From Crocinitomicaceae bacterium (GTDB lineage: Bacteria; Bacteroidota; Bacteroidia; Flavobacteriales_D; Crocinitomicaceae), in contig JAKVAR010000009.1 of NCBI GenBank assembly GCA_022447585.1, positions 617,133 to 681,132 of the forward strand: 64,000 bases of DNA, read 5' to 3'. The notes beneath the pieces were generated by a model. It did no database searches, was not told where the DNA came from, and saw only the letters and a list, made by a program, of their open reading frames with translations. Shown here one piece after another: positions 1-64,000 of this stretch (the stretch's first letter is position 1; each line of letters begins with the position of its first letter). The translations under genes were made by a program, and so were the position numbers.

Positions 1-569
1 CAATGTTGCTCTAAAGTTTCACCAATCATTTTAGTTGAAAGCTTCAACTTCATATCCTTACGTAAAATAATTTCTTCATCCTTCAGCTTAATGATATCAT
101 CTTTTGTTTTGAGTTCAGCCATAAACTTTTCATTTAATGACTTCTCTAACAGCTGTTTTTCGGTTTCTTTATTTCGTAGATTGTTTGCCAAATCATCACG
201 TTCCTTTTCGATTGCTTTAACCGCTTCAGTAACTGTAAGTTTCTGCTCCAATTCAGCTTTTTCAACTTTAGCTTTCATTGCGGCTATTTCTGCTTCCTTT
301 TGGGCCAGTTTAGTTGCTAAATTGCGCTCACTTGCTGCCTTAAGCTCAACAATTTCTTTATCTTTCCTTGCTATATTCGCGTTCAACTCATTCTTCAGAT
401 TTGCCTTGGCTAATTCTACAGCAGCCGCCTTTTCTTTATCAGCTATATTCAAACGATTCTGCAGTTCTTCTTCAAATTGCTGATCACGAACTTGTTTAAG
501 AATATCTGCAAATCCTGCTTCATCAACTTTAAAAGCTTTATTACAATTAGGACAAATAATTTCGTTCAT
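1..569 (-). CDS. DUF2130-type coiled-coil protein, 3' end beyond window
   Basis: The frame starts at ATG 569 and runs off the left edge, leaving 189 visible residues. It opens MNEIICPNCNKAF with a CPNC pair, then a long Glu/Lys/Ala-rich stretch with coiled-coil character (about residues 30-170), and reaches MIGETLEQH at the edge. A CxxC start, a long coiled coil and a GETLEQH segment are what I associate with DUF2130 proteins, whose conserved C-terminal domain would lie outside the window. Molecular function is unknown. The gene is separated by 239 bp from the ligase gene upstream of it on the same strand, so it probably has its own promoter, though I see no clear one. Confidence 0.7.
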   Translation of the reverse strand, partial: MNEIICPNCNKAFKVDEAGFADILKQVRDQQFEEELQNRLNIADKEKAAAVELAKANLKNELNANIARKDKEIVELKAASERNLATKLAQKEAEIAAMKAKVEKAELEQKLTVTEAVKAIEKERDDLANNLRNKETEKQLLEKSLNEKFMAELKTKDDIIKLKDEEIILRKDMKLKLSTKMIGETLEQH

Positions 570-808
570 GAGAATGGTATTTTGAATGATTTTGATGGAG
601 ATTAAAGATAGAATTCTTGGCCATTTAAACCTATTTTTAACAACCTGAATTGATATTAGCATCCTCAACAAGTCAAAAAACATCATTCGAATTTATAAAG
701 GAATAGAGATGTTTAAGAATCGCTATAATTTAAAGACATAAAAAAAGTAACTATTACACTAACAAGGTCCATTTAACATTCCTCAATTATTTACACCTAT
801 GATATAAA

Positions 809-2251
809 CTAATGTCTCTGAATTTTCCCCGTCTTTGTCATGGGCAAACTATCTACCACCAATAATTTCTGCGGGATTTTAAACGTAGATAAACGCTCCC
901 GGCAAAAAGACAATACCGTTTCAACATCTAACATTTCCAGTTCGTTAACTACAACCTCAGCCTGGATAATTTGTCCCATTAAAGGGTGTGGAACGCCACT
1001 AACACGTGCCATTTCAATATATGGAAGTTCTTCCAAGACATGCTCTACTTCTTCTGCGAATACTTTATTACCTGCGATGTTGATCATTGACTTTTTTCGG
1101 CCTTCTATTTTAATCATTCCTTCATTCGATATTGTTGCAAAATCGGCTGTATAGAAGTAGCCATCAATCAACAAATCATTTCGCATTACAGGTGGATCTA
1201 AATAAGCATCAAACATCCCTGGTCCTTTAATACCCAGCACACCTGTTTCGCCCGATGGAAGGACTTTATTGTTTTTATCAAACACTTGAACATCAAAATC
1301 CGGTAATGCATAACCCACAGCATCTAAATATTCCTCCGAAATATCCGTATTGACAATTGGCAAACCAATTTCAATAATCCCGAAAGCCTGATGTACAATT
1401 TGATTATATCTTTTCTGAAAAGCTTGAGAAATATCCGCACTAATGCCAGCAGAGGTAGAAATTACTTTAGTTAAACTTGGCATCATTGCTTCACTCCTAT
1501 CCGCGGCCAATAGTCTAATTTGCATTGGCGAAGCATATAACATTGTTCCATTATACTGATTTGTAATTTCAAGAACACTTTGTGCCATAAATGACTTAAC
1601 GATTGAAATTGAAGATCCAAAACGAATGTATAAAACAATGGAAACGACAAAATGATACGCCATTGGCAACACCCAGACAACGTTACTCTGCTCATTCAAT
1701 TGCAAGCTTTTATTCGCTGCAGCTGTTCGTTCTAAAACGGATTGATTAGAAATCACAACTCCTTTTGAAACACCTGTTGTTCCGCTTGTATACCTTATAA
1801 AAGCCGGAGCATTTACATGACTCGCAAAAACATGACTACTGTCTATATTAGTATAAGCAAAACGCATTCTACCAATATTTAACGGGATCTCTTTGGATAT
1901 TATTTCTAGCGGTTTAATTCCACTATAATCGTCGAGAATAGCGTGTAATTTTGTTTTATCCAAAATCTCATCAATTTCAGTTTGTTTAAGCTGATGTGAA
2001 ACTGGCATTACAGCAGCGCCACAACCTAAAATAGCAAAAACACTTATGATAAAATTTCGACTATTTCTAGCCATTACACCTACTCCCATTCCTGATTTTA
2101 CACCGAGGGTAATCAACTCTAACTTGAGCGTTTCAACTTCGATTTCTAAGGAATTAAACGTCAGAGTACCATATTCATCATGAATAGCAGGGTTCTCCGG
2201 CCACTTTTGCGCAGCAGATTTAAGTAAATTATATACAAGTAGGTTATTCAT
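809..2251 (-). CDS. AMP-forming acyl/aryl-CoA or acyl-ACP ligase (ANL superfamily)
   Basis: A 480-residue ANL-superfamily adenylating enzyme. It would activate a carboxylic acid as the acyl-AMP and pass it to CoA or, given the neighbour, to a carrier protein. Visible motifs are the A3 P-loop YTSGTTGVSKG (about 154-164), the A8 hinge region YTADFATISNEG followed by GRKKSMINIAGNKV, and the A10 lysine in TKTGKIQR (Lys about 476). The usual A5 motif (Y/F)GxTE reads FGIIE, so the Thr that normally contacts AMP is Ile. It is the last gene of a five-gene minus-strand operon, 20 bp after the FAD oxidoreductase and two genes after a stand-alone acyl carrier protein. The substrate cannot be told from sequence. 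The family call is firm; loading of the neighbouring carrier is inferred. Confidence 0.88.
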   Translation of the reverse strand: MNNLLVYNLLKSAAQKWPENPAIHDEYGTLTFNSLEIEVETLKLELITLGVKSGMGVGVMARNSRNFIISVFAILGCGAAVMPVSHQLKQTEIDEILDKTKLHAILDDYSGIKPLEIISKEIPLNIGRMRFAYTNIDSSHVFASHVNAPAFIRYTSGTTGVSKGVVISNQSVLERTAAANKSLQLNEQSNVVWVLPMAYHFVVSIVLYIRFGSSISIVKSFMAQSVLEITNQYNGTMLYASPMQIRLLAADRSEAMMPSLTKVISTSAGISADISQAFQKRYNQIVHQAFGIIEIGLPIVNTDISEEYLDAVGYALPDFDVQVFDKNNKVLPSGETGVLGIKGPGMFDAYLDPPVMRNDLLIDGYFYTADFATISNEGMIKIEGRKKSMINIAGNKVFAEEVEHVLEELPYIEMARVSGVPHPLMGQIIQAEVVVNELEMLDVETVLSFCRERLSTFKIPQKLLVVDSLPMTKTGKIQRH

Positions 2252-2271
2252 TCGAAAGACTAAGATACCAT

Positions 2272-3504
2272 CTAAAATTGTTCTTTCTGTATCTCACGAA
2301 CCGTTTCTTGTATTTTTTTAACATTGATACTACCTGATGCCAGCTTCCCACTAGCATATCCCGTTTGCAAACAAGTTCCAATAACCCTTGCACTGGCAAT
2401 AGCTTCATCCGTAGCTGAAATACATCTTCCTGCAAAAAACAAATTCTCTATTTGATTGGAAATTAGGTTCTTTGCCGAAATTCCGTAGTGGTCATTCTCT
2501 TGGAGATGCCTTAATTCAACCCTGCGATTCTGGCTCCAAATTTCCATCGGCCAATTACCATATCCAATAAAGTCTTCTGTTTTAGAACAATTCAAGACAT
2601 CATCTCCAGTCAAGATAGACTTTCCAACTGGTCTATCATCAATTCTAACTCCAACATGTGGCGCAATTGACTTCAATTTAGCCGAAGTAAAGCCACCTAC
2701 TTTAGTGATTAAGAAATCTACAATTTCATGAACCGCATTTAAAGCTATTGAGCGAAGTTCTTCTCGATCATCTCCAACTTCCTTAGGCACAGTAACCTTC
2801 AAAGACACCTCACCATTTGTCATTGAACCTGGAACCAAATACAACCTGTTTTGGTTCTCTTTAAGCTCACCATTAATTACAGCTTTTCTAATGGCCGTCA
2901 TAAGCACTAAGCTTAGGTTAGATTCATTTTCAAAATCAACATTTGACAACGTAAAAATTTGTGATGCGGACTGATTTAAAACCGTATTGATAACTTCCAA
3001 ATTCAATAGCTTACTAACTAATGAAACTCCAGAAGTGTCCACCATTGCCTTGCAATCGATTATGAACGGCCCTCCCTTATTTTCACAATGAACAGCTTTT
3101 ATTTTGTTCACTTCATTAGCTACTTGAACTAATTGAGTATTCAAAAAAACAGTTACTCCTTGTTCTGCCAATAAAACTTCACAATGTTCTGCTAAAACAC
3201 GAGGTGAATATGGCAAAAATTTCAACCCTGAGTTATCCCTTAGGGGTTTCGCTTTAGACAAGTGTTGCAATTCATTTGTAAACTCCCTTGCATATGTACC
3301 AACATTATATTCAAAATGATTGTCAAATGAATTCTTGTATATTCCACATATCGTTCCAACTTCTGCATGAACCGCCAGTCCGCCTAGAGATTTTTGCCTT
3401 TCAATCAATGCGACACTCATCCCATCCTTTGCCGCGGCATAAGCAGCAGAAACACCAGATGTTCCTCCACCTACAATTACAATATCAAAGGATTTATTTA
3501 TCAA
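2272..3504 (-). CDS. FAD-dependent oxidoreductase (FAD_oxidored type), TTG start
   Basis: A 410-residue flavoprotein. An N-terminal Rossmann FAD site, IVGGGTSGVSAAYAA (GGGTSG at 12-17), is followed by the acidic end of strand 2 (ALIERQKSLGG). Near the C-terminus lies LFFAGRCISATDEAIASAR, typical of pfam12831-like FAD oxidoreductases. No transmembrane segment is seen. It sits between a carrier protein and an adenylating enzyme, which suggests oxidation or desaturation of a carrier-bound or free acyl intermediate; that is inference. The start is TTG at 3504, only 2 bp after the stop of the carrier gene. No ATG in this frame keeps the full FAD motif, so the TTG start is accepted. It could instead act on an unrelated small molecule. 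Confidence 0.82.
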   Translation of the reverse strand: MINKSFDIVIVGGGTSGVSAAYAAAKDGMSVALIERQKSLGGLAVHAEVGTICGIYKNSFDNHFEYNVGTYAREFTNELQHLSKAKPLRDNSGLKFLPYSPRVLAEHCEVLLAEQGVTVFLNTQLVQVANEVNKIKAVHCENKGGPFIIDCKAMVDTSGVSLVSKLLNLEVINTVLNQSASQIFTLSNVDFENESNLSLVLMTAIRKAVINGELKENQNRLYLVPGSMTNGEVSLKVTVPKEVGDDREELRSIALNAVHEIVDFLITKVGGFTSAKLKSIAPHVGVRIDDRPVGKSILTGDDVLNCSKTEDFIGYGNWPMEIWSQNRRVELRHLQENDHYGISAKNLISNQIENLFFAGRCISATDEAIASARVIGTCLQTGYASGKLASGSINVKKIQETVREIQKEQF

Positions 3505-3506
3505 TA

Positions 3507-3746
3507 CTAATTTATTATATCTTCAACAACAGTAGCGATACTTCTCACAGATCTGAACGTTTCTGGTACCATCAAATGATCGGGGATTAGCTTTCCATAT
3601 TTTCTTTCTATAAATAATACTATTTCAACAATAGAAAAAGAATCAACTCCAACCTCTTTCAAAACAAAGTCAGGTTCCAAAACTATATCCTTAGCTAATA
3701 TATTCGACTTGATAAAGTCGCTCAATGCTTCAATGATTTCAGTCAT
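3507..3746 (-). CDS. stand-alone acyl carrier protein
   Basis: A 79-residue acidic four-helix carrier protein. The 4'-phosphopantetheine attachment motif is GVDSFSIVE, with Ser36 as the modified residue (DSFS in place of the common DSLS/DSLD). Length matches ordinary ACPs. Its ATG overlaps the stop of the ABC permease gene by one base (TAATG), and the next gene starts 2 bp after its own stop, so it is translationally coupled on both sides. This context, rather than a fatty-acid synthase locus, marks it as a dedicated carrier for the ligase and oxidoreductase of this operon. A phosphopantetheinyl transferase is not encoded nearby and would have to be supplied from elsewhere. Confidence 0.9.
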   Translation of the reverse strand: MTEIIEALSDFIKSNILAKDIVLEPDFVLKEVGVDSFSIVEIVLFIERKYGKLIPDHLMVPETFRSVRSIATVVEDIIN

Positions 3747-5029
3747 TAAACTTTACGTTTTAATTTATTAAGGTAGGTTGCTAGCGCTAAACATATTATA
3801 AAAAAGCAAACTAATAATCCTACTTGAGGTAATATTTCCATCAAACCCTCCCCTCTTAAGAAAAGTCCGTAAAACCCATCCAATGACCAATTTAAAGGAG
3901 AAAAATGACTTATCATTCTCATAACATCTGGCATTACATATGTAGGAATCCAGATTCCACCAAGAGCAGAAAGAACCAATATTGATAATGAACCTAATAT
4001 TGCACCTTGTTGCTGTGTAGCAGCCAATGCCCCCACTAACACTCCATATCCCGTGGCGGCCATAGAACTGGCCAATGCAATTATAAATATTCCGATGTAA
4101 CTATTACCAAGCATTAGCTTATCCATGCCAAGAATGGGCATTAAAAACAGTCCAATTGCCAGCATTAATAAGAACTGAATCATACAGACCCCAATATAAA
4201 CAATCACTTTAGCGTTCGTTTGTAATAAATATGATGTTGGGATTGTATGAAACCTGAACACACTTCCTTCTGTTTTTTCGCGCATTATACTTCCAACCAG
4301 CGGAATTACAATAAAGAATAAAGAAAAGATTGTCCATGCAGGGACATTATGTTGCACAGCACCTGGAGCTATTTCTCCAACTAAAGTAGAAGCAAACTCC
4401 TGATCATATAAGATCACTTGTTGCCCGGCGTATTTACTTTTTCCTCCTTTAGGTTCTTCCGGCAGCATTTCCGCAATTTCACCTTTGAATGTTTCAAACA
4501 TGATTTGTGTTTTAACAGCAGAAATAAACTCTCTTAACTGACTTGAAATAGAAATGACAAACGATTTTGAAGCAACAGGATCAATAATCAATTTAATTTC
4601 AGCAGTCTTTGTTCCAGCAACTTCACCCTCTTCTTCCATCCCCATGGATTCAGCTACAATATTCAGCACATTATCCTCAACAGCCTCTGTAGCACCTTTT
4701 GGTATGATAACGCCGACTAAAAACTGTCCTTCTTTAATCGCTGACCTTGCAGATTCAGGCGTTGCTTTTTGTCCATCAACCTCATCAAAAAACTTGACCA
4801 TTTCTGCATTTTTCAGGCCCTCTTCGATTCTATTTCCTAGGGTGTCATTATCGTTGTTAATGAAGACAACAGGCACACCATCTTCATTTATATTTGAAAA
4901 TGCAGCATCTTGAATTAACGTCATTACCGTAATTAACACCATAGGCATAACGAATAAGATCGACAAACCAATCCTATCTCTAATTAAGAGCAAGACCTCT
5001 TTTTTCATTGCAGCTATTAACCTCCTCAT
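3746..5029 (-). CDS. ABC-2 type transporter permease
   Basis: A 427-residue inner-membrane permease. One N-terminal membrane segment (about 18-38) is followed by a large polar, probably extracytoplasmic domain (about 40-230). About five C-terminal membrane segments follow, with the ABC-2 pattern IMREKTEGSVFR before the second segment and GGIWIPTYVMP late. This architecture is that of DrrB/YhhJ-like export permeases. The ATG at 5029 lies 1 bp after the stop of the ATPase gene, and its stop overlaps the ACP start. It should form the exporter with the preceding ATPase, and it probably moves the product of the ACP/ligase/oxidoreductase genes out of the cell; the cargo is inferred only from the operon. 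Confidence 0.88.
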   Translation of the reverse strand: MRRLIAAMKKEVLLLIRDRIGLSILFVMPMVLITVMTLIQDAAFSNINEDGVPVVFINNDNDTLGNRIEEGLKNAEMVKFFDEVDGQKATPESARSAIKEGQFLVGVIIPKGATEAVEDNVLNIVAESMGMEEEGEVAGTKTAEIKLIIDPVASKSFVISISSQLREFISAVKTQIMFETFKGEIAEMLPEEPKGGKSKYAGQQVILYDQEFASTLVGEIAPGAVQHNVPAWTIFSLFFIVIPLVGSIMREKTEGSVFRFHTIPTSYLLQTNAKVIVYIGVCMIQFLLMLAIGLFLMPILGMDKLMLGNSYIGIFIIALASSMAATGYGVLVGALAATQQQGAILGSLSILVLSALGGIWIPTYVMPDVMRMISHFSPLNWSLDGFYGLFLRGEGLMEILPQVGLLVCFFIICLALATYLNKLKRKV

Positions 5030-5030
5030 C

Positions 5031-5783
5031 CTAATCTCTCATTTTAGTTTTGGTTAACTTCAAAAAAACATCTTCTAAATCTTTGCAACCTGCATGAGAT
5101 TCGACCAATGCATTAGGCTCACCTCTCGCAATGATTTCTCCTGCGTCAATAATAGCTAGATCTGAGCAAAACTTCTCAGCCTCTTCTAAGTGATGTGACG
5201 TATAAATAATAGTCATTCCAGAATCGTTCAAATCTTTTAAGTGCGACATGATAGCAGTACGTGATTGGACGTCTACCCCAACCGTTGGCTCATCCAAAAA
5301 CAATAACTCAGGTTTATGAAGAATTCCCGCGATCAAGTTAATTCGACGCTTCATTCCTCCAGAATAGGTCTCAACACGTTTATTTGCACTAACAGCCATT
5401 TGAAGTTTCTCCAACCAATGATCAATTTCTTGTTTTAATTGATATTTAGGGACTCCATACATAGCGCCATAAAACTCAAGGTTTTCTCTTCCGGTTAAAG
5501 TCGGGTAAAGTGCAATGTCTTGTGGTACTACACCGATCTGATGCTTAACCTTATCGAGGTCAGTACTTAAATCGTAACCATTTACTTTTATGCATCCGGA
5601 AGTTGGATTAAACAACCCACAGAGCATAGAAATGGTTGTAGTTTTTCCCGCACCATTTGGTCCAAGCAGACCAAAAGTTTCATTTTTAGTAATAGAAAAA
5701 GATAAATTATTCACAGCTGGAGAAACCCTTCCTGCGAATGATTTAGTAATTAAATCAACTTCTATAATTTTAGTTTTACTCAT
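5031..5783 (-). CDS. ABC transporter ATP-binding protein
   Basis: A 250-residue ABC ATPase with Walker A GPNGAGKTT (about 41-49), a Q-loop in GVVPQDIALYPTLTG, signature YSGGMKRR, Walker B LLFLDEPT and the switch His in YTSHHLEEAE. Overall it resembles DrrA/CcmA-type exporter ATPases. The start is set at ATG 5783, because the codon one upstream is TTG. The gene opens the five-gene operon and ends 1 bp before the permease ATG. A perfect -7 element, TAACTTTG, lies 18-25 bp upstream (5801-5808), so the operon appears to have its own promoter, distinct from the BNR/M61 genes upstream. Confidence 0.93.
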   Translation of the reverse strand: MSKTKIIEVDLITKSFAGRVSPAVNNLSFSITKNETFGLLGPNGAGKTTTISMLCGLFNPTSGCIKVNGYDLSTDLDKVKHQIGVVPQDIALYPTLTGRENLEFYGAMYGVPKYQLKQEIDHWLEKLQMAVSANKRVETYSGGMKRRINLIAGILHKPELLFLDEPTVGVDVQSRTAIMSHLKDLNDSGMTIIYTSHHLEEAEKFCSDLAIIDAGEIIARGEPNALVESHAGCKDLEDVFLKLTKTKMRD

Positions 5784-5800
5784 CAATAATTTTAGTGGTC

Positions 5801-5808
5801 CAAAGTTA
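5801..5808 (-). promoter_or_regulatory. -7 element for the ABC/ACP/ligase operon
   Basis: On the minus strand this reads TAACTTTG, a full match to the Bacteroidota -7 consensus TAnnTTTG, 17 bp before the ATPase ATG. No TTG is found at the preferred 17-23 bp upstream (the nearest is at 26 bp), so the -33 part is weak. Confidence 0.55.
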
Positions 5809-5822
5809 GTATAAATTTGAAT

Positions 5823-7118
5823 TTACTTTTTATTCAATAAAGCTTCTTCAATTAGCGAAATCCATAAAGTAAATTTTCCATCATCCATGCGAGGCCAAAT
5901 TGGACGAATGATTCCATCTACTGCATCGATGTTTAAGTAATCCCCAAAGAATAAGTTTGGATTAGGAGTAAATGGAGATTGAGAAATACGCGTATCTACA
6001 AAAGTCTCCCCACCATCTCTTGATGCAGTAATGTAGACGTCTGTTTGCGTATCATTATAATTTCTTCGATCATAGTAAACGAAATATAAATACCCTGTAC
6101 TTTGATCTACACTAATCCATGTGAAGAATTGGTGCTTACCTTCACCATCTTGATTCACCTTAATTCTATCACTCCAAGTTTCTCCTCCATCAGTTGATTT
6201 CATCAACCAAGAGTCAGTATCATTTTCACCACTTTTTTGGTCGCACCAATTCAAATAAAGCGTTCCTCTATTGGGACCATTACTTAAATCACACTTCAAA
6301 ATTGGTAAACCATTAGCACGATAAATCCCTGGAATAGACAAATCCCAGCCGCCATATTGCTGTTGAATCTGAACCTCTTCTTCTAACCAAGTTTCACCTC
6401 CATCCAATGACTTTTGAAACACCAATCCCTTTGGACCTGTCCAAGTAACATATATTTCACCATTTACGCCCACAGCAGGCACAGCACCTTCCACCGTATT
6501 ATCTCCATCAAGGCAATCACCTCCAAATTTTGAAATACGGAGAGGATCGGACCATGTTTGTCCTTGGTCAGCCGATTTTGAAAATACGATTATCGATGTA
6601 TCCATTGGATCTTTCGAATCATAAGCATCAAATTGCGTCCATGTCATGTAAATTTCATTATTAGCTTCATTTAAAACTGTCCAATGCTTGTCTTGAACCT
6701 TACTTCCATTAGGCTTTGGAAAGGTTCCCTCATTAAATTTCTTACATACTTTTGGAGTAGATTGACACACGATTCTGTCCAGGTGCGTTGCTTCTAAATA
6801 ATTCGATAAATGAAAATAATACAAACGGCTATTATTATCGAACATCAATACTGGGTCTCCATACACTCCATATTTACTATACAACGTTTTACTTTTCCAT
6901 TTTTTACCTCCATTGGTAGAATAATAAAAGTCTGACAACACAGATCCCGCTGCCATATGCTTTGGATTATTCGGATCAATAGCTATTGATGGCTCTATCT
7001 GTGAGTATGGATAAATTGCATCTTTCGGTAAAGGAAGTTGAACTGACTCAAAATATGATTGTCCTAAAGCACAAAACACAGCACAAAATAGCACTCCTGA
7101 TAATGTTAAATTTTTCAT
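5823..7118 (-). CDS. secreted BNR/Asp-box repeat protein (sialidase-like fold)
   Basis: A 431-residue exported beta-propeller protein. The ATG at 7118 overlaps the M61 peptidase stop as ATGA and directly begins a signal peptide (MKNLTLSGVLFCAVFCALGQ). The in-frame ATG five codons upstream would weaken it. At least five Asp-box motifs are visible: STNGGKKW, SADQGQTW, SLDGGETW, STDGGETW and SRDGGETF. Such repeats mark sialidase-like propellers, but I cannot identify the arginine triad of a true sialidase, so enzymatic activity is uncertain. Many Bacteroidota proteins of this kind are annotated as exo-alpha-sialidase on the fold alone. It is probably periplasmic or surface-exposed and co-translated with the M61 peptidase. 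Confidence 0.82.
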   Translation of the reverse strand: MKNLTLSGVLFCAVFCALGQSYFESVQLPLPKDAIYPYSQIEPSIAIDPNNPKHMAAGSVLSDFYYSTNGGKKWKSKTLYSKYGVYGDPVLMFDNNSRLYYFHLSNYLEATHLDRIVCQSTPKVCKKFNEGTFPKPNGSKVQDKHWTVLNEANNEIYMTWTQFDAYDSKDPMDTSIIVFSKSADQGQTWSDPLRISKFGGDCLDGDNTVEGAVPAVGVNGEIYVTWTGPKGLVFQKSLDGGETWLEEEVQIQQQYGGWDLSIPGIYRANGLPILKCDLSNGPNRGTLYLNWCDQKSGENDTDSWLMKSTDGGETWSDRIKVNQDGEGKHQFFTWISVDQSTGYLYFVYYDRRNYNDTQTDVYITASRDGGETFVDTRISQSPFTPNPNLFFGDYLNIDAVDGIIRPIWPRMDDGKFTLWISLIEEALLNKK

Positions 7119-8902
7119 TCTTGCCTTAACCAATAGTTGAATAATTTCTCATTGCCTTTATTCGTATTAATTTCAAACTTGAATTTAGGTTGCTCATATG
7201 CAGTAACAATAATCTCAGTAGAGTATAATTGATCTCCTCGAGCAAAAAGTACTTCAATTGACTCATCTACTTGAACATTATTAAAATATCCTTCCAATGA
7301 TTTTTGATTCACTCTTAAACCATTACAACCTATAATTTCATCATTAACGCTAATACCGGCATCTTCAGCAGATGAATTACTTCTAACCCCTCTCACAATC
7401 GTTTTTCCACCTACTGTCTTAAGAGTAAGTCCAACACTTGCCTTTGATTCGCCAATGTAGTTTACGTTCAATCCTAAAGGAGAAAACACCTTATTGTACT
7501 CTGGAATCTCGGTTCCATCTATGTATTTATTATAAAAATCATCCATATTTTCACCCAAGAAATCTTCTAATTCCTTCTTGAACTCTTCTTCTGAAAAACC
7601 TCTATTCTTCTTTTCGTAATACTCCGCATAGATGTGCTGCATAAATGCATCCAACCCTTTCTTTCCATTATACTTGCGAATCATCTTTGCATCTAACATC
7701 ATTGCTATTACAGAACCTCTTGAATAATATGACATAGTTGTATTACGACTATTTTCATTTGGTCTATATGCTTTAATCCAGGCATCAAAACTTGCATGAG
7801 AGACAGGTTGAACTCGAGTTCCTGTTGCACCTTCGACATAATTCAAACTACTAAACATACTATTCAATAAATCCTTCTGCGTATAGTAACCTGCACGAAG
7901 TAAAATCATTTTTTCATAGTATGAGGTAAACCCTTCCATTACCCATAAAAGTGATGTATAATTTTCTTCATCATAGTTAAACGGACCTAATTCTACTGGA
8001 CGAATGCGTTTAACATTCCATAAATGAAAGTACTCATGAGCTACTAACTTTAAGAATCCAAGATAATCCTTTCCTTCGTATGTCCAACGGTTAACTGAAA
8101 GTACCGTTGAGTTTGAATGCTCCAATCCTCCCTGCGCGTCTACTACATTATGGATAATAAAGGTATATTCTTTATTTGGATTTTCGCCAAAGATATTCGT
8201 TGCTGATTCCACAACCTTCGCCATATCTCTCTTGAGGTTATCAATATTATAGTTCCCTCTGCCATACAAAGCCACATCATGACGAACACCTGCTGCTTCA
8301 AAAGAAAACGAACGTTGATTTCCAATTTCAATTGGGCAATCTACTAAATGATCATAATTCATATAATCAAAAACCGTTGAACCATCTTTCAATACCCCCT
8401 CAGAAGACTCTTTAAGCGCAGTAGTAATAACTTTAAAAGATTCATGAGGAAAAACCTCTACTTGCCCCTTCTTATCTTTGTATCCTTCAGCGTACATGAA
8501 AACACCAGTTCCAGATACAAATCCGTGTGTTAAATCAAGAAAACTAGTTCTTACGGACAATTCGAAAGCATATACTTCATATTTAACCGTTACTTTTTGA
8601 TCTTTTCCTTTTGAAACTCTCCACGTATTCTTGTTTAATTTCTTAACCGAAAGCTCTTTCCCTTTACTGTCAAATGCCTTCACTAAGTTCACATTCTTAG
8701 CGAATTCTCTTGCTAAATATGAACCTGGAGCCCATATCGGCATCTTAACATTCACCTCGCTTTCTTTAAAATCAATCAATTCCATTTCTACTTGGTAATA
8801 GTGATTTTGTGGTTTCGGCATTCTCAAGTTATATTTTACACTTTGTGCGTAAGAGAATGAAACTAGCATTGAAACCACTGCTAAGATTGAATATTTAAGC
8901 AT
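7115..8902 (-). CDS. M61 family metallopeptidase with PDZ domain, secreted
   Basis: A 595-residue peptidase of the glycyl-aminopeptidase family M61. A signal peptide (about 1-19, ending SYAQ) precedes the N-terminal beta domain. The zinc motif is HEYFH (His289, Glu290, His293) followed by LWNVKRIRP, the M61 hallmark, and a PDZ-like domain lies at about 480-570. It should act outside the cytoplasm on peptides. The gene is first in a two-gene operon, and its stop overlaps the BNR gene start as ATGA. A consensus -7 box (TATCTTTG) lies 18 bp upstream. A second M61 gene is found at the right edge of the window. Confidence 0.93.
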   Translation of the reverse strand: MLKYSILAVVSMLVSFSYAQSVKYNLRMPKPQNHYYQVEMELIDFKESEVNVKMPIWAPGSYLAREFAKNVNLVKAFDSKGKELSVKKLNKNTWRVSKGKDQKVTVKYEVYAFELSVRTSFLDLTHGFVSGTGVFMYAEGYKDKKGQVEVFPHESFKVITTALKESSEGVLKDGSTVFDYMNYDHLVDCPIEIGNQRSFSFEAAGVRHDVALYGRGNYNIDNLKRDMAKVVESATNIFGENPNKEYTFIIHNVVDAQGGLEHSNSTVLSVNRWTYEGKDYLGFLKLVAHEYFHLWNVKRIRPVELGPFNYDEENYTSLLWVMEGFTSYYEKMILLRAGYYTQKDLLNSMFSSLNYVEGATGTRVQPVSHASFDAWIKAYRPNENSRNTTMSYYSRGSVIAMMLDAKMIRKYNGKKGLDAFMQHIYAEYYEKKNRGFSEEEFKKELEDFLGENMDDFYNKYIDGTEIPEYNKVFSPLGLNVNYIGESKASVGLTLKTVGGKTIVRGVRSNSSAEDAGISVNDEIIGCNGLRVNQKSLEGYFNNVQVDESIEVLFARGDQLYSTEIIVTAYEQPKFKFEINTNKGNEKLFNYWLRQE

Positions 8903-8919
8903 AAATTCGTATTTTTTTT

Positions 8920-8927
8920 CAAAGATA
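8920..8927 (-). promoter_or_regulatory. -7 element for the M61/BNR operon
   Basis: The minus strand reads TATCTTTG, matching TAnnTTTG, 17 bp before the ATG of the M61 gene. No good -33 TTG is present at the ideal distance; one occurs at 27 bp. Confidence 0.5.
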
Positions 8928-8929
8928 AG

Positions 8930-8945
8930 AAAACCCCGAGGTTTT
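8930..8945. other. 16-bp imperfect GC-core palindrome between divergent genes
   Basis: The sequence AAAACCCCGAGGTTTT is palindromic at 14 of 16 positions. It lies between the divergent M61 peptidase and lipoprotein genes, just upstream of the M61 -7 box. The GC-rich centre stands out in AT-rich spacer. It may be an operator shared by both genes; no regulator is known. Confidence 0.35.
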
Positions 8946-8975
8946 TAATGGTATCAATTACTCACTTATTTTTTC

Positions 8976-9004
8976 TTGAAATTAAAATAAAGAAAGTAAC
9001 TTCG
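8976..9004 (+). promoter_or_regulatory. promoter of the coiled-coil lipoprotein gene
   Basis: TTG at 8976-8978, then an 18-bp spacer, then TAACTTCG at 8997-9004 (7 of 8 to TAnnTTTG). It lies 33 bp before ATG 9038, which supports that start over upstream in-frame codons. Confidence 0.5.
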
Positions 9005-9037
9005 AAACAGATAAATAACGAATCAAAAACAAATAAA

Positions 9038-9901
9038 ATGCCTAGAATTATCATAGCTGTATTTATAGCTTCAATTGCCTTAGCGAGTTGTAAGCAAGAT
9101 CAAGCAAACACTGAAAATCAAATAACTGCAGGTGAGTTATCTTCTTTGCAAAATAAGGTGAATCAATTAGAGTTAGATAACGCAATGAAAGATTCGGTTA
9201 TTAATGAGTCTTTAGCATTTTTCAATGACATTAAATCCAATTTGGAAGCCATTGGTATCCGCAAGGATGAGATTCGCGCCATCTCAAAGAATATAGAAAT
9301 TTCTGGAGATGATAAAGAATGGATTTTAGAAGAAATTCAACACATTAATTACTTGAGAGAAGATAATGCACGCAAAGTAAAACAGATGCAAGGCCAAATG
9401 AAAAAGAACGGTCTTAAAATCAAAGAACTTGAAGTAATGATTGAGTCATTATTAAAGGACATACAATGGAAAGATGAGCAAATTACGTTGTTACAATCAG
9501 AATTAAACAATTTAGATCGTGAATACTCGGCCTTATTTGATGCATATCAGGAACAAGCCATTCAACTAGATGCCGTTACAGATGAAATGAATGCTGTTTA
9601 TTACGCTTACGGAACAGTAACTGAATTAAGGGATAATGGCGTTATCGAAAAGAAAAATGGTTTCTTAGGAATAGGAAAGAAAACAGAGTTAAAAGACGAC
9701 ATGAACGATCAATACTTCACATGTATTGATGCAACAGCTGTAAACAAAGTTAAAGTTGTTGGAGAGAATATCCACTTTGTAACCTACCATCCTAAAACAT
9801 CATATGAATTAGATGAGACAGCCAATGGAGCAACTATCAAAATTTTAGATGCTTCTGAATTCTGGAAAATTTCCAAGTACCTTGTTGTAATTGTTGACTA
9901 G
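9038..9901 (+). CDS. coiled-coil lipoprotein, function unknown
   Basis: A 287-residue protein with a lipoprotein signal, MPRIIIAVFIASIALASCKQ. Cys18 is the lipidated residue, followed by KQDQ, so it is an outer-membrane or periplasmic lipoprotein. Residues about 35-200 are heptad-rich with many Leu/Ile/Glu/Lys positions, predicting a long coiled coil. The C-terminal part (about 200-287) is a compact mixed domain of unknown fold containing KNGFLGIGKKTEL. The start at 9038 is chosen because it gives the lipobox at once and lies downstream of a promoter. It is followed after 5 bp by a membrane protein gene and probably co-transcribed. I do not recognise a named family. Confidence 0.75.
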   Translation: MPRIIIAVFIASIALASCKQDQANTENQITAGELSSLQNKVNQLELDNAMKDSVINESLAFFNDIKSNLEAIGIRKDEIRAISKNIEISGDDKEWILEEIQHINYLREDNARKVKQMQGQMKKNGLKIKELEVMIESLLKDIQWKDEQITLLQSELNNLDREYSALFDAYQEQAIQLDAVTDEMNAVYYAYGTVTELRDNGVIEKKNGFLGIGKKTELKDDMNDQYFTCIDATAVNKVKVVGENIHFVTYHPKTSYELDETANGATIKILDASEFWKISKYLVVIVD

Positions 9902-9906
9902 CAGCT

Positions 9907-10494
9907 ATGAGAGAACTAAATCCGGGAAAATTCCAAAGTCCGGTTCCTATTTTACTTAAAACTCGAAATTTAATATTCGGGGAAGATCGCCCGGATATAT
10001 ATACGAGAATAACGTTCCATATCAACTTATTGATTTGGGCAGCGTTTATGATATGGAATCTTTTTAGTTATTTCGCTATTACGCTAAGAACGATTATACA
10101 GCAACAAAAAGGAATTCCGGTAGAAACAATAATTCAAGAACGTGGTTTAACCCTTGGATTTGAATATGATGAATTTCTTCCAAGACTATTAACCTTTCAT
10201 GGCATAGCTATTATTTGTTGGGCCCTATTTTTTTTCGGATTAATTTTACTCTATCGTAAAAAGAAGCAATTTTCCTATTTCATATTCGGATCAGCAATCT
10301 TCTATATCGGTATGAGCATATTCTACTTAAGTTTTACTTACTTTATTGAAGATACAACAACCTTCGATAAGATCGCTTTGCTTGTATTATTGGCGAGTTG
10401 CAGTTTATACGCCTATCTTTTGAAGAATGAGCGAAACGGTGGTTCGATCAGTTTTTTTGGTGAAGTACAGGATGAAGTAGATTTGTTAGATTAA
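9907..10494 (+). CDS. four-TM 2TM-like membrane protein, unknown function
   Basis: A 195-residue integral membrane protein. Hydrophobic segments lie at about 38-62, 92-118, 124-150 and 155-170. The N-terminus (about 1-35) is polar and cytoplasmic-like, with PSVLLKT-type basic residues replaced here by PVPILLKTRN. The C-terminal tail is acidic (GEVQDEVDLLD). It sits 5 bp after the lipoprotein gene, suggesting a two-gene envelope unit. The last 47 bp overlap the 3' end of the convergent aroK gene, so the two transcripts are antisense at their ends. No family is recognised. Confidence 0.65.
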   Translation: MRELNPGKFQSPVPILLKTRNLIFGEDRPDIYTRITFHINLLIWAAFMIWNLFSYFAITLRTIIQQQKGIPVETIIQERGLTLGFEYDEFLPRLLTFHGIAIICWALFFFGLILLYRKKKQFSYFIFGSAIFYIGMSIFYLSFTYFIEDTTTFDKIALLVLLASCSLYAYLLKNERNGGSISFFGEVQDEVDLLD

Positions 10495-10978
10495 CTATTT
10501 CTGAAGCATTTTGGTCTTCTCTACTCAAGATTACCTGCGACATTTTATAGTATTCATCGCGTTCTTTTAGTTTCACTTCTATGAAATCTAGTAACTCGAC
10601 GTCAGATAACCCTTTTAATAATGGCCTTTGCTTCTTCGCATTTTTTAATCGGTGTGCTAACTCTTTAGCTGATCTCTCTAAATAAAACGTCGTTCCCAAT
10701 TGATTGAGCCTTTCCATGTTTTTATAAAAACATGGTAATCCACCACCTGTAGATAGCACATATTCTTCATTCTTAGAAAGTCCTTTAATAAATGAAGTCT
10801 CTATCTCACGAAAACCAACCTCTCCAACTTTCCCGAAAATTTCTCCAATTGACATGTGCTGCTGCTTTTCAATTTCAGCATCAGTATCTATGAATGGAAC
10901 TTTCAGTTGACGAGCAATTTTTTTCCCAAGTGTACTTTTACCGCACCCCATAAAACCGATAAGAATTACCCTTTTCAT
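10448..10978 (-). CDS. aroK: shikimate kinase
   Basis: A 176-residue P-loop kinase that phosphorylates shikimate to shikimate-3-phosphate in the chorismate pathway. Visible are the P-loop GFMGCGKST (about 8-16), the substrate-binding Asp in FIDTDAEIE, the GEVGFREIE segment with its Arg, the LSTGGGLP motif and the lid KQRPLL. Length fits the family (about 170-180). The ATG at 10978 is used because it directly begins the canonical MKRVILIGFMG start; in-frame codons upstream lie in the promoter. A TTG-N19-TTACTTTG promoter ends only 6 bp before the ATG, so the mRNA would be nearly leaderless. Its 3' end overlaps the convergent membrane-protein gene. Confidence 0.95.
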   Translation of the reverse strand: MKRVILIGFMGCGKSTLGKKIARQLKVPFIDTDAEIEKQQHMSIGEIFGKVGEVGFREIETSFIKGLSKNEEYVLSTGGGLPCFYKNMERLNQLGTTFYLERSAKELAHRLKNAKKQRPLLKGLSDVELLDFIEVKLKERDEYYKMSQVILSREDQNASEIVNLTNLLHPVLHQKN

Positions 10979-10984
10979 AATTAA

Positions 10985-11014
10985 CAAAGTAAGTAATTCT
11001 TGTTGAAGGCACAA
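10985..11014 (-). promoter_or_regulatory. aroK promoter
   Basis: On the minus strand TTG (11014-11012) is followed after 19 bp by TTACTTTG (10992-10985), 7 of 8 to TAnnTTTG. With the usual start about 4 nt past the box, the 5' leader would be only about 3 nt. Confidence 0.6.
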
Positions 11015-11104
11015 TTTTTCAAAAAAATATATTTTTTAATCAACTCATTTTTAATGCAGTAAGAATCCGACTGACTTTTTTACTGATTTTTTATTTAGAA
11101 ACGA

Positions 11105-11134
11105 TTGTTTTAACGAAATATAGGTGTATATTTG
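11105..11134 (+). promoter_or_regulatory. promoter of first tRNA-Lys gene
   Basis: TTG at 11105-11107, a 19-bp spacer, then TATATTTG at 11127-11134: a complete match to the Bacteroidota consensus. It lies 18 bp before the tRNA 5' end. Confidence 0.75.
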
Positions 11135-11152
11135 CACCCGCGTTAACGTAAC

Positions 11153-11225
11153 GATTTGGTAGCTCAGTTGGTAGAGCAATACACTTTTAATGTATGGGTC
11201 CTGGGTTCGAGCCCCAGCCAGATCA
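11153..11225 (+). tRNA. tRNA-Lys (UUU), copy 1
   Basis: A 73-nt cloverleaf. The 7-bp acceptor stem GATTTGG/CCAGATC has one G-U pair. The D-arm contains AGCTCAGTTGGTAGAGC. The anticodon arm ATACA-CTTTTAA-TGTAT has anticodon TTT, and the T-arm CTGGG-TTCGAGC-CCCAG is regular. The discriminator base is A and no CCA is encoded. A TTG-N19-TATATTTG promoter lies upstream and an intrinsic terminator starts 5 bp after the 3' end. Confidence 0.97.
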
Positions 11226-11230
11226 CGAAA

Positions 11231-11262
11231 AGGAGGTCTCATTGAGACTTCCTTTTTTTTTT
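11231..11262 (+). terminator. intrinsic terminator of tRNA-Lys copy 1
   Basis: A ten-pair stem AGGAGGTCTC/GAGACTTCCT with one G-U pair and an ATT loop is followed by nine T. The identical structure follows the second copy. Confidence 0.92.
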
Positions 11263-11516
11263 GCTCTAAATCTTACAATTCAATACATTTTACTAGGAAC
11301 AAGAAACAGTCACTATATTTTATCCTAAAAAGTATAATTCGACGGTTAAATCACCATTCGATTCAGATAAGTAGCATTATAGTATAATATCTTTATGAAC
11401 ACATAAAATCTATAGCTGTATCACAGATCATGATAAAAAGATACTTTTGAAGGAAAATGTTGTGAATAATATTCTAAATTGTAGACTCGATTTTAAAAAA
11501 AATTCTATTTATTATT

Positions 11517-11544
11517 TTGAAATAAATTATTTAGTGTAAATTTG
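11517..11544 (+). promoter_or_regulatory. promoter of second tRNA-Lys gene
   Basis: TTG at 11517-11519, a 17-bp spacer and TAAATTTG at 11537-11544, a full -7 match, 8 bp before the tRNA. Apart from the shared TTTGCAC segment it is not a copy of the first tRNA promoter. Confidence 0.7.
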
Positions 11545-11552
11545 CACTCACC

Positions 11553-11625
11553 GATTTGGTAGCTCAGTTGGTAGAGCAATACACTTTTAATGTATGGGTC
11601 CTGGGTTCGAGCCCCAGCCAGATCA
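11553..11625 (+). tRNA. tRNA-Lys (UUU), copy 2
   Basis: Identical in all 73 nt to the copy at 11153-11225, with anticodon TTT and no encoded CCA. It begins exactly 400 bp after the first copy, and has its own promoter and a copied terminator. Confidence 0.97.
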
Positions 11626-11630
11626 CGAAA

Positions 11631-11661
11631 AGGAGGTCTCATTGAGACTTCCTTTTTTTTT
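11631..11661 (+). terminator. intrinsic terminator of tRNA-Lys copy 2
   Basis: The same ten-pair stem, ATT loop and T-tract (8 T) as after copy 1. The block shared between the two loci is 110 bp (11152-11261 and 11552-11661). Confidence 0.92.
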
Positions 11662-12072
11662 ACCCTAAACCTCAATATGGAATAGTTTGAATTAGACACT
11701 CAAAACTGACACTAAACATTGCTCTTAAAACCCTAATTTCGAAGATTATAAGCACAACCATATCAGATAAAACCCAAGGAATGTTCACTATAAAACATAA
11801 TAGATATTCGAGTATCAAGCATATCTACCTTGTTTTTTGATGTAAGAAAATAGAATTTTATCAAGAGCTACAATTTTGTTGATACTTTTCAAGCTACTCA
11901 AGAATGAAAATGTAGATATTTTAATTCCCTTGTAATAGAAAAAAGAATTATTCTGATTTATTTGATCTAACATCAAGTAAAACCACAGAACGAATAACAA
12001 AAGAACATATAACCGTTTTTAAATCAATAGTTCATGCCACAAAAGATTTAATTGCAACTAATTATAATTACA
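11662..12072. other. AT-rich intergenic spacer, nothing recognised
   Basis: About 410 bp between the second tRNA terminator and the aminopeptidase gene. I see no credible coding frame, RNA structure or consensus promoter. The aminopeptidase promoter presumably lies near the right end. Confidence 0.5.
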
Positions 12073-13851
12073 ATGCAGCACGTTAATGAAAGAATAGCCA
12101 GATTAAGATCTTCAATGAATTTAAATAAAATTGATGCCATAATTATACCCTCGAATGATCCTCACCAGAGTGAATATGTTTCAGATAACTGGAAAGCAAG
12201 AGCATACTTCTCAGGATTTAATGGTTCTGCAGGCACATTAGTCATCGATAGTAAACTAGCTGCTCTATGGACAGATTCACGTTATTTTTTACAATTTGAA
12301 GAAGAATGTAGAGAAAATGAAGTTGAATTGTACAAACAATCTATTCCTCATGCTCCTGAGCACGTCGAGTGGACCATTTCCAGAATGCATTCTCATTCGC
12401 GATTAGGAATTGATTTCAGATTATTCAGCGCTGAACAGGTTCATGCTTTAAATCTATTGACAGAACCTAAAAAAATAGAAATTGTGGATGCATCAGCTGT
12501 AGTTGACGAAAGTTGGCAAAACAAACCACTCCCTATTTTTGAACCTATTATTGATTATAAAACTGAATTTTCAGGTGCTTCAAGAAAACAAAAGATTGAA
12601 ATAATTCATGAAATGCTTCACCAGAACCTGTCAGATTACACTTTAGTATCAAACTTAGATGATATAGCATGGTTACTTAACATCAGAAGTAACGATGCTG
12701 ACTTCACCCCATTGGTAACAGCCTATTTAATCGTAGGAAAAGAATCTACTATTCTATTTCTTCATGAAAATAGAGTTTCAGAAGAACTATTGACTGAGTT
12801 TAATAAAAATAAAATTGAGGTTCGAGGATACGATGAAATTGAAAAGTCCATTGGAAAATTAAGTCAAGTGGGTATTTTCGAAATAGACCCTTCATCATTA
12901 AACTATGCATGTTTTAAGTCGATTCAAGGAAAAATGAATTTAAACAAGTCGATTGTTACTGACTTAAAATCAATTAAAAACACAACTGAAATTGAGCATG
13001 AAAAACAAGCCATGTTGAAGGATGGAGTTGCCTTGACTCAATTCTTAATGTGGTTTGAATCTTACATTCCAACACATACCATTTCTGAGTATGACCTTGG
13101 CAAGAAATTGGAATCATTCAGAATGAAACAAGAGTATTACCAAGGGGAGTCTTTTGCTGCTATTGTAGGCTATAAGGGAAACGGAGCCATTATTCATTAC
13201 ACTGCACCTGAAAACGGTTCTGCAACCATTTCAAATGATGGAATTTTACTGATAGACAGTGGAGCTCAATACCTCAACGGAACCACAGATATTACTAGGA
13301 CTTTTTGGCTAGGCGGTAAACCTTCCAACAAAATAAAAGCATCTTATACCGCAGTTTTAAAAGGATTTATTGACTTACAAATGTTAAAGTTCCCCGTGGG
13401 AACAAAAGGGATGCAACTAGATGCATTTGCAAGACAACATTTGTGGGCAATTGGAAAAGACTATGGTCATGGAACAGGTCACGGAATAGGTCAATACGGT
13501 ATGGTTCATGAACCTGGTCAAGGCTTTGCAACAACCAGCGCAACTAAACGTGGAAGTGCACCGCACTTACCTAATCAATTTACCACTATTGAACCTGGTC
13601 ATTATGTTGAAGGTGAATTTGGTATAAGAATTGAAAACGTTGTGCTTTCAAAGTTGGAAGAAAACAATTTCATATCATTCGAAGCATTAACCCTTTGTCC
13701 AATTGAAACTACTTTAATTAACCTAAATGAATTAACTACAGATCAAATTAATTGGATAAATGCATACCATATCAAGGTAAAGAATACGTTATTCCCATTA
13801 TTATCTAAAGAGGAAAAAAGTTGGTTAAAAGAAAAGTGTCAATCAATTTGA
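12073..13851 (+). CDS. Xaa-Pro aminopeptidase (M24B), cytosolic
   Basis: A 592-residue metallopeptidase that removes an N-terminal residue preceding proline. Two creatinase-like N-terminal domains (about 1-295) are followed by the pita-bread catalytic domain (about 305-520). Metal-ligand motifs include LLIDSGAQY and DITRTFWLGG (two Asp), GHGTGHGIGQYG (His), TIEPGHYVEGEFGIRIENV (two Glu), and a C-terminal M24_C tail. No signal peptide is present, so it should be cytoplasmic. ATG 12073 is chosen because it gives the usual MQHVNERIARLRSSM start; upstream in-frame codons lack family similarity. Its stop codon is embedded in a 10-bp hairpin shared with the convergent cysN end. Confidence 0.93.
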   Translation: MQHVNERIARLRSSMNLNKIDAIIIPSNDPHQSEYVSDNWKARAYFSGFNGSAGTLVIDSKLAALWTDSRYFLQFEEECRENEVELYKQSIPHAPEHVEWTISRMHSHSRLGIDFRLFSAEQVHALNLLTEPKKIEIVDASAVVDESWQNKPLPIFEPIIDYKTEFSGASRKQKIEIIHEMLHQNLSDYTLVSNLDDIAWLLNIRSNDADFTPLVTAYLIVGKESTILFLHENRVSEELLTEFNKNKIEVRGYDEIEKSIGKLSQVGIFEIDPSSLNYACFKSIQGKMNLNKSIVTDLKSIKNTTEIEHEKQAMLKDGVALTQFLMWFESYIPTHTISEYDLGKKLESFRMKQEYYQGESFAAIVGYKGNGAIIHYTAPENGSATISNDGILLIDSGAQYLNGTTDITRTFWLGGKPSNKIKASYTAVLKGFIDLQMLKFPVGTKGMQLDAFARQHLWAIGKDYGHGTGHGIGQYGMVHEPGQGFATTSATKRGSAPHLPNQFTTIEPGHYVEGEFGIRIENVVLSKLEENNFISFEALTLCPIETTLINLNELTTDQINWINAYHIKVKNTLFPLLSKEEKSWLKEKCQSI

Positions 13852-13859
13852 TTGACACT
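13835..13859. terminator. hairpin over the aminopeptidase stop codon
   Basis: A perfect ten-pair inverted repeat AGTGTCAATC/GATTGACACT with a 5-nt loop spans the TGA stop (13849-13851). No T-tract follows on either strand, so it is a possible transcript-end or stability element between convergent genes rather than a classic terminator. Confidence 0.5.
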
Positions 13860-13885
13860 CACCCAATTTACAAACCTAACCCCTC

Positions 13886-15139
13886 TTAACCAATAAATCC
13901 TACACCTGCTGTAGCATTAGAAACAGGGTCTATTAAAATGAATGAACCATTTGATTTATTTATTGCGTAATCATCTACAAAAATTGGTTTGCTCAAATCA
14001 ATTTGAACTTTCCCTAAATCATTGATATATAACTCTTGTTTCACGGGTTGATTATCATTCAGTACTGCAATAGATTCTGTTTCAACAGACTTAATTCTGG
14101 CAAGTACACTATTGACTCCATGCTGAAGAATATACTTAGACGCAGGTTTTAGATTATTATTATCCATCCAACAAACTGTTGCGTTTACAGACTTATCAAT
14201 TCGAGGTAACTCATTTGACTTCACAATCATATCACCGCGACTAATATTAACGTCGTCTTCTAAACTAATTGTAACCGAATCTCCGGGGGAAGCTGAATCA
14301 AACTGTTCATTGAACAACTGAATATCTTTTACTTTAGATGTTGTTTTTGTTGGCAAAATTGTGACCTCATCTCCTATTTGTATGTCTCCCCCATAAACCT
14401 TGCCAGCATATCCTCTATAGTCGTGATGACTTTCAGTCTTTGGCCGTACAACCATCTGAACAGGAAATCGAAAAGGACTATTCTCTTTTTCTCCATTTAA
14501 CTCTAACGTTTCTAAAGAATCTAATAACGAAATTCCATTATACCAAGGCGTATTTACAGATTTCTCTGTAATATTATCCCCTTTTAAAGCACTAATCGGG
14601 ACAAAAGAAATATGTTGATCCTTGTATGCACTGCTCTTCGATATTTTTATAATTCCAGCTTTAATTTCATTGAATTTATCTTCTGAAAAATCAACTAAAT
14701 CCATTTTATTTACGGCAACAATAACATCTCTAACACGAAGTAAGTTATTAATAAAAAAATGCCTATATGTTTGTTCGATAATTCCTTTTCTTGCATCAAT
14801 TAATATAATTGAAACTTGCGATGTTGATGCACCCGTAACCATGTTTCGAGTATACTCAATATGACCAGGAGTATCAGCAATGATATAACTTCTTTTAACG
14901 GTAGAAAAGTAGATATGTGCTACATCAATTGTAATCCCTTGCTCCCTCTCTGCTACTAATCCATCGGTTGCCAGCGAAAAATCTAAATAATCATAGCCTT
15001 TCTTTTTACTACTACTCTCAATCGCCTCCAATTTATCAGAAGTTAATGATTTTGTTTCATACAATAACCTTCCAATTAAGGTACTTTTCCCGTCGTCAAC
15101 ACTTCCAGCTGTAGCTATTTTTAATACTTCCATTTTCAT
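13886..15139 (-). CDS. cysN: sulfate adenylyltransferase subunit 1 (GTPase)
   Basis: A 417-residue EF-Tu-like GTPase subunit of ATP sulfurylase, which couples GTP hydrolysis to the formation of adenosine 5'-phosphosulfate. G1 is GSVDDGKST (12-20), G3 is DTPGHIEYTRNMVTG and G4 is NKMD; two beta-barrel domains follow. It ends at the family's usual point, with no APS kinase (CysC) fusion. It is last in the operon DUF2061-cysH-cysD-cysN and starts 28 bp after the cysD stop. A second in-frame ATG two codons in (15133) is an equal alternative start. Confidence 0.96.
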   Translation of the reverse strand: MKMEVLKIATAGSVDDGKSTLIGRLLYETKSLTSDKLEAIESSSKKKGYDYLDFSLATDGLVAEREQGITIDVAHIYFSTVKRSYIIADTPGHIEYTRNMVTGASTSQVSIILIDARKGIIEQTYRHFFINNLLRVRDVIVAVNKMDLVDFSEDKFNEIKAGIIKISKSSAYKDQHISFVPISALKGDNITEKSVNTPWYNGISLLDSLETLELNGEKENSPFRFPVQMVVRPKTESHHDYRGYAGKVYGGDIQIGDEVTILPTKTTSKVKDIQLFNEQFDSASPGDSVTISLEDDVNISRGDMIVKSNELPRIDKSVNATVCWMDNNNLKPASKYILQHGVNSVLARIKSVETESIAVLNDNQPVKQELYINDLGKVQIDLSKPIFVDDYAINKSNGSFILIDPVSNATAGVGFIG

Positions 15140-15167
15140 CCTTTTAAATGTTTATCTCAGTCAGCTA

Positions 15168-16076
15168 TTAAAAGTATCCTTGTTCCTTTCTTTTTTCCAT
15201 AGCTGCTTCAGAACGCTTGTCATCAATTCTTGCACCTCTTTCAGAAATAGATGAATCTCTAATTTCCTGAATAACGTCATCTATATTGTATGCCCTAGAT
15301 AACACCGCTGCAGTACAACTCATGTCTCCTACAGTTCTAAAACGAACAATTTTTTCTTCTACGATTTCACTCTCATCTCTATAAACAACATCATCTTGCG
15401 CTGACCAAATCATGCCATCTCTAACAAAAGTTTTACGCGCATGTGCGAAGTAAATTGAAGGAATCTCAATCTCTTCAGCACCAATATAACTCCACACATC
15501 TAATTCAGTCCAATTCGAGATGGGGAAAACACGCACATTTTGCCCCAATTCAATCTTTCCATTGAGCATATCAAAAACTTCAGGACGTTGATTCTTGGCA
15601 TCCCATTGTCCAAAGTGATCTCTAACCGAAAAGATGCGTTCTTTGGCTCGAGCTTTCTCTTCATCTCTTCTAGCACCACCTATACAAGCATCAAAACCAT
15701 GCTCTTCAATTGCATCAAGTAATGTCTCAGTTTGAAGCATGTTTCTACTTGCATATCTGCCTTGCTCTTCTTTCACTTTGCCAGAATCAATGTTATCTTG
15801 AACATGACGAACAATTAACTCTAACCCCAGTTCTTTCACAAGTTTATCCCTAAATTCAATCGTTTCTGGGAAATTATGCCCTGTATCGACATGCAACAGG
15901 GGAAATGGAATTTTTGCTGGAGCAAAAGCTTTTTGAGCTAGTCGTACAAGTGTAATAGAGTCTTTCCCTCCTGAGAAAAGAAGTACTGGCTTCTCAAATT
16001 GAGAGACTACTTCTCTGAAGATGTGAATTGACTCACTTTCTAAACTGTTACTAGGTACTTTCTTAATCATTTTCAT
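15168..16076 (-). CDS. cysD: sulfate adenylyltransferase subunit 2
   Basis: A 302-residue catalytic subunit of ATP sulfurylase with the PP-loop FSGGKDS (about 34-40). Also visible are HVDTGHNFPETIEFRD, the RRDEEKARAKERIFS segment and the C-terminal MEKRKEQGYF, all characteristic of CysD. Length equals the E. coli protein (302). It starts 3 bp after the cysH stop and is followed by cysN, its partner subunit. Cytoplasmic. Confidence 0.97.
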   Translation of the reverse strand: MKMIKKVPSNSLESESIHIFREVVSQFEKPVLLFSGGKDSITLVRLAQKAFAPAKIPFPLLHVDTGHNFPETIEFRDKLVKELGLELIVRHVQDNIDSGKVKEEQGRYASRNMLQTETLLDAIEEHGFDACIGGARRDEEKARAKERIFSVRDHFGQWDAKNQRPEVFDMLNGKIELGQNVRVFPISNWTELDVWSYIGAEEIEIPSIYFAHARKTFVRDGMIWSAQDDVVYRDESEIVEEKIVRFRTVGDMSCTAAVLSRAYNIDDVIQEIRDSSISERGARIDDKRSEAAMEKRKEQGYF

Positions 16077-16079
16077 TTT

Positions 16080-16697
16080 TTATGAATGTAAACCACATTC
16101 GCGATTTTCTAAGACTTTTGTTGGATCGAAATACTTAAATTCATTCGGCACCCCATTCTCTAACAAATATGCATCTAACTCTTCATCCGACCAATAATAA
16201 AACGGACTAACTTTTAAAATTCCTTTCTTATCCACTGAAACGATATCAATATTATCCCTAAAAGCCGTCTGTCCTTTACGTAGGTTCGTAAACCATAAAT
16301 CAGGTTGAAGTTCATTCATTGCCCTCATGAATGGCTCTAGTTTTACCTGTTGTGTAAACAAAGTATGATTGTCTGATTCTACATCTGGAACCCCCATCAA
16401 AGCATCGCGATAACCAGAGGTTAGTTTTGGAACATAAACAAACATATTTAAAGACAGAAGTTCATTCAACTCTTTAACATGTCTATATGTATTTGGCGTG
16501 TTATAACCAGTGTCGCACCATACAACCTTTAATTTTGGACTAATTTTGGTTGTCAAATGAAGAATTGCTCCTTCGTATGGCCTAAAATTGGTTGTCACAA
16601 TTGGATTATTACTTACACTTATTGCCCATGCAGCAATCTCTTGTGGTGATTTATCTCGAAGCCTCTCATTGACTTCTTCGATATTAACTTTCAACAT
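16080..16697 (-). CDS. cysH: phosphoadenylyl-sulfate reductase family protein
   Basis: A 205-residue PAPS/APS reductase that reduces activated sulfate to sulfite with thioredoxin. The catalytic C-terminal motif ECGLH is present (Cys201) almost at the end. WCDTGYNTPNTYRHV and LRKGQTAFRDNI match the nucleotide-binding region. The CC...CxxC cysteines of the [4Fe-4S] APS-reductase class are absent, pointing to the PAPS-specific, cluster-free type. No cysC (APS kinase) is in this operon. If the enzyme needs PAPS, the kinase must lie elsewhere. At 205 residues it is shorter than E. coli CysH (about 244). It overlaps the DUF2061 gene by 14 bp and precedes cysD by 3 bp. Confidence 0.92.
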   Translation of the reverse strand: MLKVNIEEVNERLRDKSPQEIAAWAISVSNNPIVTTNFRPYEGAILHLTTKISPKLKVVWCDTGYNTPNTYRHVKELNELLSLNMFVYVPKLTSGYRDALMGVPDVESDNHTLFTQQVKLEPFMRAMNELQPDLWFTNLRKGQTAFRDNIDIVSVDKKGILKVSPFYYWSDEELDAYLLENGVPNEFKYFDPTKVLENRECGLHS

Positions 16698-16950
16698 TGT
16701 TTCCCCATTTAATTAAATTCCAAGCTCTTTCATGAACAAAAAACAACAGAAGTTTTGAAAACAATTCGACAGATCCTATCGAAATTGCCAACTGAGTCTT
16801 TCCTGTAATTATCCATGAAATAATAATCGTATCTATCGTTCCTATAAGCCTCCAAGATACAGTTTTAACCGCACTCCTACTAATAGACTCAGATCCATCC
16901 TTCTTTAAAGTTGCCTCTTTACTTCGAAATAAAACTCTATCAATAATCAT
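16684..16950 (-). CDS. DUF2061 membrane protein of the sulfate operon
   Basis: An 88-residue protein whose core, SAVKTVSWRLIGTIDTII, followed by SWIITGK, two hydrophobic segments (about 36-52 and 58-72) and HERAWNLIKWG, is the DUF2061 signature. It is a small inner-membrane protein of unknown function. Its position as first gene of the cys operon, overlapping cysH by 14 bp, implies a link to sulfate assimilation, for example sulfate or sulfite handling; this is inference from context. The leader contains a 25-bp inverted repeat that may be the operator for the adjacent Rrf2 regulator. Confidence 0.85.
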   Translation of the reverse strand: MIIDRVLFRSKEATLKKDGSESISRSAVKTVSWRLIGTIDTIIISWIITGKTQLAISIGSVELFSKLLLFFVHERAWNLIKWGNNVES

Positions 16951-16978
16951 ATTTGTATTTATCGAACCTTAAAAATAG

Positions 16979-17003
16979 TATTCCTATATATTTAATAGGA
17001 TTA
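16979..17003. promoter_or_regulatory. inverted repeat, candidate Rrf2 operator of the cys operon
   Basis: Arms TATTCCTAT and ATAGGATTA (8 of 9 complementary) are separated by 7 bp. The repeat lies 29-53 bp upstream of the DUF2061 start and downstream of the Rrf2 gene. Its size and symmetry suit a dimeric Rrf2-type repressor. A related half-site, AATTCCTCTA, lies just upstream of the Rrf2 gene itself (about 17508-17517). Confidence 0.5.
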
Positions 17004-17055
17004 TGCAATGATAGATAAAAAAAAGATTGAACTCTATAATCTTCAATTAAAATTA

Positions 17056-17490
17056 TCAACTTTTTTTACACGCCTTAAGATCATTGACCATATCGGCAAG
17101 AGATTTATTAGAAAGAACATCCAACATGCTGTCACGAACTTCTAGCATCAACATTTGTACAGAGCATTTATTCTCATCAATACAATCATCGCAATGCTCA
17201 TAGAAGTTTAAACTAACACAAGGCACCATAGCAATTGGTCCTTCTAGAACACGAATCACATCCGACATAATTATTTCATCCGCAGCTTTAAGCAGATAAT
17301 AACCTCCTCTTTTCCCTTTTTTAGAACTGAGGAACCCTGCTTTTTTTAGAGTTAATAAAATCGCCTCAAGAAATTTACGTGAAATCTTCTCACTTTCAGA
17401 AATCTCTGAAATCTGAACCAACTCTTCATTGTTTTGAGAAGCAATATATGTTAAAGCTTTCAGTCCGTATTTTGATTTCTTGGATAACAT
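17056..17490 (-). CDS. Rrf2 family transcriptional regulator
   Basis: A 144-residue winged-helix regulator. The N-terminus MLSKKSKYGLKALTYIA and the recognition region ISRKFLEAILLTLKKAGFL are followed by the wing SKKGKRGGYYL, the Rrf2 pattern. Four cysteines (91, 100, 103, 109) lie where IscR/NsrR-type proteins carry Fe-S ligands, but the spacing CX8CX2CX5C differs from IscR (CX5CX5C), so a cluster is possible, not certain. Lying immediately upstream of, and in line with, the sulfate-assimilation operon, it is probably a CymR/IscR-like controller of cysteine supply. A 25-bp inverted repeat sits between the two. Confidence 0.9.
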   Translation of the reverse strand: MLSKKSKYGLKALTYIASQNNEELVQISEISESEKISRKFLEAILLTLKKAGFLSSKKGKRGGYYLLKAADEIIMSDVIRVLEGPIAMVPCVSLNFYEHCDDCIDENKCSVQMLMLEVRDSMLDVLSNKSLADMVNDLKACKKS

Positions 17491-17950
17491 GAAACTAAAT
17501 TAATTATAATTCCTCTAAATTTCATTTACAAAAAATGTGTCAATCAATAAGTTTTGCCAAAAAGTTTTTATTCAACCATGGAAAACTGAATAACTTCAAG
17601 GATTTCCTTTAAACTGTAACAATAGATAAACAGGAACTCTTGAGGATATCTAAGGGTATACACGTCAACCATTTCAATATTTGACCAACTAGCTAGACTC
17701 TACCTATTAAACTTTTCATTCATCTTATCATATTTCGCAACTCAAAACAAGCTAAACCAAACCAAATCAAAAAAAAAAAAATCACATTTTATACGAACAC
17801 TTATTACTTTCTTGAAATTGGCTTATCGTTTGTTAACCAATAACTTTACAAATATTACCAACCACTCATCAACCAAGTAAAGCCATTAATCCAATTTAGC
17901 CATAAAATGACATTGAAATAATGTATTTTTATTAGAGCTAAAATCAACTT
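17491..17950. other. 460-bp intergenic region between divergent genes
   Basis: This region separates the Rrf2 gene from the M43 protease gene. It holds a 12-A run near 17768-17780 and must contain both promoters, but I found no full TTG/TAnnTTTG pair and no credible small gene or RNA structure. Confidence 0.45.
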
Positions 17951-19264
17951 ATGAAATTACCATTACTACTTGCAATTTGTTTAATTGCGTCATCAACATT
18001 TGCACAAACAATTCATAAGTGTGCTTCTTATGAAGCAATTCAATATCAAGAAAGTATTACACCGGGATTTATCAACCAAGTAAACTCTGTTTTTAATGCC
18101 TCAAAAGCATATTCAGTCAACAACAGTGAAAAATCAAACCCAATCTACAATATACCGGTTGTAGTACATATAGTTTACAACAGTCCAGAACAAAATTTAG
18201 CAGACAGTGTTATTTATAATCAACTAGAAATTTTAAACAAAGACTATAACCGATTAAACGCCGATACTGTAAATATGCGTTCTGATTTTGACATCGTGAA
18301 AGGAAACCCTCAAATCAACTTTACTCTTGCTCAAATTGACGAAAATGGTGCTCCAACAACTGGAATAACAAGAACTTCAACTGCCACAACTTCATTTGGC
18401 TCTTTTGCATTCTTTACTGGAGATTTTTCTGATTTAGAAAAAGTAAAAAGTACAGTAGACGGTGGACATGATCCTTGGGATCAATCTCGTTATTTGAATA
18501 TTTGGGTTTGTAATATGTCGATCAACATTTTAGGACAAGAAACAACCGCTTTATTAGGCTATGCAACGCCGCCAGCAGGGCTACCAAATTGGCCAGTTGG
18601 ATCTGTTCCAAATTTAAATGATGGCGTTGTAATTCAATTTCAAGCATTTGGCAGCAACAACCCAAACATTCTTGATGCTGGCAATGGACCGATTAATGTT
18701 AAAGGAAGAACAGCCATTCACGAAGTTGGTCACTATTTAGGATTAAGACACATATGGGGGGATGGAGATTGCAACGAACAAGATGGAATTGATGACACTC
18801 CCAACGCAGATGCGCAATCAAATCAAGACTGCGATTTCATAAAGAATACATGCATTGATAATATACAAGGAGTTGACCTTCCAGATATGGTCGAAAACTA
18901 TATGGATTACTCAGAGGAAACTTGTCAAAACAGTTTTACGCAAGGTCAAGTGGATTTAATGCATGGTGTCTTAGAAAATGAGAGATACAATTTAGTCTAT
19001 AATAACCCAGCAGGATTAACAGAAATTAACGCATTCGAATTTAACCTTTACCCCAATCCAGCCTCGAATAAATTCACTGTAAAGAGTATGGAGAAAATTG
19101 AGCGTATTCAACTCATTTCAATTACTGGTCAAACGCTTAGAACAATTGATGTAAATTCCACGAGTGCTATAATAAACACTGACGATCTTACAACAGGATT
19201 ATACTACATCATCATTGCTTCAGAAAACCAACAAACGATGAGTGAATCACTTGTGATTCACTAA
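17951..19264 (+). CDS. secreted M43 (cytophagalysin/pappalysin-like) metalloprotease, T9SS cargo
   Basis: A 437-residue secreted zinc protease. The signal peptide is about 1-18 (ends STFAQ). The catalytic motif HEVGHYLGLRH gives zinc ligands His257, His261 and His267 with Glu258 as general base; the following IWGDGDC and the Met-turn region ENYMDYSEETC are typical of M43. The last about 80 residues form a type A T9SS sorting domain, starting FNLYPNPASNKF and ending with ESLVIH. It should therefore be moved across the outer membrane by T9SS and either released or attached. No operon partner; a hairpin terminator follows at 19292. Confidence 0.93.
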   Translation: MKLPLLLAICLIASSTFAQTIHKCASYEAIQYQESITPGFINQVNSVFNASKAYSVNNSEKSNPIYNIPVVVHIVYNSPEQNLADSVIYNQLEILNKDYNRLNADTVNMRSDFDIVKGNPQINFTLAQIDENGAPTTGITRTSTATTSFGSFAFFTGDFSDLEKVKSTVDGGHDPWDQSRYLNIWVCNMSINILGQETTALLGYATPPAGLPNWPVGSVPNLNDGVVIQFQAFGSNNPNILDAGNGPINVKGRTAIHEVGHYLGLRHIWGDGDCNEQDGIDDTPNADAQSNQDCDFIKNTCIDNIQGVDLPDMVENYMDYSEETCQNSFTQGQVDLMHGVLENERYNLVYNNPAGLTEINAFEFNLYPNPASNKFTVKSMEKIERIQLISITGQTLRTIDVNSTSAIINTDDLTTGLYYIIIASENQQTMSESLVIH

Positions 19265-19291
19265 CTTCAACTTAACTAAATACAATTTCAG

Positions 19292-19323
19292 AAAGAGCGT
19301 TCCCATATGGTTGCGCTCTTTTC
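19292..19323 (+). terminator. terminator of the M43 protease gene
   Basis: Stem AAAGAGCG/CGCTCTTT, with a 14-nt interior that itself holds CC-CATAT-GG, is followed by a short T-rich stretch. It starts 27 bp after the stop codon. Confidence 0.7.
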
Positions 19324-19361
19324 TATTAACTCTATTTTAACGATTATTAAGAGCAAAACTA

Positions 19362-19391
19362 TTGTCAATCTGTCACTTAGCTCTAAATTTG
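19362..19391 (+). promoter_or_regulatory. promoter of the M23 peptidase gene
   Basis: TTG at 19362-19364, a 19-bp spacer and TAAATTTG at 19384-19391: a full Bacteroidota consensus, 26 bp before the ATG at 19418. Confidence 0.75.
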
Positions 19392-19417
19392 CCGCTTATA
19401 ATTAATAAACGAGCAGT

Positions 19418-20254
19418 ATGAAATCAATCTTCGGTTTTCTATTTTTGAGCATGTTATCCATAAATGTATTTGGTTTTTCTAATCAAATAGACAATGACAC
19501 ACTTAAAGTTAAAACAGCAGAACAAGCCTTTTATGATACATCCATTGTATTTACAGAAGATTGGATTATAAATCAAACATTCAGTTATTCCAATAAAAAA
19601 TATGATGTTAATAAAGGCCTAGCCCTAGTTGATTCGATTCATTCATATGCCTTTCCGATTGAGAAAAAAACATCATCTCCCTTTGGAAGAAGACATAGTT
19701 CTTTTCATAAAGGAATTGATATTCCACTAAAAAAGGGAGAAGGAATTGTTGCTGCCTTTGACGGTAAAGTTAGATATGCGAAATATAACAGTGGTGGATT
19801 TGGAAACTTAGTAATAATAAGGCACATCAATGGATTAGAAACGTATTATGCGCACCTTTCTAAAATTAAAGTAAAGCCAAACCAGATTGTAAAGGCTGGA
19901 GAAACAATAGGATTAGGAGGTTCTACAGGAAGGTCATATGCTCCGCACCTTCATTTTGAAGTTAGATACAGAGATAAAGCGTTGAATCCGGAAAAAATAT
20001 TTGACACGGAAGCGTATTGCCTAAGAAATGATGAAACTTTAGTTGGAGAACTAATGCTTTCTTCCAAGCCATCAAGACATCATCATGTTGATGAAGAATT
20101 CTTAGCGAAAGGAACAGTTTATTCAATAAAATCTGGTGATACCCTATCAAAGATTGCTGCAAGATCTGGAACAACTGTATCTGAGCTCTGCACGCTTAAT
20201 GGTTTGTCTAGGTCAAGTATTCTACAAATCGGTCAGCGAATCAGAGTGAACTAA
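19418..20254 (+). CDS. M23 (LytM) peptidase with C-terminal LysM
   Basis: A 278-residue exported cell-wall protein. The signal peptide is about 1-20. The LytM domain (about 80-195) has HKGIDI (His97, Asp101) and HLHFE (His177, His179), so all four zinc and catalytic positions are intact, consistent with an active DD-endopeptidase on peptidoglycan crosslinks. A single C-terminal LysM (about 233-277, VYSIKSGDTLSKIAARSG) would bind the glycan. The order with LysM after the peptidase is less common than LysM first. A consensus promoter precedes it and a strong bidirectional terminator follows. Confidence 0.93.
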   Translation: MKSIFGFLFLSMLSINVFGFSNQIDNDTLKVKTAEQAFYDTSIVFTEDWIINQTFSYSNKKYDVNKGLALVDSIHSYAFPIEKKTSSPFGRRHSSFHKGIDIPLKKGEGIVAAFDGKVRYAKYNSGGFGNLVIIRHINGLETYYAHLSKIKVKPNQIVKAGETIGLGGSTGRSYAPHLHFEVRYRDKALNPEKIFDTEAYCLRNDETLVGELMLSSKPSRHHHVDEEFLAKGTVYSIKSGDTLSKIAARSGTTVSELCTLNGLSRSSILQIGQRIRVN

Positions 20255-20270
20255 AAATAAACTACAAAAT

Positions 20271-20305
20271 AAAAAAGGACTCATTTTTCAATCGGTCCTT
20301 TTTTA
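20271..20305. terminator. bidirectional terminator
   Basis: AAAAAAGGAC and GTCCTTTTTT form a ten-pair stem with a loop of about 14 nt, with A-tract and T-tract on opposite sides. It sits between the convergent M23 peptidase and rhodanese genes and can serve both. Confidence 0.85.
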
Positions 20306-20321
20306 TTTTAGGTCTTATGAA

Positions 20322-20576
20322 CTAGCTATTCATTCTATGATTAACCTCCATCCATCCTCCGCCGTTCTCACAGTTTAGACCTTTAGATTTAAAATATTGT
20401 GTAGCTTGACCGCTTCGACCTCCACTTGCGCAGCAAAACAATACTGGCTGTTCTAAAGCCATGATTTCAGCTTCCTTCTCCACAATCTCTTGCAAAGGAA
20501 TATTAATAGATCCAGCAACGTTACCTCCTGAAAATTCGGCAACAGTTCTAACATCAACAATTGTATACTTTTCCAT
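20322..20576 (-). CDS. single-domain rhodanese-like sulfurtransferase
   Basis: An 84-residue rhodanese domain. It opens with YTIVDVRTVAEFSGGNVAGSINIP, which carries the usual DVR and N(I/V)P landmarks. The active loop is CASGGRSG with catalytic Cys49 (preceded by another Cys). It would carry sulfur as a persulfide in the cytoplasm. This is short for the family (about 100). It has a -7 box TATATTTG 30-38 bp upstream and stands alone. The sulfur acceptor cannot be inferred. Confidence 0.9.
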   Translation of the reverse strand: MEKYTIVDVRTVAEFSGGNVAGSINIPLQEIVEKEAEIMALEQPVLFCCASGGRSGQATQYFKSKGLNCENGGGWMEVNHRMNS

Positions 20577-20606
20577 TTTTTATTTATTTAATTCTTAAGT
20601 TCAATG

Positions 20607-20614
20607 CAAATATA
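20607..20614 (-). promoter_or_regulatory. -7 element for the rhodanese gene
   Basis: The minus strand reads TATATTTG, a full -7 match, 30 bp before the ATG. No TTG at the right distance upstream. Confidence 0.45.
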
Positions 20615-20645
20615 AACTCAAAGTTTATTTTTTTTGTATTCTAGG

Positions 20646-21341
20646 CTAAATCCCCTGCTCAAAAAAACTCCACAAGGGCTCTTGTGGCACAGGCGCAATT
20701 ACTTCGACATCTTGTTTAGTAGTTGGATGTTCGAATGTTAATCGTCTTGCATGTAAATGAATTGAAGCATCCTTGTTAGACCTACGCGCTCCATATTTAA
20801 CATCACCCTTTATAACACAACCTATTGCAGCCAATTGACATCGAATTTGATGATGACGACCTGTTTCTAAGTTAACCTCAAGTAAATGATATTTGTCAGA
20901 CGATGCTATCCATATATAATTTAGAACAGCATGCTTAGATCCATTTACCTTTTCATCATGAGCATAAGATTTATTCTGTTTCTCATTCTTTTTCAAGTAA
21001 TGAGATAAACGACCCGATTTTTGCTTAGGACTGCTTTCTACAACTGCCCAATACACCTTATTGGTTGTTTTATCTCTAAATTGAGCATTCAATCGAGATA
21101 AAGCTTTCGAAGTACGAGCAAAAACTAAAGCACCGCTGGTAGGTCTATCTAACCTATGTACAACTCCGCAAAAGACATTACCTGGCTTATTGTATTTTTT
21201 CTTTAAGTATCTTTTTATGATTTCTGGCAAAGGTTCATCACCAGTTTTATCTCCTTGAACGATATCAGACGCACGCTTATTTACAACTATGGTATGATTA
21301 TCCTCATGAAGTACGTCTAGGTTATGATCATCCGTCCTCAT
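20646..21341 (-). CDS. RluA-family RNA pseudouridine synthase
   Basis: A 231-residue pseudouridine synthase catalytic domain with the RluA hallmark HRLDRPTSG, whose Asp65 is the catalytic residue. It also has LETGRHHQIR, the motif that usually reads GRTHQIR, and KYGARRS. No S4 domain is present at the N-terminus, so it is the short RluA/RluC-catalytic form. It would isomerise a uridine in rRNA or tRNA; the site is unknown. It is followed (in transcription order) by the rhodanese gene after about 70 bp and preceded by panB with a 16-bp gap, so panB and this gene may be co-transcribed. Confidence 0.92.
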   Translation of the reverse strand: MRTDDHNLDVLHEDNHTIVVNKRASDIVQGDKTGDEPLPEIIKRYLKKKYNKPGNVFCGVVHRLDRPTSGALVFARTSKALSRLNAQFRDKTTNKVYWAVVESSPKQKSGRLSHYLKKNEKQNKSYAHDEKVNGSKHAVLNYIWIASSDKYHLLEVNLETGRHHQIRCQLAAIGCVIKGDVKYGARRSNKDASIHLHARRLTFEHPTTKQDVEVIAPVPQEPLWSFFEQGI

Positions 21342-21357
21342 CTATTTATACCAATAA

Positions 21358-22173
21358 TTAATACTGTTCTTCCCTATTTGGGAAGTCTCCAGATTTTACA
21401 TCTTCTATATAACGTTGAAATGAGCCCATCATTTCTTCATGAAGGTTATTATATTTTCTTAAAAACCGAGGATTAAACTCATTGTTAATCCCTAACATAT
21501 CATGCACTACTAATACTTGACCATCCACACCGTTTCCTGCACCAATTCCGATAATTGGAATTGTCAACTCTTTTGCAACTCTAGCTGCCAAATCAGCTGG
21601 GATTTTCTCTAAAACAATAGCAAAGCACCCTGCTTCTTCAAGCGCCTTGGCATCTGAAATCAATCTATCTGCCTCATCTTCTTCTTTCGCTCTCACAACA
21701 TAAGTGCCAAATTTATAGATAGATTGAGGAGTTAAACCGAGGTGCCCCATCACAGGAATACCAGCAGTTAAAATTCTAGTAACCGATTCTAAAATCTCTT
21801 GGCCACCTTCTAATTTAACAGAATGACCACCTGACTCCTTCATTATTTTAATCGCGCTAGATAAAGCCTCTTTCGAATTCCCTTGATATGAACCAAAAGG
21901 CATATCCACAACGACCAAAGCTCTCTCAACACCTCTAACAACGGAAGAGGCATGATAAATCATTTGATCCAAAGTAATAGGTAAGGTCGTTTCATGACCG
22001 GCCATTACATTAGAAGCAGAATCACCAACAAGAATTACATCAATTCCTGCAGAATCAATAATTCTAGCCATTGTATAATCATAGCCTGTAAGCATAGATA
22101 TCTTTTCGCCATCGTTCTTCATATTTTGCAGAACGTGTGTAGTTACTTTCTTTACGTTTTTGTGCACTGACAT
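21358..22173 (-). CDS. panB: 3-methyl-2-oxobutanoate hydroxymethyltransferase
   Basis: A 271-residue TIM-barrel enzyme making ketopantoate for pantothenate and CoA synthesis. Motifs include [38 protein letters not shown] (Asp metal ligand), [16 protein letters not shown] and the C-terminal [23 protein letters not shown]. The start is ATG 22173 (MSVHKNVKK); the codon three upstream is TTG. A full -7 box TAAATTTG lies 18-25 bp upstream. Cytoplasmic. Confidence 0.97.
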
Positions 22174-22190
22174 TTTTATCAATTTTTGTT

Positions 22191-22198
22191 CAAATTTA
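22191..22198 (-). promoter_or_regulatory. -7 element for panB
   Basis: The minus strand reads TAAATTTG, 17 bp before the panB ATG. The nearest TTG upstream is only 13 bp away, closer than the consensus spacing. Confidence 0.45.
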
Positions 22199-22334
22199 CG
22201 TAATTCCCATTCAAGTATTTCGAATTATTAATATTCTTAGTACTTTTGCCCTCCAACTGAATTATCGGTTGAAAAAAAAGAACATATTTTATCAAAAAAA
22301 CTTTGTTTGGGCTGCGTTTTTCCAAAAATATTCG

Positions 22335-22342
22335 TAATATTG
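22335..22342 (+). promoter_or_regulatory. -7 element for rplS
   Basis: TAATATTG, 7 of 8 to TAnnTTTG, followed by CACCCC, 38 bp before ATG 22381. A TTG occurs 25 bp upstream, slightly long. The leader of about 35 nt shows only a 4-bp hairpin. Confidence 0.4.
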
Positions 22343-22380
22343 CACCCCGAATTGGGTATTAGAACAAGAAATTAAGCGAC

Positions 22381-22734
22381 ATGGATTTTATAAAAGAACT
22401 TGAAAACGAATTAGTTGAGGCACAGAACTTTCCTGATTTCAAAAGTGGAGATACACTTACTGTTTCTTACAAAATTAAAGAGGGTAATAAAGAACGTATT
22501 CAGCAGTTTCAAGGTGTTGTCTTGCAACGCAAAGGGTCTGGTACAACAGAAACATTCACATTAAGAAAAATGTCTGGAAATGTTGGTGTTGAACGTATAT
22601 TCCCATGTTCATCTCCATTTATTGACAGTATTACTGTAAATAAAAGAGGTGTTGTTCGTAGAGCTCGTATCTACTACTTTAGAGAAAGAACTGGTAAATC
22701 AGCTCGTATCAAGGAAAGAAGAATTCTTAAGTAA
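22381..22734 (+). CDS. rplS: 50S ribosomal protein L19
   Basis: A 117-residue ribosomal protein with the L19 landmarks [53 protein letters not shown] and a basic end [24 protein letters not shown]. Length matches bacterial L19 (about 115). It forms part of the 30S-50S interface. It is monocistronic here, rather than with trmD/rimM as in Proteobacteria, and ends in an intrinsic terminator. Confidence 0.98.
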
Positions 22735-22756
22735 GACGACTTACTTCAAAATATTT

Positions 22757-22790
22757 AAAGCCTTTTGTCATCTGATGAAAGGCTTTTTTT
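22757..22790 (+). terminator. rplS terminator
   Basis: Stem AAAGCCTTT/AAAGGCTTT with an 8-nt interior is followed by an extended T-tract, about 22 bp after the rplS stop. Confidence 0.88.
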
Positions 22791-22801
22791 ATTTTTAGCT
22801 T

Positions 22802-23521
22802 GTGAGAAAACGCAAAAGAAAATCTTCCAATTCATTACTGATTATTTATGCATCGATTTTTGCTGTTATAAGTTTACTTTACTACAAATATCAATCTCCA
22901 TACGTTTACACTGGAGAATTAAAAATAAAAGCGCTTCCGGACTCTTTCAAATCATACGGTATTGACATCTCTCATCATCAGGGGGAAATAGATTGGAGTA
23001 TATTTAAAGATAAAGTAGATTCTACAATTAGATTCGTTTATTGTAAAGCAACAGAAGGTACTAATTTTATAGATAAACAATGGTGCGAAAACAGAAAACA
23101 ATTGCAAAAGTACAAGATCGTCCACGGAGCTTATCATTTCTTTTCACCTAAGAAACCTGCAAAAATTCAAGCAACTCATTTCTTAAATCAATATAGTTAT
23201 AAGCAAAACGACCTTCCACCGGTACTTGATTCTGAGACAGAAGGTAGTTCGGACAAAGAACTTATTTCGAAAATGAAAATATGGTTGACTGAAGTTGAAG
23301 AAAAAACAGGGAAAAGGCCTGTTATTTATACATCATATCACTTTTACAAGACAAAATTTAAATTAGAATTTCCAGGTTACAAATTCTGGATTGCCAACTA
23401 CTCAAATACGCCTAATCGTTTAAATCATGAAGATATTATTCATTGGCAATTCTCTGATCAAGGTAAAATCCCGGGAATAAAAGGTAATGTTGACTTAAAC
23501 TTCTCTAAGATTTCATTTTAA
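22802..23521 (+). CDS. GH25 family muramidase, membrane-anchored, GTG start
   Basis: A 239-residue glycoside hydrolase family 25 (lysozyme/N-acetylmuramidase) protein. A very basic N-terminus (RKRKRK) and one hydrophobic segment (about 11-27) form a signal anchor. The catalytic domain starts GIDISHHQGEIDW (Asp55) and has the strand VLDSETEG with the Asp143/Glu145 pair, then YTSYHFYKTKF and FWIANYSNTP. All key acidic residues are present. The start is GTG at 22802, just after the rplS terminator, since no ATG in this frame keeps the basic anchor. It should act on peptidoglycan in the periplasm. Confidence 0.9.
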   Translation: MRKRKRKSSNSLLIIYASIFAVISLLYYKYQSPYVYTGELKIKALPDSFKSYGIDISHHQGEIDWSIFKDKVDSTIRFVYCKATEGTNFIDKQWCENRKQLQKYKIVHGAYHFFSPKKPAKIQATHFLNQYSYKQNDLPPVLDSETEGSSDKELISKMKIWLTEVEEKTGKRPVIYTSYHFYKTKFKLEFPGYKFWIANYSNTPNRLNHEDIIHWQFSDQGKIPGIKGNVDLNFSKISF

Positions 23522-23538
23522 TCAAAAAATCACACCAC

Positions 23539-24156
23539 TTAAGATTTATTAGCAATTGGCGTAAATGGAATGGACCACTTATAATGAATTGCAAAGCCCC
23601 TAATTAAAATCACAGTTAAAATCGATATTAACATATTCACTTCCTGCATTGAAATAAACTGTTCCATTATCAAATACGTAATGGCTCCAGCAAAACAAGC
23701 AAAAGCATAAATCTCCTTTCTGAAAATTAATGGAATTTCATTGGAAAGGACATCTCTAATTACCCCACCGAATACAGCACTCACAACTCCCATCATTACC
23801 GCTATCACGGGAGACAAACCAATTTCCACCGATTTTTCTAAACCCAGGATTGTAAATAGACCGATACCAATTGTGTCAAAAATGAACATCGTCCTCCTTA
23901 GTTTCTTTAGGAAATTCAAAAATAGATAAGCCATTGGAATTGTAGCGAATATCACATAAATCAAAATTTCACTTCCCATCCAACTAACTGGAGTTGAACC
24001 AATTAAAACGTCTCTCAAAGTCCCACCACCGACAGCAGTTACAAAGGCAAGTATTATTGTTCCAAAGAAATCGAACTTATGCTCTACAGCTACCATTACA
24101 CCTGACAATGCAAAAACAAAGGTTCCAATAACATCTATTATTTCAATTGCATTCAT
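23539..24156 (-). CDS. TRIC/UPF0126 family cation-channel-like membrane protein
   Basis: A 205-residue protein with about seven membrane segments and an internal repeat. Each half carries a GGGxxRD motif: AVGGGTLRDVLIG in the first half and VFGGVIRDVLSNE in the second, the signature of UPF0126 (YicG-like), bacterial relatives of trimeric intracellular cation channels. Inner membrane. A perfect TTG-N19-TACATTTG promoter lies 20-49 bp upstream. Transport of K+ is known for some relatives; the substrate here is unknown. Confidence 0.92.
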   Translation of the reverse strand: MNAIEIIDVIGTFVFALSGVMVAVEHKFDFFGTIILAFVTAVGGGTLRDVLIGSTPVSWMGSEILIYVIFATIPMAYLFLNFLKKLRRTMFIFDTIGIGLFTILGLEKSVEIGLSPVIAVMMGVVSAVFGGVIRDVLSNEIPLIFRKEIYAFACFAGAITYLIMEQFISMQEVNMLISILTVILIRGFAIHYKWSIPFTPIANKS

Positions 24157-24175
24157 ACATCAAAAATTTACGCAA

Positions 24176-24205
24176 CAAATGTATTTATGATTAATTGATG
24201 TACAA
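24176..24205 (-). promoter_or_regulatory. promoter of the TRIC-like gene
   Basis: On the minus strand TTG (24205-24203), a 19-bp spacer and TACATTTG (24183-24176), a full consensus. Confidence 0.75.
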
Positions 24206-24330
24206 ATTAAACCTTATCTTATTATTGTTCAATATTGATTTTTTCTAATGCTGCCTTTTCAGGTTCTTCATCACTATTTAGAAGTTAATCTCAGAAAGAA
24301 ACATGAAAAAGGAAAACTAGTTAGCGAAAC

Positions 24331-24948
24331 TTATGGCTTTTTAAAATGACAAAATATAAAGTCTTGCGTAGTATCGAAAGGAGTTCGATGTTGAATCTCT
24401 AATTGATCAATCGGGGAAAGCAATCCAAATTGCGAACTAAGCTCTTCAATACTATATTGCGTAATTCCTATTCCACTGCATTTTAACGGTCCCGTTTTAG
24501 AGAAAGTTCCAATTACAGCATGTCCCGAATTAAACAATGAGTTCGCTACTAATGCAGAATACCTATCAATTTCGCATTGATCGGTCAAGAAATGAAAAGC
24601 TGCTCTGTCATGCCAAAAATCATATTTATCAGTAGGCGTAAAATCATTTATATCTGACTCTATCCAAGTTACCAAATTGGCTTTCTCACCTAATCTTTCC
24701 CTTGCTCTTTCGATAGCTTTTCCAGATATATCTACGACTGAAACATTGGTATACCCTAAATTAATTAGGTTATCAACGAGAAACGAATCTCCGCCTCCGA
24801 TATCTATCACTTTGGCATCTGTAGGTATTTGAGCAGACTCTATAAATGACAAAGAAGTCTCTGGTTTTGGCTGATACCAGCTCACTTCGTTAAGAGATTT
24901 AGTGTTATAAATATTCTCCCAGTGTTTTTTCCTATTAAACCTGGTCAT
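24331..24948 (-). CDS. class I SAM-dependent methyltransferase
   Basis: A 205-residue methyltransferase. Motif I is VIDIGGGDSFLVDNL, with VSVVDISGKAIERAR as motif II and DFWHDRAAFHFL as motif IV; the N-terminal HWENIYNTKSLNEVSWYQP is frequent in thiopurine-methyltransferase-like small-molecule enzymes. The start ATG lies 2 bp after the stop of the PorE-like gene, so the two are co-transcribed, though a functional link is not obvious. The acceptor is unknown. It may also be annotated as a DUF938/tellurite-resistance-like methyltransferase. Confidence 0.87.
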   Translation of the reverse strand: MTRFNRKKHWENIYNTKSLNEVSWYQPKPETSLSFIESAQIPTDAKVIDIGGGDSFLVDNLINLGYTNVSVVDISGKAIERARERLGEKANLVTWIESDINDFTPTDKYDFWHDRAAFHFLTDQCEIDRYSALVANSLFNSGHAVIGTFSKTGPLKCSGIGITQYSIEELSSQFGLLSPIDQLEIQHRTPFDTTQDFIFCHFKKP

Positions 24949-24950
24949 TT

Positions 24951-26993
24951 TTACAACCCTTCAATTACAAAATCAGTACGTCTATTCTGAGCTCTATTTG
25001 CTGCCGTAGTATTAGCAACTTTAGGCATAGTTTCTCCATATCCTTTTGCCGTCAACCTACTTTTGTCAACACCTAAAGAAACTAAGTAATTTTTAACACT
25101 TTGAGCTCTATCATCTGATAACTCCATATTCTTCGTATCATCGCCAACATCATCCGTATGCCCTTGAATTGCAACTTTAATCGTTGGATTTTCATTCAAG
25201 AAACGCGCAAAACCTTTCAAAATAAACTTTGACTTATTGTTCATTGTAGAGGAGCTTGTAGCATATAAAATGTCATTGATAGTATAAGCTTCCCCAACTT
25301 TAAGTTCCTTCACATTTAGATTTTTTCCGCGAATTGCCACATCCTCTTTTTCGAACTCTTCTTTAGCAATCACCTTAGAGTCAAATGCATGACCTTCTTT
25401 TTTCACGGTAACCATTACATCCTGTTTAGTTTCGGTTTTAACGATTGCCGCATATTTACCATCATCGCCATTAACTTTAACTTCCTGAACTTCGTCCGTT
25501 CCTTCATATGCGATTTCAATCGTTGCATCTTCCACTGGTGATCCAAACTCATCTTTCAACTCGCCCTTTAAAATAGCTACTGATTGCGGTCTGGCCTCTT
25601 CATACAACTCAAAAGAATAAATATTCCAATTACCTCCTACTCTAGAAGAATAATAAGCAACTTCTCCATCAATTGAAACAAACAATCCTAACTCGTCAGA
25701 TTCTGAGTTAATAGGATACCCGATATTCTTAGGTTCAGTCCAACTTCCATTTTCAAAACGCGTATAGAAAATATCTAAACCACCAACGCCCGGCCGCTTT
25801 TTGGTAGATTCAGAAACGAAATACAACGTCTCGCTGTCTTGATGTAAGAAGGGACTTTTATCTTTTCCATCCGTATTAATTTCATCGAATGGTCTTGGTG
25901 ATCCCCACTTTCCATCTGATCCTCTTTCAACAATATAAATATCATTATTACGTGAAGTTGGCCTGCTAACTGTGTAAAACAATGTATTGCCATCAGCAGA
26001 TAAGGAAGGCTGACCTTCCCATCCATTTGGTGTATTAATCTCCTCTCCCATGTTTATCAAGTCAGACCATTGAAAATCGTTTCCACCAGATCCAGACCTT
26101 TCAAAAGTAGTGCTGTATAAATCGCAATTCATATAAGGTTGATCGTAAACCCTTTCTGCCTTGCAAGCACAAATAATCATTTCCTTATTATCTACAGATA
26201 ATGTAGCCGCTCCATAACTTTGTACCGAACCATCATTAAATGGTTTTTTCAAAGGATTTCCACCATCAAAATCAGATTTCATAGTTGGACGAGCCGAAAA
26301 AGTAATTTCTTCTAAAACATTTGATTTAATATCCCCCAAGTTTCTTCTATCCAACTTCCTTGTATAAAATATTAATTCATTATCTGGAGAGATCATTGGA
26401 AAATACTCGTTATTTGAAGTACTCACATTTCTAACCAATTTAGGTTCAAAAGGAACCTTTTCGGACTTAATAGCGATATCTTTTTCTAAATCATCCAATA
26501 CTTCGTTAACATCTGATAATTTTTTAGTGAAATCGTCTGGATAACGATCCGTATCATTATGCTTGTATGCTTTAAATTTCTTAAACCACTCTATCGCCTG
26601 AGGCATATCTTGTTGCGTATAATTAATTACGCCCAGGTAATAAGAAGCATTGGCATGATAGTCATCACATAAATCTAGAGCGATTGCAAACATTTCCTCT
26701 GCCTTTTTAAAACTGCGATCTCCCATCGCCGGATTAGGTTGCGAATCATAATATTTCAGGCCACTATTATAAGCATACATTCCATATTCAAAATAGGCAG
26801 TTGCATTCTCTTCATCCATCTCAATTGCCGCGTTAAAATTTTCTACTGCTGTTCTAGCATCCTTCGCATTTACTGCAGCTGAAATTAGCTTCATTACTTT
26901 TTTTGATGGATCTACGCAAGCCTCTGCTTCCTCTTGAGCAAGGACCACAGTAGTCATAGATAAAAATATAAGGGAGAAGTAAAGTTTAGTCAT
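24951..26993 (-). CDS. OmpA-family protein of PorE architecture (TPR, PD40 propeller, CRD, OmpA)
   Basis: A 680-residue envelope protein. ATG 26993 is chosen because it starts a signal peptide (MTKLYFSLIFLSMTTVVLAQ). Domain order: TPR repeats (about 20-165, NAAIEMDEENATAYFEYGM), a WD40-like PD40 propeller (about 190-450, with PSLSADGNTLFY and FPMISPDNELIFY), a CarboxypepD_reg-like domain (about 470-550) and a C-terminal OmpA domain (about 575-680, IQGHTDDVGDD and LTAKGYGE) that binds peptidoglycan. This is the order described for PorE of the type IX secretion system, which anchors the machine to the cell wall. Several PorE-like paralogs usually occur, so identity as the T9SS subunit is likely, not sure. 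Confidence 0.85.
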   Translation of the reverse strand: MTKLYFSLIFLSMTTVVLAQEEAEACVDPSKKVMKLISAAVNAKDARTAVENFNAAIEMDEENATAYFEYGMYAYNSGLKYYDSQPNPAMGDRSFKKAEEMFAIALDLCDDYHANASYYLGVINYTQQDMPQAIEWFKKFKAYKHNDTDRYPDDFTKKLSDVNEVLDDLEKDIAIKSEKVPFEPKLVRNVSTSNNEYFPMISPDNELIFYTRKLDRRNLGDIKSNVLEEITFSARPTMKSDFDGGNPLKKPFNDGSVQSYGAATLSVDNKEMIICACKAERVYDQPYMNCDLYSTTFERSGSGGNDFQWSDLINMGEEINTPNGWEGQPSLSADGNTLFYTVSRPTSRNNDIYIVERGSDGKWGSPRPFDEINTDGKDKSPFLHQDSETLYFVSESTKKRPGVGGLDIFYTRFENGSWTEPKNIGYPINSESDELGLFVSIDGEVAYYSSRVGGNWNIYSFELYEEARPQSVAILKGELKDEFGSPVEDATIEIAYEGTDEVQEVKVNGDDGKYAAIVKTETKQDVMVTVKKEGHAFDSKVIAKEEFEKEDVAIRGKNLNVKELKVGEAYTINDILYATSSSTMNNKSKFILKGFARFLNENPTIKVAIQGHTDDVGDDTKNMELSDDRAQSVKNYLVSLGVDKSRLTAKGYGETMPKVANTTAANRAQNRRTDFVIEGL

Positions 26994-27194
26994 TTCGTCA
27001 TTTTCAAATTGTGTTTGGCGCAGCATATTCAAATACTATACCTAAATAACATATACCGCTAAAAGCCCGCAAAGGTTACACTTTAGCGTAATTGATTCGA
27101 CTTTCAAAAAATCTTTAAAATCAATCCGTAATAATTCACACACAGTACATTCAATAAGATAGTCCGTTCAATTAAAACCTCAGAAAACTACAGG

Positions 27195-28103
27195 TTATTG
27201 CTTCAATTCCTCCAGTGCCTTATCGAGATTCTCAAATTCAAATTCAAAGCCAGCTTTTAAAAGAACTTCAGGTAAGACAAAACGACTCTTTAGAATCAAC
27301 TCAGTTTCAGTCTTGATTAATCTTGCTCCAAGCTTAAGAATACCAGCAGGCAATGGAATACCAAAACCTCTATTATATGCTAACCTCAACGCTTTCATTA
27401 ACACAACATTCTTCACTGGATTAGGTGCTGCAAGATTAATAGGACCCGCTAATTCTTTATGATTCAAAATGAATAATATCGATTTACAAAAATCATCAAT
27501 ATGAATCCAACTAAACATCTGTTCGCCTGAACCTTGCTTTCCGCCTAAACCAAATTTAACTAGATTAACTAAAGGGTTTAATGCGCCCCCATCATTACCA
27601 AGAACAATAGCAGTTCTAATCGCAACCTGTCTTGTTTCTGATGACGCATAGCTGAAAAAAATTTTTTCCCATTTTTGGCAAACATCAACTGAAAACCCTT
27701 TACCCTCTACTCCGTCCGATTCTGTCATAGGTTCATCCAACGAATGTTTATAAATTGTTGCACTGGAAGCATTTATCCATAACTTAGGTTTTCCTACTGA
27801 ACTTCTAATAGCTTCACCAAGAACTTCAGTAGACTTTAGTCTAGAGTCGTAAATTTCTTGTTTGTTTTTATCGTTATACCTGCAATCGACAGACCGACCT
27901 GCTAGATTAATTATGCAATAAGCATCTTCCAGCTCTTCCTTCCAATCTCCGATGTGCTTGCCATCCCAAATAAGATATCTCACATTATCAAAATCTTCTT
28001 TCTTATTTCTTACAAGACACACAATATCAAAATAACGTTTTAAATAATCGACAAGGTTCCTTCCCATGAAACCATTAGCGGCCGTAATCACAACTTTCTT
28101 CAT
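27195..28103 (-). CDS. TIGR01777-type epimerase (extended SDR family)
   Basis: A 302-residue NAD(P)-binding protein of the YfcH/SulA-like epimerase group. The Rossmann motif VITAANGFMGRNLVDYL is at the N-terminus, INLAGRSVDCRY is a TIGR01777 hallmark, and SSATIYKHS and the C-terminal FVLPEVLLKAGFEFEF are typical. The usual YxxxK is modified. Substrate unknown. It is the last gene of a unit with a DUF393 protein (2 bp upstream) and a GbsR-type regulator, all on the minus strand, so it is probably controlled by the palindromic operators upstream. Confidence 0.92.
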   Translation of the reverse strand: MKKVVITAANGFMGRNLVDYLKRYFDIVCLVRNKKEDFDNVRYLIWDGKHIGDWKEELEDAYCIINLAGRSVDCRYNDKNKQEIYDSRLKSTEVLGEAIRSSVGKPKLWINASSATIYKHSLDEPMTESDGVEGKGFSVDVCQKWEKIFFSYASSETRQVAIRTAIVLGNDGGALNPLVNLVKFGLGGKQGSGEQMFSWIHIDDFCKSILFILNHKELAGPINLAAPNPVKNVVLMKALRLAYNRGFGIPLPAGILKLGARLIKTETELILKSRFVLPEVLLKAGFEFEFENLDKALEELKQ

Positions 28104-28105
28104 AA

Positions 28106-28933
28106 TTATAATGTAAAAACAAGTGGATAAATTAAAATTCTGAATAAAACAAGAGATAAAGTCAGCTTTGAACTTAGACCTAATAATTTCACTCTTCTAC
28201 CGTGCTCAATAATCATACAGCAAACTATAACACCAAAAAAGAATGGTGCCAATAAGGTTGTCTCCAAATTAAAATAACTAAAGACACTCAGAAAGAACTC
28301 AACCCAACCTAACGCAATTGCACCTAACAAACTAATGAAAGCTAAATGTCCTAAATAGGTGAAAATATCAAATTGCCTTAAGCACTTAAAAATTAAAGTT
28401 TGAAATACAAGTTGTGCCATAAACAAAGTAAACTCAAATGAGAAAATACCATTCCATAAATAAGGATTCAATTGAGAATTAAAATAACTCCCCACAAAAA
28501 AATAGGTCATCCCTCCACAAAAACCGATGAAAAATAAGCGCCAAAAAAGACTGAATTTTGGAGTACAAGAGCATGCTGTTTCACATACTGTTGGAGCAAT
28601 AATTTTTCGATTGAAACTTATAAATCGATAGCACAATTGAAGCACCCAATAAATAGGAAAGAAATTACCAATGAATGGAATCACGCTCCATTTCGTTCCT
28701 AAAACTTTTAGCATACTATCAATGCCATAAAGCGTTTCCTCCCCTATTGATATTAATGCTATTTCAGACTTCGCTCTTTCGCGATCAAACAATAAATCAG
28801 TATTATTTGCTACTTTCTGATATGAAACTCGAGATTCACTCGCGATAAAATTAAATTTCACAAACATTCTTGTATACCAATTACATAAAGGACAATTCTC
28901 ATCGTAAAGTAAATATTGCTGTTTAGCTACCAT
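28106..28933 (-). CDS. DCC1-like (DUF393) thiol-disulfide protein with membrane domain
   Basis: A 275-residue protein. An N-terminal DUF393 thioredoxin-like domain contains YDENCPLCNWY with the CPLC redox pair (Cys14, Cys17). A C-terminal region of about four to five membrane segments (about 125-270) follows. A second cysteine cluster, CETACSCTP, lies between the two parts. The true start is ATG 28933; the TTG eight codons upstream lies inside a 24-bp palindrome and is rejected. Partner genes are the regulator and epimerase. The substrate is unknown; a membrane-linked redox role is inferred. Confidence 0.85.
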   Translation of the reverse strand: MVAKQQYLLYDENCPLCNWYTRMFVKFNFIASESRVSYQKVANNTDLLFDRERAKSEIALISIGEETLYGIDSMLKVLGTKWSVIPFIGNFFPIYWVLQLCYRFISFNRKIIAPTVCETACSCTPKFSLFWRLFFIGFCGGMTYFFVGSYFNSQLNPYLWNGIFSFEFTLFMAQLVFQTLIFKCLRQFDIFTYLGHLAFISLLGAIALGWVEFFLSVFSYFNLETTLLAPFFFGVIVCCMIIEHGRRVKLLGLSSKLTLSLVLFRILIYPLVFTL

Positions 28934-28948
28934 AGTACATAGTTTTAC

Positions 28949-28972
28949 TACTTTCAATAATTATTGAAAGTA
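28949..28972. promoter_or_regulatory. 24-bp perfect palindrome, operator 2 of the GbsR-type regulon
   Basis: A perfect palindrome centred between 28960 and 28961 (half-site TACTTTCAATAA). It lies 15 bp upstream of the DUF393 ATG and 15 bp downstream of the regulator stop. The same 24 bp forms the core of the longer palindrome at 29493-29536, so both are probably bound by the regulator encoded between them. Confidence 0.75.
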
Positions 28973-28987
28973 CATGTCATTTTTTTT

Positions 28988-29488
28988 TTATTTCAGTAAT
29001 CGAATAATAGAACCAAAAAACGCACTCTCTTCTGCTCTCATTAGAGAATCACTAACCCTATCCATTCTACCAACTAACCTTTCAATATCTGTTAATACAT
29101 TGACAAAAGACGCTGAATCTTCTGATTTAATTTCTACATTAGACAATTTTGATAGGTGAAATTTTAGTGGTTCAATTTCTCTTCTCTTTCTTTCTTTTGC
29201 GATGCGCTTCATTACCTCCCACATATCCTTTTCAGCTTCAAAATATTCTTTTCGATCACCTGTTTTCGAAACCTTATAAATAAGATTCCAAACCATCAGT
29301 TCTCGTAGGTTCATATTAGCACTTCCTCGAGAAATGGATAGTTCATCCATAATCTGATCTGTATCCAATGCATTTTTGGAGGTTAAAAGTAAAGCATGGA
29401 CCTGTGCCATCGTTTTTTTGATTCCCCATTGGGACCCAAAATTCCCCCATAATTGTACAAATTCCCTTTTCGCTTCTATCAACTCCAT
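28988..29488 (-). CDS. GbsR/MarR-family transcriptional regulator
   Basis: A 166-residue winged-helix protein of the GbsR-like (COG1510) group. The N-terminal FVQLWGNFGSQWGI and the HTH segment LDTDQIMDELSISRGSAN, followed by LRELMVWNLIYKV and the wing SKTGDRKEYFEA, match. A C-terminal helical dimerisation region follows. ATG 29488 is used; the TTG two codons upstream is rejected. A -7 box TATATTTG ends 3 bp before the ATG, so the message may be leaderless, and the box overlaps a 44-bp palindrome, which points to autorepression. A matching palindrome precedes the next gene. Confidence 0.88.
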   Translation of the reverse strand: MELIEAKREFVQLWGNFGSQWGIKKTMAQVHALLLTSKNALDTDQIMDELSISRGSANMNLRELMVWNLIYKVSKTGDRKEYFEAEKDMWEVMKRIAKERKRREIEPLKFHLSKLSNVEIKSEDSASFVNVLTDIERLVGRMDRVSDSLMRAEESAFFGSIIRLLK

Positions 29489-29491
29489 ATT

Positions 29492-29499
29492 CAAATATA
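29492..29499 (-). promoter_or_regulatory. -7 element of the regulator gene, overlapping its operator
   Basis: The minus strand reads TATATTTG, a full -7 match, ending 3 bp before ATG 29488. It overlaps the left end of the palindrome, so occupancy there would block transcription. Confidence 0.55.
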
Positions 29500-29536
29500 C
29501 AATACTTTCAATAATTATTGAAAGTATTGTATATTT
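29493..29536. promoter_or_regulatory. 44-bp perfect palindrome, operator 1 of the GbsR-type regulon
   Basis: Every base from 29493 to 29514 pairs with its partner in 29515-29536, with no mismatch and no spacer. The central 24 bp equals the palindrome at 28949-28972. It lies between the regulator and the divergent VPS10-like gene, 93 bp before the latter's ATG, so it could influence both. Confidence 0.8.
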
Positions 29537-29628
29537 TATTTTCCATTTATCAGGATTTCAAGGGATTTTAAATAATAAATATCCAGATATAATTGATTTT
29601 CGGTAAATTCAACCTTCAAATTAGTACT

Positions 29629-32600
29629 ATGAAAAAACTGACAACAATGTTCCTTGCCCTATGTATAGGAACAACATTATTTGCTCAAAAGAAAAAATCG
29701 ACGGAGAGTTCAACAATAGAAGCTTCTACCGTTTCTAGTCTCAAATTTCGGCTTGTTGGTCCGGCCCTAACTTCAGGTAGAATCGCTGATATTGCCGTGA
29801 ATCCTAATAATCATAACACGTGGTACGTAGCAGCTGCATCTGGAGGTGTATGGAAAACTACAAACCATGGAACTACCTTCTCTCCAATTTTTGATAACTA
29901 CGGATCCTATTCAATTGGTTGCGTAACATTAGCACCAACAAACTCCAATATAGTATGGGTTGGGACAGGTGAAAACAACAATCAACGTTCTGTAGCCTAT
30001 GGAGATGGCGTTTATAAATCAGTTGATGGCGGGAAGTCGTTCAAAAACATGGGGCTTAAAACATCTGAGCATATCGGAAAAATTATAGTTCACCCTAAAG
30101 ATGAAAACACAGTATGGGTTGCTGCCTATGGACCAGTTTGGAGCAAAGGTGGGGAACGGGGAGTATACAAATCAACTGACGGCGGAGAAACTTGGAAAAA
30201 CACCTTAGAGATTTCAGAGCATACTGGAATTGCTGAAATTGCAATTGATCCGAACAATTCAAATATACTCTACGCATCTGCTCACCAAAGAAGAAGACGT
30301 GAATGGACCTATATTGGTGGTGGACCGGAATCAGGGTTATATAAATCAATTGACGGTGGTGAAACATGGAAAGAAATAAATTCAGGGTTGCCCAAAGGTG
30401 AAATGGGAAGAATTGGAATTGCTGTTTCACCAGTAAATTCTGATTACGTCTATGCGATCGTTGAAGCTCGCGGAGATCAATCAGGTTTTTTCCGATCTAC
30501 CAATAGAGGTGAATCTTGGTCAAAAATGTCTAGCTACAAAACAAGTGGTAACTATTACCAAGAAATCATCTGTGACTTGACTAATGTGGACAAAGTATTT
30601 TCAATGAATACATGGTTACATCATACTGAAGATGGAGGTAAAACCTTCAAAAAAACAGGTGAAACAAGTAAACATGTTGATAATCATTGTATATGGATTG
30701 ATCCAAATAGTCCTGATCATTGGATCGTTGGATGTGACGGTGGTATTTATGAAACATATAACCATGCTCAAGATTGGAAGTACTATAGTAATCTTCCGAT
30801 TATACAATTCTACAAGGTTGCAACAGATAACGACACCCCATTTTACAATATATACGGAGGAACTCAAGACAACAACTCAATGGGAGGACCTTCTGCATCT
30901 ATCAATAATGCAGGTATTCTAAATTCTGATTGGTTTATCACGAATGGCGGTGATGGATTCGAATCTGCAATTGATCCAACTAATCCTAATATTGCCTATG
31001 CTCAAGCTCAATACGGATGGTTAGTTCGTTATGATAAAACATCGGGAGAGCGAACTCCGATTCAACCAATGCCAGGTAAAGATGAGGCGGGATACCGCTG
31101 GAATTGGGATGCACCTCTTTTAATTTCTCCTCACGATAACAAAACACTATACTTCTGTGCAAACAAAGTTTTTAAAAGTACAAACCGTGGAGACGATTGG
31201 GAAACGGTAAGTCCAGATTTATCGCAACAAATTGACAGAAACACATTACCTGTAATGGACCAGGTTTGGTCCATTGATGCAGTAATGAAAAATAAGTCAA
31301 CTACAATTTACGGCAACATAGTTGCTTTTGATGAATCTCCGGTCACACAAGGAATTCTTTATGCAGGAACAGATGACGGATTAATTCAAACCTCTGCAAA
31401 TGGCGGTAATTCTTGGTCAAAAGTAAGTTCTTTCCCAGGTGTACCCTCTAATACAAGAGTAAATATGATTTCTGCTAGTTTACATGATGAAAACGTAGTT
31501 TTTGCAACGTTGAATAATCATCGTTCTGGAGATTTCAAACCATACATTTTAAAGAGTTCAGATAAAGGAAAGACTTGGAAATCAATTTCAGGAAACCTTC
31601 CAGAAGCTGGGGCTGCCTTTGCTATTCGTCAAGATCATGTTAATCCTGATTTACTATTTGCTGGAACAGAGTTCGGTTGCTATTTTTCTAATGATGGAGG
31701 AACAAACTGGACTAAATTAGCTGGATTACCAACAATAGCTGTTTATGACATTGATATTCAACAAAGAGAAAGCGATTTAGTTGTTGCAACTTTTGGTCGT
31801 GGTTTTTATGTATTAGACAATTACTCACCATTAAGAACAATTACAACAGAAACATTAAATAAAGAAGCTAATCTTTTCCCTGTGAAAGATGCATTACTTT
31901 ACATCCCTTCCGCTCCTTTAGGGTTAAGAGGTACTGGGTCTCAAGGTGCCAACCTATGGAATGCTGATAACCCATCCTTTGGTGCAACTTTTACGCTTTA
32001 CCTTAAAGAAACAGAATCGACGTTAAAATCAAAGAGACAGAAAAAAGAAAAAGAACAAGAGAAAAACAAAGAAGCTGTTGAGTACCCTTCATTCGATGAC
32101 TTAAGAGCTGAAAAGAACGAATCGAAAACTCAGTTAATCTGGATTATTAGAAATTCACAAGGAGAAGAAATCAGAAGAATGACCTCTACTCCGTCAAAAG
32201 GAATTTCTAGAATGAACTGGGATCTAAGAAAAGAGACAACTTCACCAGTTAAGATAAACAAGCCTAAACCAGGAAGATATTCAAGTGCTGATGTAGGATT
32301 CCTTGTTACCCCAGGAACATACTCTGTAGAAGTACTATCTATAAAAGGTGATGTCATTGAAAATTTAATATCGAAAACAGATTTCAATGTTGTTGGTTTA
32401 AACAACCAAACTCTAATTGCGACAAACACCAAAGAGCTTGATAAATTCAGAGCTGAAGTAGCTGAAACGCAAAGGTCAATTGGTGGTGCAAGTAAAATGA
32501 TTGGAGAAATCGAAGACAAATTAAAACTGTATAATCATGCAATTAAGACTTATCCGAATGCTGATTTAACATTGCTGGCTCAAACTAAAGAAATCAAAAC

Positions 32601-32898
32601 AATATTAGATGAGTGTAAGCTCATGCTTTGGGGAGATGGATTAAAACGTTCTCATGAATTTGAAACAGCCCCAAGCATTATGAACAGAATTGGTATAGTT
32701 GAATACCAACTTTCGACAAATACTACGGGCGTTACAAACACACAACGTAAAAATAAGGCCATTGCCGAGGAGGAGTATGCTGAATTTCGAATTCTCTTAG
32801 ATAATGCAATTGTTAAATTAAGATCTATAGAAGCTAAACTAGCAAAGCAGAATATACCTTATATAAAAGGTAAAGACGAAAATTGGAAAGAAAACTAA
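29629..32898 (+). CDS. large secreted VPS10/BNR-repeat propeller protein
   Basis: A 1089-residue exported protein. ATG 29629 is used since it begins the signal peptide (MKKLTTMFLALCIGTTLFAQ). Many VPS10/sortilin-like or Asp-box repeats follow, for example SVDGGKSF, STDGGETW, SIDGGETW, STNRGESW, SANGGNSW, SSDKGKTW and SNDGGTNW, forming one or two large propellers (about 30-740). A Lys/Glu-rich linker (about 800-830) leads to a beta domain (RNSQGEEIRRMTS) and a helical C-terminal region. Such proteins are often labelled glycosyl hydrolase, but I see no catalytic residues to back this. No T9SS sorting domain is obvious. It is divergent from the GbsR-type regulator. Confidence 0.85.
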   Translation: MKKLTTMFLALCIGTTLFAQKKKSTESSTIEASTVSSLKFRLVGPALTSGRIADIAVNPNNHNTWYVAAASGGVWKTTNHGTTFSPIFDNYGSYSIGCVTLAPTNSNIVWVGTGENNNQRSVAYGDGVYKSVDGGKSFKNMGLKTSEHIGKIIVHPKDENTVWVAAYGPVWSKGGERGVYKSTDGGETWKNTLEISEHTGIAEIAIDPNNSNILYASAHQRRRREWTYIGGGPESGLYKSIDGGETWKEINSGLPKGEMGRIGIAVSPVNSDYVYAIVEARGDQSGFFRSTNRGESWSKMSSYKTSGNYYQEIICDLTNVDKVFSMNTWLHHTEDGGKTFKKTGETSKHVDNHCIWIDPNSPDHWIVGCDGGIYETYNHAQDWKYYSNLPIIQFYKVATDNDTPFYNIYGGTQDNNSMGGPSASINNAGILNSDWFITNGGDGFESAIDPTNPNIAYAQAQYGWLVRYDKTSGERTPIQPMPGKDEAGYRWNWDAPLLISPHDNKTLYFCANKVFKSTNRGDDWETVSPDLSQQIDRNTLPVMDQVWSIDAVMKNKSTTIYGNIVAFDESPVTQGILYAGTDDGLIQTSANGGNSWSKVSSFPGVPSNTRVNMISASLHDENVVFATLNNHRSGDFKPYILKSSDKGKTWKSISGNLPEAGAAFAIRQDHVNPDLLFAGTEFGCYFSNDGGTNWTKLAGLPTIAVYDIDIQQRESDLVVATFGRGFYVLDNYSPLRTITTETLNKEANLFPVKDALLYIPSAPLGLRGTGSQGANLWNADNPSFGATFTLYLKETESTLKSKRQKKEKEQEKNKEAVEYPSFDDLRAEKNESKTQLIWIIRNSQGEEIRRMTSTPSKGISRMNWDLRKETTSPVKINKPKPGRYSSADVGFLVTPGTYSVEVLSIKGDVIENLISKTDFNVVGLNNQTLIATNTKELDKFRAEVAETQRSIGGASKMIGEIEDKLKLYNHAIKTYPNADLTLLAQTKEIKTILDECKLMLWGDGLKRSHEFETAPSIMNRIGIVEYQLSTNTTGVTNTQRKNKAIAEEEYAEFRILLDNAIVKLRSIEAKLAKQNIPYIKGKDENWKEN

Positions 32899-32914
32899 AC
32901 TTCATTTCACTATG

Positions 32915-32943
32915 AAAAGGGCGCTATTTTAGCGTCCTTTTTT
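32915..32943 (+). terminator. terminator of the VPS10-like gene
   Basis: Stem AAAAGGGCGCTA/TAGCGTCCTTTT (12 pairs, one G-U) with a 3-nt loop and a T-tract, 17 bp after the stop codon. Confidence 0.92.
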
Positions 32944-33064
32944 CGTATATTTTAACCAATTCACAAAACTAAATTCAACAAGTGGGTTTTTCTGCACAGA
33001 ATATAGAGTTATACATAAATACCATATTCCTCACCCGATAAATATACAATTGTATATTCCTCAG

Positions 33065-33901
33065 TCATAATATAAAACCTAATTTGATCGCTCCCAGCAT
33101 CATTTTCTCCTTATAGAGAAACTCTTTAACTCTTTTTTCTCCAGCTGCGTAGGACGCTTCAAAACCAAATCCAAACCTATTTTTCATCCAGATTGAAGTA
33201 ATAGAGACCATACCTGTCGGTATCAACTTTTGATGATAACCTAAAGTCCCAATAAATTGCAATCCAAAATTAGTGTCTAACTCATAACACCAATGTTTAT
33301 TCTTTAAATCAAATAAACTAATTGTCCCAATTTGACCAACGCCAATTAAAGCTATAGTGTAATTAATTGACTTATTAATACCTAAACGCAATATAGTTAT
33401 CGTTACATCATGTTTTGACTTCTCCCTTTCCTTCAAGATCCATCTATAATTAAACACCAAACCATAATGAAACGCATGAATATCTTTTCTGGAAACTCCA
33501 TCTGGTCCCCAAATAGCTTGATTAATATTATCCGAACCATATCCGCCTACCCGATCAATAAAAGAATAACCTAATGTTGAATTAAGAATGAAGCCACTAG
33601 AATTTGGCAAATCCTTCTCCTCTTCACTAAACTTTCAACTATGACTTGATGATGGAATTGCATTTTTCGAGTTGTCAAAAGCATCAATTAATCCATCAGC
33701 ATATCGAATTTCAGCGATTTCAATTCTCATCAAAGTTCTGATTGGTCCATCTGGATATTCAAGCCTGAAGTCCTGAACCTCAAATTCACTTATATTATTT
33801 ACTATAGCAACATGAATATGGCCATCCCTTCTAACAACAGTATCTTAACTATTTAATACAAAAAATAAGAAAGAAGCAACTATGGTAAGTACATATTTCA
33901 T
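33065..33901 (-). pseudogene. outer-membrane/secreted protein gene with two in-frame stops
   Basis: A single unbroken frame of 278 codons runs from ATG 33901 to 33065, except for TAA at codon 19 (33845-33847) and TGA at codon 89 (33635-33637). It begins with a signal peptide (MKYVLTIVASFLFFVLNS). Next come DTVVRRDGHIHVAIVNN and LEYPDGPIRTLMRIEIAEI plus RYADG, which resemble a common Bacteroidota N-terminal domain, then a beta-rich segment ending GAIKLGFIL. No frameshift is needed. A CAA-to-TAA change at codon 19 would restore the usual Gln after the signal peptide. The 181-codon 3' part alone has only a TTG start and no export signal, so I treat the gene as inactivated. Confidence 0.75.
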
Positions 33902-34066
33902 AGCTTTTCTTAAAAAGATGAATAGTGAATATAATTAATAGATTTCCTCATTTAAATTAAGTTGGGTAATTCACTTCCCTTTCTGTTCTTTTCTTAAAAA
34001 GAAATTTGATAACTCTTAATACCGTAATTTCCCCCTCAAAATAAGGATCAGTTTTAAGCATATAGT

Positions 34067-34096
34067 TTGATATCTTAATTAAATAGAATATCTTTA
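34067..34096 (+). promoter_or_regulatory. promoter of the NPSFEE-domain protein gene
   Basis: TTG at 34067-34069, a 19-bp spacer and TATCTTTA at 34089-34096 (7 of 8), 12 bp before ATG 34109. Confidence 0.55.
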
Positions 34097-34108
34097 AACT
34101 CCCCGAGC

Positions 34109-34993
34109 ATGAAAATATATTCTGGCTTAAATAATACTTACTGCTTGAAATCAATTTTACCTATTCTCCTGTTATTTGCCTTTGAGCAATGTCACGCTCA
34201 AAATTTAGTACCAAACCCAAGCTTTGAAGAACATTCTAGTTGTCCCTCTAATTTGCAACAAATTGCGCATGTTATTGATTGGGCAGAATACACTCCATCC
34301 CCTGATTACTTTAATTTTTGTGCGGGTCAAAGTTCAGCAGGTGTCCCGTCTAACATGTTTGGCTTTCAATATCCTGCAACGGGATCGGGATATATTGGGC
34401 TATTAACATATTATGAAGAATCATGGGGCAGTTATAATTCGAGAGAGTTTGCAGGAGCAGAGTTACTAGATCCGCTCGAGGTCGGTTCAACTTATTATGT
34501 TTCTCTTAAAGTAAGTGCAAGTGGATTATCTGAGGATATCTGGCCAAATTCTGGATCTAATAATCTTGGTGTTTGGTTTACCTCTAATCCTTCTTTATCA
34601 AATACGAATAATCTGAGTCAAGTATATTCCGTAAATATAATAACAGACACCTTGGGTTGGCAGGTAATACAAGGAGAATTTATAGCCGACTCAAATTATA
34701 CGCATATTGTACTCGGTAATTTCTTTGAAGACAGTCTAACAGATGCCATTCTTCTATACAACCAGTCTTGGACCAATCATATCGCTTCATATTATTACAT
34801 TGATGACGTCTGTGTTTCTAGAGAACAATCAACTTGTGTTCAAACCACCTCTATAAATAACATTCCAAAACCAGAAAAGAAGCTACTTAGAATTGTAGAT
34901 TTAATGGGGAAAGATACAGAAGAAAAAAACAACACCCTCTTGATCTACATTTACAATGATGGTAGTAGAACAAAAATATATCGACAGGAATAA
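34109..34993 (+). CDS. secreted protein with N-terminal carbohydrate-binding-like domain, probable T9SS cargo
   Basis: A 294-residue exported protein. Signal peptide about 1-30 (ends CHAQ). The mature start NLVPNPSFEEHSSCPSNLQQ, then DWAEYTPSPDYFNFCA and YIDDVCVS, is a jelly-roll-like domain common in Bacteroidota surface proteins. Four or more cysteines suggest disulfides. The C-terminal segment KKLLRIVDLMGKDTEEKNN and TLLIYIYNDGSRTKIYR is a variant T9SS type A sorting tail. Binding partner unknown. It has its own promoter and shares a bidirectional terminator with lon. Confidence 0.8.
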   Translation: MKIYSGLNNTYCLKSILPILLLFAFEQCHAQNLVPNPSFEEHSSCPSNLQQIAHVIDWAEYTPSPDYFNFCAGQSSAGVPSNMFGFQYPATGSGYIGLLTYYEESWGSYNSREFAGAELLDPLEVGSTYYVSLKVSASGLSEDIWPNSGSNNLGVWFTSNPSLSNTNNLSQVYSVNIITDTLGWQVIQGEFIADSNYTHIVLGNFFEDSLTDAILLYNQSWTNHIASYYYIDDVCVSREQSTCVQTTSINNIPKPEKKLLRIVDLMGKDTEEKNNTLLIYIYNDGSRTKIYRQE

Positions 34994-35086
34994 ACGACCA
35001 ATAATTCAATCAGTCAAAGGACATCATACTCTAATAAGGGAAGTTAATCCAATTGGATAAAAATCATTCAGAATGGGGAATCAATT

Positions 35087-35116
35087 AAAAAAGCACTGAT
35101 TTCTCAGTGCTTTTTT
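35087..35116. terminator. bidirectional terminator between secreted protein gene and lon
   Basis: AAAAAAGCACTGA and TCAGTGCTTTTTT form a perfect 13-pair stem with a 4-nt loop. A-tract and T-tract serve both strands. Confidence 0.92.
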
Positions 35117-35118
35117 AA

Positions 35119-37566
35119 TTATTTAATTTCTTGTGGATTTTTGACCTTCGTTTTTGTTAATGCAATCTCTAGTACCTCATCCATTCGATTAACATAATGA
35201 AACATCAAACCTTTTAAGTAATCCTGATTAATATCATCAACGTCTTTACGATTCTTCTCACAAAGAATAATCTCCTTAATCTTCGCACGTTTTGCTGCCA
35301 ATATTTTCTCTTTAATTCCTCCGACCGGCAAAACGTCTCCTCTTAAGGTAATCTCACCCGTCATTGCCAAATTCTTCTTCACTTTAAATTGGGTGAATAC
35401 TGAGGCTAAAGAAGTTAACATTGTGATACCAGCGCTTGGACCATCTTTTGGCGTTGCCCCTTCCGGAACATGGATATGTATATTGTGCTTGTCAAAAACT
35501 TCTTGATCAATACCTAATAGGCTATTGTGCGCTTTCAGATATTCCAATGCGATAACCGCAGACTCTTTCATTACATCTCCAAGATTTCCCGTAAGAGTTA
35601 ACTTGCCTTTTCCTTTCGTTATAGATGATTCTATAAAAAGAATGTCGCCACCAACACTTGTCCATGCCAGTCCCGTAACGACGCCTGCCACATCATTATT
35701 ATTGTAAACTGTTTTTGCTCTACCAACTCCAATAATATCGAATAAGTCAGAACCTTTAATTTTAACATCGAACTCCTCTTCCATTGCAATTTGTCGAGCC
35801 CTATTACGAACTAACTTAGCAACCATTTTATCTAGTCCACGAACTCCTGATTCATTCGTATACTCTTCAACTAATTTTTCCAAGGTTTTTTTATCAACAG
35901 AAATATCCTTAGCCGTAATTCCATGCTCTTTAATTTGTTTTGGCAATAAGTGACGTTTCGCGATTTCAACCTTTTCTTCGATTGTATAACCATTCACCTC
36001 AATTAGTTCCATTCTATCTCGCAAAGGCCCTTGAATATTGGCTAAGTTATTCGCTGTAGCAATAAACATTACGCGAGATAAATCATATTCTGTTTCAATG
36101 TAATTATCATAAAACTCTGAATTTTGCTCAGGATCTAAAACTTCCAACAAAGCAGAAGAAGGATCTCCATGATTGCTTCGACCTAATTTGTCCACCTCAT
36201 CCAAAACAAAAACAGGATTACTAATTTCAGCTTTCTTAATGTTTTGAATAACACGACCTGGCATTGCACCAATATAAGTTTTGCGGTGACCACGTATTTC
36301 GGATTCGTCATGTAAACCACCCAAAGACATTCGAATATACTTTCTCCCTAAAGCTTCTGCAATAGACTTTCCTAGGGATGTTTTACCTACACCTGGAGGT
36401 CCATAGAAACATAAAATTGGAGATTTCATATTACCTTTTAACTTAAGCACAGCCAGGTACTCTAGAATTCTTTCTTTAACTTTTTCCAGTCCATAGTGAT
36501 CTCTTTCTAGAATTTTCTTCGCTCGATTCAAATCAAGTACATCCTCAGAATACACTCCCCATGGAAGATCAAGCATTAGGTCTAAATAGTTCATTTGAAC
36601 AGTATATTCAGCACCTTGAGGATTCATACGTCCTAATTTATCCAACTCTTTGAAGAATAACTTCTCTACAGTTTCATCCCACTTCATTTTAGAAGCACGA
36701 TCACGCATTCCATTTACATCTTGTTCTTGAGGATTATCACCCAATTCATCTTGGATAGTTCTCATCTGTTGATGCAAGAAATATTCCCGTTGCTGCTTGT
36801 CCATATCCTTTCGAACTTTGGATTGGATTTCGTTTTTCATTTCAAGCATTTGTACCTCTAGCGTTAGGTGCTCTAGCACCATCAAAACACGCTTTTTCAT
36901 GTCTAACTCAGCTAACATCTCTTGCTTTTTAGCAACATCAGCATTCATATTAGACGAAATAAAATTAACCAAGAATGTAGGGCTATCAATGTTTCCAATA
37001 GCAAAAGAAGCTTCTGAAGGAATATTTGGACTTTCCTGTATGATTTGTAATGCCAACTCCTTAATCGTTTTAAACATTACCTCCATCTCTTGATTATCTG
37101 CATCCAATTTTGGTTCCTCCAACATTTTCACTTTCGCAGACATGTATGGCTCTGTCTGAACAGGCTGAACCATTTCAAACCGTCTTTTACCTTGAATGAT
37201 AACCGTAGAACTACCGTCAGGCATCTTCAATAAACGTACAATTTGTGCAACGGTACCTACAGTATGAAGATCAACAAACTCAGGAACTTCTTTCTCCTGA
37301 TTTTTTTGTGAAACAACACCAATTACTTTAGAACCTTTATTGGCCTCTTGGATCAATTTAATAGATTTATCACGTCCTACCGTAATTGGAATAACAACTC
37401 CAGGGAATAAAACATTATTTCTCAGAGGAAGAATTGGAAGTTCTTCTGGATAAGATTGCTTATTCATATTCTCTTCCTCTTCGGCTGTAATTAACGGGAT
37501 AAACTCTGCATCGGCATCTGCTTGAGATGTTAATTGCATAAAGCTTTTATCAAAAAATTCGCTCAT
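35119..37566 (-). CDS. lon: ATP-dependent Lon protease
   Basis: An 815-residue AAA+ protease with the N-terminal LON substrate domain (about 40-240, LPILPLRNNVLFPGVV). The ATPase has Walker A GPPGVGKTS, Walker B VFVLDEVDK and the arginine-finger region. The C-terminal protease domain has catalytic Ser711 in DGPSAGITM and Lys752 in GGIKEK. Length is normal for LonA. It degrades misfolded and regulatory proteins in the cytoplasm. A 37-nt imperfect inverted repeat in the leader, ending 11 bp before the ATG, may contribute to regulation. Monocistronic, with a shared terminator. Confidence 0.98.
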   Translation of the reverse strand: MSEFFDKSFMQLTSQADADAEFIPLITAEEEENMNKQSYPEELPILPLRNNVLFPGVVIPITVGRDKSIKLIQEANKGSKVIGVVSQKNQEKEVPEFVDLHTVGTVAQIVRLLKMPDGSSTVIIQGKRRFEMVQPVQTEPYMSAKVKMLEEPKLDADNQEMEVMFKTIKELALQIIQESPNIPSEASFAIGNIDSPTFLVNFISSNMNADVAKKQEMLAELDMKKRVLMVLEHLTLEVQMLEMKNEIQSKVRKDMDKQQREYFLHQQMRTIQDELGDNPQEQDVNGMRDRASKMKWDETVEKLFFKELDKLGRMNPQGAEYTVQMNYLDLMLDLPWGVYSEDVLDLNRAKKILERDHYGLEKVKERILEYLAVLKLKGNMKSPILCFYGPPGVGKTSLGKSIAEALGRKYIRMSLGGLHDESEIRGHRKTYIGAMPGRVIQNIKKAEISNPVFVLDEVDKLGRSNHGDPSSALLEVLDPEQNSEFYDNYIETEYDLSRVMFIATANNLANIQGPLRDRMELIEVNGYTIEEKVEIAKRHLLPKQIKEHGITAKDISVDKKTLEKLVEEYTNESGVRGLDKMVAKLVRNRARQIAMEEEFDVKIKGSDLFDIIGVGRAKTVYNNNDVAGVVTGLAWTSVGGDILFIESSITKGKGKLTLTGNLGDVMKESAVIALEYLKAHNSLLGIDQEVFDKHNIHIHVPEGATPKDGPSAGITMLTSLASVFTQFKVKKNLAMTGEITLRGDVLPVGGIKEKILAAKRAKIKEIILCEKNRKDVDDINQDYLKGLMFHYVNRMDEVLEIALTKTKVKNPQEIK

Positions 37567-37577
37567 ATATACTTAAC

Positions 37578-37614
37578 GTGCGTCAAACTGTCAGCAGTTG
37601 GCAAACAAACGCAC
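37578..37614 (-). promoter_or_regulatory. inverted repeat in the lon 5' leader
   Basis: In mRNA sense an outer stem GTGCGT/ACGCAC encloses an inner hairpin AACTG-CTGA-CAGTT with an asymmetric internal loop. It ends 11 nt before the lon ATG and is far more GC-rich than its surroundings. It may be an operator or an RNA structure acting on translation. Confidence 0.45.
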
Positions 37615-37687
37615 TAAATTTTATTATTTCTAATGGATTTACAGTATTTCAAACCCTATGCCAAGGGGACAAAACTGCAATTTTGTC

Positions 37688-38815
37688 TTACTTTTTGTCA
37701 GAAAGGTGTTTAAGAATCAACAATTCTTCATTAGAAAGTTCTTTTCCACGACGAATCATCATGTTATTTGCACTTTCAATTGCCTTATTAAAGTCATACA
37801 AATCCTCTCCCATACCCCATGTAAAGGAGGGAATATATTTAGGAGGGAATTCAGCGCCGAAAACATTACTCGAAACACCTACAACAGATGCTGTATTAAA
37901 CATTGTATTAATGCCACACTTAGAGTGATCCCCCATCATCAATCCCATGAATTGGATTTCTGTTTGATCAACTTTTTCTTTTTCAAATGAGTATGTCTTT
38001 ACTTTACCATAGTTGTTCTTGAGATTGGAAGTGTTTGTATCAGCTCCAATATTACACCATTCACCAATAACAGAATTTCCTATAAAACCATCATGACCTT
38101 TATTTGAATAAGACTGGAAAATCACATTGTTCACTTCGCCTCCAACTTTACAATGAGGACCTAAAGTAGTAGGCCCGTAAACTTTTGTTCCCAACTTCAA
38201 ACCCGCACTTTCGCACATAGCAAAAGGACCGCGAACAATACTACCCTCCATAACTTCAGCATTCTTACCAATATAAATTGGTCCAGATTTCGTATTCAAG
38301 ATGGAAGCTTCAACAACAGCTCCTTCTTCTAAAAAAATATGATTTGGATCCCCTATAATTGTATTTGAAGATGATAATTGAACTGATTGTCTGGAAGATG
38401 TTAACCATTCAAAATCTTGTTTCAACACATCTCCATTCTTTTGATATAAATGCCAGCGCTCAGTAATAAGAATAGGCTCTTTCCCTTTATAGTCAACTAA
38501 CACTTCTCCCTTTCCACTTTTAGCAATCCAGCCCCCCTCAAACATCAACTGTTCGTTACCCGCTAAATTAGAAACCGCCATAGCTAATTCTTCATTCGGA
38601 ATAAGGCAAGCATTTACAACTATAGCATTACTTGACATCGGAAACTTTCCTTCTAGGTATTTTTCAGTATCAAAGAAAACTTCAACTTCAGGTAAAAGTA
38701 ATTTCCAACGTTCATCATTCGTCAAAATGCCGATTCGCAAATTCCCCACTGGTCTTGTTAAAGTTAACGGAGCAAAAGCTAAATGTTTATTGTTATCATG
38801 AAGTTGAATTTTCAT
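37688..38815 (-). CDS. GlmU-like sugar nucleotidyltransferase/acyltransferase
   Basis: A 375-residue protein matching the Bacteroidota GlmU-like family (TIGR03991 type). The N-terminus, FAPLTLTRPVGNLRIGILT, replaces the standard nucleotidyltransferase signature. A left-handed beta-helix of hexapeptide repeats follows (about 155-310: IYIGKNAEVMEGSIVRGPFA, KLGTKVYGPTTLG, IGNSVIGEWCNIGADTN). It probably makes or modifies a UDP- or dTDP-sugar for envelope glycans. The standard pyrophosphorylase loop GxGTRMxxxxPK is absent, so catalytic details may differ. It is co-transcribed with the sodium symporter 2 bp upstream. Confidence 0.85.
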   Translation of the reverse strand: MKIQLHDNNKHLAFAPLTLTRPVGNLRIGILTNDERWKLLLPEVEVFFDTEKYLEGKFPMSSNAIVVNACLIPNEELAMAVSNLAGNEQLMFEGGWIAKSGKGEVLVDYKGKEPILITERWHLYQKNGDVLKQDFEWLTSSRQSVQLSSSNTIIGDPNHIFLEEGAVVEASILNTKSGPIYIGKNAEVMEGSIVRGPFAMCESAGLKLGTKVYGPTTLGPHCKVGGEVNNVIFQSYSNKGHDGFIGNSVIGEWCNIGADTNTSNLKNNYGKVKTYSFEKEKVDQTEIQFMGLMMGDHSKCGINTMFNTASVVGVSSNVFGAEFPPKYIPSFTWGMGEDLYDFNKAIESANNMMIRRGKELSNEELLILKHLSDKK

Positions 38816-38817
38816 CC

Positions 38818-40365
38818 TTAGACGTTTTGTTTTTTAATTGCCGAAAGTAAGATCATTAAAATAAAAGTAATCAAAGCATTTAAGATGATTATTTCAAACC
38901 CAAATTTATACATTCCAAATATTCCAGGCATCCCTTTTTCCACACCTGGAGCACCACAAGAAAAGTACCATAAAAGGAAAGTAGCAACTATTGAAATTAA
39001 ACATAAAAATGGCACCAAGTGATCATTAATTTTACGCCTCGATAATATTCCAAAGAAGAAGATTCCGATTAATGGCCCATAAGTAAATCCTGCAAATTTC
39101 ATCAAAAGACCAATCGCAGAATCTGTAGTTGTATATTTTAACAAGATAACAACCAAAATAATACCTACTGACATGGCAATGTGTACCATTTTCCTCGTTC
39201 GCTCTCTATCTATTCCTTGCAATGTATTTTCGCTAAGAACATCATTTCCTTCGCCTATTGGAAGTTGTTTGTCCTTCTCATTAATATTAAGGAAGTCAAC
39301 TGAAAAAGATGTCGTTAATGAAGTCAAAGCCGAATCAGCACTTGAGTACGCCGCAGCAATTAGCCCCAATAAGAAAAGAACACCTATAAACTGACCCGCT
39401 CCATCACTTAATGCAACAGCAGAAAACAATAAGTCCGGCTTAGCGAAATCAATCGCATTTTTATATGCATAAATGTATAGTAAAACACCTAAAACAAGAA
39501 AAATCAAGTTAACCACCACTAGAATAGCTGCCATGCTAATCATATTTTTTTGAGCATCCTTTATACTCTTACAACTCAAATTCTTCTGCATCATATCTTG
39601 GTCCAACCCTGTCATACCAATTGTGATGAACATTCCTCCCAAAAAATGCTTTAGAAAGTGATTATTACTCATAAAATCATCGAAAAAGAAAACCTTTGCG
39701 TATCCACTTTCAGAAACTGTATTAACCAATCCATTTTCACCAGATAAATCTAGAGCATCACTTATAAACCAGACTGTCAAAAAGACAGAGCCAAGCATAA
39801 ATGCCGTTTGAAGAGTATCAGTCCAAACAATTGTTTTTATCCCTCCTTTGTTTGTGTAAATCCAAATGAGCAATACGGAGATAATTACGGTGACTTCAAA
39901 GGGGATTCCCCAGTCATCAAAAAGAATTGACTGTAGGACATTCGCAACTAATAATAAACGGACTGAAGCTCCAATAATTCTTGAAACTAAGAAGAAAAAA
40001 GCGCCCGTTTTATACGACCAAAATCCGAATCGCTGCTTCAAATACTCATATATTGAGGTTAAATTCAAGCGATAATAAATAGGCAGCAAGACGTATGCCA
40101 CTATAAAGTACCCTACCAAATACCCCAAAACGGCTTGCATATAACTAAATTGATTCGATTCGTTCCCAACCCAACCCGGAACAGAAATAAAAGTAACACC
40201 ACTTAAGGAAGCGCCGATCATTCCAAAAGAAACAATATACCAAGGAGATTTCCGCTCGCCTAAAAAGAATGAATCATTCGTCGCTTTTCTTGAAGTAACA
40301 TAAGATATGGCAACCAAAACTATGAAGTAGGCAATTAATACAGTAACAATTAATGTATTTGTCAT
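38818..40365 (-). CDS. sodium:solute symporter (SSS family)
   Basis: A 515-residue inner-membrane transporter with about 13 membrane segments. Typical SSS features are YFIVLVAISYVTSRK at the start, SFGMIGASLSGVTFISVPG, the signature region near IGMTGLDQDMMQKNLSCKS, and AAAYSSADSALTSLTTSF with the Na+-site Ser/Thr residues. The substrate could be a sugar, sialic acid or other small solute; it cannot be told from sequence. The gene ends 2 bp before the GlmU-like enzyme, which hints at a sugar or amino-sugar. Confidence 0.93.
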   Translation of the reverse strand: MTNTLIVTVLIAYFIVLVAISYVTSRKATNDSFFLGERKSPWYIVSFGMIGASLSGVTFISVPGWVGNESNQFSYMQAVLGYLVGYFIVAYVLLPIYYRLNLTSIYEYLKQRFGFWSYKTGAFFFLVSRIIGASVRLLLVANVLQSILFDDWGIPFEVTVIISVLLIWIYTNKGGIKTIVWTDTLQTAFMLGSVFLTVWFISDALDLSGENGLVNTVSESGYAKVFFFDDFMSNNHFLKHFLGGMFITIGMTGLDQDMMQKNLSCKSIKDAQKNMISMAAILVVVNLIFLVLGVLLYIYAYKNAIDFAKPDLLFSAVALSDGAGQFIGVLFLLGLIAAAYSSADSALTSLTTSFSVDFLNINEKDKQLPIGEGNDVLSENTLQGIDRERTRKMVHIAMSVGIILVVILLKYTTTDSAIGLLMKFAGFTYGPLIGIFFFGILSRRKINDHLVPFLCLISIVATFLLWYFSCGAPGVEKGMPGIFGMYKFGFEIIILNALITFILMILLSAIKKQNV

Positions 40366-40436
40366 GGCGTAAAATTAATCAATTAACCAAGCTATTGCTT
40401 TTGTATTCCATGAATAAATTAACAGTTGAAAGTGAA

Positions 40437-40465
40437 TTGAATTTATAAAACAATTCTTAACTTTA
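40437..40465 (+). promoter_or_regulatory. promoter of the VanW gene
   Basis: TTG at 40437-40439, an 18-bp spacer and TAACTTTA at 40458-40465 (7 of 8), 16 bp before the ATG. Confidence 0.5.
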
Positions 40466-40481
40466 GACCTACCATCTAATC

Positions 40482-41294
40482 ATGCAAGAAATTCAAAAAC
40501 CTATACAAAGAAGTCGACTAAGACAGTTTTTTGGTAAAGAATATTACATCCTAAAAAGAAGGTGCGATTGGATGTTTGGATCAAAGAAATGGGCTAAAAT
40601 TGAAAATTCCGAATCTATTAAACACCCTGTTTTCAAGCATCGTTCTATGATTCTTCGCCCGCTCAAGGATGTCGACATGTACCTGCAAGAGAATAAAAGA
40701 ATCAACCTCAAATTAGCAATTGCCCATTTAGACGGACTATTAATAAAGCCAGGAGAAACTTTCTCTATATGGAAAAATATCGGGCGACCTACGAAACGAA
40801 AAGGGTACTTGGAAGGTCTAGTTCTAAAACAAGGAAACATTGCAAAAGACACTGGAGGTGGACTTTGCCAACTCGGAAATTTACTTTTCTGGATTTTCGC
40901 ACATAGCCCTTTGACAATTACCGAACGCTACAGGCATGGATTTGATGTTTTCCCAGATGTAAACCGTAAAGTCCCATTCGGCGCTGGAGCAACACTTTCT
41001 TATAATCACATTGACTTACAAGTAAAAAATAATACTGACCAATATTTTCAGATAAAACTCTGGTTAGACAATACGCATTTAAATGGAGCACTTTTTAGTG
41101 AGCTAAAATCTCAATCAAATTTTAAAGTAGAAGAGCGGAATCATATTATGAAGCAGCAAATATGGGGAGGATATTCTAGACACAATCAAATAATACAAAT
41201 TGAGCGAGTAGGAGATAAAATAATCAATGAAAGACTATTAGCTGAAAATCATGCAATTATGATGTATAATCCATTTTTAGAAGATAAAAACTGA
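40482..41294 (+). CDS. VanW family protein
   Basis: A 270-residue protein with the VanW core: LIKPGETFSIWKNIGRPTKR, then GYLEGLVLKQG and DTGGGLCQLGNLLFW, then a HGFDVFPD segment and a beta-rich end. It lacks a signal peptide or membrane segment. VanW is found in some vancomycin-resistance clusters, but its biochemical role is not established, and here there are no van neighbours, so the name should not be read as resistance. It has its own promoter. Confidence 0.9.
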   Translation: MQEIQKPIQRSRLRQFFGKEYYILKRRCDWMFGSKKWAKIENSESIKHPVFKHRSMILRPLKDVDMYLQENKRINLKLAIAHLDGLLIKPGETFSIWKNIGRPTKRKGYLEGLVLKQGNIAKDTGGGLCQLGNLLFWIFAHSPLTITERYRHGFDVFPDVNRKVPFGAGATLSYNHIDLQVKNNTDQYFQIKLWLDNTHLNGALFSELKSQSNFKVEERNHIMKQQIWGGYSRHNQIIQIERVGDKIINERLLAENHAIMMYNPFLEDKN

Positions 41295-41338
41295 CTTTCA
41301 CTCAAAAGAATTAATAAATTTAGCGTAAAATCCACTAA

Positions 41339-42016
41339 ATGAATATTCAAGAGCTAACGCTTTATTCAAATAATTTAGCCAATCAAAAGCGTTTTTATTC
41401 ACAAACTCTAGGCTTTCAAATCATTGTTGATACAGACGCGAAACTTTCCTTTCAAATTGGGGTCAGTGTATTAACCTTTGAATACACGGCAAAACGAAAA
41501 GAACAATATCATTTTGCTTTCAACATCCCTTCAAACCAAGAAGAAGATGCTCTATTGTGGTTAAAAGACCGGTTAGACGTATTGAAAGACGGTGATTCAG
41601 AAATTCAATACTTTGATTTTTGGGATGCTAATGCAATCTACTTCTATGATAACGATAGAAATATTGTGGAGTTCATCGCTAGAAAAACTTTAAAAAAAGA
41701 ATCTTCAACTGAATTTAGTTCAGATTGTGTTTTCAATATTTCTGAGATAGGCATGCCCACTGCTAACATGTCAGATATTCGAGATAAATTGATAAATCAA
41801 TTATCCCTGCCTCAATACAGCGGTGATGTTTCTAGATTCTGCTCAATTGGAAACGAAGAAGGACTTTTCATTTGTCTGAATAAAGAAATCAAAGACTTTT
41901 GGTATCCAACCAATGAGAAAACGTATTCCGTTGACTTTGAGATTAGATTCTCTCATAATGGAAATTATTTGAAGGGACTATTTGAAAATGACAAACTTAA
42001 TATTGTATACCAATGA
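41339..42016 (+). CDS. VOC (glyoxalase/dioxygenase-fold) superfamily protein
   Basis: A 225-residue two-module VOC protein: ELTLYSNNLANQKRFYSQTLGF begins the first module and VFNISEIGMPTANMSDIRDKL the second. Possible metal ligands are His in YHFAFN and Glu in NIVEFIA. The fold covers glyoxalases, fosfomycin thiol-transferases, dioxygenases and binding proteins, so no function is assigned. Its stop overlaps the next gene's start as ATGA, making it the first gene of a VOC-GNAT-DUF418 operon. A TAAATTTA -7-like box lies 17-24 bp upstream. Confidence 0.87.
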   Translation: MNIQELTLYSNNLANQKRFYSQTLGFQIIVDTDAKLSFQIGVSVLTFEYTAKRKEQYHFAFNIPSNQEEDALLWLKDRLDVLKDGDSEIQYFDFWDANAIYFYDNDRNIVEFIARKTLKKESSTEFSSDCVFNISEIGMPTANMSDIRDKLINQLSLPQYSGDVSRFCSIGNEEGLFICLNKEIKDFWYPTNEKTYSVDFEIRFSHNGNYLKGLFENDKLNIVYQ

Positions 42017-42597
42017 TTAACGAAGATATTACTCTTGAAAATGATAGAGTGATGCTAGTCGCATTAAAATCTGAACACATAACCGAATTATTAGAATACT
42101 CAATTAACCAGCCCGATTTATGGGAATTCTCTTTAACTCGAGGTGACGGAGAGGAGAATTTACGAAACTATATTCAAATGGCTTTAAACCAGAGAAAGGC
42201 AGGAACCTCCTACCCATTTATTGTATTTGACAAGAAGAACGGAAAATTCGCGGGTTCAACGCGCTTTTACGATTATCAAAAACATCACAACACGGTCCAA
42301 TTAGGCTATACTTGGTATGGAAAAGAATTCCAACGAACCGGTTTAAATCGAAATTGCAAATTGCTTCTTTTGAGTTATGCATTCGAAGAATTAAAGCTAA
42401 ATCGCGTGGAGTTTCGTGCTGACGCGAAAAACAAAAGAAGCATAATAGCAATGAAAGCTATTGGATGCACCGAAGAAGGTATTTTAAGACAGAACTGCTC
42501 AAGCCCTGAAGGGAGAAGGGACAGTATAATATTAAGTATACTGAATTCAGAATGGAAAGATGTAAAACCTAGACTAATTGACAAAATTTATGGATGA
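42013..42597 (+). CDS. GNAT acetyltransferase (RimJ/RimL-like)
   Basis: A 194-residue N-acetyltransferase. LENDRVMLVALKSEHITELLEYS, GSTRFYDYQKHHNTVQLGYT, the acetyl-CoA loop around QRTGLNRNCKLLLLSYAFEE and the R-A-DAKNKRSIIAM helix are the RimJ/RimL pattern. Relatives acetylate protein N-termini, amino acids or small molecules; the acceptor is unknown. It starts by ATGA overlap with the VOC gene, and its end overlaps the DUF418 gene by 8 bp, so the three are translationally coupled. Confidence 0.92.
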   Translation: MINEDITLENDRVMLVALKSEHITELLEYSINQPDLWEFSLTRGDGEENLRNYIQMALNQRKAGTSYPFIVFDKKNGKFAGSTRFYDYQKHHNTVQLGYTWYGKEFQRTGLNRNCKLLLLSYAFEELKLNRVEFRADAKNKRSIIAMKAIGCTEEGILRQNCSSPEGRRDSIILSILNSEWKDVKPRLIDKIYG

Positions 42598-43810
42598 TAC
42601 TATCCAAACATATAATCCTGTTATACAACAAAATCGAATTGAGCTAATCGACATTTTTCGGGGCTTAGCTATTTTCGGCATCTTCATGGTCAATATCCAT
42701 GTAATGAATTGTGCATTTCCCAATCGTGGAATGCAAGAAGCAAAATTTCAAGAATTTATAGACACATCAACCATTGAAGTTCTAGGCCTATTTTTCTACG
42801 GCAAATTTTTCCCAATATTCTCTTTCCTTTTTGGCCTTGGAATTTCTTTACAAGTTAGACGGCAATTAGAAAAGGGAACATTTTCAATCGCATTTTTTAC
42901 TAGAAGGTTAATAGCACTTTTCTTATTTGGAGCAGCGCATATCATTTTTATTTGGTCGGGAGATGTACTCCACCTCTACGCAATTCTCGGAGCAATCCTT
43001 CTTCTTTTCATACAGAAATCGGCAAAATTCTTGTTTATCAGTTTTTTAGTGATTCTTTTTTTTCCATTTTATCTTGACTTATTTGAATGGGTTATTGATA
43101 CTCTAGGTTTTGATTTTATGAAACCAATAGAGGAATTATCTCATACAGAGCTAACAGACACATATAGAAACGGAAGTTATCTCGAAATAATGAACCTTCG
43201 TTTTATAGAGTATCAAAGTGCTACCGAGATCCTATGGTTAATCCTTGCTCCTACAGCATTTGCTATGATTTTCCTTGGAGCATCTATTGGTAAAAGTGGT
43301 CTTTTATACCGAATCCCTGAATTTGTAGCAAAAACAAAATATAGGGTACTTATTATTTTCGCAGCAGCCGTTTCGTACCATTATTTCGCGCTATATCTAT
43401 TTTCGACATTCACAGAACCACCTGGCAGAGTTTTACGCTATTTCATTTTATACCCATTTATTTTCGCAGATGTAGTCATTGCATTATCAATCGTGTGGAG
43501 TGTTGCATACATCTATCAAAGTAAAATTGGTAAGCGCATACTCTCACCATTGAGACACGTTGGTCAAATGGCCTTTACAAATTACATCTCCCAAAGTTTA
43601 TTAGGACTAATAATATTCAGTTCTTTAGGATTTGGGTTCTATGAAAAAGGAAGCCCTTCGGAATTAGTCGGCATTGTAATTTTAACTTATTTCGTTCAAA
43701 TAATATTCAGTAAATTCTGGATGCAATATTTTCGGTTTGGACCATTAGAATGGCTTTGGAGATGTATCTCTTACCTAAAAATCATGCCGATAAAAAGATC
43801 AATTCAATAA
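42590..43810 (+). CDS. DUF418 (YeiB-like) membrane protein
   Basis: A 406-residue inner-membrane protein with about ten membrane segments. ELIDIFRGLAIFGIFMVNI at the N-terminus and a C-terminal DUF418 region (RHVGQMAFTNYISQSLLG and FGPLEWLWRC) define the family. It may be related to acyltransferase-type membrane proteins; its function is unknown. The start is ATG 42590, 8 bp inside the GNAT gene; an upstream TTG (42578) is rejected. Third gene of the VOC-GNAT-DUF418 unit. Confidence 0.9.
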   Translation: MDDTIQTYNPVIQQNRIELIDIFRGLAIFGIFMVNIHVMNCAFPNRGMQEAKFQEFIDTSTIEVLGLFFYGKFFPIFSFLFGLGISLQVRRQLEKGTFSIAFFTRRLIALFLFGAAHIIFIWSGDVLHLYAILGAILLLFIQKSAKFLFISFLVILFFPFYLDLFEWVIDTLGFDFMKPIEELSHTELTDTYRNGSYLEIMNLRFIEYQSATEILWLILAPTAFAMIFLGASIGKSGLLYRIPEFVAKTKYRVLIIFAAAVSYHYFALYLFSTFTEPPGRVLRYFILYPFIFADVVIALSIVWSVAYIYQSKIGKRILSPLRHVGQMAFTNYISQSLLGLIIFSSLGFGFYEKGSPSELVGIVILTYFVQIIFSKFWMQYFRFGPLEWLWRCISYLKIMPIKRSIQ

Positions 43811-43892
43811 AAATAAACAACAAATTTTACGAATTCATTTGTTACTTTCGTGTCAACTCGAATTACAACGGTAAACATAAAGAAAAACACAT

Positions 43893-44414
43893 ATGGAGAT
43901 TATCTTTCAATTAGCACTAATTATTGTTCCATCAGGAGCCGTTTTGATCACGGCCATTTTCTTTATGCGTAAAGCAGCAGATAAGGATATAAGAACAATT
44001 CAATTGGAACTAAAGAAAGAACGCCAAACCTTTTTCTTACCTAATCGTGTAGATGCATATCAAAGAGCAGTATTATTAATGGAAAGAATTCATCCAAATA
44101 GCTTAATCATGCGTCACAACAACCCTGGTTTACCAGCTGCAGCTTTACAAGTTCAATTACTTGAGGCAATTCGAAGTGAATATGAGCATAATATGGCTCA
44201 ACAAATTTTCGTTTCTAACGAAGCCTGGGAAATGGTTAAGAAAGCAAAAGATGAAACTACAAGAATTGTTCATCTAGCCGGACAGCAAATGGAAGCTACT
44301 TCTTTAGCTCTGGACCTATCCAATAAAATTTTTGAAATTGTTGGTGAAGTGGGAACACTTCCGACTGAAATTGCAGTTGATGTTTTAAAGAAAGAACTTC
44401 AAGGATTATTTTAA
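43893..44414 (+). CDS. membrane-anchored helical protein, unknown function
   Basis: A 173-residue protein with one N-terminal membrane segment (about 5-26), then a mostly helical cytoplasmic part. Conserved-looking segments are LPNRVDAYQRAVLLMERIHP and NAAWEMVK-like EAWEMVKKAKDETTRIVHLAG. I believe similar proteins are widespread in Bacteroidota as conserved hypotheticals, but I cannot name the family. The last 9 bp overlap the 3' end of the convergent S4-domain gene. Confidence 0.72.
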   Translation: MEIIFQLALIIVPSGAVLITAIFFMRKAADKDIRTIQLELKKERQTFFLPNRVDAYQRAVLLMERIHPNSLIMRHNNPGLPAAALQVQLLEAIRSEYEHNMAQQIFVSNEAWEMVKKAKDETTRIVHLAGQQMEATSLALDLSNKIFEIVGEVGTLPTEIAVDVLKKELQGLF

Positions 44415-44615
44415 GTTATAAACCTGATCTCGAATCTGAATCATCTCTCCTGCTCTTAATTTGGCGCGTCGTCTAAGCTCAACTTCTCCATCACGCATCA
44501 CCATTTCTGAATCAACAATCATTTTAGCATGTCCTCCAGTTTGGGCTAATCCAATTGCTTTTAGGAATTGCATTAGCTCAATGTAATCACCTTCAATCTT
44601 AAACTCTTCTTGCAT
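44406..44615 (-). CDS. small S4-domain RNA-binding protein
   Basis: A 69-residue protein consisting of a single S4 domain (LMQFLKAIGLAQTGGHAKMI, then VMRDGEVELRRRAKLRAGE), like YbcJ/YaaA-type proteins. It is expected to bind structured RNA in the cytoplasm. The start lies 17 bp inside the MeaB gene, so it is translationally coupled to MeaB, an odd pairing with no known functional link. Confidence 0.88.
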   Translation of the reverse strand: MQEEFKIEGDYIELMQFLKAIGLAQTGGHAKMIVDSEMVMRDGEVELRRRAKLRAGEMIQIRDQVYNLK

Positions 44616-45639
44616 TTATATAATTTTTATACAGCTCATCCGCCGCATGGAAAGAGGTCATCTCTCCGTTTATAACTTGTTGTTCTATATCTTTCAGCCT
44701 GACCATCATTTCTGCATCCATAAAGAAGTCACTAATGATCAGCTCCTTTAAAGTTTCAGACAACCATTTTTTATCTTGTTCTCGTCTGTTCTGCTGAAAA
44801 CTCCCATTTGAATTAACATGCGATCTAAAATCTTCGATGACATCCAGGACTTTGTCAATATTTGATTTCTCAACCGAGCTACATGTAAACACTTTTGGAA
44901 TCCAATTATTTCTATTGGCTGGAAATAAGTGCAGTGCATTCTTATACTCTCTGGCAGCCAACTTCGACTTCTGTTTATTATCACCATCTGCTTTTGTTAT
45001 TACAAGAGCATCGGCCATTTCCATAATGCCTTTCTTAATCCCCTGCAACTCATCACCAGCTCCTGACAACATGAGTAGCAAGAAAAAATCAACCATTGAT
45101 TTTACCACTGTTTCAGATTGCCCGACCCCCACGGTTTCAATAAGAATAAAATCATAACCAGCAGCTTCGCAAAGCAATATTGACTCTCTAGTTTTTCTTG
45201 CAACCCCTCCTAACGTATCTCCTGCTGGAGAAGGGCGAATAAACACATTATCCTCTGTGGACAATTCATTCATCCGTGTCTTATCACCCAAAATACTTCC
45301 TCTTGAAACTGAACTTGATGGATCCACAGCGAGAACAGCAACCTTATACCCCTTCCTAATCAGGAGCATACCAAAAGACTCAATAAAAGTACTTTTGCCT
45401 ACTCCAGGAACTCCCGTAATACCAATACGAATAGACTTGCCACTTAAAGGCAAGCATTTTTGTATTAACGCATTCGCTTCAGTTTGAGACTTTTCATTTT
45501 TACTCTCGATCAATGTAATCCCTGAACTTAAAGCACTGAGCATACCTTTTTTAATCCCTTCAAACAGCGAATCCGGATTCATACGCTGTCGCTGAATCTG
45601 CTTCTTTTTAATCCAATCTTCAATATTATTCTTAGCCAT
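44599..45639 (-). CDS. meaB: MeaB/ArgK G-protein chaperone of methylmalonyl-CoA mutase
   Basis: A 346-residue SIMIBI-class GTPase. P-loop GVPGVGKST, AVLAVDPSSSVSRGSILGDK (switch), ETVGVGQSE (G3) and TKAD (G4) are all intact. MeaB loads and protects the B12 cofactor of methylmalonyl-CoA mutase. No mutase gene is in this window, so the partner must be elsewhere. ATG 45639 (MAKNNIEDWIKKK) is chosen; upstream in-frame codons would add an unrelated stretch lying in the divergent spacer to crtI. Confidence 0.94.
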   Translation of the reverse strand: MAKNNIEDWIKKKQIQRQRMNPDSLFEGIKKGMLSALSSGITLIESKNEKSQTEANALIQKCLPLSGKSIRIGITGVPGVGKSTFIESFGMLLIRKGYKVAVLAVDPSSSVSRGSILGDKTRMNELSTEDNVFIRPSPAGDTLGGVARKTRESILLCEAAGYDFILIETVGVGQSETVVKSMVDFFLLLMLSGAGDELQGIKKGIMEMADALVITKADGDNKQKSKLAAREYKNALHLFPANRNNWIPKVFTCSSVEKSNIDKVLDVIEDFRSHVNSNGSFQQNRREQDKKWLSETLKELIISDFFMDAEMMVRLKDIEQQVINGEMTSFHAADELYKNYINARRV

Positions 45640-45736
45640 AAAATTAAGTCGGAGTAAAGATACATAACCGATATCAATTTCTTCTGATTTGATAAAAAGT
45701 TTAATGTTTACAATCAAAAGTTAAACAAAATGTCGC

Positions 45737-45744
45737 TATATTTA
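45737..45744 (+). promoter_or_regulatory. -7-like element of the carotenoid operon
   Basis: TATATTTA (7 of 8 to TAnnTTTG) ends 4 bp before the crtI ATG, implying an almost leaderless transcript. No TTG at consensus distance. Confidence 0.35.
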
Positions 45745-45748
45745 CGCT

Positions 45749-47212
45749 ATGAAAAAAATTGGAATGATAGGTGCTGGACTATCCAGTTTATACTCTGCCT
45801 GCTATTTAGCAAAAAAAGGACATCAAGTTATTGTTTACGACAAGAACAACATGCCTGGAGGAAGATCACAATTTTTTGAATCAGATGGTTTTACATTTGA
45901 CATGGGACCATCATGGTACTGGATGCCTGATGTTATAGACAGGATGTTTGATGAGCTTGGAGAAAAAAGGACTGATTACTTTAAAATTACACGCCTTAAC
46001 CCTGCTTATCAAGTTTTTTGGAATGATAGAACATCAACAAATATTCCATCGAATCATGAAGAATTAATCTCATTGTTTGACGCATTTGAAAAAGACGGTG
46101 GTAAGAAATTACAATCCTTTTTAGATGACGCAAAAGTGAAGTACGATATTGCGATGAGTTCTTTTGTTGAGAATCCAGGAATTAAGTTGAACGAACTGTT
46201 GAAATTCAGCATTCTCAAGGATGCTCTAAAACTGGATGTATTTAAATCAGTAGAAAAGGACGTTGAGAATAGGTTTAACTCACTAAAAGCTAGAGATATA
46301 TTAAATTTCCCGGTTTTATTTCTTGGAGAAAGACCTAGTAAGATTCCTGCAATGTATACACTCATGAACTATGCCGACCTCCAACTAGGCACATGGTATC
46401 CTGAAGGAGGAATGAATTCAATCGCTCAAGCATTGGAGAAAATTGCTAAAGATAATGGTGCTACCTTCCAATATGGCACTACAGTCGATGAAATTCAAGC
46501 CAAAAATGGAGCTGTTTCAGGTTTAAAGGTTAATGGAAAAATTGAAGAATTTGATCGTGTAATTGCTGGAGCGGATTACAATCATGTTGAACAACAGCTT
46601 TTACCAAAGCAATATCGACGCTATGATGAAAATTATTGGGATAAACGAAAAATGGCACCTAGTTCTTTAATCTTTTATATCGGTGTAAATAATAGGATTG
46701 CGAAACTCGAGCATCACAATTTGTTCTTTGATGAAAGACTAGAGGATCATGGTAAAGAAATTTATGATGATCCAAAATGGCCAACTAAACCTTTATTTTA
46801 CGTTAGTGCAACTTCAAAGACAGATCAAAATGTTGCACCCGAAGGATGCGAAAATCTTATGATTCTTATTCCTCTGGCAACTGAGTTAGATGACACTGAT
46901 GAAATGCGCGAAAAATATTTTAACATTATCATGGAAAGAATGGAAATGCATTGTGACCAAGACATTAGAAAACATGTGATTTACAATAACTCATTTTGCA
47001 TCAACGACTTTAAAACAGAGTACAATTCATACAAAGGAAACGCTTATGGATTGGCAAATACATTAAGGCAAACAGCTAATTTAAAACCTAAAATTAAATC
47101 TAAGCTTGAGAATTTATATTTTTGTGGTCAACTAACTGTTCCGGGGCCTGGAATTCCTCCAGCGCTAATTTCTGGAAAAATTGCAGCAAAACAACTAATC
47201 ACAGAGTTATGA
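45749..47212 (+). CDS. crtI: phytoene desaturase
   Basis: A 487-residue FAD-dependent carotene desaturase converting phytoene to lycopene. The FAD motif is GMIGAGLSSLYSACYLAKKG, then VYDKNNMPGGRSQFF and FDMGPSWYWMPDV. The C-terminal CrtI signature is NLYFCGQLTVPGPGIPPALI. Length is standard (about 490). It opens a seven-gene operon, and its TGA stop overlaps the crtB ATG. Membrane-associated enzyme. Confidence 0.97.
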   Translation: MKKIGMIGAGLSSLYSACYLAKKGHQVIVYDKNNMPGGRSQFFESDGFTFDMGPSWYWMPDVIDRMFDELGEKRTDYFKITRLNPAYQVFWNDRTSTNIPSNHEELISLFDAFEKDGGKKLQSFLDDAKVKYDIAMSSFVENPGIKLNELLKFSILKDALKLDVFKSVEKDVENRFNSLKARDILNFPVLFLGERPSKIPAMYTLMNYADLQLGTWYPEGGMNSIAQALEKIAKDNGATFQYGTTVDEIQAKNGAVSGLKVNGKIEEFDRVIAGADYNHVEQQLLPKQYRRYDENYWDKRKMAPSSLIFYIGVNNRIAKLEHHNLFFDERLEDHGKEIYDDPKWPTKPLFYVSATSKTDQNVAPEGCENLMILIPLATELDDTDEMREKYFNIIMERMEMHCDQDIRKHVIYNNSFCINDFKTEYNSYKGNAYGLANTLRQTANLKPKIKSKLENLYFCGQLTVPGPGIPPALISGKIAAKQLITEL

Positions 47213-48045
47213 AACACCTCTTCGATGAGTATTCAGAAGTAGCATCTAAACTTGTTACTAAACGATACAGTACCTCTTTTTATGCAGGTGTTAAATGCCT
47301 TGGGAAAGATTTAAGGGCGGACGTTCACAACATTTACGGCTTTGTCCGATTTGCAGATGAAATTGTAGACTCATTTCATGATTACAACAAAGAAGAGTTA
47401 TTCAATGAATTTAAATCAAATACCTACTCTTCCATCGAAAGAGGAATATCGCTTAACCCAATATTAAACTCTTTTCAAGCAACAGTTAATAAATTCAATA
47501 TCGATATTCAATTGATTGACCAGTTTCTACATAGTATGGAAATGGATCTATCAAAAATTGAATATAACGAAGCGAAATACGACGAATACATCCTAGGATC
47601 TGCGGAAGTTGTTGGTCTTATGTGTCTCAAAGTATTTGTGCAAGGTGATGAAGAAGAGTATGAAAAATTAAAGCCAAGTGCGATGACGCTTGGGTCTGCA
47701 TTTCAGAAGATTAATTTTTTAAGAGATATCAAAGATGACATCAATAATTTAGGAAGAGTTTATTTCCCTAATGTTGATTCTGATCAGTTTAGTGATGAGG
47801 ATAAAAAAATCATTGAGGTAGAAATTCAAAAAGAATTTGACGAAGCTCTACTTGGCATAAAAATGCTACCTAAACCAGCTAGATTTGGAGTTTTCCTTAG
47901 CTATTCTTACTACGAAAAGTTACTTCAAAAAATTAAAGGGAAATCTGCTTCAGGCATTTTAAAAGAGCGCGTAAGAATACCAGGTTACAGAAAACTGATC
48001 ATCTTCTACATCTCTTACTTTAAGAACATATTTAATTTAATATAG
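47209..48045 (+). CDS. crtB: phytoene synthase
   Basis: A 278-residue squalene/phytoene synthase condensing two geranylgeranyl diphosphates. Both aspartate-rich motifs are present: FVRFADEIVDSFHD and FLRDIKDDINNLGRVYFP. The true ATG is 47209, overlapping the crtI stop as ATGA; in-frame codons further upstream lie inside crtI and are rejected. No crtE (GGPP synthase) is found here, so the substrate comes from elsewhere. idi follows 3 bp later. Confidence 0.97.
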   Translation: MKHLFDEYSEVASKLVTKRYSTSFYAGVKCLGKDLRADVHNIYGFVRFADEIVDSFHDYNKEELFNEFKSNTYSSIERGISLNPILNSFQATVNKFNIDIQLIDQFLHSMEMDLSKIEYNEAKYDEYILGSAEVVGLMCLKVFVQGDEEEYEKLKPSAMTLGSAFQKINFLRDIKDDINNLGRVYFPNVDSDQFSDEDKKIIEVEIQKEFDEALLGIKMLPKPARFGVFLSYSYYEKLLQKIKGKSASGILKERVRIPGYRKLIIFYISYFKNIFNLI

Positions 48046-48048
48046 GTG

Positions 48049-48558
48049 ATGGAAGAAGTAATCCTAGTTAATGAACAAGATGAAGTTCTTGGAACGATGG
48101 AGAAACTTCAAGCGCACGAAAAAGGTGCTCTACATCGTGCTATATCAGTTTTTATATTTAATTCAAACAATGAACTACTTCTTCAAAGAAGAGCTACGCA
48201 TAAATACCACTCAGGAGGACTATGGAGCAATACCTGTTGCAGTCACCCTAGACTTAATGAAAAAACCGTAGATGCCGCCCATCGAAGGTTGGCTGAAGAA
48301 ATGGGAATGAAGTCTGAACTTGAATTTAAATTTCGCTTCCAGTACAAATCAGACATGCCAAATGGACTTATAGAGAATGAAGTTGATCATATTTTCTTTG
48401 GTTACTCTGATGAATTACCATTAATGAACTTAGATGAAGTTGATCAATTTCAATATATCTCTTTGAATAAACTTAAAATTGACATATTAAACTCACCAAA
48501 CAATTACACCTCTTGGTTTTTAAAACTCATCGATCGTGTAGAAATTGAAATGACCTAG
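48049..48558 (+). CDS. idi: isopentenyl-diphosphate delta-isomerase, type 1
   Basis: A 169-residue Nudix-like isomerase interconverting IPP and DMAPP. The catalytic Cys lies in WSNTCCSHPRLNE, and Glu in GLIENEVDHIFFG. Also visible are LLQRRATHKYHSGG and RRLAEEMGM (Nudix-like helix). The start is ATG 48049; the GTG one codon upstream is rejected. Placement inside the crt operon ties precursor supply to pigment synthesis. Confidence 0.96.
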   Translation: MEEVILVNEQDEVLGTMEKLQAHEKGALHRAISVFIFNSNNELLLQRRATHKYHSGGLWSNTCCSHPRLNEKTVDAAHRRLAEEMGMKSELEFKFRFQYKSDMPNGLIENEVDHIFFGYSDELPLMNLDEVDQFQYISLNKLKIDILNSPNNYTSWFLKLIDRVEIEMT

Positions 48559-48561
48559 CTT

Positions 48562-49188
48562 ATGGAAAAACTTACAAAATTTAATATTAGTTTAGCAATC
48601 TTAATTTTGTTTCACGTCATTGGAGTTTTTATCTTCAAGTTCAATCCAAGCGCAGTTTCATTATCTTATCTTACTATTTTACTTTGTGGAATAATCGTAT
48701 TTTTAGGAGAAGAAAACAAAAGAAAGGCATTAATTGCATATACAATAATCTTCATAGTTGGATATCTTATTGAATATATTGGCGTAACAACAGGTCTTCT
48801 TTTTGGGGCATATAGTTACGGAAATTCAATTGGTTATAAACTCATGGGGATCCCCTTGATCATGGGAGTGAATTGGATTGCTATTGTTGTCTCTAGCGTT
48901 TCGGTAATAAAAAAAATAGGTCTAAGTAATAATACATTCGTAATTGCGTTTTTATCTGCTTTGCTTTGTACTTTAATGGATTTTATAATTGAACCAGTTG
49001 CTATAAAGTTTGATTTCTGGTCATGGGAAGAAATTACAATTCCAATCTCTAATTATGTTGATTGGTTCATTTTCAGTCTTATCTTTGCATATATCTACAC
49101 AGCGTTGAAGCTTTCTACAAATAAAATAGCTGTTTTTCTATTCTTTATATGGATTGCTTTCTTCTCGATAATTAAATTGTTAGAATGA
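48562..49188 (+). CDS. cruF: carotenoid 1,2-hydratase, CruF type
   Basis: A 208-residue membrane protein with about six membrane segments. The segments GYLIEYIGVTTGLLFGAYSY and GIPLIMGVNWIAIV are characteristic of the CruF/DUF422 carotenoid biosynthesis family. CruF hydrates the open psi-end of gamma-carotene-type pigments to the 1'-hydroxy form. It starts 3 bp after idi, and its stop overlaps crtZ (ATGA). The family call is good; the exact substrate is inferred. Confidence 0.87.
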   Translation: MEKLTKFNISLAILILFHVIGVFIFKFNPSAVSLSYLTILLCGIIVFLGEENKRKALIAYTIIFIVGYLIEYIGVTTGLLFGAYSYGNSIGYKLMGIPLIMGVNWIAIVVSSVSVIKKIGLSNNTFVIAFLSALLCTLMDFIIEPVAIKFDFWSWEEITIPISNYVDWFIFSLIFAYIYTALKLSTNKIAVFLFFIWIAFFSIIKLLE

Positions 49189-49619
49189 TATTTTTTATTG
49201 GATTCTTTGCTGCTTTTATAGGTATGGAGCTTATCGCTTGGTCTGCTCATAAATACCTTATGCATGGAATTCTATGGAAAGTCCATTTAGATCACCATCA
49301 ACCAACAGGAAAATTTTTTCAGAAAAACGATCGATTCTTTTTAATTTTCGCATTACCTTCTTGGCAATGCATAATGCTAGGTTTCATATTCGGAAGTGTA
49401 CTTTCCATAGGAATAGGTTTTGGAATCGCATTGTATGGAATCTGCTATTTTTTAATTCACGAAGTTCTAATTCACAGAAGATTCAATTGGTTAGATAATT
49501 TCGATAATAAATATTTTACTGCGGTAAAACGTGCACATCGTGTGCATCATGAGAAACGAGAAAAAGAAGATGGGGAATGCTTCGGATTATTGTATGTTCC
49601 TAAAAAATACTGGAAATGA
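49185..49619 (+). CDS. crtZ: beta-carotene 3-hydroxylase
   Basis: A 144-residue di-iron membrane hydroxylase of the fatty-acid-hydroxylase superfamily that adds the 3-hydroxyl to beta-ionone rings. All four His motifs are present: HKYLMH (HX4H), HLDHH (HX2HH), HEVLIH (HX4H) and HRVHH (HX2HH). Four membrane segments. It overlaps both neighbours by 4 bp (ATGA). Confidence 0.96.
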   Translation: MIFFIGFFAAFIGMELIAWSAHKYLMHGILWKVHLDHHQPTGKFFQKNDRFFLIFALPSWQCIMLGFIFGSVLSIGIGFGIALYGICYFLIHEVLIHRRFNWLDNFDNKYFTAVKRAHRVHHEKREKEDGECFGLLYVPKKYWK

Positions 49620-50299
49620 CACATTGGTTTTATTTAGCTTTAGACATAGGAACCTTCCTCTGTCCATTATGTTTGAGCTTCGATAGTAACGTTGCATACA
49701 GAAAGTCTTGGATTAGTGCTTTTTTAGCAAGTCTTATTATTGCTGTACCTTTTCTAATTTGGGATGTAATTTTCACTGAAAATGGTTTTTGGGGATTTAA
49801 TCCAGAATTCATTAGTGGTATTTACATTTTCAACTTACCCCTAGAAGAAGTTCTATTCTTTATTCTCATTCCCTTTGCTTGCACTTTCATTTATGAGGTT
49901 TGTAAGCATTTTTTCCGAAACTGGAATGTTTCTGCATTAAATAGAATCTTCTTTTTATTTATCCCTTTATACGCTTTAACACTCGTACTTATTGATGATT
50001 ACGGTTATTATACGCTGTCCGTTGTAATTTCTTCAAGCTTAGTTCTATTTTGGTTGTTATCTAATCCAACTTATAGATTTGCTCCCCTTGCCTTTATCAT
50101 AAGCATAATACCTTTTCTAATTGTAAATGGAGCACTCACAGGGTCGTTTACTGATGAGCCTGTTGTATGGTATAGTGAAGCTCAAAAGATTAGTTACAGA
50201 ATCTTTACTATTCCCATGGAGGATATTCTATATAGCTTCACTATGGTTGTTGGAAACATCATTGTTTTTGAAAAACTCAAAGCGAAAATTAAAATATGA
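49616..50299 (+). CDS. heterodimer-type lycopene cyclase, fused c and d domains (CrtYcd)
   Basis: A 227-residue membrane protein with about seven segments and two lycopene-cyclase domains, as seen by the paired motifs NLPLEEVLFFILIP (first half) and IPMEDILYSFTMVV (second half). It should cyclise one or both psi-ends of lycopene to beta-ionone rings. In Actinobacteria these domains are separate proteins; fusion is usual in Bacteroidota. With CruF present, cyclisation of one end only is expected. It overlaps crtZ and the next gene by 4 bp each. Confidence 0.92.
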   Translation: MTHWFYLALDIGTFLCPLCLSFDSNVAYRKSWISAFLASLIIAVPFLIWDVIFTENGFWGFNPEFISGIYIFNLPLEEVLFFILIPFACTFIYEVCKHFFRNWNVSALNRIFFLFIPLYALTLVLIDDYGYYTLSVVISSSLVLFWLLSNPTYRFAPLAFIISIIPFLIVNGALTGSFTDEPVVWYSEAQKISYRIFTIPMEDILYSFTMVVGNIIVFEKLKAKIKI

Positions 50300-50793
50300 A
50301 ACGTATTGGACTATTGTCGGATACGCATGGTTATGTAGACCCAAAAATATATGATCACTTCAAGGATGTTGATGAAATTTGGCATGCTGGTGATATCGGA
50401 AAAATTTCAGTAATTGATGAACTCAAAGCCTTCAAACCTTTCAAAGGAGTTTATGGAAACATCGATGGAGCTGAAATACGATCTGAATACGACGAATTTT
50501 GTCGTTTTAAATGTGAGGAAGTTGAAGTTCTTATCACGCATATAGGAGGAAAACCAGGAAAATATTATAGAAGCGCACAAGACGAATTAGATCGTAGTGC
50601 TCCTAAATTATTTATTTGCGGTCATTCACATATACTCTTGGTTAAGATGGACCCAAATTATAATATGTTATGGATGAATCCTGGCGCATGTGGATATAAA
50701 GGATTTCATCAAGTAAAAACTCTGCTGAGATTTTCGATTACAAAAGACAAAATTCACGACTTGGAAGTAATTGAATTAGGAAAAAGGACTTAA
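50296..50793 (+). CDS. YfcE/MJ0936-type metallophosphoesterase
   Basis: A 165-residue calcineurin-like phosphodiesterase. Metal-ligand motifs are LLSDTHGY (DxH), HAGDIG (GDxG), VYGNIDG (GNxD), ITHIGG (H) and CGHSH (GHxH), all intact. Activity is expected on a cyclic-nucleotide or phosphodiester substrate; unknown. Its start overlaps the cyclase stop as ATGA, so it is the last gene of the carotenoid operon, with no obvious role in the pigment pathway. Confidence 0.92.
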   Translation: MKRIGLLSDTHGYVDPKIYDHFKDVDEIWHAGDIGKISVIDELKAFKPFKGVYGNIDGAEIRSEYDEFCRFKCEEVEVLITHIGGKPGKYYRSAQDELDRSAPKLFICGHSHILLVKMDPNYNMLWMNPGACGYKGFHQVKTLLRFSITKDKIHDLEVIELGKRT

Positions 50794-50825
50794 AATAAAA
50801 TTTTTGGATTTACTTTGCGTTACTG

Positions 50826-51866
50826 ATGTACATGAAAACAATTCTTCTCGGTTTATATACTCTAATAGGACTTTGTTTATCGGCACAAACCGGTGGAACA
50901 AACTCCTTCCCTATGCTAGACTTGACCTACAGTGCGCGATCAGCAGGTCTCGGGGGCAACTTTATTTCAGTTCGTGATTACGACGTAAACATGGCCATTG
51001 CCAATCCATCTTTAGCCAATTCTAAAATGAACAAACAAATTAGCTTCAATACGGCTTTACTTTCTGGGGCGGTTAATTACGGCGCACTTGGTTATGGTTA
51101 TGACGTTAAAAATATTGGAACTCTTGCATCTTATATCAAGTATGTAGCGTATGGTAAATTCGATAGAACAAATGTTAATGGTACAACAGACGGAACCTTT
51201 TCTCCTTTTGAAATGATTGCAGGAACTTCGATTGGTAGAGAGTTAAATCCAAGAATATCTATTGGAGCTTCAGTTAACTTATTATATTCTCAATTGGAGA
51301 CTTACAATTCTTTTGGTGCTTCGGTAGATTTCGCTGGAACTTACCATCATGAAGATAAAGGAATTTTAGTAACAATTTTAGCAAAAAATATAGGCTATCA
51401 ATTTGATACTTACGTGCAGGGAAACAGAAAGCCGCTGCCAACCGAAATTCAAGCTGCTCTTTCCTATAAAGTAAAACATGCTCCTTTTAGATTTACCTTA
51501 TTGGGACATCATTTAAATAAATGGGATTTAACTTATAATGACCCTAATTTAGAGCCTACAATAGACCAATTAACGGGAGATACTATTCCTGTTCCAACAA
51601 CTGGTTTTTTCGAGAAGCTTGGTCGTCACTTTTCGTATCAATTAGAAGTTTTGGTTTCAAAAAACATCGATTTAAGGTTAGGATTCGATTATCAACGCAG
51701 AAAAGAACTTGCCTTAGAAAGTAGACCTGGTATTTCAGGATTTTCTTGTGGTCTTGGCCTTCATTTCGACAAGTTTAGTTTAGACTATGGTTTTATGGTG
51801 TATTCTAGGTCAGGTTTTAACAATATGCTATCCTTATCTACAGACCTTTCCAAATGGAGGAAGTAA
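50826..51866 (+). CDS. porQ: type IX secretion system protein PorQ
   Basis: A 346-residue outer-membrane beta-barrel of the PorV/PorQ (FadL-like) group. A signal peptide ends CLSAQ. SFPMLDLTYSARSAGLGGN near the start and FRFTLLGHHLNKWDLTYNDP late are close to the PorQ pattern. PorQ belongs to the attachment complex that links T9SS cargo to lipopolysaccharide. Start ATG 50826 or 50832 (MKTILL); the latter gives the cleaner signal peptide. It is followed by cmk, a gene pair I have seen as conserved in Bacteroidota. Confidence 0.92.
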   Translation: MYMKTILLGLYTLIGLCLSAQTGGTNSFPMLDLTYSARSAGLGGNFISVRDYDVNMAIANPSLANSKMNKQISFNTALLSGAVNYGALGYGYDVKNIGTLASYIKYVAYGKFDRTNVNGTTDGTFSPFEMIAGTSIGRELNPRISIGASVNLLYSQLETYNSFGASVDFAGTYHHEDKGILVTILAKNIGYQFDTYVQGNRKPLPTEIQAALSYKVKHAPFRFTLLGHHLNKWDLTYNDPNLEPTIDQLTGDTIPVPTTGFFEKLGRHFSYQLEVLVSKNIDLRLGFDYQRRKELALESRPGISGFSCGLGLHFDKFSLDYGFMVYSRSGFNNMLSLSTDLSKWRK

Positions 51867-51900
51867 CCCCTTCATCTAACTTTACTCTTTAAATATTATT

Positions 51901-51908
51901 TATCTTTG
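51901..51908 (+). promoter_or_regulatory. -7 element of cmk
   Basis: TATCTTTG, a full -7 match, ends 6 bp before ATG 51915, so the transcript would have a leader of only about 3 nt. No TTG at the ideal distance. Confidence 0.45.
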
Positions 51909-51914
51909 TTGTTC

Positions 51915-52610
51915 ATGGAAACAAACAAAATAACAATTGCGATTGACGGCTATTCATCATGCGGAAAAAGTACGCTTGCAAAAGAACTTGCCAGATCGTT
52001 AGATTATGTTTTCATCGATTCTGGAGCAATGTATAGAGCCGTTACTTTATATGCCCTAAATACAAATTGTATTATTAAAGGCGAAGTTGACGAAAAATCC
52101 CTGATCGAAGCTTTAAATGATATTGATCTTCAATTCGAATTGAACCCAAGAACAAAAACTCCTGAAATTATTCTTAATGGATTAAATGCTGAAGGTCAAA
52201 TACGTACCCCTCGAGTTGCTGAAGTCGTTTCTAAAGTTGCTACAATAAAAGAGGTAAGAGAAAAATTAGTTTTTGAGCAACGCAAAATGGGTTCCCAAGG
52301 AGGAATCGTTATGGATGGTCGTGACATTGGCTCTGTTGTATTTCCAAATGCTGAATTGAAATTATTCATAACGGCCTCAAATGAAATTAGAATTGATAGA
52401 AGGTATAAGGAATTACTGCGTAAAGGAATTGAAACAACCCGAGAAGAAGTAAAAAATAACCTGGAGCAACGTGATTTCATTGACAGCACGCGAGAGGAAA
52501 GCCCCTTAATTCAAACGGAAGATGCAATTGTTTTAGATAATTCAGAATTGAATCGTGAAGAACAATTGGCCAAAGCGCTTCAATTAGTTAATGATTTAAT
52601 AAATGTTTAG
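51915..52610 (+). CDS. cmk: cytidylate kinase
   Basis: A 231-residue (d)CMP kinase. P-loop GYSSCGKST, DSGAMYRAVTLYAL, GRDIGSVVFPNAELKLFITA and RRYKELLRKG are the cmk motifs. Start ATG 51915 (METNKI); a TTG three codons upstream overlaps the promoter and is rejected. Nucleotide metabolism, cytoplasmic. Confidence 0.97.
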   Translation: METNKITIAIDGYSSCGKSTLAKELARSLDYVFIDSGAMYRAVTLYALNTNCIIKGEVDEKSLIEALNDIDLQFELNPRTKTPEIILNGLNAEGQIRTPRVAEVVSKVATIKEVREKLVFEQRKMGSQGGIVMDGRDIGSVVFPNAELKLFITASNEIRIDRRYKELLRKGIETTREEVKNNLEQRDFIDSTREESPLIQTEDAIVLDNSELNREEQLAKALQLVNDLINV

Positions 52611-52693
52611 TAAATTTTAGAAATAAAACACAAATAGCTAAAATTAACATTAATAGGATTTTTTTCACTAAATTGCAGTCATATTGAAAAATT

Positions 52694-53356
52694 ATGAGTT
52701 CTATTAGTAAAGTCACAGAGGATATTATCAACCGTAGCCCTTTTGTTAGAGAGGCGATGACGGAAAACTTAATCAACATCTCAGCTCTTGCTCGAAAGAT
52801 TAAACCTGAAGTTGAAAAAGGTACCGGTAAAGAAATCAAAGAGGGAGCAATCGTTATGGCGATAAAAAGAATGACTCCTGGTGTTTACCATAGACTTGAC
52901 TTGAAAATTAAAAATGTAATTGGAGGCATTGGTGACTTCTTAGTTAGAAGTGACTTAGTTGATTTTACATATGAAAATTCAGAATCTTTAAGGGATTGTC
53001 AGAGTGAATTAATTCAGCAAATCAGAAGCGACAAAGACAGTTTTTTCACTTTATGTAAAGGAATTACGGAAACTACTTATATCATGAATGCGAAATATTC
53101 AGAAGATGTCAAAAGAATCTTTTCGGCTGAACGTCTAAAAGCGCATACTACTGATTTATCATCCATTACTGTTAAGCTTCCTGAAACAAATACAGAGACT
53201 TATGGTGTTTATTACTATATAATGAAACACTTAGCCTGGGAAGGAATTAACATTGAGCAAGTAGTGTCTACCGCAAACGAGTTTACAGGAATTGTGAAAT
53301 CGAATGACATTGACGATGCTTTCAAAATCTTAATGCAATTAAAGAGAAGTATTTAA
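52694..53356 (+). CDS. ACT-like domain protein (aspartokinase C-terminal-like)
   Basis: A 220-residue soluble protein. The C-terminal part (about 170-218), GVYYYIMKHLAWEGINIEQV, then TANEFTGIVKSNDIDDAFKIL, resembles the second ACT domain of aspartokinases. The N-terminal half (about 1-110, IINRSPFVREAMTENLINIS and REIKEGAIVMAIKR-like) looks like a helix-turn-helix-type region but is not a kinase. It is therefore not an aspartokinase despite likely automatic naming; ligand binding or regulation is possible. Function unknown. Its last 4 bp overlap the convergent NqrM-like gene. Confidence 0.7.
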   Translation: MSSISKVTEDIINRSPFVREAMTENLINISALARKIKPEVEKGTGKEIKEGAIVMAIKRMTPGVYHRLDLKIKNVIGGIGDFLVRSDLVDFTYENSESLRDCQSELIQQIRSDKDSFFTLCKGITETTYIMNAKYSEDVKRIFSAERLKAHTTDLSSITVKLPETNTETYGVYYYIMKHLAWEGINIEQVVSTANEFTGIVKSNDIDDAFKILMQLKRSI

Positions 53357-53553
53357 GCTGCTTTTTCGTCGTTAAGACATTGTTCGTCAGGTTTTGCGCC
53401 GCACAGACCACATGCTGCGCCTTCTTCTTGAAGCACGGGATTATTACTGGCACAAGTTCCAGCGAATTCTCCGTCTTTCTTTGCCCAAATTTTGATCGCA
53501 ATTCCAGCGAACGCTAGCGCTAATAATCCGATTGAAATAAGTACTACACCCAT
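53353..53553 (-). CDS. NqrM-like small membrane protein with CxxC
   Basis: A 66-residue protein with one N-terminal membrane segment (about 3-22), then WAKKDGEFAGTCASNN and ACGLCGAKPDEQC, giving four cysteines (one in TCAS, CxxC, then QC). This matches the NqrM (DUF539) pattern, a factor thought to deliver iron to the Na+-translocating NADH:quinone reductase. No nqr genes are in this window. A -7 box TACCTTTG lies 16-23 bp upstream. Confidence 0.82.
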   Translation of the reverse strand: MGVVLISIGLLALAFAGIAIKIWAKKDGEFAGTCASNNPVLQEEGAACGLCGAKPDEQCLNDEKAA

Positions 53554-53568
53554 ATTAAGTTATTTTTA

Positions 53569-53576
53569 CAAAGGTA
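53569..53576 (-). promoter_or_regulatory. -7 element of the NqrM-like gene
   Basis: The minus strand reads TACCTTTG, a full -7 match, directly after the DUF2807 gene stop and 15 bp before the ATG. No TTG at the ideal distance. Confidence 0.4.
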
Positions 53577-54314
53577 CTAATTTTTATCTATTAGACTCCC
53601 GTCACCGTTATTGTGATGTATTATTTGCGTCGGGTTTCCAATATACCAAATATCGCCTGCTGCAGCATTCTCCGCTCTTAAAAAACAATTATCGGCATTG
53701 ACCTTAACGGTCTCAACCGATTTTGAAATTACGTGCAAAGAATCATTGACATTCAACGCATTTGCATTACCAAAACCGTTACTTTTAACTTCAAGTTTTA
53801 AAAAGTTTACGTTTCCATCTAAATTGAAGTTCCCCCAGCCGTGAGTAACTATAGTTTGCAGAGAATTCGCATTGAGAGATAAATTAAACTCACCTGCCCC
53901 ATCTCTTATTGTCAAAACTACATCATTTAGATTCAAGGTAGACTTACAATTAACTTCTTCTGTTCCTTCAAATGTTATGTTATAGATGTTCTTAAAATGA
54001 ATATAAACTGTCATTTTCTTATCATAGGAACGAAGAAAGTTACATTTATTAATATTATTGATACTCAGCAAATCTCCATCATAAGACGCCTCGACGAAAT
54101 TGATTATATTCTTACCTCCAACAACTTCTAATCGATTTACCGTATCCTGAATAAAAACATATTTAAGATGAGGCCCTAAAAAGATCCTTCCAAATTCATT
54201 TAATTCAACATCTCTCACGGAAAGGCCTCCTGTTGTTTTAAAACAATTCCTATCCTCAGATTTTTTACACCCAAAAACAAGAAATCCCAGTATTATAAGT
54301 AATGCTAACCTCAT
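53577..54314 (-). CDS. DUF2807 (GIN-domain) lipoprotein
   Basis: A 245-residue lipoprotein with lipobox LVFGC (Cys16) followed by KKSED. The rest is a right-handed beta-helix-like repeat region (alternating short strands, e.g. GAGEFNLSLNANSLQTIV, GWGNFNLDGN, GFGNANALNVNDSL), the putative auto-transporter adhesin head DUF2807. It is expected at the outer membrane. Function unknown. Its ATG overlaps the stop of the PagL-like gene (ATGA), so the two form an envelope operon. Confidence 0.85.
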   Translation of the reverse strand: MRLALLIILGFLVFGCKKSEDRNCFKTTGGLSVRDVELNEFGRIFLGPHLKYVFIQDTVNRLEVVGGKNIINFVEASYDGDLLSINNINKCNFLRSYDKKMTVYIHFKNIYNITFEGTEEVNCKSTLNLNDVVLTIRDGAGEFNLSLNANSLQTIVTHGWGNFNLDGNVNFLKLEVKSNGFGNANALNVNDSLHVISKSVETVKVNADNCFLRAENAAAGDIWYIGNPTQIIHHNNGDGSLIDKN

Positions 54315-55378
54315 CTTTTAAAAGTATAACCAATCCCATATTCAACATAATCAGCTCTTGCCCAATGAGACTTTAAAACAAGGTTCAAATTAATACCGTT
54401 ATCAAATACATAACGCATACCTACTCGATGATACAACGCATCTTGTGGAGAATATTTATCTCTCACATAGACTCCCATACCCGTTATTAAATGAAAATGA
54501 TCTAAGGGAAGTAAATAACCAACAAATACTCCTAACTGAATAATATCAGCCTGAGTTTTTGGAATTTGAGGTTTATAACCAAAAATCGATTGCTTCGATA
54601 TCATATCAAAGGTCAATTCCATCCCAGCCCGTGGCCCAAAATACCTCCTTGAAACTAAGTTTAATCCTACCACTGGATATTTACGTCCTTCAGTTGGAAA
54701 AATCTCTTTAACAGAACCAAAAGCAACGGCACCAAACTCCCATCTCTTTTTAAATTCACTATGCGAAAAAATAGTATCTGAAGTTTCCTTAATTTTATAG
54801 CCATACCCTACACTAACAAAAGGTAAGTTTAACCCTAGATTAGGAACCTTAAAGGCTCCATTAGAAAAGTGTGTTGCATCAATTGAAGCATTTATAGAAT
54901 GTTTTCCGAAAACAAACCTATTCTCCAGGGCCATCGTAATTTGAGCACTTACTGGAGTACTGACTGCCACATTTAAAATATTTGATTCTGAATTATAATA
55001 TTTACTCGCCAAAGCTAATCCGCAACCCATTTTACCCGATAAGGTATACCTTTTCTTCTTGACAAAATTAAAATTGATGAATGCAAAAGCTCCAGCATAA
55101 TTTCCGAGTAGCTCCTTATTCCCTACTGATCCAAAAAATGCCGTAATACCATAAACTGGATAACGGTATGCTTTCTGCCAATTACGTCTTCCTTTCGGCT
55201 GAATCAAATAACTAAGTTCACCAGCGTAAGCATGCTCTCTGGCTAAATGCCCCATAATCGGTCTATGAGCCGCTAAAAATCCAATTTTAGCTCTTCCCTC
55301 AATCCAGATATCTCCACGTTTTTGGCTTAAAGTTACATGACTCAAAAGCAAAAATAATATGTAGATTAAATTTTTCAC
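54311..55378 (-). CDS. outer-membrane barrel, PagL-like acyloxyacyl hydrolase family
   Basis: A 355-residue outer-membrane protein with a signal peptide (about 1-18, ends LSQ) and alternating barrel strands to a terminal aromatic-basic GIGYTFKR. The segment DATHFSNGAFKVPNLGLN contains HFSN, matching the His-x-Ser catalytic pair of PagL lipid A 3-O-deacylases. It is larger than classical PagL (about 170). Lipid A remodelling is possible; an inactive relative is also possible. It is coupled to the DUF2807 lipoprotein. Confidence 0.72.
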   Translation of the reverse strand: MKNLIYILFLLLSHVTLSQKRGDIWIEGRAKIGFLAAHRPIMGHLAREHAYAGELSYLIQPKGRRNWQKAYRYPVYGITAFFGSVGNKELLGNYAGAFAFINFNFVKKKRYTLSGKMGCGLALASKYYNSESNILNVAVSTPVSAQITMALENRFVFGKHSINASIDATHFSNGAFKVPNLGLNLPFVSVGYGYKIKETSDTIFSHSEFKKRWEFGAVAFGSVKEIFPTEGRKYPVVGLNLVSRRYFGPRAGMELTFDMISKQSIFGYKPQIPKTQADIIQLGVFVGYLLPLDHFHLITGMGVYVRDKYSPQDALYHRVGMRYVFDNGINLNLVLKSHWARADYVEYGIGYTFKR

Positions 55379-55441
55379 CTCTGCAAAAATAATAAAACAC
55401 TTAAGTACTTTAAATATTAATTTTGAAGAAACATTGAAAGG

Positions 55442-56212
55442 ATGGATTTAAGACTCGAAGCATTTAAACGATTATTGGATATTATGGATGATTTGCGTGA
55501 GCAATGTCCTTGGGATAAAAAGCAAACGCTTGAATCTTTACGTCATTTAACGATTGAAGAAACCTATGAATTGGCCGATGCCATTCTTGATGGTGACCTG
55601 ACAGAGTTAAAAGGTGAAATTGGAGATTTATTTTTACATATGGTCTTTTATTGCAAAATTGGGGCTGAAAAGGGAGCATTTGACGTCACTTCAGTATTAC
55701 ATGGAATATGTGACAAACTCGTTCATCGTCATCCACATATATATGGCGATGTAAAAGCTACAACTGAAGAAGAGGTAAAAACAAATTGGGAGAAATTAAA
55801 ACTGAAAGAAGGTAAAAAATCAGTTTTAGCTGGAGTTCCAAAATCACTTCCTGCAGTCGTTAAAGCACTCAGGATACAGGAAAAAGTAAAAGGAATTGGC
55901 TTTGAATGGGAAAATAAAGAAGACGTTTGGGAAAAAGTCAATGAAGAAATGACAGAATTGGCAGAAGAAGTAAATAATAACATGCCTATTGACCAAATTG
56001 AAGGTGAATTTGGCGACGTTCTCTTTTCACTAATAAACTATGCTCGATTTATTGGTATAAACCCTGAAAATGCTCTAGCTAAAACAAACCAGAAGTTTAT
56101 CGGACGATTCACAAAAATGGAAGAGTTGCTAAAGTCGGATGATTATTCCATTGAAGAAGCCAACTTAAAATTAATGGATCAATACTGGGAAAAAGCTAAA
56201 TCTTTCGAATAA
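55442..56212 (+). CDS. mazG: nucleoside triphosphate pyrophosphohydrolase MazG
   Basis: A 256-residue all-alpha NTP pyrophosphohydrolase with two MazG modules. The first contains CPWDKKQTLESLRHLTIEE and LKGEIGDLFLHM, with the EExxE and ExxD metal-binding residues; the second contains EEMTELAEEV and EGEFGDVLFSLINYAR. It hydrolyses house-cleaning (d)NTPs. Length is normal. It is divergent from the PagL-like gene. Confidence 0.96.
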   Translation: MDLRLEAFKRLLDIMDDLREQCPWDKKQTLESLRHLTIEETYELADAILDGDLTELKGEIGDLFLHMVFYCKIGAEKGAFDVTSVLHGICDKLVHRHPHIYGDVKATTEEEVKTNWEKLKLKEGKKSVLAGVPKSLPAVVKALRIQEKVKGIGFEWENKEDVWEKVNEEMTELAEEVNNNMPIDQIEGEFGDVLFSLINYARFIGINPENALAKTNQKFIGRFTKMEELLKSDDYSIEEANLKLMDQYWEKAKSFE

Positions 56213-56328
56213 CTATAACACCGTTAAATCAATAACCATTACCATTTACACTTCTTAGCCACAGAATGAACCATTTTTAATGTGTTTATTGTATATTCGA
56301 GCCTTGTTATAAACTAGTTATACTATTT

Positions 56329-58695
56329 ATGAAACTGTTAAAATCGTTATTTGCTGTTCTACTTCTAAGTCAAGTCGCTTACTCACAAGACTTTACAATT
56401 AGAGGTTTCTTAACTAATGCCGAAGATGGCGAACCAATGCCATTTGAAAAAGTGAAGTTACTTAAAGCCGATGGTTCCGGTTCTGGAGGTGCCATTACTG
56501 ATGTTAATGGATTTTATCAAATTGGTAAGGTCTCGAAAGGAGATTATACATTAAAAGTTGAAGCTTATTCTTTTGAAGCTCAAAGCAAATCGATAAGTGT
56601 TACAGTTGCCAAAGGAATTAAGGACGTTAATTTTGAATTAAAAAAGCAAAGTGATGTTATTGACATTGAAGAAATGTCAGTGAGCGCTGATTCGAAAAGA
56701 AAGACTACACAAGTATTAATTTCTGAAATTAGACTGGACAAAAAAGGATTAGAAAGAATTCCATCTGTTGGTGGTGAGAATGACATTGTTAGTGCCTTCG
56801 GAGTAACACCAGGAGTTGTAACAACCGGTGACCAAGGTGGACAAATTTACGTGCGTGGTGGTACGCCAATTCAGAATAAGATATTATTGGATGGCATGAC
56901 AATTTATAACCCTTTCCACTCTATCGGTTTCTTCTCAATTTTCGAAACAGAATTAGTTCAAAACGCTAGTATCTTCACCGGTGGATTTGACGGACAATAC
57001 GGTGGTCGTATTTCATCTATTATGGATATTACCTACAGAGATGGTAACAAAAAGAAGTTTGGAGGTAAGATCTCTGCTTCACCATTTATTGCAAAAGCAG
57101 TTCTTGAAGGTCCGCTTGGTTCTGTAAAAGATGGAAAAGATGCCATTGGTTCTTATGTAGTTTCAGCAAAGCACAGTTTAATTGATTATACTTCTCAATC
57201 ATTATATCCTCGCATTAACGAAAACGATACATTAAACAAAGGAATGCCATTTAACTTTACTGATCTATACGGTAAATTAACATTCAAAGGTAAAGGAGGT
57301 TCTAAGTTTAGTGCTTTCGGTTTTCACAATAGAGACCGTGTAAACTATACTCAAGCAGACATCAACTGGAATCAAAGTGGAGGTGGAATTAATTTCGTGC
57401 TTGTACCAACAAGTTCCCCAATCTTTGTCAAAGGGCATGTGAACGGATCAAACTTTGCAACTCAATTTAATGAGCCAATAACTGGTTCTAACGACACAAC
57501 TTCTCGATTCAGCTCTATTGGGGGATTTGACTTAGGTTTTGATTTTTCTTTGTTTTTAAAGAATGAATCTCAATTTAACTATGGAATTAACTTAGCTGGA
57601 TTCAACACAAAATTTGAAACCTACAATGCAGCTAAACAAAAAATTGAAGCTACGAACTTCTCAACTGAGATTGGAGTTTATTTCAGTTACAAATATGTAA
57701 CAACTCGCTTTGTTGTTCAGCCAAGTTTCAGGGCTCAACTATATGCGGCGCTAGGTACTATTTCTCCAGAACCAAGATTAAGAATCAAGTTCAATGCGAA
57801 TGAAAAATTAAGATTCAAAGTTTCTGGTGGTAGATTCTCTCAAAACTTTACTTCAGCCTCATCAGATAAAGATGTAGTAAACTTATTTAACGGGATTCTT
57901 TCTGCTCCTTCTAATGTTCAAGAAACATTTGTTACTTTATTCCAAAACGAGAAAGAGCCTAAAAACGGATTACAATATGCATGGCACGCAATTGGAGGTT
58001 TTGAATTAGATTTCACTAAGAAGCTATCAATGAATGTTGAAGGATACTACAAATACTTCTCTCAATTAAGTAACATTAATCAAAATAAAAAATATCCTGA
58101 TGATGCTGCCAATATTCAACAACCAGACATTTTCAAAAAGGATTTTATTTTAGAGAATGGAGAATCTTTTGGTGCGGATGTATTACTTAAGTATTCAGGT
58201 AAGCGTCTTTACTTATGGGGGGTTTATTCTATAGGAAAATCTACACGTTGGGATGGTGATACAACTTATGCTCCTGTTTTTGATAGAAGACATAACGTTA
58301 ACTTAGTTGGAACTTATTTATTTGGTAAAAAGAAAACATTAGAAGTAAGTGTTAGGTGGAACTTCGGGTCAGGCTTACCTTTTACTCCTACTGCTGGATT
58401 CTATGAAAGTGAAACATTCACAGGTGGAATTACAACAGACCCAACGACAACAAATGGTGATAACCCTGCAATTATCTATGGAGATTTCAACTCTTCGAGA
58501 CTTCCGACATATCACAGGTTAGATTTAACGGTCAAGAAGAAGTTCATTTTGAAAAATAAGATGGAACTTGAAGCCGTGGGAAGCGTCACAAATCTATATG
58601 ACAGAAAGAATATCTTCTATGTAAACAGAGCAACGAACGAAACAATTTACCAGTTCCCTATACTTCCGAGTTTTGGTTTGAGCTGGAAATTCTAA
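56329..58695 (+). CDS. TonB-dependent outer-membrane receptor
   Basis: A 788-residue receptor. Signal peptide about 1-19. An N-terminal CarboxypepD_reg-like domain (about 20-105, RGFLTNAEDGEPMPFEKVKL) leads to a plug (about 130-240, GQIYVRGGTPIQNKILLDGM) and then a 22-strand barrel ending with GLSWKF, the terminal aromatic needed for barrel assembly. The short linker after the CRD suits a TonB-linked transporter. There is no SusD partner next to it, so it is not a glycan-utilisation pair; substrate unknown. It ends at a clear terminator. Confidence 0.93.
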   Translation: MKLLKSLFAVLLLSQVAYSQDFTIRGFLTNAEDGEPMPFEKVKLLKADGSGSGGAITDVNGFYQIGKVSKGDYTLKVEAYSFEAQSKSISVTVAKGIKDVNFELKKQSDVIDIEEMSVSADSKRKTTQVLISEIRLDKKGLERIPSVGGENDIVSAFGVTPGVVTTGDQGGQIYVRGGTPIQNKILLDGMTIYNPFHSIGFFSIFETELVQNASIFTGGFDGQYGGRISSIMDITYRDGNKKKFGGKISASPFIAKAVLEGPLGSVKDGKDAIGSYVVSAKHSLIDYTSQSLYPRINENDTLNKGMPFNFTDLYGKLTFKGKGGSKFSAFGFHNRDRVNYTQADINWNQSGGGINFVLVPTSSPIFVKGHVNGSNFATQFNEPITGSNDTTSRFSSIGGFDLGFDFSLFLKNESQFNYGINLAGFNTKFETYNAAKQKIEATNFSTEIGVYFSYKYVTTRFVVQPSFRAQLYAALGTISPEPRLRIKFNANEKLRFKVSGGRFSQNFTSASSDKDVVNLFNGILSAPSNVQETFVTLFQNEKEPKNGLQYAWHAIGGFELDFTKKLSMNVEGYYKYFSQLSNINQNKKYPDDAANIQQPDIFKKDFILENGESFGADVLLKYSGKRLYLWGVYSIGKSTRWDGDTTYAPVFDRRHNVNLVGTYLFGKKKTLEVSVRWNFGSGLPFTPTAGFYESETFTGGITTDPTTTNGDNPAIIYGDFNSSRLPTYHRLDLTVKKKFILKNKMELEAVGSVTNLYDRKNIFYVNRATNETIYQFPILPSFGLSWKF

Positions 58696-58713
58696 ATCAA
58701 CGATATAACCAAC

Positions 58714-58744
58714 AAAAGGCACTCATTTTGAAGTGCCTTTTTTT
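58714..58744 (+). terminator. terminator of the TonB-dependent receptor gene
   Basis: Stem AAAAGGCACT/AGTGCCTTTT with an 8-nt loop and a T-tract, 19 bp after the stop. Confidence 0.92.
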
Positions 58745-59017
58745 GTATCTTATCTTTATCTAATCATATTCTCTGTAATATTTACCTGTGTAAAATGATA
58801 GATTAAATCGTATCTAAGTTCAAATACGCCTCCTTTATTTTAGTCCTGTTTTTGATGAAAAACTAATGAAAAACAACACATCAAAGTCAATATTCTGTCC
58901 TAACCGTTCATTAAGTATTATTAGAATAAGCTACATGACGGAAAACTTTGCACGACCTACTAATACAAATACAGTTGAACTGAATTTAATCGTCATGAAT
59001 TCAGTTTCTTCAAAGCG
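58745..59017. other. intergenic spacer, mostly featureless
   Basis: About 270 bp after the receptor terminator, downstream of the convergent GT-C-like gene. Apart from the hairpin at 58978-59006 I see no coding frame, RNA gene or promoter. Confidence 0.5.
58978..59006 (-). terminator. hairpin downstream of the GT-C-like gene
   Basis: AACTGAATT and AATTCAGTT pair perfectly (9 bp) around an 11-nt loop, 12 bp after the stop of the minus-strand gene. There is no T-tract, so a terminator role is possible but weak. Confidence 0.4.
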
Positions 59018-60757
59018 CTAATTTTTATAAACGCTTAACTTATAATTAATGTTCTTCAATGAGAACTCAATTTTTCCTTGATTCCAAATGTAAAACTTAA
59101 CCTGATCAAATACTTGGAGATTATCATGAATGATTCCTTCAAAAACTATTTTTTCTGACCAATATTTATATCCTTCATTCCTGTCATTGTACAAATTCAT
59201 TGCACTATAAGACCTTTCATCCGAATCATTACTCGTAGCATCAATAATTAAATAGACATTTTCAAAACGCTCTAATGCATGCTTCTTATCCAATTTTACG
59301 GAGAAATAATACCTCTCATTTGTTCTAGGCTTCGTCATATTAACCGTTGCCGATAGACCATATTCTTTAGAAGAATCAAACGACTCTTCTTCTTGCACCA
59401 ATAGAACTTCTTCTTTAATAACCTGTCCGTATGGTTCGCACGACTTTGTAAAGTTAAATCGACCAATTTCATCAATCCCAAAAGAGGATAAAGAAGACCA
59501 ATAACTGCTTGAAGTATATCTAGCGACTGGGGTTATACCCGATAGAGTTTGATACATTCGAAAAAGGCCAAGTAATGTAAAAAGAGACAAAAGTATGTAA
59601 CTGGTCCTGCGATATTTATCAATAAAATAAAATGCTGGTATAAATAACAATATAATATGTTCTGTAAAGGGTCTACTCCCAAAAGCAGATTCATAATCCC
59701 AACACCACCAGGAAGATATTACCCAAACATTCAATAGGACATAGATTAGATACACTCCTAATTCATAAAACCTTGAACGAAACATAAACAAACCTAACAG
59801 AGACATTAGAAGTATCGGTGTATGAGTATATAATCCAATTCTATAACTAAATAGGGCATCCCATAATTTTGGCTTCAAGAAATTAAAACCTTCACCATTA
59901 TAAGACCAAACAATCCATTTTCCAGTTTGCCAATACCAGCTAATGAACAACAAACTCAGAATCGAAATAAAAGTACCCAAAGTAATCACTAGTAACTTTC
60001 CTTTTCTGCTGAATAAATTAAAAAAGAAAACCTTTAATGATTCAAAATCGCGCAACAGCAATGGAATTGCCAATACTACAAGAATATTTGTTGGTCGAAC
60101 TAAGAAAATAAACCCTAAAGTTATTGCTAACAAAAACCATAAGGTGGTACTTGATCTAATTTGTATCTTCAGAACTAACAAAGAGAATACACCAAACAAA
60201 GCGAATGAATATACATGTGTGAAGCATGGAGAATGGATTGCATAATATAAAACTGGACTGGCAACAATTATAGTAACGAGAATTGCATTCTTAGATAATG
60301 TACTATTCGGAAATCGGATTTCAAGGACTTTTGAGAAAGATATTAGCCCTATCAATAAATAGAAAAGACTACCCAATAAGAAGAAGCACATGAAAATATC
60401 ATTGTAACCATCTACATTTTCTCCCGATAACCAAGAAACTCCACAGGCCAGTGTAAAAAATGGAGACTGTAAAACTGCCAATCCAGGGAAATATTTATTA
60501 TATGAATTTCCATTGATCTCTTTATATAAATAAATTTGCGCTCCCTTTCCGTAACTCTTTTCTGTTTCAACGACACTTTCGAAGGACGAATCATTTTGTA
60601 TTAACAAGGCAGGAAGGTATGCGTAATAACCTCTACCGTCCGACCTAACAATGGAACTTATATCATTCTTATAAACCGATTGATATAAACTTAAAACTAC
60701 CGCAAACAAGGCAAACCATGTCAACAATGTTTTGAGCAATCTATTCAGTCTTTCCAT
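59018..60757 (-). CDS. GT-C-like (GT39-type) integral membrane glycosyltransferase candidate
   Basis: A 579-residue protein with about ten to twelve membrane segments in the first 420 residues and a soluble beta-rich C-terminal domain (about 440-579). The first external loop carries SDGRGYYAYLPALL, with an acidic residue in the position where GT-C enzymes keep their catalytic Asp. This suggests transfer of a sugar from a lipid carrier, but no specific family signature is certain. The start ATG 60757 is chosen over an in-frame codon nine residues upstream. It lies 48 bp downstream of the PLP enzyme gene on the same strand. Confidence 0.65.
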   Translation of the reverse strand: MERLNRLLKTLLTWFALFAVVLSLYQSVYKNDISSIVRSDGRGYYAYLPALLIQNDSSFESVVETEKSYGKGAQIYLYKEINGNSYNKYFPGLAVLQSPFFTLACGVSWLSGENVDGYNDIFMCFFLLGSLFYLLIGLISFSKVLEIRFPNSTLSKNAILVTIIVASPVLYYAIHSPCFTHVYSFALFGVFSLLVLKIQIRSSTTLWFLLAITLGFIFLVRPTNILVVLAIPLLLRDFESLKVFFFNLFSRKGKLLVITLGTFISILSLLFISWYWQTGKWIVWSYNGEGFNFLKPKLWDALFSYRIGLYTHTPILLMSLLGLFMFRSRFYELGVYLIYVLLNVWVISSWWCWDYESAFGSRPFTEHIILLFIPAFYFIDKYRRTSYILLSLFTLLGLFRMYQTLSGITPVARYTSSSYWSSLSSFGIDEIGRFNFTKSCEPYGQVIKEEVLLVQEEESFDSSKEYGLSATVNMTKPRTNERYYFSVKLDKKHALERFENVYLIIDATSNDSDERSYSAMNLYNDRNEGYKYWSEKIVFEGIIHDNLQVFDQVKFYIWNQGKIEFSLKNINYKLSVYKN

Positions 60758-60805
60758 AGATTTTAAAACTACGAAAAGGATCACGAGAAATCCGAATTCA
60801 GATGA

Positions 60806-62296
60806 TTAATTTGACTGAATCTTTAACGCATCATCCATTAAACCTTTAATAATTTCAGCATCATTACTGTTTTTTGGACGAATGGTATTAGATATCAAAT
60901 CAAAATCATAGTCCTTAATCCACTCTTTATGATTTTCAGCAAGCATTTTAATTCCAGCAATAATGTATTTCACCTCATCATTAGTTAAAGAAGGATGAAT
61001 AGACATTCTGATCCAACCTGGTTTAGTAGAGCAATCTCCTGAATTTATTTTTGTAGTAATCGCTCCTGATACTTCAGGAGAAACATTTAGCAAATAATGA
61101 CCATAAGTTCCGGCACAGGAACATCCTCCTCTAGTTTGAATTCCATAGCGATCATTCAGCATTTTTACTCCAGCTATATAATGAAGACCATCAATATAAA
61201 ATGAAATTACTCCTAAGCGGTCTTTATGTTCCGAAGCAAGTATATGAAGACCTGGAATATCTGACATTCCTTCCCAAATCAATTCTAGTTGTTCTTCTTC
61301 ACGTTTCAGAATATTATCAACTCCCATTTCCTCTTTCAAACTGATACACATTGCAACTTTAATTGTTTGGATAAAGGAAGGTGTTCCGCCATCTTCACGT
61401 GCCTCAATATTCTCAATATACATATGTTCACCCCAAGGGTTTGTCCACTCAACCGTTCCTCCTCCAGGGTTGTCCGGTATAACATTCGTATATAATTTCT
61501 CATTAAACACCAAAATTCCAGATGTACCTGGTCCTCCTAAAAATTTATGTGGAGAAAACATAATTGCATCTAAATATGCTTCTGGGTCTTCTGGATGCAT
61601 GTCAATATCTACATATGGAGCTGAACATGCGAAGTCCACAAAACAATACCCCCCATGTTGATGAATAACCTTTGCAATTTCGTAATAAGGAGTTCGAATA
61701 CCAGTTACGTTAGAACATCCTGTTATGGAAGCAATCTTCATTTTTCGAGATGAATACTTTTGAACTTCTTTAGCAAAATTATCCGGGCAAACGAGTCCAT
61801 TATCGGAAGGAGGAATAATCACAACATCTGCTAATGTCTCTAACCAAGTAGTTTGATTTGAATGATGCTCCATGTGCGTAATGAAAATCACAGGTTTATC
61901 ATCTCCTTCCAGCACTACTTTATCCTTAAAAGATTCATGAACTTTTAGTCCTAGTATTCTTTGAAACTTATTTACAACACCCGTCATACCTGAATTTGAT
62001 GAAATCAAAACATCAGAAGAATCAGCATTAACATGTTTCTTAATTATTTTTTGAGCTTGATGATATGCATACGTCATCGCCATCCCTGTATGATTTGTAT
62101 CAGTATGGGTATTTGCAACAAACGGCATGATTTTATTCTGAAGATTTTCTTCAATTACTTTATAATTCCTTCCGCTAGCAGTCCAATCAGCATAGACAAC
62201 TCGAATTGATTCATGAAAAGCTGTTTGAATATCTTGGTCGATTCCAATAATATTTTTTCTGAACTTAGAAAAATAAGACTCCAGAGAGTAAGACAT
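60806..62296 (-). CDS. aminotransferase class V PLP enzyme (cysteine-desulfurase-like)
   Basis: A 496-residue fold-type I PLP enzyme. It has the pyridine-binding Asp in YCFVDFACSAPY and PLP Lys251 in FSPHKFLGGPGT. A catalytic-type cysteine loop, TRGGCSCAGTYGHYLL, is followed by GWIRMSIHPS. The order resembles SufS/CsdB-like enzymes but the protein is about 90 residues longer, with extra N- and C-terminal segments. It may release sulfur from cysteine, or act as another class V lyase. ATG 62296 is used; the TTG/upstream codons overlap the promoter. Promoter -7 box TAAGTTTG lies 34-41 bp upstream. Confidence 0.85.
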   Translation of the reverse strand: MSYSLESYFSKFRKNIIGIDQDIQTAFHESIRVVYADWTASGRNYKVIEENLQNKIMPFVANTHTDTNHTGMAMTYAYHQAQKIIKKHVNADSSDVLISSNSGMTGVVNKFQRILGLKVHESFKDKVVLEGDDKPVIFITHMEHHSNQTTWLETLADVVIIPPSDNGLVCPDNFAKEVQKYSSRKMKIASITGCSNVTGIRTPYYEIAKVIHQHGGYCFVDFACSAPYVDIDMHPEDPEAYLDAIMFSPHKFLGGPGTSGILVFNEKLYTNVIPDNPGGGTVEWTNPWGEHMYIENIEAREDGGTPSFIQTIKVAMCISLKEEMGVDNILKREEEQLELIWEGMSDIPGLHILASEHKDRLGVISFYIDGLHYIAGVKMLNDRYGIQTRGGCSCAGTYGHYLLNVSPEVSGAITTKINSGDCSTKPGWIRMSIHPSLTNDEVKYIIAGIKMLAENHKEWIKDYDFDLISNTIRPKNSNDAEIIKGLMDDALKIQSN

Positions 62297-62329
62297 AATG
62301 ATCAGTTTAAGTAAAACAAGTTTAGACAG

Positions 62330-62337
62330 CAAACTTA
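62330..62337 (-). promoter_or_regulatory. -7 element of the PLP enzyme gene
   Basis: The minus strand reads TAAGTTTG, a full match to TAnnTTTG, followed by CTGTC, 33 bp before the ATG. No TTG at the ideal spacing. Confidence 0.45.
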
Positions 62338-62424
62338 GCTAATTTCGTTTTTTGAATCTGTAATTATTTAATCATAAAAACAATCAAATTCTCAATCACT
62401 CTTGTATTTTCAAAACAGAATAAA

Positions 62425-62459
62425 TAAAAAAAGACACTTTAATAAAGCGTCTTTTTTTA
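62425..62459 (-). terminator. terminator of the second M61 peptidase gene
   Basis: In minus-strand sense, AAAAAAAGAC-G-CTTT and AAAG-T-GTCTTTTTTT form a long stem with one internal mismatch and a 3-nt loop, 2 bp after the M61 stop. A- and T-tracts lie on both sides. Confidence 0.88.
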
Positions 62460-62460
62460 T

Positions 62461-64000
62461 TTATCTATTACTTTTCCATGCTTCGAATGCCGTATACTGA
62501 TGTTTATCCGGTTTACTTAATTTTGTGATCCAATATTTCATATAGAAATTACGCATCACCTCTGGAAAAGTAACTTCCTTAAACATTCCATTTCGAAGCA
62601 CAGTAACTGTTTTGGTGTCATCATCAAAATAACTCAACCATTTATCCAGCTCACCATTCAAGGCAAATCCATTAACAGCAATGATTTTATCTCCTTTGCA
62701 TAAACCTGCCATTTCTCCGGGACCACCAGAATACATTGTGTTTACGATAAATCCATCATCTTGCTTTATGACCTTAAAGCCTAAGCGACCTTCAGCATAA
62801 CTCTTTGACGGTTCATGATTTAATTCTAATCCTAAATAATCCAACGACTTGGTTACAATTGACTCATACGGTAAATGACCATTAATGAAATTGTCAAAAA
62901 AATCATCTTGAGGTTCACCGATTATGTCTTCCATCACTTCTTTGTAATCAGCTTCAGAAACTCCTTTACCATTTAAGGCATAATTAAAATACAAGCGTTT
63001 CATCAGCTCATCAATTCCGTACTTATTAGCGGTTGCCCTCCTTATGTTCACATCCGTTACAAATGCAAGTATACATCCTTCAGTATAAATAGAAACTTTT
63101 CTATTTGGAATACCTTGAACATAACCATCTAACCAGGTATCAAAAGAAGATTCTGCTACAGAATAATTGAATCTTCCGTGATTGTCGAAGTGCTTTTGAA
63201 ATTGTGCTTGAAGTTCATTAAAATATTGTTGTTCACTAAACACCCCACTCTTCATCAAAAACAAATCCCCTTGATAAGTGGTAACACCTTCACAAATATA
63301 GCCTAGTTTAGAATAATTTTCTTTCGTGAAATCATAGGGAAACATTTCAATTGGACGAATTGCTTTAACATTCCATGTATGATATAACTCATGAGAACTC
63401 ACACCAAGGAGCTCCTTATATAAAGAGCCAAACACGTCATAAGAAGGTCCTAATGAAATGACTGTTGACTTACAATGCTCTACACCGTGATAGGCCTTAT
63501 AAGGAAGTATCTGATTGATGAAATGATATTCTTTAACAGGAAACTCAGTAAATTTCTTGATTTGAGCATCAGTAAAAGCTTGAAAATCTGGAATCAATCG
63601 CTCCCAGTCAGGTTTAACTTCACCATTAAACCAAACAAAAAACTTAGTATCATTTGATATATAAGTTTCACATTGCAATTGACTTGAAGCGACGAATGGA
63701 GAATCTAATAGTTCATCAACATTAGCCACTTCCCATCCATTTTTAGTTCTATGCATTGAAGTAGCAACATCCCAATCTTCAGGAACGTTCAACACAACTT
63801 CTATGATATCGTTATATGTTTCATCTGTAAAAACACAACAGTTAACGGGGTTTACATATAGTTGCGTTTCATCCAAAAACGAAGACCCCGCATTAATTGT
63901 ATCTGCAAAGAAATTATACCTGACAGTTATCTCATCTACAGAAGATGTATCTGCCTTCCATCGATCTTTAGTCACCTTTATGAAATCGACCTTATTTCCT
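62461..64000 (-). CDS. M61 family metallopeptidase with PDZ domain, 5' end beyond window
   Basis: The visible 513 codons continue in frame to the right edge (GNKVDFIKVTKDRWK), so the start is outside. The first internal start-like codon (GTG 63975) cuts the N-terminal beta domain and is not the real start. The zinc motif is HELYH, then TWNVKAIRPIEMFPYDF, followed by the catalytic-domain helices and a C-terminal PDZ-like domain (GPGEMAGLCKGDKIIAVNGF). A second member of the same family as the gene at 7115-8902, with similar layout but clearly divergent. It is probably a soluble or secreted aminopeptidase; the export signal cannot be judged. Confidence 0.92.
   Translation of the reverse strand, partial: GNKVDFIKVTKDRWKADTSSVDEITVRYNFFADTINAGSSFLDETQLYVNPVNCCVFTDETYNDIIEVVLNVPEDWDVATSMHRTKNGWEVANVDELLDSPFVASSQLQCETYISNDTKFFVWFNGEVKPDWERLIPDFQAFTDAQIKKFTEFPVKEYHFINQILPYKAYHGVEHCKSTVISLGPSYDVFGSLYKELLGVSSHELYHTWNVKAIRPIEMFPYDFTKENYSKLGYICEGVTTYQGDLFLMKSGVFSEQQYFNELQAQFQKHFDNHGRFNYSVAESSFDTWLDGYVQGIPNRKVSIYTEGCILAFVTDVNIRRATANKYGIDELMKRLYFNYALNGKGVSEADYKEVMEDIIGEPQDDFFDNFINGHLPYESIVTKSLDYLGLELNHEPSKSYAEGRLGFKVIKQDDGFIVNTMYSGGPGEMAGLCKGDKIIAVNGFALNGELDKWLSYFDDDTKTVTVLRNGMFKEVTFPEVMRNFYMKYWITKLSKPDKHQYTAFEAWKSNR

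Follow-up and report, generated by a model that had tools for sequence, protein, structure and literature searches.

Three kinds of described system come closest to the locus analysed here. In the lipoinitiation of lipopeptides of the daptomycin group, a discrete ligase (FAAL), a free-standing ACP and a starter condensation domain cooperate to couple an acyl group, according to the available part of the source (PMC9113097). The thiotemplated pyrrole systems (PltE/PltL, Bmp1-Bmp3 and ChmG-J) likewise rely on a ligase, a free carrier and a flavoenzyme, which there works on the carrier-bound acid (PMC10849742, available excerpt). In the mycobacterial FadD/PapA/Stf0 glycolipid and sulfolipid logic, an AMP ligase, an acyltransferase and export are combined with a sulfotransferase, as the accessible portion of PMC4183827 outlines.

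The window, that is, the whole 64,000-nt stretch of DNA that was analysed, contains five genes that are part of a conserved six-gene set; the sixth, COND, an enzyme of the type that links the units of peptide antibiotics, is encoded just outside the window. As in FAAL-ACP-C lipoinitiation, a discrete acid-AMP ligase and a free ACP are present (loading of this ACP by the ligase is predicted), and the condensation motif HHxxxDG occurs as HHLLMDG in the COND of the window's genome, encoded by a separate gene. Unlike in that system, as far as the excerpt describes it (PMC9113097), COND is a protein of its own, the locus also has a FAD_oxidored flavoprotein and an ABC-2 pair, and no second ligase-like ORF, as an A domain would be, was found among the ORFs of the cluster neighbourhoods. 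Compared with the excerpted pyrrole systems (PMC10849742), the flavoenzyme belongs to PF12831 rather than to the acyl-CoA-dehydrogenase type, the ligase looks unlike an amino-acid A domain, and COND is present. The mycobacterial likeness, which includes a sulfotransferase in the window's genus, is an analogy: going by the partial source (PMC4183827), the locus differs in its free ACP, its FAD_oxidored enzyme and an ABC-2 rather than MmpL exporter, and no polyketide synthase gene was noticed among the scanned cluster neighbours. No published description of this gene set appeared among the titles listed from the PMC open library.

Gene layout and encoded proteins

The five genes lie on the minus strand and encode an ABC-2 type ATPase (ATP, 251 aa, 5,031-5,786, TTG start with an ATG at 5,783), an ABC-2 type permease (PERM, 427 aa, 3,746-5,029), a stand-alone carrier protein (ACP, 79 aa, 3,507-3,746), a FAD_oxidored-family flavoprotein (FAD, 410 aa, 2,272-3,504, TTG start) and an AMP-forming acid ligase (LIG, 480 aa, 809-2,251). 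In this order, ATP and PERM are 1 bp apart, PERM and ACP overlap by 1 bp (TAATG), and gaps of 2 bp and 20 bp precede FAD and LIG, respectively. A pattern match to TAnnTTTG, TAACTTTG, is located on the same strand at 5,808-5,801, leaving 14 bases between the box and the TTG start of the ATPase gene, and we take it to be a -7-type box of the Bacteroidota kind. Because it is one of four minus-strand matches in the first 9 kb of the window, the box is weak as sole evidence. The ORFs, junctions and pattern match agreed with the preliminary description in the five genes, their spacing, Ser36 of the ACP and the box; its statement that the flavoenzyme is of the FAD_oxidored and not the acyl-CoA-dehydrogenase type was borne out by the Pfam search described below.

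Both exporter proteins were assigned by Pfam, the ATPase to ABC_tran (PF00005, 9.5e-35) and the permease, with six hydrophobic segments in a simple hydropathy scan, to ABC2_membrane_3 (PF12698, 3.4e-30). The best NCBIfam match of the ATPase was drrA (TIGR01188) at 264.8 bits, below the cut-off of 312.45.

LIG matched AMP-binding (PF00501, 4.7e-51) and AMP-binding_C (PF13193, 2.9e-12) and reached no NCBIfam cut-off among the 25 rows listed. Its motif LPMTKTGKIQR holds the A10 lysine. In all nine aligned ligases, Phe follows the A4-motif His (YHF), at the position where amino-acid A domains are expected to carry Asp. The LIG profile scored 180 bits with malonyl-CoA synthetase versus 94 and 107 bits with the single A domains of LgrA, the two-domain chain of which heads the list at a summed 205 bits. 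LIG thus looks more like an acyl-CoA-synthetase-type ligase than an amino-acid A domain. Its substrate is probably a hydrophobic or aryl carboxylic acid and not an alpha-amino acid.

The ACP reached PP-binding (PF00550) at 2.2e-4 (21.9 bits, cut-off 20.8), and Ser36, the phosphopantetheine site, is the Ser of the motif VGVDSFS and was invariant in all eight aligned ACPs. Among PDB entries, its profile was nearest to 6cxt_A (5.8e-12) and the aminoacyl carrier 4h2s (1.8e-9), followed by fatty-acid-type ACPs (8jfg and others, about 1e-6), which were ahead of PltL (2n5h, 5.9e-6). Entry 6cxt is given in the excerpt of PMC10849742 as the Bmp3 crystal structure.

FAD covers positions 1-403 of the 416 of FAD_oxidored (PF12831, 1.1e-67, 229.6 bits, cut-off 27), and no acyl-CoA-dehydrogenase family occurred among its Pfam matches. 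Both FAD and ACP belong to wide superfamilies. A single-sequence AlphaFold2 model of the flavoprotein was set aside (mean pLDDT 33). We know of no FAD_oxidored-family enzyme that acts on a carrier-bound substrate.

A conserved set that includes a condensation-type enzyme

At E<1e-60, 11 of the 200 family genomes, the window's own among them, had a close relative of the flavoprotein; a further one was detected in G593, which belongs to a second family. The order ATP-PERM-ACP-COND-FAD-LIG is unbroken in G063, G017, G043 and G593, the ACP of the last having been identified by hand in the PERM-COND interval, and it continues in G113 up to a contig end inside LIG. The contig of G124 carries COND, FAD and part of LIG, and G168 has ATP-PERM-ACP-FAD-LIG with COND 3.7 kb away. 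LIG was found in 12 of 12 flavoprotein genomes (in G124 on 97 residues at a contig end) and in none of 12 comparison genomes (E<=1e-30). Moreover, pairwise identities of LIG, FAD, COND, PERM and ACP run in parallel (r 0.82-0.98 over 7-11 genomes), mostly reflecting shared descent. The gene set goes beyond chance, since other genera and a second family carry it too. It is not peculiar to this strain; an order unique to the strain would have spoken against the preliminary description.

The same description held that no NRPS module was present. Read as the lack of a condensing enzyme, this was not supported: synteny and co-occurrence place a stand-alone NRPS-condensation-type acyltransferase, COND, in the set. 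In the window's genome, it is encoded at 609,001-610,260 of contig C191, 6.9 kb before the window start; in five genomes carrying the flavoprotein, it sits between ACP and FAD. COND and FAD occurred together in 10 of the 200 family genomes, FAD alone in one (75% complete), COND alone in five and neither in 184 (Fisher p 1.4e-12, without a kinship correction). Condensation (PF00668) was matched at E<=0.01 by 10 of 13 COND proteins, and WS_DGAT_C by 3 of 13. Against the PF00668 cut-off of 30.6 bits, the COND of the window's genome (24.6) and that of L038 (19.5) fall short, whereas that of L042 (46.5) exceeds it. Of the motif HHxxxDG, the second His and Asp are kept in 16 of 16 proteins (13 of 13 in a smaller alignment), the full motif in only eight of the 16; four others with HH show DE, DA, DA or DN for DG. 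A 1105-aa frame elsewhere in the window's genome (C76) also gave a weak match to the COND profile.

Within the window's genus, COND lies outside the operon and, in three of the four FAD genomes, beside a sulfotransferase gene, with which it is convergent in the window's genome. A long-branch form, COND', adjoins the sulfotransferase in four genomes that contain neither LIG nor FAD. On account of this position, this pairing and the occurrence of COND' without LIG and FAD, the COND of this genus could serve another pathway.

The claim that the pathway has its own exporter held in part. In 7 of the 12 flavoprotein genomes the exporter lies next to the biosynthetic genes, but in G033 it stands with ACP and COND apart from FAD and LIG, and G173 and G175 have no close permease, only a 33-34% paralogue of a kind (30-37%) present in 13 of 17 genomes searched. 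Contig ends obscure the exporter position in G124 and G152. Four further genomes keep the exporter without FAD and LIG; the exporter is separable from the biosynthetic genes.

In the phylum sample, distant FAD relatives were found in 10 genomes besides the window's (7e-41 to 2e-62), and the COND profile matched 1 of 395 genomes, namely the window's own. LIG, ACP, PERM and COND had no BLAST match in the neighbourhood ORFs of the distant FAD relatives, at most seven of these ten loci being informative; the uninformative ones were L065, L066, L069 (FAD gene itself missing from the ORF set) and L072 (only 4 kb). Beyond Bacteroidota, coverage consisted of a plasmid collection and a contig scan with patterns from one protein, which reaches close relatives only. 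The plasmid collection yielded FAD matches in 49 records (24-28% identity for the best 10 of the 49), LIG matches in eight (26-28%) and no COND match; five examined neighbourhoods showed catabolic or fatty-acid contexts and no such cluster. The contig scan returned one weak locus (33% over residues 3-52).

Proposed pathway and alternative readings

From gene content, order, co-occurrence and motifs, we infer all substrates, every reaction step and the transport direction of a six-protein pathway for acyl transfer and export by discrete enzymes, a reading that we give about an even chance. LIG would adenylate a carboxylic acid and load it onto the phosphopantetheine of ACP; the flavoprotein would oxidise the acyl group on the carrier, changing its redox state; COND would move the acyl group from ACP to an amine or alcohol acceptor; and the ABC-2 ATPase and permease would export the product from the cytoplasm. 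The sulfotransferase beside COND in the window's genus may sulfate this product. A bolder version, which we hold to be distinctly unlikely, is that one Bacteroidota order has an assembly system consisting of discrete enzymes only, with a FAD_oxidored protein working on a carrier-bound substrate and a product that is sulfated in the window's genus and would be an exported, sulfated acyl conjugate or an envelope lipid of a new class.

A somewhat unlikely alternative is that the set modifies an envelope lipid or pigment: LIG and ACP would activate a fatty acid, FAD would desaturate it, COND would be a PapA- or WS/DGAT-like O-acyltransferase esterifying a lipid or carotenoid, and the ABC-2 pair would flip the product, which sulfation would render sulfolipid-like in the window's genus. 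PapA proteins belong to the condensation superfamily. The WS_DGAT_C matches of COND favour this reading, and so does the sulfotransferase gene, which seven genomes of the genus have in convergent orientation to either COND or COND'. The combination of ligase, PapA acyltransferase, sulfotransferase and exporter also follows the mycobacterial acyltrehalose and sulfolipid logic, within the part of PMC4183827 available. However, of the 28 family genomes (out of 200) that have a relative of the sulfotransferase, 25 are without FAD, which counts against the six-protein pathway too, and at E<=1e-10 none was found in seven of eight cluster genomes outside the genus or in G173 inside it. In favour of a pigment, a carotenoid desaturase gene, CrtD, begins 1 bp past LIG in G063 and G017; G152 has a homologue with 79% identity in the vicinity of LIG, from which a Caroten_synth gene separates it. 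All three genomes belong to one genus (g18), for which reason the carotenoid link was dropped as the main reading and kept here. Against the lipid or pigment reading, the ACP is nearest to Bmp- and aminoacyl-type carriers, although fatty-acid-type ACPs are close behind.

That carrier profile would suit a PltL/Bmp1-like, thiotemplated aminoacyl route: an amino or imino acid would go onto the carrier through LIG, be aromatised or dehydrogenated by FAD and be coupled by COND. The excerpted ChmJ/ChmI/ChmGH logic (PMC10849742) similarly joins an adenylating enzyme, a free ACP and flavoenzymes. The family of the flavoprotein, the higher rank of fatty-acid-type ACPs over PltL, the Phe after the A4-motif His and the malonyl-CoA synthetase score of LIG make this improbable. 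In a loose neighbourhood, a common acyl-CoA ligase and an oxidoreductase with a house-keeping role would happen to lie near an unrelated multidrug-type ABC-2 pump and share no product. This would account for genomes that have the exporter without the ACP-FAD-LIG block, or the block without the exporter; the reading is very unlikely given the tight co-occurrence of FAD with both LIG and COND, the short junctions and an order conserved in two families.

If the six-protein acyl-transfer and export reading is right, the locus represents a small, conserved and uncharacterised metabolite or lipid pathway, whose discrete proteins let loading, oxidation, condensation and export be studied one by one and would reveal whether carrier-bound thioesters can be substrates of the FAD_oxidored family. 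Judging from gene scores and position, we expect that rules for NRPS/PKS megasynthases may overlook it, because the COND of the window's genome falls short of the Pfam cut-off and is encoded away from the operon.

Genes upstream of the cluster

Two resident genes lie upstream on the minus strand, encoding a BNR-repeat protein (5,823-7,133) and, overlapping it, an M61-family peptidase (7,115-8,902; PF05299, 1.4e-44). They were rejected as operon members: the BNR gene was present in 30 of 40 searched genomes (22 of the 28 that lack the flavoprotein, 8 of the 12 that have it), and the M61-BNR pair occurs in the cluster-free genomes G018 and G126. The pair adjoins the cluster in the window's genome and in G168, G173 and G175.

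A discrete-enzyme gene set that includes a probable condensing enzyme

The genes encoding an ABC-2 ATPase (ATP), a permease (PERM), a carrier protein (ACP), a FAD_oxidored flavoprotein (FAD) and an AMP-forming ligase (LIG) are located on the minus strand of the window. An ORF check confirmed the five reading frames and coordinates of the preliminary description, and the sequence bore out its junctions (a 1-bp gap, a 1-bp overlap, 2 bp and 20 bp), Ser36 of ACP and a promoter-type box (TAnnTTTG at 5808-5801). The proteins were assigned to the Pfam families ABC_tran, ABC2_membrane_3, PP-binding (21.9 bits, cut-off 20.8), FAD_oxidored, and AMP-binding with AMP-binding_C. Because no curated cut-off was reached among the NCBIfam matches listed, none of the five has a ready name.

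The initial view of a pathway without a condensing enzyme overlooked the condensation step: a stand-alone NRPS-condensation-type acyltransferase, COND, belongs to the set in other genomes. Gene order, which had been proposed for comparison across Bacteroidota, recurs in other genomes, including one of a second family (G593). The row ATP-PERM-ACP-COND-FAD-LIG is unbroken in G063, G017, G043 and G593 (the G593 ACP was skipped by the ORF picker and read out of the gap); G113 has the same six-gene order with a contig end inside LIG, and a G124 contig carries COND, FAD and a partial LIG. G033 has two groups, ATP-PERM-ACP-COND and FAD-LIG, separated by ~34 kb of the same contig. Members of the window's genus carry COND outside the operon. 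In the window's genome (G000) it is encoded at C191:609001-610260, ending 6.9 kb ahead of the window; G168, G173 and G175 likewise have it elsewhere than between ACP and FAD (~1.4 kb from LIG in G173). The five-gene set plus COND is a real, conserved and uncharacterised discrete-enzyme pathway.

COND is ~415-450 aa long (412 in G124, where the contig cuts the gene) and matches PF00668 Condensation in 10 of 13 sequences and WS_DGAT_C in 3 of 13 (E<=0.01); in a profile search its nearest solved relatives were NRPS condensation domains (8e-7 and weaker). Across 200 family genomes, COND and FAD occurred together in 10, FAD alone in 1, COND alone in 5 and neither in 184 (Fisher p 1.4e-12, not corrected for kinship), the two 200-genome samples being taken as identical since their listed handles agree. 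The genome with FAD alone, G152, is 75% complete; those with COND alone are G075, G165, G131, G141 and G179 (72% complete). No COND was found beyond the window's genome in the phylum sample (1/395, E<=1e-15). Separately, a weak COND-profile match (7.5e-4) at G000:C76:1230-1388 (L084) lies within an open frame of 1105 aa that may be part of an NRPS gene.

Distribution and descent

FAD relatives at E<1e-60 were present in 11 of 200 family genomes, the window's own included; the next match was at 5e-12, and most remaining matches among those listed were short and covered only the FAD-binding N-terminus. The order sample (n=299) added only G593 (8e-125). The phylum sample (n=395) held ten other above-threshold relatives, at just 7e-41 to 2e-62, and no cluster was found in those of their neighbourhoods that were informative (at most seven). 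LIG was found in 12/12 FAD genomes, counting the 97 residues at a contig end in G124, versus 0/12 comparison genomes (E<=1e-30).

Identity to the window's LIG was 69, 68, 65, 59, 59, 56 and 54% in G168, G173, G175, G017, G063, G043 and G152, and that of BNR, a resident BNR-repeat protein gene upstream of the cluster, was 72, 73, 66, 58, 59, 55 and 64%; the two differ by at most 5 points in all compared genomes but G152. Because the ligase identities are near those of the resident gene, old vertical descent with many losses fits better than recent transfer.

Exporter, ligase loss and sulfotransferase

G173 (92% complete) and G175 (88%) keep ACP-FAD-LIG and COND, but the best permease match in them is only 33-34% identical and belongs to a paralogue that 13 of the 17 genomes searched possess. 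Where G000 and G168 have the ABC genes, these two genomes have the start of ACP directly on the stop of BNR, with 1 base shared. The "own ABC exporter" is therefore linked to the biosynthetic genes, as described, yet separable from them.

Four genomes of the window's genus (G075, G165, G131 and G141) keep ATP-PERM and a pair of COND', a long-branch form of COND, with a sulfotransferase (SULF); LIG and FAD were not found in them, and no ACP was seen in the read stretches. PERM is 60-67% identical in three of the four, and that of G131 reads as two ORFs (L208:14203-15479), perhaps through a frameshift or sequencing error. In a permease tree leaving out G131, three COND'-genome permeases nest among those of the window's genus. 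An alignment of 16 COND sequences showed NH replacing HH and DN replacing DG in COND'; the other 12 keep HH, and four of these deviate from DG (DE, DA, DA and DN). In the COND tree the COND' sequences group together at the end of a single long branch (1.89, support 100/100). Because this clade is one event, a link between ligase loss and motif change is suggestive only, and COND' may just as well represent a distinct paralogue. Between PERM and COND', in the place of the window's ACP-FAD-LIG, G075:C3 (L132:9520-11511) and G165 (L135:3732-5729) encode a protein of 663-665 aa that has ten or eleven hydrophobic segments and resembles TPR proteins at its C-terminus.

In G000, G168 and G175, COND and a Sulfotransfer_3 gene are convergent, and the latter is divergent from a DUF5686-protein gene. 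The sulfotransferase-DUF5686 pair is also present in G131, G141 and G593, in the last on a different contig from the cluster. G168 has the contiguous row M61-BNR-ATP-PERM-ACP-FAD-LIG-DUF5686-SULF-COND (M61, a peptidase gene), without the three genes that separate LIG from DUF5686 in G000; these (L034:7420-10819) encode a DUF2130 protein and two proteins without a Pfam match. Two findings speak against a pathway role for the sulfotransferase: of the 28/200 family genomes that have a relative of it, 25 lack FAD, and it is absent from 7/8 cluster genomes outside the window's genus and from G173.

Proposed reactions and neighbouring observations

The pathway would run from LIG to ACP, FAD, COND and then export. 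In the LIG A4 region, YHF is invariant in nine aligned sequences; at what we take to be the position of the Asp of amino-acid A domains LIG has Phe, which makes a non-amino acid the more likely substrate. In the FAD alignment, GxGxxG near the N-terminus and a stretch towards the C-terminus are conserved. A PDB search gave no close solved relative of FAD, the matches being mostly to the FAD-binding N-terminus. The best matches of the ACP profile are 6cxt_A and an aminoacyl carrier, followed by fatty-acid-type ACPs. In PMC10849742, 6CXT is given as the Bmp3 crystal structure and a Bmp1-Bmp3 complex is spoken of; the 77-residue chain would be the Bmp1 carrier. Read from sequence, the substrate hints pull apart, LIG suggesting a non-amino acid and ACP an aminoacyl-type carrier.

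A CrtD-type carotenoid desaturase gene follows LIG in three genomes of genus g18 (L038:8989-10458, L039:11698-13167 and L044:3550-5232), with a 1-bp gap in two; the name comes from NCBIfam on L038, to which the others are 95% and 79% identical. Elsewhere in the window, tRNA-Lys (ttt) genes stand at 11153-11226 and 11553-11626, at a spacing of 400 bases; the near-identical ORFs called opposite them are spurious.
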